NCBI GenBank assembly: GCA_023701285.1
Contig: JAMPXH010000033.1
Span: 1 to 37,224, forward strand
DNA: 37,224 bases
Reading direction: 5' to 3'
From: Candidatus Didemnitutus sp.
GTDB taxonomy: Bacteria; Verrucomicrobiota; Verrucomicrobiia; Opitutales; Opitutaceae
Position numbers and translations under genes: made by a program. This document shows positions 1 to 37,224 of this stretch, one piece after another; position 1 is the stretch's first letter, and each line of letters begins with the position of its first letter. Under the pieces are notes generated by a model. It was given only the letters and a program-made list of their open reading frames with translations, searched no databases and was not told the DNA's origin.

Positions 1-14
1 TTGAATACTCACCC

Positions 15-566
15 ATGAGTGCCTCAAAAGACGAATTTTCCCATACCACCTTATCGCTAGCTCCCAAAGGGAGGGCTGAGGAAATGGAAGCGACGCTCCG
101 AAAGCGAAAGGCAGCGGGCCTAACCTACAATGAGCAGTGCGAGCGCAAGGAAGCAGAGTGGTTTGCCGCTCGGGAAGCGACTGCGCTTGCTTCCCCCGCA
201 ACCACTCCGGCCCCCGTCCGGCCGCTTGCCTATCGGCTAAAAACTACCGGCTGGGTTGTGCTTTCGGGTTTGGTCCTCCTACTCCTCGTATTCCTCTTTC
301 CACCTTGGCTGGGGGTTGAACAATTGCCAAGCGAACAGGATACAGTTCGCGCTGTGGGAAGACGCATCATCTTTAATTCGCCTTCGCCAGAATTTGTGAG
401 GGATCGGGTTTGGGGCGCAGTCGAGGGCCCCCATCCCCAACTGGGTAAATACTACTTCGCCAAGATCGACTACGCTCGGTGGTGGACGGAAATGTTCGTT
501 TGCGTTGCGGCAGCTGGTGCAGCCGTGGTTGTTGTGCGTTCGCTCCGACGAGTGCGGCGCGGCTGA
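15..566 (+). CDS. Small two-helix membrane protein of the integrated element, unknown function
   Basis: The family is not recognised. The 183-residue product has a charged, Lys/Glu/Arg-rich N-terminal region (about 1-60), a short Pro/Ala linker, a strong hydrophobic helix at about 78-100 and a second one near the C-terminus (about 158-174) that ends in an Arg-rich tail. This predicts an inner-membrane protein with about 55 residues between the helices. It starts at ATG 15, close to the window edge, so its upstream context is unseen. It is the only plus-strand gene in the element and converges on the replication-type gene that ends at 721. The 154 bases between them show no clear terminator. 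No catalytic motif is visible. It could be accessory cargo, but that is a guess from position only. Confidence 0.6.
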   Translation: MSASKDEFSHTTLSLAPKGRAEEMEATLRKRKAAGLTYNEQCERKEAEWFAAREATALASPATTPAPVRPLAYRLKTTGWVVLSGLVLLLLVFLFPPWLGVEQLPSEQDTVRAVGRRIIFNSPSPEFVRDRVWGAVEGPHPQLGKYYFAKIDYARWWTEMFVCVAAAGAAVVVVRSLRRVRRG

Positions 567-720
567 AACAACCTATCGTGCATTTGGGAGGGGTATCGGT
601 TTCGGCAGGGGCCCCTTCGATCTATCGCCAAAGACGATTCTAGGCCCGTTTCCGTGGCAGCAAAGCGGCATTCACTCGCCCACGACCTGTTCAGGTGAGC
701 ACTGGCCCGTTAGGCCTGTG

Positions 721-1344
721 TTACCGTTCCATGCCGCCGTCTTCGTCAGCTTCGATTTTTCGGGCTAGGCCCAGCACGTATTGCTTGGGGTCGGCGATCG
801 GCTTCCCGGCTGCCAGTTGATCCTCAACCACTGAGTGGGCCTTAATGAGTGCTGTCAGGCTTATCTCGGGAAACTCATGCTCAAAGCTCTCCAAATCAGG
901 GAGTGAATTCGCATGTCCCACGTCAGTGGGACACACAGGTTCTAGGTGGCGGTTCTTTGGCGATTCACCTGATGATTCGGTGGAATCCTGATTCACCCCC
1001 GGGGGACCGTTCAACGGCACTGTGGGGTGTGGTGGAACAGCAGACCCCTCCGATCCGCAAGGCCCTCCCTGTTCAGTGGGGAGGGCTGGAATCCGAATCC
1101 GGTAGATGTTCGACTTCCCGATGTTGCCACGGTCTTCTTTGACGAGCCATCCAGCGTCAATGAGTCGCCCTACGCATGCGGTCGCCCACCTAGGACTCGT
1201 CCTCGTCCTCTTCGCGATCCTCCGATACGACGGCCAGCATACGCCCTCGTCGTTCGCGTGATCCGCAAGGCAAAGCAGGACCAAAAGTTCAGTGCCCTTG
1301 AACGGAGCTGTTTCCCAAATCTCCGACATGAGTGTGATGCTCAT
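721..1344 (-). CDS. Winged-helix protein resembling phage/plasmid replication initiators
   Basis: This 207-residue protein has an N-terminal winged-helix domain (about 10-85). It contains a segment reading LLVLLCLADHANDEG, followed by WPSYRRIAKRTRTS and a second helix VGRLIDAGWLV. This pattern is typical of the HTH_36-type domains found in phage and plasmid replication proteins and their helicase-loader partners. The middle (about 88-140) is Pro/Ser/Gly-rich and probably disordered; the C-terminal 60 residues may be a small helical domain. The start ATG overlaps the RNase HI stop as ATGA, so the two are translationally coupled. A second in-frame ATG lies five codons downstream. The role in element replication is inferred from the domain type and neighbours; a transcriptional regulator is the alternative. 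Confidence 0.6.
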   Translation of the reverse strand: MSITLMSEIWETAPFKGTELLVLLCLADHANDEGVCWPSYRRIAKRTRTSPRWATACVGRLIDAGWLVKEDRGNIGKSNIYRIRIPALPTEQGGPCGSEGSAVPPHPTVPLNGPPGVNQDSTESSGESPKNRHLEPVCPTDVGHANSLPDLESFEHEFPEISLTALIKAHSVVEDQLAAGKPIADPKQYVLGLARKIEADEDGGMER

Positions 1345-1922
1345 GCGACGAGCCTCCCGCTAGCGAATGCTTCTCGGAGCAACCGTGCACACTCGGCATC
1401 TACCATCTCGTTCAGCTCATCGCCAGCGTGTCCCTTTACCCACTGCCATTCAACGCTGAGCCGTTGCGTGGCGAGAATCAGACGCTCCCAAAGCTCACGG
1501 TTTACGACAGGAGCACCACTTACCGTGCGCCAGTTTCGCAGGAGCCAGAGACTTATCCACGTAGAGGCACCATCGCGCAGATACCGGCTATCCGTGCGCA
1601 CCCGCACCGTGGCACCATCCGGCAGCGATTCGAGAGCGTGCAACGCCGCGAGCAATTCCGCTTGGTTGTTCGTTCCACGTTCGACGACACCCGACAGCAT
1701 GCGCCGATAACCGAGCGCATCCTGAACAATCGCGGCCCACGCGATAATGCCGGGGTTCGGCTTCGCCCCACCGTCACACACTACGATGAAGTCGGGTTCA
1801 CTAGCTTGACGCCGGCGATTCGAACTTGTTTGGTCACGTTGTTCGCCAGAACAACCTTCGCCCTCGGATTCAACCGGGGGCCTTTCTTTTTCCGCCAGCG
1901 GCGGTGAAGTGGTTGGCGACAT
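1341..1922 (-). CDS. rnhA: Ribonuclease HI carried by the integrated element
   Basis: This enzyme cleaves the RNA strand of RNA-DNA hybrids. The RNase H fold occupies about residues 43-187. The full catalytic set is present: D50 in VVCDGGAKPNPG, E89 in NNQAELLAAL, D111 in VRTDSRYLRDG, H165 in VKGHAGDE and D175 in NEMVDAE. These match E. coli D10, E48, D70, H124 and D134 at a near-constant offset. The first 40 residues are a charged, low-complexity extension absent from the E. coli enzyme. The gene lies six bases after the excisionase-like gene and overlaps the next gene by four bases (ATGA), so it belongs to the element's operon. A job in removing primers or R-loops during element replication is inferred. 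It is unlikely to be the host's only RNase H because it sits inside the element. Confidence 0.9.
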   Translation of the reverse strand: MSPTTSPPLAEKERPPVESEGEGCSGEQRDQTSSNRRRQASEPDFIVVCDGGAKPNPGIIAWAAIVQDALGYRRMLSGVVERGTNNQAELLAALHALESLPDGATVRVRTDSRYLRDGASTWISLWLLRNWRTVSGAPVVNRELWERLILATQRLSVEWQWVKGHAGDELNEMVDAECARLLREAFASGRLVA

Positions 1923-1928
1923 GGCGAA

Positions 1929-2165
1929 TCATGCAGCAGCGGAGGTTTTTTCTACCCGTGAGCTGATGAGAAGCCCGTCTACCTCATCGTTGGCGATCAG
2001 GACTGTCTCGCCAATCCGATGTGGCGTAAGACGCCCAATCTTCAGCCAGCGGAGGACTGTGTTTTTGTGGAGCCCGAGGCGCTTCGCGACCTTGGACGGC
2101 TTCGAGTAAGTGCGTTCAGCGGGGGATGCCGAGTTCGCTTGGGTGTGGTTGGTGATGTGTTCCAT
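1929..2165 (-). CDS. Excisionase/MerR-like small DNA-binding protein
   Basis: This is a protein of about 78 residues with one helix-turn-helix of the excisionase/MerR-like type: KPSKVAKRLGLHKNTVLRWL, then the wing segment IGRLTPHRIGETVLIANDEV, a layout common to Xis/AlpA-type recombination directionality factors. The ATG at 2165 is chosen because a longer reading from TTG 2228 starts directly after the upstream stop and adds residues with no domain character. It lies between the unknown gene and RNase HI, downstream of the integrase on the same strand. Its role would be to bind the attachment region, direct excision and possibly repress the integrase promoter. That is inferred from the fold and from its place near an integrase. 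A simple regulator is the alternative. Confidence 0.65.
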   Translation of the reverse strand: MEHITNHTQANSASPAERTYSKPSKVAKRLGLHKNTVLRWLKIGRLTPHRIGETVLIANDEVDGLLISSRVEKTSAAA

Positions 2166-2228
2166 GCACCATTTGATACCACCCGCCGCACGTCCCAAAA
2201 ATACGGGATGGCGAAATTTATCCCGCAA

Positions 2229-2756
2229 TTACTCGGAAGCTGATCGTCTGGGCTTCGGACCTCTCTTGGAATCGAGCTTCAGCCCGAGCAATTTTGCTTT
2301 GGCGCGAACGTCGTCTGTAGTGCAGCGGACGCCGAAACCAAGAAGTCGATCGACCAGTTCGCCCGCTGACCATTTTTCGTGTGCGGGTGATCCGTGCCGG
2401 ACAATGAATTCGAGATTCAGGAGAACGGGGTCCCGCGCCACACGCTCACCTGCCGCGACAGCTTGGAACGATGGGAACGTCATGGCCATTTTCGCGAGGT
2501 CATTCAGGAATTCCACGTCGCTGCGGTTGCCTCGTTCCAATGCAAGCATCACGCGATGCCCAGCTTTCGTGTTGAGCTCGGCTATGCATCTCTCGCGCTC
2601 CTCAGGCCGCAGGACGTGGCCGTAATGGAAGAGCCCAAGCCCATCGATATAGAGTTCGAAGGCCTCGCTGCTGGCGAAATTGCCTCCGAGCGCTGCCTCG
2701 CGAATCGCTTCGAGACTACCCTCCCGTATTTTTGCCTGACCAGCGCGACGAGGCAT
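2229..2756 (-). CDS. Unknown protein between integrase and excisionase-like gene
   Basis: The family is not recognised. The protein has 175 residues, is soluble and charged, with no signal peptide or membrane helix. It looks mostly helical, and the C-terminus is very basic (SKRGPKPRRSASE), which could suit nucleic-acid binding. The start ATG at 2756 lies 21 bases after the integrase stop, with no clear Shine-Dalgarno, so it is probably co-transcribed with the integrase. The stop at 2229 is 63 bases before the excisionase-like start. The region around residues 130-160 (SAGELVDRLLGFGVRCTTDD) could be a small helical DNA-binding unit, but this is weak. A conserved role in element biology is suggested only by its place between the two recombination genes. 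Confidence 0.7.
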   Translation of the reverse strand: MPRRAGQAKIREGSLEAIREAALGGNFASSEAFELYIDGLGLFHYGHVLRPEERERCIAELNTKAGHRVMLALERGNRSDVEFLNDLAKMAMTFPSFQAVAAGERVARDPVLLNLEFIVRHGSPAHEKWSAGELVDRLLGFGVRCTTDDVRAKAKLLGLKLDSKRGPKPRRSASE

Positions 2757-2777
2757 GGGATTAAATCGCCGCGAGTT

Positions 2778-4142
2778 TCATGCGGTCCTTTCGATGCTGC
2801 TCAGCGAGATTCGCACCTCCACGCGCTTCTTCTTCCCGACGTAGTGCGCGGATGTGGTGCGAATGTCACGATGCCCAAGATGATACCGTGCGGCTTCGAT
2901 TCCGTGAGCCGATGCGATTAACGACCCGCTCTCCTTGCGTAGCGAGTGAACCGCTTTCGGTTGCCTGATACCTTTTCCCTTCAGCCATGCGTTCAGGAAA
3001 CGCCATGTGCAGTCGCACCGGTAGTAATCGTAAGTTGCCGACGTGTCAGGTTCAGCACCGTCCAACACGAATTCCGAAGTAGCGTCCTTCTTGAATGAGC
3101 GAAGCACTTCCGCCGCTTCAGGTGCGAGATCGACGACACGCACGGACTCTTCCGTTTTCGGTTCAAAATACGCGGTGCGACGAACATGTATCTGCCCTTC
3201 GCCAAGGTCCACCTGCTCCCACGTCAGCAAGTCTGCTTCTTTGCGGCGAAGTCCCGCCCACAAGCACAGGAACAGCGCCATGTATTGCTGACGCTTTTTC
3301 GCCCGCTCGTCATCTTCACCGTCACTATGCAGCAGTTCACGTTCGGCCACCGCCAGTAACCACTCAGGGTTCACATCCGACACGTAACGCTGTGGACCGG
3401 GGTCTTTCAATTTCACGCCGGCGAACGGGTTGGGCGGAAGCTGGACGGAGAGCGCGTTCACCACGTCCGGCGAGAACAAGGCTCGCACGCAACGCAGGTA
3501 GGACGCCGCCGACCGCTCCGCTGACTTTCGTTTTACGGGTTCGCTTCTGGCCCTCGCAACGTAGGCATTGCGCCATGCGTTCACTGAGTCGGGCGTGAGT
3601 TGCGCGAGAGTAAGAGCATCGACTCGTTTCAGCCATTCCGCCCTGCCGCCTGTCGCGTAATCGTATTTCTTAAGCCGTTCCTTCGATTTCAGGCCCTTCT
3701 CTGCGCCGGCGATATCCGCGACCATTTTGCGCAGCTTCACCGCGTATCGGCGCTGCGTCATTGGTCTCAGGTGACTCCGCTTTGCCACGTCAGCGAGGAA
3801 GTCGCCTACCGTTACCTTACAGGCTTCCACGCCGCGCGGCTTGTATTTGGCCAACGTGGCATCCCACCCATTGGCATCGAGGAAGCCGGCGATCTCCTTA
3901 GCTTTTATCGCGGCCACTGATGCATTGGCAGTGCCGAGAGCAAACGCTTCACGCAAACCGACGTGTTGAAGCCGCACTGACCATTCCGGCACTTCATATT
4001 TCCTCCCATTCCTCGTGTATGTCTTGCGATAGAGCCGATCCTTCCAGTGATCGACGTGGAAACGGGAGAGAGTGGCCTTATCATGCTTGGCCACTTCTTG
4101 GCCACTTTGGGTTGTCACGATTTGGGCTGCTTTGTTCTGCAC
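2778..4142 (-). CDS. int: Tyrosine-type site-specific integrase of a tRNA-Asn element
   Basis: This integrase cuts and rejoins DNA at the attachment site. The 454 residues show an N-terminal arm/core-binding region (about 110-235) and a C-terminal catalytic domain (about 255-445). Visible catalytic residues are R299 in AGLRRKEAD, a hairpin lysine near K329, H399 and R402 in VHSLRKE, H424 in YHLGHRD and the nucleophile Y434 in SAHYVG. The first 60 residues resemble the basic arm-binding domain of phage integrases. The start is GTG at 4142, supported by AAGGAG six bases upstream. It reads away from the tRNA fragment at 4241-4285, with the start codon about 100 bases from it, the usual layout for tRNA-targeting integrases. 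The upstream 100 bases are visibly more AT-rich than the host DNA, in line with transfer. Confidence 0.95.
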   Translation of the reverse strand: MQNKAAQIVTTQSGQEVAKHDKATLSRFHVDHWKDRLYRKTYTRNGRKYEVPEWSVRLQHVGLREAFALGTANASVAAIKAKEIAGFLDANGWDATLAKYKPRGVEACKVTVGDFLADVAKRSHLRPMTQRRYAVKLRKMVADIAGAEKGLKSKERLKKYDYATGGRAEWLKRVDALTLAQLTPDSVNAWRNAYVARARSEPVKRKSAERSAASYLRCVRALFSPDVVNALSVQLPPNPFAGVKLKDPGPQRYVSDVNPEWLLAVAERELLHSDGEDDERAKKRQQYMALFLCLWAGLRRKEADLLTWEQVDLGEGQIHVRRTAYFEPKTEESVRVVDLAPEAAEVLRSFKKDATSEFVLDGAEPDTSATYDYYRCDCTWRFLNAWLKGKGIRQPKAVHSLRKESGSLIASAHGIEAARYHLGHRDIRTTSAHYVGKKKRVEVRISLSSIERTA

Positions 4143-4148
4143 GGTGCA

Positions 4149-4154
4149 CTCCTT
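4149..4154 (-). promoter_or_regulatory. Shine-Dalgarno of the integrase gene
   Basis: The minus strand reads AAGGAG six bases before the GTG at 4142. It decides the start codon of the integrase. Such a strong site is unusual in this window, where most host genes have none. Confidence 0.75.
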
Positions 4155-4240
4155 CTTTTCGTTTCCCAGAGCAGAAGCGATGCAAAACAGATACTAACTG
4201 CACCAATTCACCAATACTTCTAACGCGCCGAAGCGAATAA

Positions 4241-4285
4241 CTGTTAATCACTTGGTCACTGGTTCGATCCCAGCCCGGGCAGCCA
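4241..4285 (+). other. Attachment site: 3' portion of a tRNA-Asn(GTT) gene
   Basis: The sequence runs from an anticodon loop CTGTTAA (4241-4247) through the variable loop, a T-arm with loop TTCGATC (4263-4269), the acceptor strand CCGGGCA (4275-4281), discriminator G (as expected for Asn) and an encoded CCA (4283-4285). Position 34 at 4243 and the CCA end at 4285 give exact tRNA numbering. The 30 bases upstream do not form a D-arm or 5' acceptor strand, and the anticodon stem does not pair. So this is the 3' copy left by integration, not a working tRNA. The rebuilt gene should lie at the unseen left end of the element. Confidence 0.85.
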
Positions 4286-4291
4286 CGCTAT

Positions 4292-4316
4292 AACCCGCGG
4301 TTCCCGCGGGTTTTTT
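4292..4316 (+). terminator. Intrinsic terminator behind the tRNA-Asn site
   Basis: An 8-bp perfect stem AACCCGCG / CGCGGGTT with loop GTTCC is followed by T residues. It would have ended the tRNA-Asn transcript before insertion and now separates the element from rplY. Confidence 0.8.
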
Positions 4317-4317
4317 G

Positions 4318-4345
4318 TTGGCCGGAGCGACGTCGGGGTTGTAAA
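4318..4345 (+). promoter_or_regulatory. Possible promoter for rplY-pth-rpsF
   Basis: TTGGCC, a 16-base spacer and TGTAAA follow the terminator and precede rplY by about 120 bases. The match is modest. No other candidate in 4317-4468 is clearly better. Confidence 0.3.
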
Positions 4346-4468
4346 AACCGGCGTTTCTCTCCGGCGGTCGAAAGATTTGTTTGCCTCACCCCGGGGCGGT
4401 CGCTCAACTTCGGCCTCTTTTCCACTACGCCTGCCTCCAATCCCGGAGTCACAGGGGGAACGAAAGCC

Positions 4469-5200
4469 ATGAAGAAATACCAACTCACCGTCACGGCCCG
4501 CGAGGGCACAGGTCGCAGCGCCTCCCGGCGTCTCCGTAAGGCCGACAAGATCCCGGCCATCCTCTACGGAAAGCACACCAACCCCGAAACTCTGGCCGTC
4601 AGCTCGCCCGAGTTCGTCAAGCTCCTCAAGTCGATCGCCGGCCGCGCCGCGCTGATCGAATTGAAGCGCGATACCGGCGCCGCCGCGCTCTCCTTCCTCC
4701 AGGAAGTCCAGCGCGACCCGATCACCGACCGCTACCTGCACGTCGACCTTCAGGAAGTGAAGGAAAACGAGAAGATGGTGATCAACGTCGCCATCAGCCT
4801 CGTGGGTGAGTCCACCGGCGTGAAAAACGAAGGCGGCATCCTCGAAACCGCTTCCCATCGCCTCCGCATCCGCTGCCTGCCGCAGGATCTGCCGCCGGTC
4901 ATCGAAGTCGATGTCACCGAGCTCAAGGTCGGCGAGGCCATCCACGTGAGCGGCCTGAAGCCGGTCGCCGGCGTCGAATTCCTCGACGACAAGCATCAGG
5001 CCGTCGTCCTCTGCGTCGCTCCGCCGGCCGAGGAAGTCGCCGCCGTCACGCCCGAGGCTGCCGCTGCCGCCGCCGCTCCCGCTGCGGGTGCTGCCGCCCC
5101 GGCCGCTGGTGCCGCCGCTGCCGCCGCCGCTCCGGCCGGCGATGCCAAGGCCGCCGCTCCGGCCAAGGACGCCAAGGCCGCCGCCCCGGCCAAGAAGTAA
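4469..5200 (+). CDS. rplY: 50S ribosomal protein L25/CTC type with Ala/Pro-rich tail
   Basis: L25 binds 5S rRNA in the large subunit. The 243-residue protein is the longer CTC/TL5 form: an N-terminal 5S-binding beta domain (about 1-95, with KIPAILYGK and EVQRDPITDRYLHVDL) and a C-terminal beta domain (about 98-190, with GGILETASHRLRIRCLP). The last 50 residues are almost entirely Ala, Pro and Gly with repeated KAAAPAK units, low complexity and probably disordered. The ATG at 4469 is preceded by a G-rich stretch that can serve as a ribosome site. It is the first gene to the right of the element and heads a plus-strand translation/replication block. Confidence 0.95.
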   Translation: MKKYQLTVTAREGTGRSASRRLRKADKIPAILYGKHTNPETLAVSSPEFVKLLKSIAGRAALIELKRDTGAAALSFLQEVQRDPITDRYLHVDLQEVKENEKMVINVAISLVGESTGVKNEGGILETASHRLRIRCLPQDLPPVIEVDVTELKVGEAIHVSGLKPVAGVEFLDDKHQAVVLCVAPPAEEVAAVTPEAAAAAAAPAAGAAAPAAGAAAAAAAPAGDAKAAAPAKDAKAAAPAKK

Positions 5201-5210
5201 TTCCTTTCCC

Positions 5211-5238
5211 GCGATGCGCCGCCCGCGCGGCGCATCGC
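5211..5238 (+). other. Strong hairpin between rplY and pth
   Basis: A perfect 12-bp stem (5211-5222 with 5227-5238, loop CCGC) follows the rplY stop. There is no T-run, so it is more likely an RNA-stabilising or processing hairpin than a terminator. Confidence 0.6.
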
Positions 5239-5260
5239 GTTGCAGCACGTTCTTTGAGTC

Positions 5261-5860
5261 ATGTCCGTCACGCTCCTCGCAGGACTGGGCAATCCCGGTG
5301 CGAAATACGAAGGCACGCGCCACAACCTCGGTTTCACCGTCGTTGAGGCGCTCGCCGCCGCCGAAGGGCTCTCGTGGAAACACGAGCCGCGCTTCGAGGC
5401 CGAGATCGCACGCTGGAATGTCCGCCCCGGCGAGACCCGCTGGCTCGTCAAACCGCAGACTTACATGAACGAGAGTGGCCGCGCCCTGCGCCGGTTGCTC
5501 GACTTCCACAAGCTCCCGGTCGAGTCGCTCGCGGTGGCCTACGACGAAATCAACGTCGATCTCGGCCGCGTGAAACTGTCGGTCGCCGGCTCCGCTGGCG
5601 GCCACAACGGCATCGCCAGCCTGCTCGAGCATCTCGGCAACGGATTCGTCCGTTACCGGCTCGGCATCGGCTTCGCCCGCCCGCCCGGCATGGACCTCGC
5701 CGACTACGTGCTCGGAAAGTTCTCCCCCGCAGAAAAAACAATCATCGATCAAAACCTGAAATTCTTCGCCGAAGGCGCCCGCCTGCTCTTCACCTGCAGC
5801 CCCGCCGACGCGATGAACCGACTCAATCGCAGAGACCGCAATGAATCCCAACAAGCGTAA
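5261..5860 (+). CDS. pth: Peptidyl-tRNA hydrolase
   Basis: This enzyme frees tRNA from stalled peptidyl-tRNA. The 199-residue protein has the family motifs in order: LAGLGNPGAKYEGTRHNLGF (catalytic His near residue 21), KPQTYMNESG, the catalytic-Asp region YDEINVDLG (the family usually has a His-Asp-Glu pattern, here Tyr-Asp-Glu), and GSAGGHNGI. Length is normal. It follows rplY in the common rplY-pth pairing and its last 20 bases overlap the rpsF start, so translation is probably coupled. There is no clear Shine-Dalgarno before ATG 5261. Confidence 0.95.
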   Translation: MSVTLLAGLGNPGAKYEGTRHNLGFTVVEALAAAEGLSWKHEPRFEAEIARWNVRPGETRWLVKPQTYMNESGRALRRLLDFHKLPVESLAVAYDEINVDLGRVKLSVAGSAGGHNGIASLLEHLGNGFVRYRLGIGFARPPGMDLADYVLGKFSPAEKTIIDQNLKFFAEGARLLFTCSPADAMNRLNRRDRNESQQA

Positions 5861-6137
5861 TTACAAAGCCACCTTCATCCTCGATAACCGGGGCAAGGAA
5901 GACTCCGTCGATACCATCATCGAGGGCGTGAAGAAGGAAATCGCCGCCGTGCACGGCGAAGTCACCGCCGTCGAACAACTCGGCCGCCGCGACTTCATCC
6001 GCGTCACCGACGACAAGTTCCCCGCCGGCGTCTACGTGCAGGTCAACTTCTCGGCCCCGGCCGATGCGACCGCCCAGCTCCACGAGCGCCTGCGCCTCAA
6101 CGACAGCGTCTACCGCGCCCTCGTCGAAAAGGTCTAA
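5841..6137 (+). CDS. rpsF: 30S ribosomal protein S6
   Basis: A small-subunit protein of 98 residues with the S6 ferredoxin-like fold: the first strand YKATFILDN, helix SVDTIIEGVKKEIAAVHGEV, strand RRDFIRVTDDKFPAGVYVQV and the final helix to VYRALVEKV. The ATG at 5841 lies inside the end of pth, which sets the start by coupling. In many bacteria S6 is followed by ssb and rpsR (S18), its partner on the ribosome. Here ssb follows but no S18 gene is seen. Confidence 0.9.
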   Translation: MNPNKRNYKATFILDNRGKEDSVDTIIEGVKKEIAAVHGEVTAVEQLGRRDFIRVTDDKFPAGVYVQVNFSAPADATAQLHERLRLNDSVYRALVEKV

Positions 6138-6169
6138 GCCCAACCCGAACGCGCCCCGCGCTTCACCCC

Positions 6170-6646
6170 ATGGCCAATCTCAACAAAGTCATGCTCATCG
6201 GCAACCTGACGCGCGATCCGGAACTCCGGGTCACGCCCAAGGGCACCGCCATCTGCACCTTCTCGCTCGCCGTGAACCGCAAGTTCCGCGACGAGTCCGG
6301 CGCCGACCGCGAAGAGGTGACCTACATTGACATCGAGGCTTGGGGCAAGGCCGGCGAGAACATCTCCAAGTATTGCACCAAGGGCCGCCCCCTGTTCGTC
6401 GAAGGCCGTCTGCGCCTCGACCAGTGGGAGGACAAGAACACGAAGGAAAAGCGCAGCCGCATGAAAGTGGTCTGCGAGAACTTCCAGTTCCTCGGCAGCG
6501 GCGGTGGCGCCGGCGGCCGCGGCGGCGAGGGTGGGGAAGGCGGCGGCGAGAGCCGCGGCTACACCGCTCCTGCTCCCCGCGCCAGCGCCCCGAGCCGTCC
6601 GGCTCCGGCCCAGCAGGAGAATCTCGACGAAGACGTGCCGTTCTGA
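6170..6646 (+). CDS. ssb: Single-stranded DNA-binding protein
   Basis: It coats single-stranded DNA in replication and repair. The 158-residue protein has an OB fold (about 1-105), starting MANLNKVMLIGNLTRDPELR, with YIDIEAWGKAGENISKY and GRLRLDQWEDK. A Gly/Glu-rich linker (about 110-130) and a Pro/Ala stretch lead to the acidic tip DEDVPF, which docks partner proteins. It lies 32 bases after rpsF and 50 bases before rplI in one transcription direction. Confidence 0.95.
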   Translation: MANLNKVMLIGNLTRDPELRVTPKGTAICTFSLAVNRKFRDESGADREEVTYIDIEAWGKAGENISKYCTKGRPLFVEGRLRLDQWEDKNTKEKRSRMKVVCENFQFLGSGGGAGGRGGEGGEGGGESRGYTAPAPRASAPSRPAPAQQENLDEDVPF

Positions 6647-6696
6647 TCCGCGGCCCGCGTTCACACCTTACAAAAAACAACCAACAAAGTCTGACA

Positions 6697-7233
6697 ATGG
6701 CTCACAGCGAAGTGCTCCTCCTCAAACTGGTCGACGGCCTCGGTGCCGAAGGCGACCAGGTAAAAGTCCGCGCCGGCTACGCGCGTAATTTCCTCCTGCC
6801 GCAAGGCATGGCGGTCCCGCTCACCGTCTCCAACCGCAAGCAGGTTGAAGCCCTCAAGAAGGCCCGCGCCCTCCGCGAGGCGAAGGAACTCAACGGCGCG
6901 CAGGAAATCGCGGCCAAGCTCGCGAAGACCAACATCGCCATCGCCGTCAAGACCGGCGAGGGCGGCAAGCTCTTCGGTGCGGTCACCACGAACGATATCC
7001 ATGCCAAGCTCTCCGCGGCCGGCATCGAGATCGAGAAGCGCCGCATCCACCTCGGCCAGCCCGTCAAGACCCTCGGCAAGCACGAGGTCAAGATCCGCCT
7101 GCACGCCGACGTGAGCGTCGACCTCGCGTTCGACGTCGTCTCCGAGAACCCGATCGAGCCCGCGGCCACCGAGGCCACTCCGGCCGAGAAGGGCGAGCGC
7201 CCGGTTAAGCGCGAGCGCGCCCCGAAGGCCTGA
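6697..7233 (+). CDS. rplI: 50S ribosomal protein L9
   Basis: A large-subunit protein of 178 residues. The N-terminal domain contains DGLGAEGDQVKVRAGYARNF and LPQGMAVPLT, followed by the long connecting helix (about 45-75) and the C-terminal domain (GGKLFGAVTTNDIHAKL to about 150). A charged tail of about 28 residues rich in Pro, Glu and Lys extends past the usual end. The ATG at 6697 is chosen because the domain begins there; the leader is A-rich with no Shine-Dalgarno. An intrinsic terminator follows at 7263-7290. Confidence 0.95.
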   Translation: MAHSEVLLLKLVDGLGAEGDQVKVRAGYARNFLLPQGMAVPLTVSNRKQVEALKKARALREAKELNGAQEIAAKLAKTNIAIAVKTGEGGKLFGAVTTNDIHAKLSAAGIEIEKRRIHLGQPVKTLGKHEVKIRLHADVSVDLAFDVVSENPIEPAATEATPAEKGERPVKRERAPKA

Positions 7234-7262
7234 GTCCTGCACCGCACGCCGGTCCCCTTGCG

Positions 7263-7290
7263 AAGCCGCGACGCCCGTCGCGGCTTTTTT
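7263..7290 (+). terminator. Intrinsic terminator after rplI
   Basis: A perfect 10-bp stem AAGCCGCGAC / GTCGCGGCTT with loop GCCC is followed by a T-run. An in-frame ATG for a longer DnaB begins two bases after it. Confidence 0.85.
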
Positions 7291-7438
7291 CATGGCCGCG
7301 CGGGTGGTCAAGACCACGCTGCCGCACGGCGGGCGCACGCAGGCGCCGGCACGGGCTTGCTCACAAGGCGGTGTTCAAAAAATTGTGCACAATCCGGGAT
7401 TGCCGGCTTCGTCCGGTCCCGCAACAACTGCACCTTCG

Positions 7439-8860
7439 ATGGTTCAGCCTGGCTCCGACAATCCCGACCGCCCGACCTCGCGCCGCAGCGCCTTGCGCGG
7501 GGATGCGTCCGCCGCCTTGGCCGCCAGTGGCCGGGAGATGCCGTGGAGCGAGGAGGCCGAGCAACACGTCATCGCCTGCTGCTTGCTCGACGGCAGCGAT
7601 ACCATCGCGCGCTGCATGGAGTCCCGGATTTCGGCCGACTCCTTCTTCTCCGCGGCGAACCGGCTCATCTTCGAGACGATGGTCGAGATCTACCAGAAGT
7701 CGCCGCCGGTGACGCTGGAGGTCCTGGCCGAGGAACTGCGGACGCGCCGCCACCTCGAGGCGATCGGCGGGGTCCCTTATCTCATCCAGATCACGGGCAA
7801 AATCCCCACGACCGCACACGCCGGCTACTTCATCGAGAAGGTCCGCGAGAAGCACCTCTTGCGCGAGCTGATCAAGACGGCCACCGGCGCGGTCGAGCAA
7901 TGCTACAGCTTCACGGGCGGACTGGAGGAGTTCATCGACCGCGTGGAGCAGGATCTTTTCAAGGTCACCCAGGACCGCGTGAGCGACTCCGCCGCGGAAA
8001 TCAAGGAGGCGATGAAAGATGCCCACACCGTCATCGCGAAGCTCCTCATGAAGAAGGGCGAGCTGACGGGCGTGACGTCGGGGTTCAAGGACCTCGACCA
8101 GATGACCTTCGGCTTCCAGCGGCAGGAAATGATCATCATCGCGGCGCGCCCCTCGATGGGTAAGACCTCGTTCGCGCTGAACATCGCGGAAGCCGCCGCC
8201 CTGCCCAAGAAAGGCGACCCGGTGCCGACCCTGATCTTCTCGCTCGAAATGAGCGCCTCGCAGCTTGCCTTGCGCATGCTGTGCTCGCGTTCCCGGGTGA
8301 ATCTGAAGCTGCTGCGCGACGGCTTGGTCAGCAAGAACGGCGAGGAGGTCAACGCCCTCGGTCGCACCGCGGAGGAGTTCAAGAAGGCTCCCATCCTGAT
8401 CGACGACTCCTCGAATCTCACGATCATGGAGATGCGCGCGAAGGCCCGGCGCATCTACGCCCGCAAGAAGCTCGGCCTGATCATCGTCGACTATTTGCAA
8501 TTGCTGAACGGCACGGATCCCCGCGCGCCGCGCGAACAGCAGGTCGCCGAGGTCTCCCGCGGATTAAAGGCCATGGCGAAGGAACTCGACCTCCCCATCC
8601 TTGTCCTGTCCCAGCTTAACCGCTCTTCTGAGAAGGAGAACCGCACGCCCCGACTCTCGGACTTGCGCGAATCCGGCTCGATCGAGCAAGACGCCGACGT
8701 GGTTCTGATGCTGTCCCGCCCCAAGGATGCCGACGAAAAATTCCAAACTGCAGCCAACGCGGCGGACTTAATCGTTGCCAAGCAGCGTAACGGCCCGGTA
8801 GGTGATTTGAAATTAACTTTCATTCAAGAAATTACGCGCTTTGAAAACTTCACTCCGTAG
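7439..8860 (+). CDS. dnaB: Replicative DNA helicase DnaB
   Basis: This is the ring helicase that unwinds DNA at the fork. From ATG 7439 the protein has 473 residues: a short disordered N-terminus, the N-terminal domain from EMPWSEEAEQHVIACCLLDG, and a RecA-like ATPase domain with Walker A RPSMGKT (about 237-243), Walker B LIIVDYLQLL (about 347-356), LVLSQLNRS and the late motif DLRESGSIEQDADVV. An in-frame ATG at 7292 would add 49 residues with no domain character and lies right behind the terminator, so 7439 is preferred; neither has a clear Shine-Dalgarno. The stop overlaps the bamA start by 20 bases, an unusual pairing of replication and outer-membrane assembly. Confidence 0.92.
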   Translation: MVQPGSDNPDRPTSRRSALRGDASAALAASGREMPWSEEAEQHVIACCLLDGSDTIARCMESRISADSFFSAANRLIFETMVEIYQKSPPVTLEVLAEELRTRRHLEAIGGVPYLIQITGKIPTTAHAGYFIEKVREKHLLRELIKTATGAVEQCYSFTGGLEEFIDRVEQDLFKVTQDRVSDSAAEIKEAMKDAHTVIAKLLMKKGELTGVTSGFKDLDQMTFGFQRQEMIIIAARPSMGKTSFALNIAEAAALPKKGDPVPTLIFSLEMSASQLALRMLCSRSRVNLKLLRDGLVSKNGEEVNALGRTAEEFKKAPILIDDSSNLTIMEMRAKARRIYARKKLGLIIVDYLQLLNGTDPRAPREQQVAEVSRGLKAMAKELDLPILVLSQLNRSSEKENRTPRLSDLRESGSIEQDADVVLMLSRPKDADEKFQTAANAADLIVAKQRNGPVGDLKLTFIQEITRFENFTP

Positions 8861-11180
8861 TCCGGCGTTCCGGGCTTTCGTTTTCCTTTTTGTCCTTTTT
8901 ACCGGCGCGGTTGGCCTCTGGGCCCAACAGCAGCCGCCCCCCCCGGCCCAGATCGGCAAGCTGACGGTGAAGTTCGTCGGCGTGTCCAACGTCAGCGAGC
9001 AGGTCGTCCGGGCCAACATGTCCTTGCGCGAGGGCACGCCGCTCGATGAGTCGCTCATCGACCGCGACATCCGTTCCCTCTACCGCACCGGCCTGTTCGA
9101 GTTCATCGAGGTCAAACGCGAGGAGCTGTCGGAGACGGCGGTCAACCTCGTCTTCGAGGTCACACCCAAATACCGTGTGCTCGACGTCCGTTTCGAGGGC
9201 AACAAGGCCTACAAGGAGCGCCGCCTCCGCCGCGAGCTGAAGACCCTCCAGAACGGCCCGCTCGACGAACGCCAAGTGAAGGAGGACTCGGAGAAAATCT
9301 ACGAGTATTACCAGAAGAACGGCTACAACCAGGCCCAGGTCTCCTACACCATCGACCGCAACCGCAGCACCGGCTTCGGCACCGTCACCTTCAAGATCCG
9401 CGAAGGCGCGAAGGTGAAGATCAGCTCCATCCGCTTCGTCGGCAACGACAACGTCAAGGCCCGCCGCCTCCGCAAGGAGATGGAGACGAAGAAGTGGCAT
9501 CCCTTCTCCTGGATCACCGGCGGCGGCCGCTTCAAGGACGACGAGTTCGACGAGGACCTCGAGAAGCTGCGCGACTACTACCGCGAGGAAGGTTACCTCG
9601 ACGTCGAGATCGCCGAGGACAAGGTCACCTTCGACTATCCCTCCGCCAGCAAGCTCGTCATCACCATCCGCGTGGAAGAAGGCCGCAAATACCGCGTCGG
9701 CGACATCACTTTCAAGGGCAACAAAATCCATCCGTCGCGCCTGCTCGGCCTCGTCGTCCGCCAGCGCAAGGGCACCACCTTCGTGCCCTCCAAGCTCGAT
9801 AAGGACGTCGAGAACCTCGAGGACTTCTACGGTCGCAGCGGCCACCTCGACACCCGCGTGCGCCTCAACCGTAAACCCAATCTCCAGACCGGCGATATCG
9901 ACGTCGAATACGAGATCACCGAGAGCGAGAAATTCCAGGTCGAGTCCGTCAACATCGAGGGCAACTCCAAGACCAAGAGCATCGTCATCCTCCGCGAACT
10001 CGTGCTCGGCCCCGGCGACGTGTTCGACTCCGTGCGCATGAAGATCTCGAAGGCGCGCCTCGAGAACACGCGCTTCTTCGACGACGTGAACGTGACGCCC
10101 GAGTCGACCAACATCCCCGGTCGCCGCAACCTGCGCGTCGCGGTCAAGGAAGCCCGCACGGGCAACCTGACCTTCGGTGCCGGCTTCAGCTCGCTCGAAC
10201 GCGCCGTGGTCTTCGCCGAAATCACCCAGTCGAACTTCGACCTGTTCAACCGGAAGTCCTTCTTCCAGGGCGACGGCCAGAAGTTCCGCCTGCGCCTCCA
10301 GCTCGGTTCCGAGTCCAGCGAAGTCGTGCTCGCCTTCGAGGAGCCCTGGCTCTTCGAGCGCGAACTGGCGCTGGGCTTCCAGCTCTTCCGCACGACCTCC
10401 GAATACCAGAGCGCCTACTACGAGGAAATCCGCACCGGCGGCCAGATCTACATGCGCAAGCGCCTCTTCGGCCTCATCGAAGGCACGGCGACCTACACTT
10501 ACGAAATCGTCGACATCGACAACGTCGACGCCTCCGCGCCCGCCGTGATCCAAGGCCTCGCCGGTCAGACCTCGGTCTCCAAAGCCGGCTTCGCCCTCCT
10601 GCGCGACACGCGCGACAAGATCATCAACACCACGCGCGGCAACCGCGTGGAACTCATCACCGAGGTCGCCGGCGGCCCGCTCGGAGGCGACGTCGACTAT
10701 TACCGCCTGGAGTTCCGCGGTTCCCAGTTCTACCCGGTCTTCGAATTCCAGGATCAGGTCCTCGCCCTCATCGCCCGCGGCGGCGTGGTGCAGGATTTCG
10801 GCGACAGCACGGACGTCCCGTTCTACGACCGCTACTTCCTCGGCGGACCGCAGACGCTGCGCGGCTTCGAGTATCGTGAGGTCGGCCCGAAGGACCAGTT
10901 CGGCGAGCCGCTCGGTGGCAAGTCCTACGGCTTCTTCTCGGCCGAATACTCGTTCGATATCGTCAAACCGATCCGCTTCGCCGTGTTCTACGACGGCGGC
11001 TTTGTGAATCGCGGGGCCTACGACTTCTCGCCCGGCAACTGGAACGACAACTTCGGCTTCGGTCTCCGTCTCTTCGTCGCCGGCGCCCCGCTGAGCCTCG
11101 ATTTCGGCATCCCGCTGACCGGCGATCGCTTCAACAAGAAGGGCAGCCAGTTCAACTTCTCCTTCGGCACCCGCTTCTGA
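8841..11180 (+). CDS. bamA: Outer membrane assembly factor BamA
   Basis: BamA inserts beta-barrel proteins into the outer membrane. The 779-residue protein has a signal peptide (about 1-29, with FVFLFVLFTGAVGLWAQ), five POTRA repeats (about 38-430, marked by repeated patterns such as VLDVRFEGNKAYKERRLR and YRVGDITFKGNKIHPSRL) and a C-terminal barrel (about 440-779). The barrel contains the lid-lock motif TLRGFEYREVGP and ends in an aromatic residue (FSFGTRF), as outer-membrane barrels do. The start is TTG at 8841, chosen because it opens the signal peptide; no ATG is available before the first POTRA. It overlaps the end of dnaB. It is followed by skp and lpxD, the classic envelope cluster. 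Confidence 0.95.
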   Translation: MKTSLRSPAFRAFVFLFVLFTGAVGLWAQQQPPPPAQIGKLTVKFVGVSNVSEQVVRANMSLREGTPLDESLIDRDIRSLYRTGLFEFIEVKREELSETAVNLVFEVTPKYRVLDVRFEGNKAYKERRLRRELKTLQNGPLDERQVKEDSEKIYEYYQKNGYNQAQVSYTIDRNRSTGFGTVTFKIREGAKVKISSIRFVGNDNVKARRLRKEMETKKWHPFSWITGGGRFKDDEFDEDLEKLRDYYREEGYLDVEIAEDKVTFDYPSASKLVITIRVEEGRKYRVGDITFKGNKIHPSRLLGLVVRQRKGTTFVPSKLDKDVENLEDFYGRSGHLDTRVRLNRKPNLQTGDIDVEYEITESEKFQVESVNIEGNSKTKSIVILRELVLGPGDVFDSVRMKISKARLENTRFFDDVNVTPESTNIPGRRNLRVAVKEARTGNLTFGAGFSSLERAVVFAEITQSNFDLFNRKSFFQGDGQKFRLRLQLGSESSEVVLAFEEPWLFERELALGFQLFRTTSEYQSAYYEEIRTGGQIYMRKRLFGLIEGTATYTYEIVDIDNVDASAPAVIQGLAGQTSVSKAGFALLRDTRDKIINTTRGNRVELITEVAGGPLGGDVDYYRLEFRGSQFYPVFEFQDQVLALIARGGVVQDFGDSTDVPFYDRYFLGGPQTLRGFEYREVGPKDQFGEPLGGKSYGFFSAEYSFDIVKPIRFAVFYDGGFVNRGAYDFSPGNWNDNFGFGLRLFVAGAPLSLDFGIPLTGDRFNKKGSQFNFSFGTRF

Positions 11181-11209
11181 TTATCTCACCTCTCCAACCA
11201 CCTACCCTT

Positions 11210-11902
11210 ATGAAAAAGATCACCCGCACCCTCCTTGCCTTGGCCGGCCTGACCGCTGCCTCGGCGCTGTTCGCCCAACCGGCGCTCAAGGTCGTGGTCG
11301 TCGACATGGCCCGTGTCTACGACACCCACTACAAGACCGAGGAAGCCAACGCCAAATTCAACGACGCCGCCCAGCGCGCGCAGGAGCAGCTCGATCAGCT
11401 CACCAAGCAGCTCCAGTCCGCCGAGGAGGAATACAAGGTCCTCGTCGAGGAGTCCAACAGCACGATCAAGAGCCAGCAGGCCCGCGATCAGGCCAAGGCC
11501 GACTCGCAGAAGAAGATCGAGGACATGCGCCGCATCCAGGCCGAGGCGCAGAACTTCCGCGTCAACACCCAGCGCTCGCTCCAGCAGCGCGCCAAGATCC
11601 ATCGCGACAGCATCATGGATGAGATCATGAAAGTCGTGAACGACATCGCCCGCTCCCGCGGCGCGACCCTCGTGCTCGACAAGTCCGGCCCGAGCGTCTT
11701 CGGCGTTCCGGTGGTGCTGCACTCGGACCCCGGCTACGACATCACCGACGAAGTCGTGAAGGAAGTGAACAAGGACCGCCCGGCCTCCGCTCCGGCCGCG
11801 ACTCCCGCCAAACCGGCGACCGCTCCGCAGGCGACCACGCCCGCGCCCGCCAGCGGCGGTTTTACGGTCCCCGGTCTCACCGGTGAGCCGAAAAAGCCCT
11901 AA
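11210..11902 (+). CDS. skp: OmpH/Skp-family periplasmic chaperone
   Basis: It is predicted to hold unfolded outer-membrane proteins on their way to BamA. The 230-residue protein has a signal peptide (about 1-22, MKKITRTLLALAGLTAASAL then FAQ), the family's first strand VVVVDMARVYDTHYKTEEAN, a long coiled coil (about 50-150) forming the tentacles, and a closing strand ATLVLDKSG. The last 40 residues are a Pro/Ala/Thr-rich tail not found in E. coli Skp. It lies 29 bases after bamA and ends before a terminator at 11915-11944. Confidence 0.88.
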   Translation: MKKITRTLLALAGLTAASALFAQPALKVVVVDMARVYDTHYKTEEANAKFNDAAQRAQEQLDQLTKQLQSAEEEYKVLVEESNSTIKSQQARDQAKADSQKKIEDMRRIQAEAQNFRVNTQRSLQQRAKIHRDSIMDEIMKVVNDIARSRGATLVLDKSGPSVFGVPVVLHSDPGYDITDEVVKEVNKDRPASAPAATPAKPATAPQATTPAPASGGFTVPGLTGEPKKP

Positions 11903-11914
11903 CGCACACTTGCC

Positions 11915-11944
11915 AAGCCCTGTTCCCCGGAACAGGGCTTTTTT
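11915..11944 (+). terminator. Intrinsic terminator between skp and lpxD
   Basis: A GC-rich stem AAGCCCTGTT / AACAGGGCTT, extendable by two pairs, is followed by a T-run. The lpxD ATG begins six bases after the T-run. Confidence 0.85.
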
Positions 11945-11950
11945 GTCGCC

Positions 11951-13003
11951 ATGCAGGTCGCCTTCACCCCCGCCGAAATTGCCGGCTTCGTCGCTGCCGA
12001 GCGCGCCGCCGGCACCACCGCCCGCACCATCCGCGATATCGCCTCGCTGAAAACCGCGCAACCCGGCGATCTCTCCTTCCTCGGCAACCCGAAATACCGG
12101 GCCGACGTCGCCGCGACGCGCGCCTCGCTCATCTTGGTGCCGCTCGATCATGTCGGCGAGCCGCAGGCGGACCAGCAGTTCCTTTACGTCAAGAATCCCT
12201 CCGCGGCGCTCGCCCGACTGTGCGCCCGCATCGAGCAGCAACTCTGGCCCAAACCGGCACCCGGCATCCATCCCACCGCGGCCGTGGCTCCGGGAGCGCG
12301 GGTGGCGCCGAGTGCGACTGTCGGGCCGCTTTGCGTGGTGGAGGAGGGCGCCGAGATCGGTGAAGGATCTCATTTACAGGCCTCGGTGTTCGTCGGGCGG
12401 GACGCCCGCATCGGCGCCGGTTGCTGGATCATGCCCGGCTGCGTGATCGCCGCCGCCTGCGAGTTGCGCGATCGCGTGCGGCTCCAGCCCGGAGTGATCG
12501 TCGGGTCCGACGGCTTCGGCTACGAATTCGTCAACGGCCGCCACGAGAAGGTGCCGCAGATCGGCCTCGTGGTGATCGAGGAGGACGTCGAGATCGGCGC
12601 CAACTCCACCATCGATCGCGCCCGTTTCAGCCGCACCGTGATCGGCGAGGGCACCAAAATCGACAACCTCGTGCAGGTCGGCCACAACGTCATCATCGGC
12701 AAACACTGCATCCTCTGCGCTCAAGTCGGCATATCCGGCAGCACCACACTTGAGGATTATGTCATTCTCGGCGGCCAGGCGGGCATCGGCGGCCACATCA
12801 CCCTGGGCAAGGGCACCAAGGCCGGTGGCCAGACCGGCATCGCCGCGGACACGCCTCCCGGCAGCTACCTGAACGGCACCCCGGCGTTGCCCTACATGGC
12901 CGAGCGCCGGTTGCAGATCCTGCATCAGAAGCTCCCGGATTTGTTCAAGCGGGTCGAATACCTCGAACAACGTCTGGAAAAGACTTCCGCCTCCGCGCAA
13001 TAA
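11951..13003 (+). CDS. lpxD: UDP-3-O-acylglucosamine N-acyltransferase LpxD
   Basis: This enzyme adds the second acyl chain in lipid A synthesis. The 350-residue protein has the uridine-binding N-terminal domain (about 1-100, [10 protein letters not shown]), then a left-handed beta helix of hexapeptide repeats (about 105-320) with the LpxD signature [13 protein letters not shown] and the catalytic His 245 in [10 protein letters not shown]. The C-terminal helix (about 320-350) ends the fold. The ATG at 11951 sits six bases behind the T-run of the skp terminator, with no Shine-Dalgarno, yet no later start would keep the N-terminal domain. Expression may depend on read-through or on a promoter inside skp. 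prs follows after 18 bases. Confidence 0.95.
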
Positions 13004-13021
13004 CCGATACCCCCGCAGCGA

Positions 13022-13969
13022 ATGAAGGACACGCGCCTCAAAATTTTCTCGGGTTCATCCAATCGCTCGCTCGCGGAAGAGATTTGCCAGTCCATCGGCG
13101 TCCCGCTCGGCGAGGCGACCGTCACGTGCTTCCCGGACGGCGAATCCTTCGTCAAGATCAACGAGAACATCCGCGGCGCCGACGTCTACATCATCCAGTC
13201 GACCTGCCCGCCGACGAACCATCACCTGATGGAACTGTTGATCATGATCGATGCCGCGCGGCGCGCCTCCGCGGCTCGCATCACGGCCGTCATCCCTTTC
13301 TACGGTTACGCCCGCCAGGACCGCAAGGACCAGCCCCGCGTGCCCATCACGGCCAAGCTCGTCGCCAACCTGCTCACCGCCGCCGGCGCCAACCGCATCC
13401 TCACGATGGATCTGCACAGCCAGCAGATCCAGGGCTTCTTCGACCTGCCGGTCGACCACCTCTTCGCCTCGCCCGTTTTCTTCCAGTATCTGGCGTTGAA
13501 GCGCAGCCCCAAGCTCGTCGTCTGCTCGCCCGACGTCGGCGGCATGAAGATGGCCGCGGCCTACGCCGATTCGCTCGGCGCCTCGCTGGCGCTCGTGGCC
13601 AAGAAGCGCGTCAACGCGACGACCGTCGAGGCCATCAATATCGTCGGCGAGGTCGACGGCTGCGACGTGCTGCTGGTCGACGACATCACCGAGACCGCCG
13701 GCACCATCACCGCCGCCGCCAAGATCCTGCGCGAGCACGGCGCCAAGAGCGTGCGGGCCGCCATCAGCCACTGCGTGCTCGGGGATGTCGCCTACGACCG
13801 CTTGAAGTCCGGCCACCTCGACGAGTTGATCACCACCAACTCCGTGCCGGTCGACCCGCGCGATCTGCCCATCACCGTGTTGAGCATCGCCCCGCTGCTC
13901 GGCGAGGCGATCGTGCGCATCAACAGCAACGAGAGCGTCACGAGCCTTTTTAAGATCAAGGGCTTCTGA
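13022..13969 (+). CDS. prs: Ribose-phosphate pyrophosphokinase
   Basis: It makes PRPP from ribose 5-phosphate and ATP for nucleotide, His and Trp synthesis. The 315-residue length matches class I enzymes. Motifs in order are FSGSSNRSLAEEIC, FPDGESFVKINENIRG, YYGYARQDRK-like FYGYARQDRKDQPR, MDLHSQQIQGFFDLPVDHL, VCSPDVGGMKMA and the PRPP loop LLVDDITETAGTITAAAKIL. There is no Shine-Dalgarno before ATG 13022. It supplies the substrate of PyrE, encoded 2 kb away on the other strand. Confidence 0.95.
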   Translation: MKDTRLKIFSGSSNRSLAEEICQSIGVPLGEATVTCFPDGESFVKINENIRGADVYIIQSTCPPTNHHLMELLIMIDAARRASAARITAVIPFYGYARQDRKDQPRVPITAKLVANLLTAAGANRILTMDLHSQQIQGFFDLPVDHLFASPVFFQYLALKRSPKLVVCSPDVGGMKMAAAYADSLGASLALVAKKRVNATTVEAINIVGEVDGCDVLLVDDITETAGTITAAAKILREHGAKSVRAAISHCVLGDVAYDRLKSGHLDELITTNSVPVDPRDLPITVLSIAPLLGEAIVRINSNESVTSLFKIKGF

Positions 13970-14019
13970 GGCGGTTGCGGAACCGCTCGGGCTGGCTAGT
14001 GTCCGAGCCAACTCTCCCT

Positions 14020-15441
<1,422 letters not shown>

Positions 15442-15465
15442 CGCGTTCCGACTCCCGGATAAATG

Positions 15466-15493
15466 ACAAGGCGCGCCCGCGGGCGCGCCTTGT
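15466..15493. terminator. Bidirectional hairpin after the HtrA-like gene
   Basis: A near-perfect 13-bp inverted repeat (15466-15478 with 15481-15493) very rich in GC. The downstream bases TGTTGTT are only moderately T-rich, so termination is likely but not certain. Confidence 0.6.
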
Positions 15494-15496
15494 TGT

Positions 15497-15516
15497 TCGC
15501 TCAGCTTGCTGAGCGA
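15497..15516. repeat. Second short hairpin in the convergent intergenic region
   Basis: A perfect 8-bp stem TCGCTCAG / CTGAGCGA with loop CTTG lies four bases after the hairpin at 15466-15493. Confidence 0.5.
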
Positions 15517-15611
15517 CGAGCGATCTGCGTGCTTCGCGCGATAGCTTAACCGGACTCATGCAGTTGATCGAAATTTGATGCCGCACTGCCTCAGATCAGT
15601 CACTCCCGACT

Positions 15612-15708
15612 GATGAGCTCCTGATAATTTGATGGTCGCCGCTGTCCCAGCGGCGACAGGCGTCGGTAGGGACACCGACGCCCACCTCCTGCATGATCCC
15701 GGCTCAGC
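15612..15708 (-). repeat. Dispersed two-hairpin intergenic repeat, copy 1
   Basis: This 97-base unit on the minus strand matches the plus-strand unit at 25170-25266. The first 76 bases differ at one position and the last 13 agree; the mismatches cluster between them. It holds two palindromes: GCGTCGGT/ACCGACGC with loop GTCCCT, and GTCGCCGCT/AGCGGCGAC with loop GGGAC. An extra 14-mer, GCATGAGTCCGGTT on the minus strand, lies beyond it at 15548-15561 and recurs beyond copy 2. The repeat begins at the pyrE stop codon. Confidence 0.85.
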
Positions 15709-16270
15709 TGCCGGGCTTCGTCGCCGGCAGGGCGGCGAGCTCGGGCGGCAACTGGTCGGCCGGGTAGGTCGGGTAGCTCATTTCCAGCAGCGAGATCGTC
15801 GGCACGCTGAACTTGGCCTGACCCTGGCTGCGGTCGACGAGCACCGCGACTGCGACCGGCTGGCCACCGGCCTTGGTGATGATGTCGAGGCACTCCTGCA
15901 CCCGGCCGCCGCGGGTGATGACATCCTCCACAACGAGGATCTTCTCGCCCGGGGCGATCGTGAATCCGCGGCGCATCACCAGCACGTTCTGCTCCTTTTC
16001 CGCGAAGATGAAGCGCGAGCGGGCCTGGCGCGCGATTTCCTGGCCGATGACCAGGCCGCCCATCGCGGGCGAGAACACCGTGGTGAATTCCAGCCCGTCC
16101 AGCTTGGCCTTCAGCAACGTGCCGAGGCGTTCGACCTCCGGCATGTATTGGCAGACTTGGGCGCACTGGAAGAAATGCCCGCTGTGCAGGCCCGAGCGCA
16201 GGACAAAATGGCCCCGCAACAGGGCCTTGGTGCGCGTGAAGATTTCGATCACCTCTTGCTGGACATCCAT
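15704..16270 (-). CDS. pyrE: Orotate phosphoribosyltransferase
   Basis: It joins orotate and PRPP to form OMP in pyrimidine synthesis. From ATG 16270 the protein has 188 residues with LLRGHFVLRSGLHSGHFFQC near the start, TTVFSPAMGGLVIGQEIA, and the PRPP-binding loop ILVVEDVITRGGRV (about 111-124). The start at 16270 is chosen because a reading from ATG 16336 would add 22 residues of no family character and run across the divergent gene's start region. The C-terminal stop lies inside the dispersed repeat. The divergent HTH-MBL gene begins 58 bases away, so the two share a very short promoter region. Confidence 0.9.
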   Translation of the reverse strand: MDVQQEVIEIFTRTKALLRGHFVLRSGLHSGHFFQCAQVCQYMPEVERLGTLLKAKLDGLEFTTVFSPAMGGLVIGQEIARQARSRFIFAEKEQNVLVMRRGFTIAPGEKILVVEDVITRGGRVQECLDIITKAGGQPVAVAVLVDRSQGQAKFSVPTISLLEMSYPTYPADQLPPELAALPATKPGS

Positions 16271-16328
16271 GCCCGAAAACGTGTGGCAATCGCGGCCGAA
16301 ATGGAATTCATTTCTCCCGTCTGTCGCC

Positions 16329-17174
16329 ATGTCCACGCTTGCCGCACCCGCGCTCGAGGATGAATTGGGGGACGTGCTGGAAAAGGCCGCCCGCCATGCG
16401 GCGCTGAGCTATGAAAAACTGGCGGCGGCGGCGGATGTGGATCTCTCCCGCATCCAGGATGCCCTCGACTATCGCCCGGATCTCACGCCGGCCGAGTTGG
16501 GCCGGTTGGCGCAGGTGCTGCACTTGAACGAGGTCGGTCTTTGCGCGCTGGCGGCCAACGCCTATCCCCGCCCCGAGCTGTGCGCGCTGCCGTTCAGCCT
16601 TCATCCGTTGCGCATGCCCTTCGGCATCGGCGTGGCCAACGCTTACCTGCTTACCCAGGACGGCGTCACCGGGGTGCTGTTCGACACCGGCGCCAGCGGT
16701 GCGGAACTGCGCCGCGCCTGGCCGGCATCGATCAAGAAACTCGCGGCGGTGTTCGTCACGCATTACGAAGCGGAGCACATCGGCGGGCTCGACGACATCA
16801 TGCGCGACTTCGGCTTGAGTCATTTCTACGGTCCGCCGACCGGTCGTTGGCCGCGCTGTCTTGCGCTCGGCGAATCCCAGGCGGTGGAGGTCGCGGGCTT
16901 CGGCATCACGGCGTTGCTCACGCCCGGGCATGCGGCGGAGCACAACTGCTACATGGTGCGGCGACGCGGCGCGGGTGGGGACGCGGATCTGCTGATTTCG
17001 GGCGACCTGATTTTCGCGGGTTCGCTGGGCGGAGGCTATTTTTGCTGCCAGCGTCAGATGGTTCACGCGCGGCGCGTCCTGGAGAAATTGCCCGACCACG
17101 CGCTGATCGCCCCGGGACACGGACCGCTCTCCACGGCCGGAAACGAGCGTCGTTTCAACCCGTTCCTCGCCTGA
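16329..17174 (+). CDS. HTH domain fused to a metallo-beta-lactamase fold with altered metal motif
   Basis: The 281-residue protein has an N-terminal helical HTH-like domain (about 15-75, with LSYEKLAAAADVDLSRIQDA and a second helix pair) and a metallo-beta-lactamase fold (about 95-275) of the glyoxalase II-like type. The usual HxHxDH motif is changed: H145-Y-E147-A-E149-H150. Other metal ligands remain: H201 in LLTPGHAAEH, D226 in ISGDLIF and H264 in IAPGHGP. Metal binding may therefore be altered or single-metal; hydrolase activity is uncertain. Substrate is unknown. The HTH may sense or regulate, or be only a structural cap. The gene is divergent from pyrE and its stop is one base from that of the convergent kinase gene. 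Confidence 0.8.
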   Translation: MSTLAAPALEDELGDVLEKAARHAALSYEKLAAAADVDLSRIQDALDYRPDLTPAELGRLAQVLHLNEVGLCALAANAYPRPELCALPFSLHPLRMPFGIGVANAYLLTQDGVTGVLFDTGASGAELRRAWPASIKKLAAVFVTHYEAEHIGGLDDIMRDFGLSHFYGPPTGRWPRCLALGESQAVEVAGFGITALLTPGHAAEHNCYMVRRRGAGGDADLLISGDLIFAGSLGGGYFCCQRQMVHARRVLEKLPDHALIAPGHGPLSTAGNERRFNPFLA

Positions 17175-17175
17175 A

Positions 17176-19182
17176 TCAGGCGCGCTGGACGACGGGCAGG
17201 AGCACGCGGAAGACCGCGCCGCGGCCCGGTTGCGATTGCACCTCGAGCCGGCCGCCTTGCAAGGTGAGCAATTCGCGCACGATGAAGAGGCCGAGGCCGG
17301 TCGAGTCTTCGTCGCCGGTGGGTTGGGCGGAGAGGCGTTGGTTCGGGGCGAACATCTTGGCGAAATCCGCCGGACCGAGGCCGGGGCCGCTGTCGCGCAC
17401 TTCTGCGTAACCCCACGCGCCCGTCTGCCCGAGCGCGACGGTGACTGCGCCGCCGGGCGGGGTGAACTTGAGCGCGTTGCTGATGAGATTGTCCATCACC
17501 TGGCGCAGGCGATCCTCGTCGGCTTCGACGCGGGGCAGGGCGGTGATCGAGGGCAGGATTTCGAGCCGCTGGTTCTTTTGTGCGGCGACGGGCAGCAGGC
17601 TTTCGACGGCGGCGCTGCTGACGGCGGCCAGATCGATCTCCGCGGTGTGCAGCTGCAGGTTGCCGTCCTCGATCGCGGAGGCGTCGAGAAAATCGCGCAC
17701 CAGGTTGCGCATGCGCGCGGTGTCCGCCTGGATGCCATCGGCGAGGCGGCGCACAGTGGAGGCGTCGTCCGGGCTGGTGCCGATGAGGCGTGCCGTGGCG
17801 TTCAGCGCGGTGAGCGGGACCTTCAGGTCGTGCGAGGCCATCTGCAGCAGGCGCGACTTGAGCCGCTCGGCTGCCTCGGCGCGGGCGCGGGCGTCCTCGG
17901 TGGCGGCGCGCATGCGGCGCTCGGCGCGCAGGCGCACGAGTTGCACGAGGGTGATCGCGCCGAGGAGCGTGACGCCGCCGATGCCGGCGGCGGCGAGCGC
18001 GAGGTTTTGCGAGCGGCGGCGGCTGAGCTCCGCGCTCTGCAATTCCTGCTCGCGCTTGAGGAGGGTGATTTCCAGTTCGCGCTGTTCCTGTCCGTAGCGG
18101 GCGCGCAGCTCGGCCATGCGGCGCCGGTCCTGGTCGCTGCGGATCTCATCGGTCACGCTGCCGAGCTTGCGTTGATACTCGAGTGCGGGGGCGAATTCGC
18201 CACGGGCCTCGTGGGTGAGCGCGAATTCCTGGTAGATGTCGACGAGCACCTCGGGGCTGGCCAGCGACTGGCCGATCTGCAGGGCCTTGTCCAAGTGGGC
18301 GAGGGCGTCGGTGGTGCGGCCGGCATTGCGGAGCACGCGCGCGAGCCGGCGGTGGGTGTTGGCGATGTAGCGCCGGTATTTGAGCGATTCGAAGGTGGTG
18401 AGCGCCTGCTCGAGGTAGGCGAGGGCGGTCGCGTAGTCGCCGCGACCGTCGGCGGCAAGGCCGAGGTTGGTGAGCGTGACCGCGATCGCGCGGCGGTTGC
18501 CGGAGGCTTCGCGAATGCGCAGGACCTGAGTATGCAGCGCGGTGGCGCGCTCGTAATCGCGCTCGCTGAGGTAATGGTTGCCGATGCTGTTGAGGATGCT
18601 GGCGCGCATCGGCTGATCGCCGGCCTGCTCGGCGAACTGGAGGCCGAGGTCGAAGTGGTGAAGGGCGTCCTCGTTGCGGCCGAAGCGCTGGTAGGTCAGG
18701 CCCAGGCCGCCGTGCGTGCGCGCGAGGCGGGCGGGGTCGTCGATTGCCTGCACGAGGCGGAGTTCCTCCAGGTGCGTCTCGATCGATCGGGGGTAGTCGC
18801 CGATGTTCCAGTAGATGCGCCCCATCATGTAGAGAAAATCTACCTGGAGGCGGGTATCGCCGATGCGCTGGGCCCGCGCCAAGCCGTCCTTGGCCCCGGC
18901 AAGACCGTCGCTGTAATCGCCCCGGCGCCGCATCAAGTTCACCATCTGCAGGAGGGCGCGCAGGATGTCGGGCTCCGTCTTGGCGTTGGCCAGCCGTTCC
19001 TGGGCGTTGACGAGGGTTTCGTCGGTCTCGGCGAAATCAGGATCGCTCAGATTGGCGGCCGGTAATTCGGCGGCGGGCAGGGCTGCGGTCGCGCAGAGGC
19101 AAAGGAGCGTGAACCAAAGGCACCGGGCGGAGTGGCGGCGTCCTGATGAATCGGAGCGGCGTGCTTCAGACGAGGTTCCCAC
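17176..19182 (-). CDS. TPR-sensor membrane histidine kinase
   Basis: A predicted sensor kinase. From GTG 19182 it has 668 residues: a signal peptide (about 12-38, WFTLLCLCATAALPAAEL), a periplasmic TPR superhelix (about 60-340) with repeats such as ASILNSIGNHYLSERDYERA and VTLTNLGLAADGRGDYATAL, a coiled coil (about 345-390), one membrane helix (about 393-417), then a HisKA domain with phospho-acceptor H451 in MASHDLKVPLTAL and an ATPase domain (DNLISNALKFTPPGG, VRDSGPGLG, STGLGLFIVREL). The start is uncertain: the frame stays open to 19476, but that stretch is not coding-like, and GTG 19182 has no Shine-Dalgarno. No response regulator is adjacent; one lies 6 kb away. The signal sensed is unknown; TPRs suggest a protein or peptide partner. 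Confidence 0.85.
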   Translation of the reverse strand: MGTSSEARRSDSSGRRHSARCLWFTLLCLCATAALPAAELPAANLSDPDFAETDETLVNAQERLANAKTEPDILRALLQMVNLMRRRGDYSDGLAGAKDGLARAQRIGDTRLQVDFLYMMGRIYWNIGDYPRSIETHLEELRLVQAIDDPARLARTHGGLGLTYQRFGRNEDALHHFDLGLQFAEQAGDQPMRASILNSIGNHYLSERDYERATALHTQVLRIREASGNRRAIAVTLTNLGLAADGRGDYATALAYLEQALTTFESLKYRRYIANTHRRLARVLRNAGRTTDALAHLDKALQIGQSLASPEVLVDIYQEFALTHEARGEFAPALEYQRKLGSVTDEIRSDQDRRRMAELRARYGQEQRELEITLLKREQELQSAELSRRRSQNLALAAAGIGGVTLLGAITLVQLVRLRAERRMRAATEDARARAEAAERLKSRLLQMASHDLKVPLTALNATARLIGTSPDDASTVRRLADGIQADTARMRNLVRDFLDASAIEDGNLQLHTAEIDLAAVSSAAVESLLPVAAQKNQRLEILPSITALPRVEADEDRLRQVMDNLISNALKFTPPGGAVTVALGQTGAWGYAEVRDSGPGLGPADFAKMFAPNQRLSAQPTGDEDSTGLGLFIVRELLTLQGGRLEVQSQPGRGAVFRVLLPVVQRA

Positions 19183-19608
19183 GGGGGCAGCACGATTGGC
19201 AGGATTGGTTGGCTCCGTCGAGCGCAGGATTGCGGAAGAGACGGAAATGGAGACGCGGGCCGCCTGCGTGGAAGATCGCGACCACGGCTGCGTTACGCGC
19301 GGCCCCGGATAGAGTGACGGCCTTTGTGGTTGGGCAGATGCGTTCTCGCGCCGGGCAAGAGTGGCGTCCATGCGCTCGGTGGCGAATCGTCGGCGCGATG
19401 ACGGATTGCGCGCTGGAGGCAGCCACGGCGCGTGTGGGGCTGCGGTGACAAATATCGCGGAGGCTGGCCAAGGCAACGATGTCGCTTCGATGGCCGAAGG
19501 AGCTGCGCTCTGCGGTCCGCTGTGGCAGGCTGGATTTTTCCGGGGGAACAGGTCGGGAAAGGTGTTGACACCACAGTCGCGTCATTAAGTTTTGGCGTTC
19601 CGTTTTTT
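19183..19608. other. Intergenic stretch between kinase gene and tRNA array
   Basis: About 425 bases without a convincing gene. Open frames exist on both strands, but they have no domain, signal or codon character. Apart from the promoter at 19565-19591 no hairpin, repeat or RNA gene was recognised. The minus-strand leader of the kinase gene must start somewhere in it. Confidence 0.5.
19565..19591 (+). promoter_or_regulatory. Promoter for the tRNA array
   Basis: A perfect -35 TTGACA (19565-19570) is followed by a 15-base spacer and TAAGTT (19586-19591), 18 bases before the first tRNA. The spacing is short but the place fits a stable-RNA promoter. Confidence 0.5.
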
Positions 19609-19683
19609 GGCTTCCTAGCTCAATGGTAGAGCAGCTGACTCTTAATCAGTAGGTTCGGGGTTCGAGTCCCCGGGGAGCCACCA
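19609..19683 (+). tRNA. tRNA-Lys(CTT)
   Basis: The acceptor strand GGCTTCC pairs with GGGAGCC (19673-19679). The anticodon loop CTCTTAA gives CTT, reading AAG, on a GCTGA/TCAGT stem. The T-loop is TTCGAGT, and discriminator A and CCA are encoded. First of three tRNAs in a row. Confidence 0.95.
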
Positions 19684-19729
19684 AACTTGTTGTTTGCAGC
19701 TTCACCCTCTTCAATGCGCAGCGCGCCAC

Positions 19730-19804
19730 GCCGGCGTAGCTCAACGGTAGAGCACCTGTTTTGTAAACAGGCGGTTGCGGGTTCGAATCCCATCGCCGGC
19801 TCCA
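19730..19804 (+). tRNA. tRNA-Thr(TGT)
   Basis: The acceptor strand GCCGGCG pairs with CGCCGGC. The anticodon loop TTTGTAA on a CCTGT/ACAGG stem gives TGT, reading ACA. The T-loop is TTCGAAT, and the encoded end is T-CCA. Confidence 0.95.
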
Positions 19805-19851
19805 CTTTCGCCGGCCACGATCCCCCGCGTGCCAGCCGATTCTTTTACCAC

Positions 19852-19925
19852 TGCCTGGTGGTGTAATGGTAGCACAGCAGATTCTGACTCTGCTTGTCTA
19901 GGTTCGAGTCCTAGCCGGGCAGCCA
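19852..19925 (+). tRNA. tRNA-Gln(CTG)
   Basis: The acceptor strand TGCCTGG pairs with CCGGGCA. The anticodon loop TTCTGAC on a GCAGA/TCTGC stem gives CTG, reading CAG. Discriminator G and CCA are encoded. Its last 14 bases including flank, CCGGGCAGCCACGC, are identical to the end of the tRNA-Asn fragment at 4275-4288. Confidence 0.95.
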
Positions 19926-19965
19926 CGCGTTTTTTGCACAAACCTGACCCCGCAATGAATGCGCA

Positions 19966-19994
19966 TTGACACCCCAGAGCGATTTTCAAACAAA
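19966..19994 (+). promoter_or_regulatory. Possible promoter upstream of exbB
   Basis: A perfect TTGACA (19966-19971) is followed at 17 bases by the weak -10 AACAAA. The octamer ATGCGCAT overlaps its upstream edge. It lies about 180 bases before the exbB ATG in a 250-base gap that shows nothing else clear. Confidence 0.3.
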
Positions 19995-20175
19995 ACAGCT
20001 CTTTCGCCGCACACACCTCTTGCCCCGTAGTTTCCATTTTCCTCTTTCGATTCGCCGCCCTGCTCGCATGGCGGCTCCGGCGTGCCCGGGCCTTGATCCG
20101 CGGCCGATGGCCACGCGCTAACCTCCGTTTTTTGCACCGCAACTCTTCGTCAATTAATCCCATCCAAATCGCACC

Positions 20176-20841
20176 ATGATTACTGCACACATGCCCCTGG
20201 CGTTTCTGATGAACATGACTCCGATGGAGCTCTTCAAGTATGGCGGCCCTATCATGTGGCCCATCTTGCTGACCTCCCTGCTGTCGCTCACCGTGGTCAT
20301 CGAGCGCGTGATTTTCATCATCCGCGAGAATTCCCAGCGTGATCAGGCCGCCATCGAGCAGATGCTGGAGAAAGTCGAGTCGCGCGACATCGAAGGCGCG
20401 ATGGAAATCGGCCGCAAGACGAAGGACTTCGTCGCGCGCATCCTCGTCTACGCTCTCTCGCACCGCGAGCACTCGCTGGCCAACGCCTTTGTGCGCGCCT
20501 CCAATCAGGAGCTGAACCGCTACAAGCAAGGTCTCACGATTCTCGACACCGTCATCACCGCCTCGCTGCTCCTCGGCCTCCTCGGCACGGTCACGGGCAT
20601 GATGGAGACCTTCGGCGCCCTCGGCGCGGGTGGCGATATCGCCGCCAACGCGGCCCGAGTCATGGCCGGCGTCGGTGAGGCGCTCATCGCCGTTATGACC
20701 GGTCTCGCCATCACGATCATCACGCTCGTGCCGTTCAATTATCTGAACGCCCGCATGGAAGAGGCGCGTCACGAGGTGGAAGACGCCTCGAACTCGCTCG
20801 AGATCATCATCAACAAGCAGGAATCCACGGTCCGCAGCTAA
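20176..20841 (+). CDS. exbB: ExbB/TolQ/MotA-family proton channel subunit
   Basis: It forms the inner-membrane stator that uses the proton gradient to drive TonB. The 221-residue protein has a first membrane helix (about 24-50, GGPIMWPILLTSLLSLTVV), a cytoplasmic loop of about 75 residues (KVESRDIEGAMEIGRKTKDF), and two closely spaced helices (about 125-147 with LLLGLLGTVTGMMETF, and about 165-190 with ALIAVMTGLAITIITLVPFN), the ExbB topology. It heads the operon exbB-exbD-exbD-tonB-TPR-two coiled-coil genes. ATG 20176 has no Shine-Dalgarno; another ATG lies five codons downstream. Confidence 0.92.
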   Translation: MITAHMPLAFLMNMTPMELFKYGGPIMWPILLTSLLSLTVVIERVIFIIRENSQRDQAAIEQMLEKVESRDIEGAMEIGRKTKDFVARILVYALSHREHSLANAFVRASNQELNRYKQGLTILDTVITASLLLGLLGTVTGMMETFGALGAGGDIAANAARVMAGVGEALIAVMTGLAITIITLVPFNYLNARMEEARHEVEDASNSLEIIINKQESTVRS

Positions 20842-20889
20842 GCCCTCGCGGCTTCGCGCGAATCCGCGTCAACCTCAACCCTACGCACC

Positions 20890-21315
20890 ATGCACGGCGG
20901 CGGCGGTGGCACAGGCCCAGATGGAGTCAAGAAGGCACGTATCGAAATCGTGCCGATGATTGACATCATCTTCTTCCTGCTCGCGACCTTCATTCTCTTC
21001 ACCCTCTCGCTGAACAAATCGGACGGCATCACGGTCGCTTTGCCGGCCGCCGATACCGCCATCGATCGCGACCCGGCCGGCACGGCCACCGTCTCCGTCA
21101 CCGATGAGGGCACGCTGGCTTGGAACAAGGATCTGGTCACGCTCGACGAGTTTCTGGTCCGCTTGCAGCAGTTCAAGCAGGCCGAGCCCGACGGGCGCAT
21201 CCTGATCAACGGCGACGAACGCGCCTTCTTTGCCCAAGCCATCTACGTCTTCGACGAGGCCCGCAAGGCCGGCTTCACCAAGGTCTACATCGAGACGCGG
21301 ATGAAGCAGCAGTGA
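20890..21315 (+). CDS. exbD: ExbD/TolR-family protein, copy 1
   Basis: This is the proton-coupling partner of ExbB. The 141 residues comprise a short Gly-rich cytoplasmic start, one membrane helix with the essential Asp (VPMIDIIFFLLATFILF, Asp near residue 24), and a periplasmic domain (about 60-138, ending VFDEARKAGFTKVYIETR). It lies 48 bases after exbB. Around the membrane helix, an 87-base stretch (20929-21015) is identical at 80 positions to the second exbD at 21404-21490, far more than the rest of the genes, which suggests recent duplication or gene conversion. Confidence 0.92.
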   Translation: MHGGGGGTGPDGVKKARIEIVPMIDIIFFLLATFILFTLSLNKSDGITVALPAADTAIDRDPAGTATVSVTDEGTLAWNKDLVTLDEFLVRLQQFKQAEPDGRILINGDERAFFAQAIYVFDEARKAGFTKVYIETRMKQQ

Positions 21316-21379
21316 GCTTCTAAGAAAGCTCGCTCCCGTCCGTTAATCCTCCCGGCAGGACCTCAACTTCCCATCCCTC

Positions 21380-21796
21380 ATGCAAGTCAAGCTACGGCCA
21401 ATGAAGAAGGCACGCATCGAAATCGTGCCGATGATCGACATCATCTTCTTCCTGCTCGCCACGTTTGTGCTCTTCACCCTCTCGCTGAACCGCATCCGCT
21501 CGGTGCCGGTGGACCTCCCGTCCGCCCAAGCCAGCACGAATGCGGCCAAGGAGGAGCCGACCACGATCCAGGTCTCCGAAGGTGGCGCCATTTATTGGAA
21601 CCGTGAGCTGGTCGACATCGCGGATTTGCCCGCGATGCTGGCCAACTACCGCAAGGAAGTGGAGGACCCCAAGATCCTCATCGCCGGCGACGAGAAGGCC
21701 CGCTTCGGTGCCACTGTTGCCGTGCTCGACGAAATTCGTAAGGCCGGCATCGAGAAATTCTCGGTCGAAACCCGCACCCGTCCGACGGGCAAATAA
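21380..21796 (+). CDS. exbD: ExbD/TolR-family protein, copy 2
   Basis: A second ExbD of 138 residues with the same order: a short basic start, a membrane helix holding the key Asp (VPMIDIIFFLLATFVLF), and a periplasmic domain ending VLDEIRKAGIEKFSVETR. The periplasmic part differs clearly from copy 1, so the two probably form a heteromeric stator or serve different partners. It lies 64 bases after copy 1, and tonB follows after nine bases. Two ExbD genes beside one ExbB are known from TonB clusters of other Gram-negative groups. Confidence 0.92.
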   Translation: MQVKLRPMKKARIEIVPMIDIIFFLLATFVLFTLSLNRIRSVPVDLPSAQASTNAAKEEPTTIQVSEGGAIYWNRELVDIADLPAMLANYRKEVEDPKILIAGDEKARFGATVAVLDEIRKAGIEKFSVETRTRPTGK

Positions 21797-21805
21797 GGAG
21801 CAACC

Positions 21806-22459
21806 ATGCGCAGAGACCTCATCATCGGTGTGATCCTTTCCATCAGCCTCCACGGTCTGTTGCTGGGTGCCTTCAACCGCAAGGCTCCGCCCAAGGCCAA
21901 GGTCGTCGAGGAAGAGGTGAAAGTTGTGCAGATGGAGATGCCGGAGATCGAACCGGAAAAGGAAGATATCGTGGAAGAACTGGCCGAGGAGGCGCCCACG
22001 AACCAGCTCGCTCCGCCGATGCTCGCGGACGTTCCCTCCGTCTCCGTCACCGCCTTCACCCAGCCGCTCCAGCCGCCGCCCCCGCCCGGCCTCACCGCCG
22101 CCAAGGGCGCCATCGCCATCCCGGTGGTCAAGCCCGGCACCAAGCTCGGCCAAGGCATGAAGGATCTCTTCGACGTCGCCAACCTCGACCAGATCCCTGT
22201 CGCCCGCGTGCAGCCGGCCCCCAACTATCCCTTTGAAATGAAGCGGGCCGGCATCTCCGGCACCGTCACGCTGGAATTCATCGTCGATTCCAAGGGTGAC
22301 GTCGTCGCGGTGCAGATCATCCGCTCCTCCCAACGCGAATTCGAACAGCCGGCCATCCAAGCGGTCCAGAAGTGGAAATTCCGCCCGGGTCGCAAGGGCG
22401 GCCGGGCCGTCAACACCCGCTGCCAGATCGAGATTCCCTTCACCCTTACTGACGATTGA
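21806..22459 (+). CDS. tonB: TonB energy transducer
   Basis: It carries energy from ExbBD to outer-membrane receptors. The 217-residue protein has an N-terminal membrane anchor (about 5-22, LIIGVILSISLHGLLLGAF, which includes the conserved Ser-x3-His-type SLHG), an acidic and then Pro-rich periplasmic spacer (about 35-110), and a C-terminal TonB domain (about 130-215) with PNYPFEMKRAGISGTVTLEF, VDSKGDVVAVQIIRSS and AVQKWKFRPGRKGG. Unusually for this window it has a good Shine-Dalgarno, AAGGAG, five bases before the ATG. The spacer is short. The next gene starts three bases after its stop. Confidence 0.95.
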   Translation: MRRDLIIGVILSISLHGLLLGAFNRKAPPKAKVVEEEVKVVQMEMPEIEPEKEDIVEELAEEAPTNQLAPPMLADVPSVSVTAFTQPLQPPPPPGLTAAKGAIAIPVVKPGTKLGQGMKDLFDVANLDQIPVARVQPAPNYPFEMKRAGISGTVTLEFIVDSKGDVVAVQIIRSSQREFEQPAIQAVQKWKFRPGRKGGRAVNTRCQIEIPFTLTDD

Positions 22460-22461
22460 TC

Positions 22462-23802
22462 ATGCCGTCTTTCTCCCCCCACCTGCGTCGTCTCCTGCTT
22501 GTGGCGGCATCCGCCGCCAGCCTGACGCTGGCCTCATTCGCCCAGGAAGAGCGTAGCTACGCCCTGAGCGATGCCACCAGCGAGGTGCTCGGCACCACTT
22601 ACAAGACCGCCGCCGAAGCCAAGAACTACGACGGTGCGCTCGCGGCGATCAACGGCCAGCTGGCCAAGGTCGCCGACCAGACCAGCTTCGACGCCGCCGT
22701 CCTCCTCCAGATCAAGGCGCAGACCCTGCTCCAGAAAGGCGATTTCAGCGCTGCCGTCGAGCCGCTGGAGCGCGCCCTGAAGCTGTCCGATTCGAAGAAG
22801 CCGACTTACTTCGACGAGCGCATCACCCAGGAATTCCTGTATTACTTGGCGCAATTGCACTTCCAGGAGGCCACGACGACCAAGGTCGCCACGTCGATCG
22901 CCGGCCACTACGAGAAGGCCGAGAGTTTCATGGAGCGCTGGATCGCCAATAACCAGAAGCAGAATCCGGATGCGCTGCTCTTCTACGCGTCGCTGCTCTA
23001 CAATCGCGCCATCCAGAACGCCGAGACCCCCAATGTGGAGCCGATCAAGAAGGCCCTCGGCGTCGTCGACTCCGCCCTCCGGATGTCGACCCACCCGAAG
23101 GACAATCTCTACGTGTTGAAGCTCGTCTGCCTGCAGCAGCTCGACCGCAACGAGGAAGCCACCGAACTGCTCGAGCTCCTCGTCAAGCAGAAGCCCGACA
23201 ACCGCACCTACTGGCAGCAGCTCGCCGCCCTTTATCTCGGCCAGCAGAAGGATATCCGTGCGATCATCACCTTCGAGCGCGCCCAAGCCAACGGGTTCAT
23301 GAACGGCCCGAAGGACAACTTCAACCTCGTCGGCATCCACTTCAACCTCGGCCTTTACGACCGTGCGGCTGAGCTTCTCGAAAAAGGCCTCACCGACGGC
23401 ACGATTGAAAACGAGGAGAAAAACTGGGAGCTGCTCGCGTATTCCTATCAGCAGCTCAATCGCGACCTGAAGGCCATCGACACCCTGAAGCGTGCCACCG
23501 AGAAGTTCCCGGAGTCGGGCCAGTTGGAATATCTGATCGCGCAAAACTATTACGGCTTGGACAAGGCCGAAGCCGCCCTTCCTCACCTCCAGTCTGCGGT
23601 GCGCAAAGGTGGCGGCGCCAAGCCGCACACCACCTACCTCTTCCTCGCGTTCATCGCGTATGAGCTGAAGAAATTCGACATCGCCCTCGAAGCCTCGGAG
23701 CAGGCCATCGCCACGCCCGAAGGCAAAGCGGAGGGCGAGCGCATGAAGCAGGCCATCCTGGACCTGCTCAAGGAGCGCGAAGCCAAGATGCAAAAATCCT
23801 GA
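22462..23802 (+). CDS. Exported TPR protein of the TonB operon
   Basis: A 446-residue protein with a signal peptide (about 1-29, LRRLLLVAASAASLTLASFA then QEE) and about nine TPR-like helical pairs to the end (for example FDAAVLLQIKAQTLLQKGDF, LLAYSYQQLNRDLKAIDTLK and GQLEYLIAQNYYGLDKAEAA). It is predicted to be periplasmic and to bind proteins. A TPR protein downstream of tonB is also known in the TonB2 clusters of Vibrio and Shewanella, where it is needed for TonB2 function; a similar role is inferred here. The ATG at 22462 is preferred over an in-frame TTG two codons earlier that overlaps the tonB stop. Confidence 0.85.
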   Translation: MPSFSPHLRRLLLVAASAASLTLASFAQEERSYALSDATSEVLGTTYKTAAEAKNYDGALAAINGQLAKVADQTSFDAAVLLQIKAQTLLQKGDFSAAVEPLERALKLSDSKKPTYFDERITQEFLYYLAQLHFQEATTTKVATSIAGHYEKAESFMERWIANNQKQNPDALLFYASLLYNRAIQNAETPNVEPIKKALGVVDSALRMSTHPKDNLYVLKLVCLQQLDRNEEATELLELLVKQKPDNRTYWQQLAALYLGQQKDIRAIITFERAQANGFMNGPKDNFNLVGIHFNLGLYDRAAELLEKGLTDGTIENEEKNWELLAYSYQQLNRDLKAIDTLKRATEKFPESGQLEYLIAQNYYGLDKAEAALPHLQSAVRKGGGAKPHTTYLFLAFIAYELKKFDIALEASEQAIATPEGKAEGERMKQAILDLLKEREAKMQKS

Positions 23803-23821
23803 CCCATCTAACGACACCCCC

Positions 23822-24352
23822 ATGAACAAAGTCTACATCCTCTTGCCGGTCATCGGCGTGATCATGTTCTCGGTCTTCTACGTGAACTTCAACAAGGGTC
23901 ACGAAGCCAAGATCGCCGAGGCCAAGGCCAAGGTCGAAGAAGAGCGCCGCGAGAAGGCCAAAAAGGAAGTCGCCGCGCGCGAGCAGGCGATCAAGGCCGC
24001 CATCGAGGCCGCGGAGAAGCGCAAGATCGAGCGCGAACAGCGCGAGCGCACCGAAGAGGCCAAGAAAAAGGCCCGCCTGGACGCCGAAGATCGCCGCCAA
24101 AAGGCCTTCGATGACCGCAAGCGCACCAAGGACCAAGTCGAGCGCCTCAAGAAGGACGTCGAAATCGTCAAGACCGAGGTCGCCAAGCTTGAGGACGAGA
24201 AGAAGAAGCACCGCGATGAGCAGGCCTTCCTCCGCACCTACGTGAAGCAGGCCGAGTCCAACGTGAAGTATTACTACGACCTGCTCGAGAAACTCAACGC
24301 GGCGGAGAAGGCCCGCGCCGAGGCCGCCGCCGCTGCCGCCAAGAAAAGCTAA
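23822..24352 (+). CDS. Membrane-anchored coiled-coil protein 1 of the TonB operon
   Basis: The family is not recognised. The 176-residue protein has an N-terminal membrane helix (about 4-22, VYILLPVIGVIMFSVFYV) followed by a nearly unbroken Lys/Glu/Arg/Ala-rich helix (about 28-155) that should form a long coiled coil, and an Ala-rich tip ending KKS. It is a paralogue of the next gene in layout and opening residues (MNKVYILLP versus MNKFYIIAP). Topology is either periplasmic or cytoplasmic; TolA-like periplasm-spanning is one possibility. It lies 19 bases after the TPR gene in the TonB operon. Function is inferred only from context, as a structural or force-transmitting part of the complex. 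Confidence 0.8.
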   Translation: MNKVYILLPVIGVIMFSVFYVNFNKGHEAKIAEAKAKVEEERREKAKKEVAAREQAIKAAIEAAEKRKIEREQRERTEEAKKKARLDAEDRRQKAFDDRKRTKDQVERLKKDVEIVKTEVAKLEDEKKKHRDEQAFLRTYVKQAESNVKYYYDLLEKLNAAEKARAEAAAAAAKKS

Positions 24353-24373
24353 CCTTTCCGAAGCACACGCAAC

Positions 24374-24907
24374 ATGAACAAATTTTACATCATCGCTCCG
24401 ATCGTTCTGCTGGGCGTCTTCGTCTTCTTCTACCGCGGCGCCCTCCAGGATATGGCTGTGCGCGACGCCGAGAAGGCTCGCTTGGCTCAAATCGAACAGA
24501 AGAAGGAAGACGCGCGCCGCCAGGAAGTCGAAGAGAAGGCCGCGGCTGATGCCCGCCGTCGCCAGGAAGAGCGCGAAGCCGCCGACCGGGCCAAGGAAGA
24601 GAAGCGCGTCCGCGAATACGAGGAAGGCATGCGCCTGCTCACCGAAGAGGCGAACCGCTACGCCGCCGAGGCCGACAAGAACGCGAAGGATGCAGCCGAA
24701 CTCGAGATCCAATTGCTCGAGCTGCGCAACCTGCGCGACAAGACCAACCGCGAGGCCTTCGAATTGGCCAAGCAGGTGGAACTCGCCAAGGTCGAACGCC
24801 GCAACGCCGAACTCGAGATCCAGCGCATGGTCGACATGGTCGGTCAGCGCGTCGGTTCCAGCTCGTTCGCGGCCATGCCGCCGCCGCCCGCGCCGGCCCG
24901 CAAGTAA
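24374..24907 (+). CDS. Membrane-anchored coiled-coil protein 2 of the TonB operon
   Basis: The family is not recognised. The 177 residues comprise a membrane helix (about 4-20, FYIIAPIVLLGVFVFFY), a long charged helix with heptad character (about 25-160), and a short Ser/Pro tail (MPPPPAPARK). It shares layout with the preceding gene, so the pair may form a heteromeric coiled coil. There are 21 bases between them. It is the last gene of the unit; the terminator at 24931-24957 follows. Compared with its partner, the helix is richer in Arg and Glu and less in Lys. Confidence 0.8.
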   Translation: MNKFYIIAPIVLLGVFVFFYRGALQDMAVRDAEKARLAQIEQKKEDARRQEVEEKAAADARRRQEEREAADRAKEEKRVREYEEGMRLLTEEANRYAAEADKNAKDAAELEIQLLELRNLRDKTNREAFELAKQVELAKVERRNAELEIQRMVDMVGQRVGSSSFAAMPPPPAPARK

Positions 24908-24930
24908 GCGCACCGCGCGCTTTGATTTTC

Positions 24931-24957
24931 AGCCGCACCCTCGTGGTGCGGCTTTTT
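24931..24957 (+). terminator. Terminator of the TonB operon
   Basis: A 9-bp stem AGCCGCACC / GGTGCGGCT with loop CTCGT is followed by a T-run. It closes the exbB to coiled-coil unit. Confidence 0.85.
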
Positions 24958-25035
24958 CTTATCCGCGTCGCGCGGAAGAAGAATCTGCTTGCTTCACCTG
25001 CGCGAAGACCTCTGATTGACCACTCAATTCCGATT

Positions 25036-25112
<77 letters not shown>

Positions 25113-25118
25113 TCGGGA

Positions 25119-25160
25119 AAAGAAGAAGCCGCTTACGTTCGTAAGCGGCTTCTTCTTTTT
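25119..25160 (+). terminator. Terminator of tRNA-Pro
   Basis: A perfect 18-bp inverted repeat (25119-25136 with 25141-25158, loop GTTC) that ends in a T-run. It also carries an A-run at its left edge, so it could work for minus-strand transcripts too. Confidence 0.85.
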
Positions 25161-25169
25161 CCTGTCTGC

Positions 25170-25266
25170 GCTGAGCCGGGATCATGCAGGAGGTGGGCGT
25201 CGGTGTCCCTACCGACGTCTGTCGCCGCTGGGACAGCGGCGACCACCCCATGGTCAGGAGCTCATC
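25170..25266 (+). repeat. Dispersed two-hairpin intergenic repeat, copy 2
   Basis: This is the plus-strand partner of 15612-15708. Hairpins are at 25198-25217 (CGTCGGT/ACCGACG) and 25221-25243 (GTCGCCGCT/AGCGGCGAC). The 14-mer GCATGAGTCCGGTT recurs beyond it at 25288-25301. It lies between the tRNA-Pro terminator and the convergent response regulator gene. Confidence 0.85.
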
Positions 25267-25376
25267 CGCCGGGAATCGCGTCCAACGGCATGAGTCCGGT
25301 TGAGTCAGCTCTGTCCCCCCGATCATCGGGAGAAATGCGGCGCCGAGGCGTCCGCTACAACGCCAGCCGATCCGAC

Positions 25377-26033
25377 TCAGCCGAGACCGTTGCGCAGGCA
25401 CCAGCGAACCAGGGTCGGCACATCATGCAGCCCGAGTTTGGCCAGGATACGTGCGCGGTGTTTCTCCACGGTGCGCGTGCTGAGCCCGAGTTGGGCGGCG
25501 ACTTCCTTGGACACCAAACCGCGCGCCACCAAACGCACGACCTCCTGCTCTCGCTCGGAGAGTGCATCGGCGCCGAGACGCGGGAGGTTGGGCTCGGCCG
25601 CCAGGGTGGGGATGGGCGGCGGGACATTGGCCGAGAAAAACATGCCGCCTTCGAGCACGCATTGCACCGCGCGGTCGATCTGCTCCAAGGGGGAATTCTT
25701 GTCGACGAATCCCGCCACGCCGAGCGAGACGAGCTCCGCGGGCAGCTGCGCTTCGGGATGAGCCGTGAGCACGACGACTTTCGTCTCGTGCTTGTGGCGG
25801 CGCAATTCGCGCACGATGTCGCGACCGTCCATGTCGCGGAGGTAGAGATCCGCGATCAGCAGGTCGGGCGGAGCGCTCAGGCACGAGGCCAGGGCCTCCT
25901 TGCCGTTGCCGAAGTCGCGCAGCTCCTTCGGTTGAAAGCGGCGCTGGAGCGCCTCCTTGAGGAGTTCACGGAACGTCGCAGTGTCGTCGACGAGCACGAA
26001 GCGCAACGCGGAGGACGCGGCGGGAGGGGGCAT
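25377..26033 (-). CDS. NarL/FixJ-type response regulator
   Basis: A predicted DNA-binding two-component regulator. From ATG 26033 it has 218 residues: a receiver domain (about 10-125) with the acidic pair D16/D17 in VLVDDTATF, phospho-acceptor D62 in LLIADLYLRDMDG, T90 in VVVLTAHPE and K112 in GFVDKNSP; and a LuxR-type HTH (about 155-212, LSEREQEVVRLVARGLVSKE and LGLSTRTVEKHRARI). Longer readings from TTG 26054 or GTG 26048 are disfavoured because a -10-like TATAAC lies at 26055-26060. No kinase is adjacent; NarL-type regulators usually pair with HisKA_3 kinases, unlike the one at 17176. It is divergent from the TonB receptor gene. Confidence 0.9.
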   Translation of the reverse strand: MPPPAASSALRFVLVDDTATFRELLKEALQRRFQPKELRDFGNGKEALASCLSAPPDLLIADLYLRDMDGRDIVRELRRHKHETKVVVLTAHPEAQLPAELVSLGVAGFVDKNSPLEQIDRAVQCVLEGGMFFSANVPPPIPTLAAEPNLPRLGADALSEREQEVVRLVARGLVSKEVAAQLGLSTRTVEKHRARILAKLGLHDVPTLVRWCLRNGLG

Positions 26034-26054
26034 GGCGAGTTCAATCACACCCAA

Positions 26055-26060
26055 GTTATA
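26055..26060 (-). promoter_or_regulatory. -10 element of the response regulator gene
   Basis: The minus strand reads TATAAC about 20 bases before ATG 26033, leaving a short leader. No convincing -35 lies at the usual distance, so an activator may be needed. Confidence 0.4.
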
Positions 26061-26270
26061 CCCGGTCGCAAGGCCTCAATGCTTTGCGTAGAATTACGCC
26101 TCGCCTAAGACGTGGGGCACCCCTAGGCATCCGGCACTAAAACCGCTACAATCTCACAGACCTACCCCCGTGAGACTTTCGTATCGTTGGCCGCCAGCAT
26201 GGCTTTCCGACGATGGCGTGAGCGGTGGCAGATCGTTGTCCCTTTCCCCACCTAACCTGAACCAAGCCCT

Positions 26271-29200
26271 ATGAAATTGCACCTCCGCACACCGTTTTTG
26301 GCGGGATTCACCCTTGCCTGCACGGCGGTCGCGAGCTGGGCGCAGACTGCGCCCGCCACGACCCCTCCACCTTCGCCCGATCGGGAGGGCGAGGTGGTCA
26401 AGCTGGATACCTTCACGGTCACCGGCACCAACATCCGCCGCATCGACGAAGAGACGACACTCCCCGTGACCGTCCTCGACGCGGATGATCTCGCGGCCTT
26501 CGCCGCGCCGACGCCCTCCGAATTGCTTTCGATGCTCCCCAGCGGCGGCGTCATCACCCTCGGCGAATCCAACGTCCTTGGCGCCGATGCCCGCGGTGAC
26601 AACACCTCGCTCAACCTCCGTGGCATCGGCTCGGGCAACACGCTCGTGCTCGTCAACGGCCGCCGTCTGGCGCCCCATCCCGTCAGCCAAGCCGAGGGTG
26701 GCGTGCCTTCCCTCGCCGTGAACGTCAACCAGCTCCCCAACGCGGCCATCGAGCGCGTCGAGGTGCTGCGCGAAGGTGCCTCCGCCATCTACGGCGCCGA
26801 TGCCGCCGCGGGTGTCGTGAACACGATCATTCGCAAGGACTATCAAGGCTGGGAAGTGAAAATGCGCGGCAGCGTCACCGAGCACGGCGGCGCCAACGAC
26901 TGGCGCGTCACCGTCACCTCCGGCGATTTCTACAACGCCGGCCGCACCCACGTGACCGCGATGCTCGACTTCTATCACCGTGACTTCCTCGGCACGAAGG
27001 ACCGGCACTTCTCGAGCCAGTCCGACATCCGTAAGACAGCCAATCTGCCCGAACCTTGGAGCACGACCGACAGCGACTTCGACAACAGCTCCTCGGCGTC
27101 GAACTTCGGTAACTTCATCCGCGGCTCCTTCGACGCGAACAACAATTTCGTCGGCGCCCGCCCCACCAGCAATCGCGGCATCTCCACGACCTCGCTCACG
27201 TTCGCCGGTGGCGCGCCGAACATGACCCTCACCAGCGGCGGTGCGTTCTTCATCGTGCCCAACACCGGCGCGGCCATCGGCGTCGCGGCGAAGCAGACCA
27301 CGCCCTCCCGCACCGCCGGCAGCGTCGAGAACGATTATTACTACAATCTCAATCAGCACCGCACGATCCTGCCCGCGACCGATCGCTTGAATTTCTTCAC
27401 GCAGATCGACCACGAGATCAACGACCGCCTGTCAGCCTTCGCCGAAATCGCCTACTACCGCGCCGACTCCACCGGCACGCGCGACCCGCAGGGCACCGAC
27501 GGCACGGATGACTTCAACCTCTACGTCGGCATCGACAACCCCTACAATCCCTTCGGCTCCCGCTTCTACCACCCGACGGGCCTCGCCAACACCGACGGCA
27601 CGCCGCGCATCACCGGCACTCCTGCCGCCGTCATGATCGCCGGCAGCACCGGAGTCCGCCCGCGCGAGTTCAAGGAGCGCTCCATCAACGTCCTCTCGCA
27701 GTCCTTCCGCGGCGTCGCCGGCCTGCGCGGCAAGACCTTCGCGGATTTCGAGTGGGAGTCGGGCATGATGTATTCCCGCGCTTGGACCCGCGATGAGGAA
27801 TCCTTCAACGTCCGTCACAGCCTGCTGCAGGATGCGCTCCTCCGCACCGACGCGACCGCCTTCAACCCCTTCGGCTACACCTTCAAGCTCACGCCGAATC
27901 CCGGTGGCGTCACCGGCGGTGGCACCGCGGTCAGCAATCCCTACTTGATCCAGATCGACAAGGCCTACACCAACCCCGACTCCGTCGTCGACCCGCTCTA
28001 CGACACCTTCATCCGCGAGGGCCGCACCGAGCTCGCGACGTGGGACGGCAAGATCAACGGCACTCTGTTCGATCTCTGGGGCGGCGGTGGCCGCGTGGCG
28101 GCCGCGCTCGGCGCCGAGTATCGCTGGGAATCCTACAGCGATTGGCGCCCGCCCTATCACGGCCTGAATCCCGACGGCTTCCTCGTCAACGCCCCCGGCT
28201 TCCCGGCCGTCGACAACGACTTCGTCGGCCTGTCGCCGAACCGCAATCTCTACTCGGATCGCGACGTCATGTCGACCTACGGCGAATTGCTCTTCCCGAT
28301 CGTCAGCCGTAAGAACCGCCTCCCGCTTGTGCAGGCGCTCGAGGTTGGCGTCGCTGGCCGCTACGAGAAGTTCTCCGACTTCGGCGATGCGTTCAAACCG
28401 AAGTATTCCGTCGCCTGGCGCCCCACCGGCAACCTGCTGTTCCGCGCCTCGTATAACGAATCCTTCCGCGCGCCCAATCTGGTGCAGACCAACACCTCGC
28501 CGCTCCAGCGCTCGGTCAGCGGCGTGTCCGATCCGTATCGCTTCACGGTCACCAACGTCATCACCGACGGCAGCGTGAGCCGCACCGTCTTCCGCCAGGG
28601 CAACGACCAGCTCGATCCCGAGGAGTCGCGCATCGCGACCGTCGGCTTCGCCTTCGAGGTGCCGAAGATCAAGGGCCTCACCTTCACCGCCGACTGGTGG
28701 CGCATCGATCAGAACAAGGTCATCGACAACCTGACCGCCAGCGGCCAGCTCACGCGCGACCGCGACCTGCTCGACGTCCTCAGCCGCGCCGCGATGGACG
28801 CCGGCATCGACGTGAACACGATCGACGTCGGCTCGGGCACCGCCGGTTACCTCGGCAACACCAAGGTCAATCGCGCTCCGCTCACGGCCGCGGACCTCCT
28901 CGCGTTCTCCACCTACAACGCCGCGAATCCCGGCTCCCAGCGCATCCCGGTCGGCCGCGTGCTCTCCGTGGTCGACGACTACATCAACCTTTCCGGCCGC
29001 GACATCGAGGGCATCGACATGGCACTCTCGTATCGCTCCCCGCGGTTCTCCTTCGGCCAGTTCACGATTCGCGGCAGCGCGACCTACACCACGAAGTTCC
29101 TCGAGAAGCTCGACGAGTTCTCCGAGCCCGACAGCGTGCTGCAGGAAGACGGCCGCGCCAAACTGCGCGCCAACGGCAGCCTCACCTGGCGCATCGGCAA

Positions 29201-29570
29201 GTGGACGGCCGGCTGGTCTTCGGAATACTACGGCGGCTCGATGGACCCCGGTGCGGCCCTGGCCACCGGCGCCACCGGTCAGGCGCTCTACGAAGCGCTC
29301 GGCAGCCCGAGCTACATCAAGGTGTTTCACGACATCGGCGGCGTCGTCCGCTATCGCTGGTGGATCGAGGACACCTGGCAGCACAACGTCTATCTCCAGC
29401 ACCGTTTCGGTCGCCAGAAGGACATCCACAACAACGTGACCGTCCGCTTCGGCATCACCAACGTCTTCGATGAGGAGCCGCCGCTCGCGGATGAAAGCCG
29501 TGGCTACCAAGGCGGCACCGTGAGCGCCAAGGGCCGCACGTTCTACATCGATATCACGAAGAAGCTCTGA
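26271..29570 (+). CDS. TonB-dependent outer membrane receptor
   Basis: A large (1099-residue) ligand-gated outer-membrane transporter. It has a signal peptide (about 1-25), a TonB box near DTFTVTGTNIRR (about 45-56), a plug domain (about 60-200, with SLNLRGIGSGNTLVLVNGRR and ERVEVLREGASAIYGADAAA) and a barrel to the end. The C-terminal part contains FGITNVFDEEPPLADES and ends FYIDITKKL. Size and plug style resemble the oligosaccharide or large-substrate receptors common in Opitutaceae and other Verrucomicrobiota, but the substrate cannot be read. There is no Shine-Dalgarno before ATG 26271. It faces a divergent response regulator over about 240 bases, and is probably driven by the ExbBD-TonB operon upstream. 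A terminator follows. Confidence 0.93.
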   Translation: MKLHLRTPFLAGFTLACTAVASWAQTAPATTPPPSPDREGEVVKLDTFTVTGTNIRRIDEETTLPVTVLDADDLAAFAAPTPSELLSMLPSGGVITLGESNVLGADARGDNTSLNLRGIGSGNTLVLVNGRRLAPHPVSQAEGGVPSLAVNVNQLPNAAIERVEVLREGASAIYGADAAAGVVNTIIRKDYQGWEVKMRGSVTEHGGANDWRVTVTSGDFYNAGRTHVTAMLDFYHRDFLGTKDRHFSSQSDIRKTANLPEPWSTTDSDFDNSSSASNFGNFIRGSFDANNNFVGARPTSNRGISTTSLTFAGGAPNMTLTSGGAFFIVPNTGAAIGVAAKQTTPSRTAGSVENDYYYNLNQHRTILPATDRLNFFTQIDHEINDRLSAFAEIAYYRADSTGTRDPQGTDGTDDFNLYVGIDNPYNPFGSRFYHPTGLANTDGTPRITGTPAAVMIAGSTGVRPREFKERSINVLSQSFRGVAGLRGKTFADFEWESGMMYSRAWTRDEESFNVRHSLLQDALLRTDATAFNPFGYTFKLTPNPGGVTGGGTAVSNPYLIQIDKAYTNPDSVVDPLYDTFIREGRTELATWDGKINGTLFDLWGGGGRVAAALGAEYRWESYSDWRPPYHGLNPDGFLVNAPGFPAVDNDFVGLSPNRNLYSDRDVMSTYGELLFPIVSRKNRLPLVQALEVGVAGRYEKFSDFGDAFKPKYSVAWRPTGNLLFRASYNESFRAPNLVQTNTSPLQRSVSGVSDPYRFTVTNVITDGSVSRTVFRQGNDQLDPEESRIATVGFAFEVPKIKGLTFTADWWRIDQNKVIDNLTASGQLTRDRDLLDVLSRAAMDAGIDVNTIDVGSGTAGYLGNTKVNRAPLTAADLLAFSTYNAANPGSQRIPVGRVLSVVDDYINLSGRDIEGIDMALSYRSPRFSFGQFTIRGSATYTTKFLEKLDEFSEPDSVLQEDGRAKLRANGSLTWRIGKWTAGWSSEYYGGSMDPGAALATGATGQALYEALGSPSYIKVFHDIGGVVRYRWWIEDTWQHNVYLQHRFGRQKDIHNNVTVRFGITNVFDEEPPLADESRGYQGGTVSAKGRTFYIDITKKL

Positions 29571-29583
29571 CCTTTTTCATCCG

Positions 29584-29614
29584 GCCGGGGCGCGCAGGCG
29601 CCCCGGCTTTTTTT
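29584..29614 (+). terminator. Terminator of the TonB receptor gene
   Basis: A perfect 10-bp stem GCCGGGGCGC / GCGCCCCGGC with loop GCAG, then seven T residues. The next gene's ATG starts at the first base after the T-run. Confidence 0.9.
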
Positions 29615-30478
29615 ATGCGAACCCTGGGTTTCCTCTTTCTGACTGCGCTGCTGCTCGGCTCCGCCGCGGCGAAGCCGTTGGAGACGCTGTCCGGGCCGCT
29701 TCGGGCCGCCGCAGCCCGGGAGGGCATGCGCGTGGGCGTGGCCATCAAGGATCTGACGACCGGCGAGGAGCTGTTCCTGCGCGGCGACGAGAGTTTCCGC
29801 CAAGCCAGTTCGATCAAGATCCACATCCTGACGGAACTTTACCGCCAGCATGCCGCCGGCCGGCTCGACGTGCACGCCAAGGTTCCCTTCACGCCGGAAT
29901 CGCGCGCTGCCGGCAGCGGGCTGTTGAAGCACCTCGGGCGCGATAGCGTCACGATGAGCCTGCGCGATTATGCGGTTTTGATGATCGTCCTGAGCGATAA
30001 TTCCGCCACCAACCTGCTCATCGACCGCGTCGGCATGGAGGCCGTGAACGCCTCCCTCACGGCCCAAGGCACGCCGGACATCCGGCTGCGCCGACGCATG
30101 ATGGATCGCGCGGCGATGGCGCAGGGGCAGGAAAACGTCGGCACGCCGCGCGGATTCATGCGCTCGCTCGAACTGCTCCATCGCGGCGAAGTCGTCGATG
30201 CGGCAACGAGCCGGGAAATCCTCGCCATCCTCAAGCTGCCCCGCTTCGGCCGCCCGGCGATTCGGGAGCCGTTGCCGGAGAGCGTGGCCGTGGCGCACAA
30301 GGGCGGCTCGCTTTCCAGTGGCGTGCGCTGTGACAGCGCCATCATTTACCTGCCCGGCCGCCCCTATGTGCTGTGCGTCATGACCGAAGGGCGCAAGGAC
30401 AGCGCCGAAGGGGAAGAGGTCATCGCGGCCGTTTCCCGTCGCGTCTATCAGCATTTCTCCGAACTCCAGTCTCCATGA
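29615..30478 (+). CDS. Exported class A beta-lactamase-fold serine hydrolase without Glu166
   Basis: The 287-residue protein has a signal peptide (about 1-19) and the serine beta-lactamase/DD-peptidase fold. Visible motifs are S65-x-x-K68 (QASSIKIH), SDN 127-129 (LSDNSATN) and KGG 229-231 (AHKGGSLSSG). The omega-loop region that holds Glu166 and Asn170 in TEM-type enzymes reads RLRRRMMDRAAMAQ here, with Met and Ala at those places, so the deacylation base is missing. A penicillin-binding or peptide/ester hydrolase role is more likely than drug resistance. ATG 29615 abuts the preceding terminator, yet it alone gives the signal peptide. Its stop overlaps the ggt start as ATGA. Confidence 0.85.
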   Translation: MRTLGFLFLTALLLGSAAAKPLETLSGPLRAAAAREGMRVGVAIKDLTTGEELFLRGDESFRQASSIKIHILTELYRQHAAGRLDVHAKVPFTPESRAAGSGLLKHLGRDSVTMSLRDYAVLMIVLSDNSATNLLIDRVGMEAVNASLTAQGTPDIRLRRRMMDRAAMAQGQENVGTPRGFMRSLELLHRGEVVDAATSREILAILKLPRFGRPAIREPLPESVAVAHKGGSLSSGVRCDSAIIYLPGRPYVLCVMTEGRKDSAEGEEVIAAVSRRVYQHFSELQSP

Positions 30479-32154
30479 ATCCGAGGTCCTTGCGTTGGTC
30501 GTCCCTATTCCTGTGTGTCGCCGTCACCGTGCAGGCCGTGCCGGTGCGGGTCGAGCCCGTCACCGAGCCGCACGGGATGGTGGTGGCGGCGCATCCGGAG
30601 GCGGCGCGCATCGGCGCCGATGTGCTGGCGGCCGGAGGCAATGCCATCGACGCCGCCGTGGCCGTGTCGCTCGCGCTCGGGGTGGCGGAGCCCTACGGCT
30701 CGGGCTTGGGCGGCAAGCTGATGCTGCTCTATCACGATGCGGCGAACGGCGAGACCTATGCGGTCGACGGGATGGATGCGGCCGGCTCCCGCGTGGAGCC
30801 GGATGTATTCCGGGCCTTGCCTGAGCGTCAGCGCTCCTATGGCTGGACGTCGGTTTGCGTGCCGGGTCTGGCCGCCGCCTTGCACGAGGCGCATGTGCGT
30901 TGGGGGAGCAAACCCTGGGCCGAGAATGTCGCTCCGGCCATCGCGCTGGCGCGCAAGGGCTCTCTGGTGCTGCCGAAGACCCACGATCTGTTCCAGGATC
31001 GGCTGGGGAGCTTGCGCGCCGCGGATGAAGCGACGCAGCGCTTGTTCCTGCCGGGCGGAGAGCCGCCGGCCGAGGGCAGCCGGCTCGCGAACGAGGAACT
31101 CGCCCGCACCATGGAGTTGCTGGCCCGGGACGGCGCGTCCGGCTTCTACCGCGGACGAGTGGCCGAGGAGATTGTCGCGGCCGCCCGAGCGGGTGGAGGT
31201 TATCTGACGCTGGAGGATTTTGCCCGTTATCGGGCGCGAGTCAGTGCGCCGCTCGCCGTGGACTTCCGCGGCTACCGCGTGATCAGCGGTCCACCGCCGA
31301 CGAGTGGCGGCTCCCTGCATCTCACTCTGCTGAAGGCGCTGGAACAGGAGGAGTTTTCCGGTGAGCTGCGCTCTGCCGAAAACATCGATCTCATCGGCCG
31401 GTTCTGGCGCGAGGTTCTGCCGCTCGTGCAGAAGCATATCGGCGACGCAGGGAACGGTCGTGAGGCGTTCGCGGAGTTCACGTCCGCGGCGTCCCTCGCA
31501 TCCATCCGCGCCAAGGCGCATGCCGCGCGCTCCGCACCCGCAGTCGCGGTCAACCTCCCCGAGACGGAATCCGTCCACGCCTCGACCACGCATTTCGTCG
31601 TGGTCGATCGCCACGGCAATGTCGTCTCCGCCACGCAGTCGCAGAGCTTCCATTTCGGCGCCTGTGTGTCCGCGGCGGGCGTGGTGATGAACAATTCGAT
31701 GAGCAACTTCTCGATCAACGGCGCCACCGGTCCCAACTACGTGGCGCCTGGCCGGCGTCCGCGCAGCACGATCTCGCCCACGATCGTCCTGCGCGAGGGG
31801 AAGCCGGTCCTCGCACTGGGCATCCCCGGTGCCTCGCGCATCCCCACCGCGATGCTGCAAGTCCTGCTTGATCGGCTCGTCTTCGGGCGTCCGTTGGAGG
31901 ATGCGATCGGCGACACGCGCCTGCATTGGCATAATCCCTTGGGGCGCGACCAGCCGGATGCGATCGAGAGCGAGGCGTCGTTGCCCGACGAGACTGCCGC
32001 TGCGCTGCAGGAGCGCGGCTGGGTGGTGAGTCTGCGCGAACCGCCCGGCACGGGCCGGCATTTCGGCGGCGTGACTGCGATCACGATCAATCCCGACGGT
32101 TCCCGCACCGGCTACGCCGATCCGCGGCGGACGAACGCCGCGGTGGGGCATTGA
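30475..32154 (+). CDS. Gamma-glutamyltransferase-family Ntn hydrolase with altered substrate pocket
   Basis: A 559-residue exported protein (signal about 1-22) of the GGT family, made as a precursor that cuts itself before the catalytic Thr, here T371 in HASTTHFVVVD. The family frame is otherwise kept (GGNAIDAAVAVSLALGV, SGPPPTSGG, RRPRSTISPTIVL, PGASRIPT). Several E. coli GGT residues that hold the gamma-glutamyl group differ: R114 is replaced in VDGMDAAG, N411 by S391, Q430 by S408 and D433 by N411 (NNSMSNF). A different acyl group is therefore probable. It overlaps the beta-lactamase-fold gene by four bases (ATGA), so the two are coupled. Confidence 0.88.
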   Translation: MNPRSLRWSSLFLCVAVTVQAVPVRVEPVTEPHGMVVAAHPEAARIGADVLAAGGNAIDAAVAVSLALGVAEPYGSGLGGKLMLLYHDAANGETYAVDGMDAAGSRVEPDVFRALPERQRSYGWTSVCVPGLAAALHEAHVRWGSKPWAENVAPAIALARKGSLVLPKTHDLFQDRLGSLRAADEATQRLFLPGGEPPAEGSRLANEELARTMELLARDGASGFYRGRVAEEIVAAARAGGGYLTLEDFARYRARVSAPLAVDFRGYRVISGPPPTSGGSLHLTLLKALEQEEFSGELRSAENIDLIGRFWREVLPLVQKHIGDAGNGREAFAEFTSAASLASIRAKAHAARSAPAVAVNLPETESVHASTTHFVVVDRHGNVVSATQSQSFHFGACVSAAGVVMNNSMSNFSINGATGPNYVAPGRRPRSTISPTIVLREGKPVLALGIPGASRIPTAMLQVLLDRLVFGRPLEDAIGDTRLHWHNPLGRDQPDAIESEASLPDETAAALQERGWVVSLREPPGTGRHFGGVTAITINPDGSRTGYADPRRTNAAVGH

Positions 32155-32208
32155 AGGGAAGGGCGCGCGCCGGAACTTTTCTCCGGCCGTGAGCCTCGTC
32201 GCGCGGGC

Positions 32209-32238
32209 AAAAAAATGAGGCGCAGCGAACTGCGCCTC
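32209..32238 (-). terminator. Terminator of the nifJ unit
   Basis: On the minus strand a 9-bp stem GAGGCGCAG / CTGCGCCTC with loop TTCG is followed by ATTTTTTT. It lies 31 bases after the stop at 32269. Confidence 0.85.
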
Positions 32239-32268
32239 GATAAAACGAGATAAACTGCGATGCGGGTC

Positions 32269-33261
32269 TTACTCGCGCCAGAGTTGCAGCGAACGCAGGT
32301 AGTTGCCGCGTTCGTAGGCCTCGGGGTCCGGGCAGTTGCGCAGGCTGAGGGCGCCACGCATCTCGGCGACGGAGTTGTATTCGAACTTCTCCATCCAGAC
32401 CTTCAGCTCGGCAAGGATCGTGCCCAGCGTGTCCGGGCCGTCGCGCAGGAGCGCGGCGACGATCTGGATCGCGTCGGCACCGGCGAGCAGCGCCTTCACG
32501 ACATCGGCGGCGGTGTGCACGCCGCCCGAGCAGGCGAGGCTGACCTTCACCTGGTCGCGCAACAGCGCGAGCGCACGGAGTCGCACGCGCAGGTCTTCCG
32601 GGCTGGAGAGGCCGAGCTTCGGCACGACGTCGAAGGTCTCGATGTCGATCTCCGGTTGGAAGATGCGATTGAAGAGCACCACGCCGTCGATGCCGGCATC
32701 CTCGAGCTGGCCCGTGAGGTGCACGGTCGAGGTGTAGAACGGCGAGAGCTTCACCGCGATCGGGATGCGCACCGAGGCGCGCACCGCGCGGGCGATGTCG
32801 AGGACGCGTTGCTCGACCGCCTCACCGGATTCGTCCCGGCGCGTGGCCATGAAGTAGGTGTTGAGCTCGAGGGCGTCGGCGCCGGCCTTCTCCATCAGGC
32901 GCGCGTAGTCCGTCCACGTGCCGAGATGCGTGCCGTTGAGCGACGCGATGACGGGCAGGTTGGTGGCGGTCTTGATCGCGGTGATGCGATTCAGGTATTC
33001 GTCTGGCCCGAGGAGGTAATCGTCGTTCTGCGGAAAGAACGACGTGGCCTCCGCAAAGGTGTCCTGCCAGCGCTCGATGTGGCGCGAGACGGCGACGGCG
33101 TTGCCCTCGATCTGTTCGGCGAACAGGGAGTGCAGCACGATCGCGGATGCGCCGGCATCCTCGAGGCGCCGGATGTTGTCCAGGCGCGTCGCGAGGGGCG
33201 AGGCGCCGGGCATGAGCGGCGTCTTGAGTTCGAGTCCGAGGTAGCGGGTCGTGAGGTTCAT
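32269..33261 (-). CDS. Dihydroorotate dehydrogenase-like flavoprotein paired with nifJ
   Basis: A TIM-barrel FMN protein of 330 residues. It shows the family frame (PLMPGASPLATRLDNIRRLE, IAVKLSP with K171, SGGVHT 245-250, GADAIQI 261-267). The active-site motif N-x-S-C-P-N of true dihydroorotate and dihydropyrimidine dehydrogenases reads LELNTYFMATRRDESG at 131-146, so the catalytic base is missing or different. The start ATG 33261 is supported by GAGGA seven bases upstream; an in-frame extension upstream would overlap nifJ and lacks domain character. It follows nifJ by ten bases, so an electron-transfer or redox role with the oxidoreductase is inferred. A role in pyrimidine synthesis is less likely. 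Confidence 0.85.
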   Translation of the reverse strand: MNLTTRYLGLELKTPLMPGASPLATRLDNIRRLEDAGASAIVLHSLFAEQIEGNAVAVSRHIERWQDTFAEATSFFPQNDDYLLGPDEYLNRITAIKTATNLPVIASLNGTHLGTWTDYARLMEKAGADALELNTYFMATRRDESGEAVEQRVLDIARAVRASVRIPIAVKLSPFYTSTVHLTGQLEDAGIDGVVLFNRIFQPEIDIETFDVVPKLGLSSPEDLRVRLRALALLRDQVKVSLACSGGVHTAADVVKALLAGADAIQIVAALLRDGPDTLGTILAELKVWMEKFEYNSVAEMRGALSLRNCPDPEAYERGNYLRSLQLWRE

Positions 33262-33271
33262 GGGGCGGTCC

Positions 33272-36865
<3,594 letters not shown>

Positions 36866-36926
36866 GGTGGAAAAGGTGCGGTTTGGCCGCGGCGCCTCCT
36901 TTTTAACCGTGCTGCACCCCGCTTAC

Positions 36927-36954
36927 TGCGCATGACTTGTGCAATAATGCGCAT
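36927..36954. promoter_or_regulatory. Paired ATGCGCA motifs upstream of nifJ
   Basis: TGCGCAT occurs at 36927-36933 and 36948-36954, exactly 21 bases apart (two helical turns), 60 to 90 bases before the nifJ start in the divergent nifJ/rpmI gap. This is a candidate operator; no regulator is known. Confidence 0.4.
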
Positions 36955-37114
36955 GGTGTGAGAGCTTCTTATGCTCGCTGTTGCGCGCCGCCGTTTGGGA
37001 GGTGCCCGGCCGGGGTGGGGCGAAGGGCAGCCCCTTCGGGGGCGCAGAAGGGGCCGGGGTGAGGAATTTCCCCTTGCCAAGGGCGCGCCGGCTCTCTGTT
37101 TTGCTCCGCTCGTC

Positions 37115-37224
37115 ATGCAAAAGACCAAAAAGTCCGTTGCCAAGCGCTTCAAGTTGTCCGCCACGGGCAAACTGATCCGCCGCACGCCTGGCTTCCGCCA
37201 CCTGCTCGCCGCGAAAAGCACCAA
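37115..37224 (+). CDS. rpmI: 50S ribosomal protein L35 (5' part, cut by window end)
   Basis: The first 36 codons of L35 are visible: start QKTKKSVAKRFKLSATGK, then LIRRTPGFRHLLAAKSTK, matching the family's KxKSxxAKRFK and GKRHLL-type pattern. The ATG is at 37115 and the gene runs off the window. rplT (L20) would be expected to follow. infC, which often precedes rpmI, is not here; the upstream gene is divergent nifJ about 250 bases away. A modest promoter could be TTGCCA at about 37074 with TGTTTT 17 bases further, but this is weak. Confidence 0.88.
   Translation, partial: MQKTKKSVAKRFKLSATGKLIRRTPGFRHLLAAKST

Follow-up and report, generated by a model that had tools for sequence, protein, structure and literature searches.

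ExbB and ExbD proteins form a proton-driven motor, from which TonB carries force to outer-membrane receptors. TtpC has the architecture of a long ExbB-type protein with an N-terminal domain. The TonB2-type system of Vibrio comprises TtpB (DUF3450), TtpC, ExbB2, ExbD2, TonB2 and the TPR protein TtpD, and all six TonB2 components of V. vulnificus, including TtpB2, TtpC2 and TtpD2, are essential for siderophore uptake according to PMC6957404. Force transducers of the PVC bacteria are presented in section 8 of PMC12204202 as sets of TPR, tolQ-like, two tolR-like and vWA genes. The question touched by such systems is how ExbB-ExbD force is transferred across some 20 nm of periplasm without the motor drifting in the membrane.

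The window, i.e. the whole stretch of DNA analysed (37,224 nucleotides), originates from a Candidatus Didemnitutus-like member of the Opitutaceae (Verrucomicrobiota). Positions 20176-24907 are occupied by exbB-exbD-exbD-tonB-TPR-CC1-CC2, all on the plus strand (Table 1), and the seven ORFs named in the first-pass annotation, including the coiled-coil pair, are all present. The intergenic gaps are, in order, 48, 64, 9, 2, 19 and 21 bp, and the unit is bounded by two tRNA genes; no sigma-70-like promoter was found in the region searched. The arrangement is more than chance, as the gene order is kept across the family. As to the earlier statement that the unit ends in one terminator, the hairpin following CC2 has the longest stem among the terminator-like sites listed for the region, but such sites number 6 against 6.6 expected, which leaves a single terminator plausible and unproven. 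A TonB-dependent receptor gene is located 1.4 kb downstream of the unit, within the window.

Table 1. Features of the seven-gene unit and its boundaries (positions in the window).
Feature	Position	Strand	Evidence
tRNA-Gln, upstream boundary	19852..19925	+	ARAGORN
exbB, MotA/TolQ/ExbB proton channel, 221 aa	20176..20841	+	Pfam PF01618 77.6 bits, 9.4e-22 (cut-off 22.9)
exbD1, 141 aa	20890..21315	+	Pfam PF02472 87.6 bits, 9.3e-25
exbD2, 138 aa	21380..21796	+	Pfam PF02472 98.9 bits, 2.9e-28
tonB, 217 aa	21806..22459	+	Pfam PF03544 (TonB_C) 75.4 bits, 5.1e-21
TPR protein, TtpD-type, 446 aa	22462..23802	+	Several Pfam TPR models over cut-off; start is first ATG (alternative TTG start of the ORF program, 22456)
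CC1, predicted anchored single-helix rod, 176 aa	23822..24352	+	AlphaFold2 one helix 4-175, pLDDT 91.9, pTM 0.43
CC2, predicted anchored single-helix rod, proline-rich tail, 177 aa	24374..24907	+	AlphaFold2 one helix 4-162, pLDDT 90.3, pTM 0.44
Intrinsic-terminator-like hairpin, 3' of CC2	24931..24953	+	9 pairs, then T-rich tail
tRNA-Pro, downstream boundary	25036..25112	+	ARAGORN

CC1 and CC2 produced no Pfam match at E 0.1, and PDB profile searches returned nothing for CC1 and keratin alone for CC2 (E 0.003). On the basis of hhalign between the two family profiles (E 2e-21, probability 99.4) and BLASTP (25.8% over 186 columns, E 1e-12, composition correction off), they form a paralogous pair, as had been proposed. 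Coiled coils can raise similarity scores, but the same profiles gave probabilities of 0.4-0.5 against two other coiled-coil-containing profiles. The description as single-helix, membrane-anchored, long coiled coils agrees with one N-terminal anchor and one long predicted helix in each protein. AlphaFold2 places the rod length past the membrane at about 21-23 nm for each, in models of a kind (single-chain predictions of coiled coils, here with pTM 0.43-0.44) that tends toward one long helix.

The transmembrane (TM) helices of CC1 and CC2 have in common a conserved stripe, Y5-P9-F16-[aromatic]20 (Y5-P9-F16-Y20 in CC1), as read from 75 of 85 CC1 and 77 of 82 CC2 frames, frames outside 150-200 aa after start trimming being excluded. 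Its 4-7-4 spacing is also that of the Ser-His-Leu-Ser motif with which TonB/TolA bind the motor. The stripe is one-sided and kept in both paralogues, which suggests a standing contact with a membrane partner and, together with steady protein length (medians of 180 and 177 aa), argues against chaperones or assembly factors that stand outside the working motor and serve to recruit TonB or the TPR protein, or to protect either. Such a role is unlikely in our view, even though both genes stand last in the operon and the proline-rich tail of CC2 (PP within the last 25 residues in 45/77 rows) might be bound by the TPR protein as a peptide ligand.

Ahead of the TM helix the net charge is +1.5 to +1.7 and behind it about 0, a modest bias that makes an N-in orientation, with the rod in the periplasm, the more likely one. 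With the N-terminus outside, CC1 and CC2 would instead be cytoplasmic coiled coils binding the cytoplasmic face of ExbB, and the 15 residues that follow the TM helix do contain more K/R (2.8-3.1) than residues 2-6 (1.5-1.7). The net charge, the very short N-tail, the signal-like stretch at the N-terminus of the TPR protein, and the periplasmic C-terminal domain known for the TonB family together make this arrangement improbable, and CC1 and CC2 are treated below as putative periplasmic rods.

CC2 was found in 95 of the 120 family genomes (39/49 genera) and CC1 in 94. The first-pass annotation had named occurrence of the pair mainly away from exbB/tonB as evidence against its proposal, and the neighbourhood survey rules this out: TPR-CC1-CC2 was present in 81/81 loci read and the whole unit in 76, the other five being cut by contig ends. 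Counted among the 76 are loci with swapped coil profile labels (L115), a broken CC1 frame (L085), a second CC2 fragment (L113), extra ExbD and TonB frames (L096), or three coils (L123, L131, L133), as well as L129, in which the TPR gene sorts first because its frame runs long. The named-locus collection, which overlaps with the 81-locus set, holds 80 loci (67 whole, 13 cut); in one of these, L228, the ExbB frame is split in two. Eighty CC2 sites of the family were fetched, and 26 more were checked by hand against TPR sites: 23 adjoin a TPR site, and the remaining three begin at a contig end (G091:C327) or are short fragments (G068:C301, G104:C76). Additional operon copies bring their own pair (four in G005; two each in G004, G034, G046, G080, G097 and G118).

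Across a draw of 288 genomes of the phylum, the 25 genomes with full-length CC2 are also the 25 that match the TPR profile. Partial CC2 matches (E <= 1e-3) occur in 17 further phylum genomes and three further order genomes, and the majority lie within longer open frames (245-1368 aa). Spread beyond Verrucomicrobiota is unsupported: the 80 loci kept (111 matched) include two on Acidobacteria-labelled contigs, which look misbinned because L175 matches an Opitutia MAG at 98.8% identity over 3.1 kb (and at 85% along another 2.6 kb) and L193 shows 71-80% identity with Opitutae loci.

The five loci read from pair-less family members contain DUF3450 (TtpB), a long TtpC-like ExbB-type protein (451-465 aa), ExbB, ExbD, TonB and a TPR gene. 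DUF3450 exceeds the Pfam cut-off in 5/5 and is the independent evidence for TtpB, as our TtpB and TtpC profiles were built from these loci and match them by construction. The two profiles matched 0/81 pair loci (5 of the 81 cut by contig ends); moreover, the ExbB open frames of the pair loci (n=76) reach at most 342 aa, and therefore a TtpC-length copy is lacking. The TPR protein is common to both operon types, being clearly homologous in 4/5 pair-less loci (pair-type profile against the TPR of these four DUF3450/TtpC-type operons: hhalign E 5.7e-42, 360 columns). In the fifth locus (G048) it is weaker, with 2.7e-12 for the pair-type profile and no match to the Ttp-type TPR profile. With the Ttp-type operons of relatives as reference, and the Vibrio system by description, the TPR protein of the pair operon is of TtpD type.

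Accessory genes are swapped between the two operon types, and as the pair-less loci hold both TtpB and TtpC while 0/81 pair loci hold either, the rods appear to replace them; the swap was probably a replacement. Between CC1/CC2 and either DUF3450 or the N-terminus of TtpC, hhalign detected no sequence relation (probability 0.4-0.5 in four of four comparisons), so that equivalence to TtpB/TtpC rests on operon position. TtpB compared with the TtpC N-terminus gave a probability of 27.9. At genome level, exclusion between TtpB and the pair is not absolute in a comparison compiled by hand from both match lists: 17/95 CC2 genomes also have a DUF3450 gene elsewhere, and 11/25 CC2-less genomes have neither.

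As expected of a TonB energising system, the unit includes an ExbB/TolQ-family channel, ExbD/TolR proteins with the transmembrane Asp (read in VPMIDIIFFL of exbD1) and a TonB C-terminal domain. BLASTP gave 47.2% identity over 127 between exbD2 and exbD1. The tonB product scores 59.9 bits with NCBIfam TIGR01352 (cut-off 27.1), and its TM helix has Ser-x3-His (S12 in 68/78 and H16 in 73/78 family rows). The E. coli-type NCBIfam equivalogs were not reached by ExbB (45-48 bits, cut-offs 135-206), ExbD (34-48 bits, cut-offs 123-216) or TonB (PRK10819 models, up to 25.7 bits, cut-offs 265-448). ExbB and both ExbD proteins score better with the TolQ/TolR models than with ExbB/ExbD, all below cut-off, which would suit rods that tie the motor or envelope to the wall or outer membrane for stability, with TonB not serving mainly nutrient uptake. 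CpoB of the Tol-Pal system has a coiled coil; it is also a TPR protein, as noted where PMC12204202 treats that system. This Tol-Pal-like role is improbable in the face of the TonB_C match over cut-off, the absence of TolB and Pal among the seven genes (Pfam), the TonB-dependent receptor gene 1.4 kb downstream, and the finding that in three genomes the unit is the sole exbB-exbD-tonB locus among the matches listed (TonB_C matches down to 2.4e-11). In these genomes (G000, G003, G049) the other three ExbD loci are each without tonB in the 6.7-8.5 kb read, and G000 gave no match to DUF3450 at E 1e-3.

We favour, with a probability of about 0.6, one TonB energiser in which the motor carries two periplasm-spanning rods that hold it and, by way of the TPR protein, attach it to wall or outer membrane, in place of TtpB/TtpC. 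ExbB and the two ExbD proteins would constitute the proton-driven motor, TonB would transmit force to the outer-membrane receptors, the energising of which is predicted from the gene families, and the periplasmic TtpD-type TPR protein would be a hub. With the conserved TM helix as their inner-membrane anchor, CC1 and CC2 would each extend through the periplasm as one continuous helix, of sufficient length to come near the wall or outer membrane, and do the structural job of TtpB and of TtpC's periplasmic N-terminal part. With the motor held and docked, force on TonB would not be lost. Only tentatively do we add that CC1 and CC2 may form a heteromeric rod pair docking on ExbB via the Y5-P9-F16-[aromatic]20 face, and serving beside TonB either as a fixed strut or as a second, purely helical element of transmission, and that they replaced TtpB/TtpC in this lineage; if true, this would be a novel mode of envelope bridging for a TonB machine. 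A TonB system carried by most of the family genomes, with putative rods of ~20 nm where relatives have TtpB/TtpC, amounts to a natural replacement experiment on the function of the Ttp accessory proteins, which are poorly understood, and two proteins that match no Pfam family gain a family and a genomic context.

Compared with E. coli ExbB-ExbD-TonB, the pair operon shares the Pfam families of motor and transducer, but stays below the E. coli-type equivalog cut-offs and adds a second ExbD, the TPR protein and CC1/CC2. Tol-Pal (TolQ-TolR-TolA-TolB-Pal-CpoB) has a motor of the same superfamily and, according to PMC12204202, a periplasmic element of helical structure in domain II of TolA, whereas the pair operon has TonB_C, and its rods are without a predicted C-terminal globular domain. 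With the PVC vWA transducers, as outlined in PMC12204202, it shares the TPR gene, the motor and a heterologous tolR-like pair; their transducer, however, has a vWA domain, for which the seven proteins gave no Pfam match, in place of TonB_C and CC1/CC2. As in Vibrio TonB2, ExbB, ExbD, TonB and TPR stand in one operon with extra components beside the motor, and the TPR protein is homologous to that of relatives' Ttp-type operons (no Vibrio sequence being in the comparison); unlike Vibrio TonB2, the pair operon has two ExbD genes and the putative anchored rod pair, and no TtpB or TtpC match in 81 loci. The operons of pair-less relatives resemble the Vibrio TonB2 operon in gene content. Of the undescribed machine first suggested, the rods stand, as literature searches did not find a description of CC1/CC2, but the machine as a whole has precedent in Ttp-type operons with a homologous TPR protein: the pair operon is a variant of known TonB systems in which the rods are new.

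The unit consists of exbB, two exbD genes, tonB, a TPR gene and the paralogous coiled-coil genes CC1 and CC2, tightly packed with intergenic gaps of 48, 64, 9, 2, 19 and 21 bp in gene order. The first five assignments, proposed in the first-pass annotation, were all confirmed by Pfam, while CC1 and CC2 gave no Pfam match and NCBIfam matches far under the cut-off; the closest named record to CC2 (97% identical) is from a MAG of Candidatus Didemnitutus, which is classified in the Opitutaceae of the Verrucomicrobiota. The unit is bordered by tRNA-Gln and tRNA-Pro, one per side, and followed by a hairpin with a T-rich tail, a type of site not more common in the region than in shuffled sequences. 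A histidine kinase gene, lying upstream of three tRNA genes, and a LuxR-type regulator gene flank the unit. A receptor encoded 1.4 kb downstream is a possible client. Elsewhere in the window, a DegP-like protease gene follows an Omp85 gene.

Coordinates of the TonB unit, its surroundings and two further loci of genome G000
Feature	Sequence	Position	Strand
BamA-like Omp85 protein, five POTRA domains	window	8841-11180	
DegP-like protease	window	13975-15441	
Histidine kinase, N-terminal TPR array	window	17176-19476	-
exbB-exbD-exbD-tonB-TPR-CC1-CC2	window	20176-24907	+
Hairpin with T-rich tail	window	24931-24953	
LuxR-type response regulator	window	25377-26054	-
TonB-dependent receptor (plug and barrel)	window	26271-29570	
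639-aa protein beside exbB/exbD (L243)	G000:C89	1047-4085	
exbB, divergent exbD and unmatched 302-aa frame before EF-Tu gene (L245)	G000:C189	2411-4306	

Among 120 Opitutaceae genomes, CC2 was present in 95 (39 of 49 genera) and CC1 in 94. When 80 CC2 loci and the window were annotated with profiles from the seven window proteins, TPR, CC1 and CC2 were on one strand in 81/81 loci, and the whole seven-gene unit was found in 76, the remaining five (L087, L106, L110, L122, L126) reaching a contig end. The named genomes gave 67 whole loci and 13 cut by contig ends (80 kept of 111 matched), although counts from the named-genome and family collections are not independent, since the two share genomes. 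Pair loci keep the unit in both collections, so the pair is not found mainly away from exbB/tonB, and its first-pass placement in the operon holds. Seven genomes carry two or four whole copies, every copy with its own coils; four are on contig C1 of the 7.4 Mb genome G005 (L112-L115). Three loci of one genus (L123, L131, L133) have three coils in the unit, two CC1-like and one CC2.

In a draw of 288 phylum genomes, full-length CC2 was found in 24 family genomes and in G235, from another family of the order, and the TPR profile picked out the same 25; a further 17 genomes had only partial CC2 matches at E ≤1e-3. Of 132 genomes drawn from the order, two that lie outside the family contained full-length CC2, G235 and G462, both with the whole unit. 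Within these draws, the unit is essentially a one-family system. Two contigs filed under Acidobacteria (L175, L193) also hold the unit or its end; misbinning is likely, as L175 matches an Opitutia MAG with 98.8% identity across 3.1 kb. No description of the unit was found among the listed titles and abstract openings of open-licence papers on TonB/ExbB together with Opitutaceae, Verrucomicrobia/Verrucomicrobiota, TPR, coiled-coil, TtpC or DUF3450, nor in the accessible parts of PMC6957404, PMC12204202, PMC13274419 and PMC12505986.

AlphaFold2 predicted a single unbroken helix for each coil: residues 4-175 in CC1 (mean pLDDT 91.9, pTM 0.43) and 4-162 in CC2 (90.3, 0.44). From residue 22 on, the predicted rods would measure about 23 nm and 21 nm, respectively, at 0.15 nm per residue. 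Lysine and arginine by themselves are more numerous past the TM helix than before it, which would speak for a cytoplasmic placement, but mean net charge is higher before the helix (residues 2-6: CC1 +1.72, CC2 +1.47) than after it (residues 23-37: +0.35, -0.06), and therefore favours an N-in topology with periplasmic rods.

The standout positions of the TM helix in both paralogues are Y5 (kept in 72/75 CC1 and 74/76 CC2), P9 (75/75, 69/76), F16 (75/75, 75/76) and an aromatic residue at position 20 (74/75, 75/76), with I7 of CC2 about as steady as position 20. A 60-degree arc of the helical wheel takes in all four, and such a one-sided conserved stripe would be needed by a helix packing on a protein partner, not by a bare anchor. 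Their 4-7-4 spacing equals that of the SHLS motif of TonB and TolA, which as a hint of motor docking is a lead only, such spacing being common in one-sided stripes. TonB and TolA bind their motors by this motif, according to the available part of PMC12204202. The unit's own TonB retains Ser12 and His16. Putatively periplasmic rods may dock on the motor, and would either brace ExbB-ExbD-TonB or tie it via the TPR hub to the wall or outer membrane; competing explanations are an assembly role for CC1 and CC2, a Tol-like envelope role, or location of the coils in the cytoplasm.

The check for a main TonB unit covered three pair genomes (G000, G003, G049), where the other three ExbD loci each had no TonB match within the 6.7-8.5 kb read. 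TonB_C proteins are otherwise numerous (at least 16 matches in G000), and G000 is 95% complete, so a locus may have been missed. Some other pair genomes hold more ExbD, e.g. G005 with 18 matches. In G000, the exbB/exbD pair of L243, without tonB, is a possible second motor; the 639-aa protein beside it has a weak TPR match below cut-off.

The TPR profile also matched four CC2-less family genomes (G013, G019, G042, G110). Their loci and one of G048 contain DUF3450 above the Pfam cut-off, an ExbB-type protein of 451-465 aa that is extended at its N terminus, a short ExbB, TonB, one or two ExbD and a TPR gene; a full Pfam check of the G019 locus gave DUF3450 (5.5e-71), MotA_ExbB twice, TonB_C and TPR. 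On sequence comparison (hhalign E 5.7e-42, 360 columns), the TPR proteins of these four loci are homologous to those of pair operons; the G048 TPR protein gave only a weak match.

Neither the TtpB profile nor that of the TtpC N-terminus matched any of the 81 pair loci. DUF3450 was above cut-off in 14/25 CC2-less vs 17/95 CC2-bearing genomes (Fisher p 0.0005, genomes counted without regard to shared ancestry), and in those 17 it was either distant from the pair or on a different contig. DUF3450 is widespread in the phylum (72/288 genomes), whereas the pair is not. The simplest reading, with the direction of change one that we infer, is that, within the Opitutaceae lineage, a homologous operon had its TtpB and TtpC replaced by the pair. 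The coils have no detectable relationship to TtpB or TtpC, and the replacement would therefore be by analogy of place, not descent.

TtpC of the Vibrio TonB2-type systems is a long ExbB-type protein. The accessible text of PMC12505986 lists DUF3450 as one of the additional domains that ExbB-type subunits can have at the N or C terminus. The loci of the pair-less relatives have the same composition as the TonB2 system of Vibrio vulnificus, in which, as far as the available part of PMC6957404 reports, TtpB2 is a DUF3450 protein, TtpD2 is a TPR protein, and siderophore uptake needs all six proteins.
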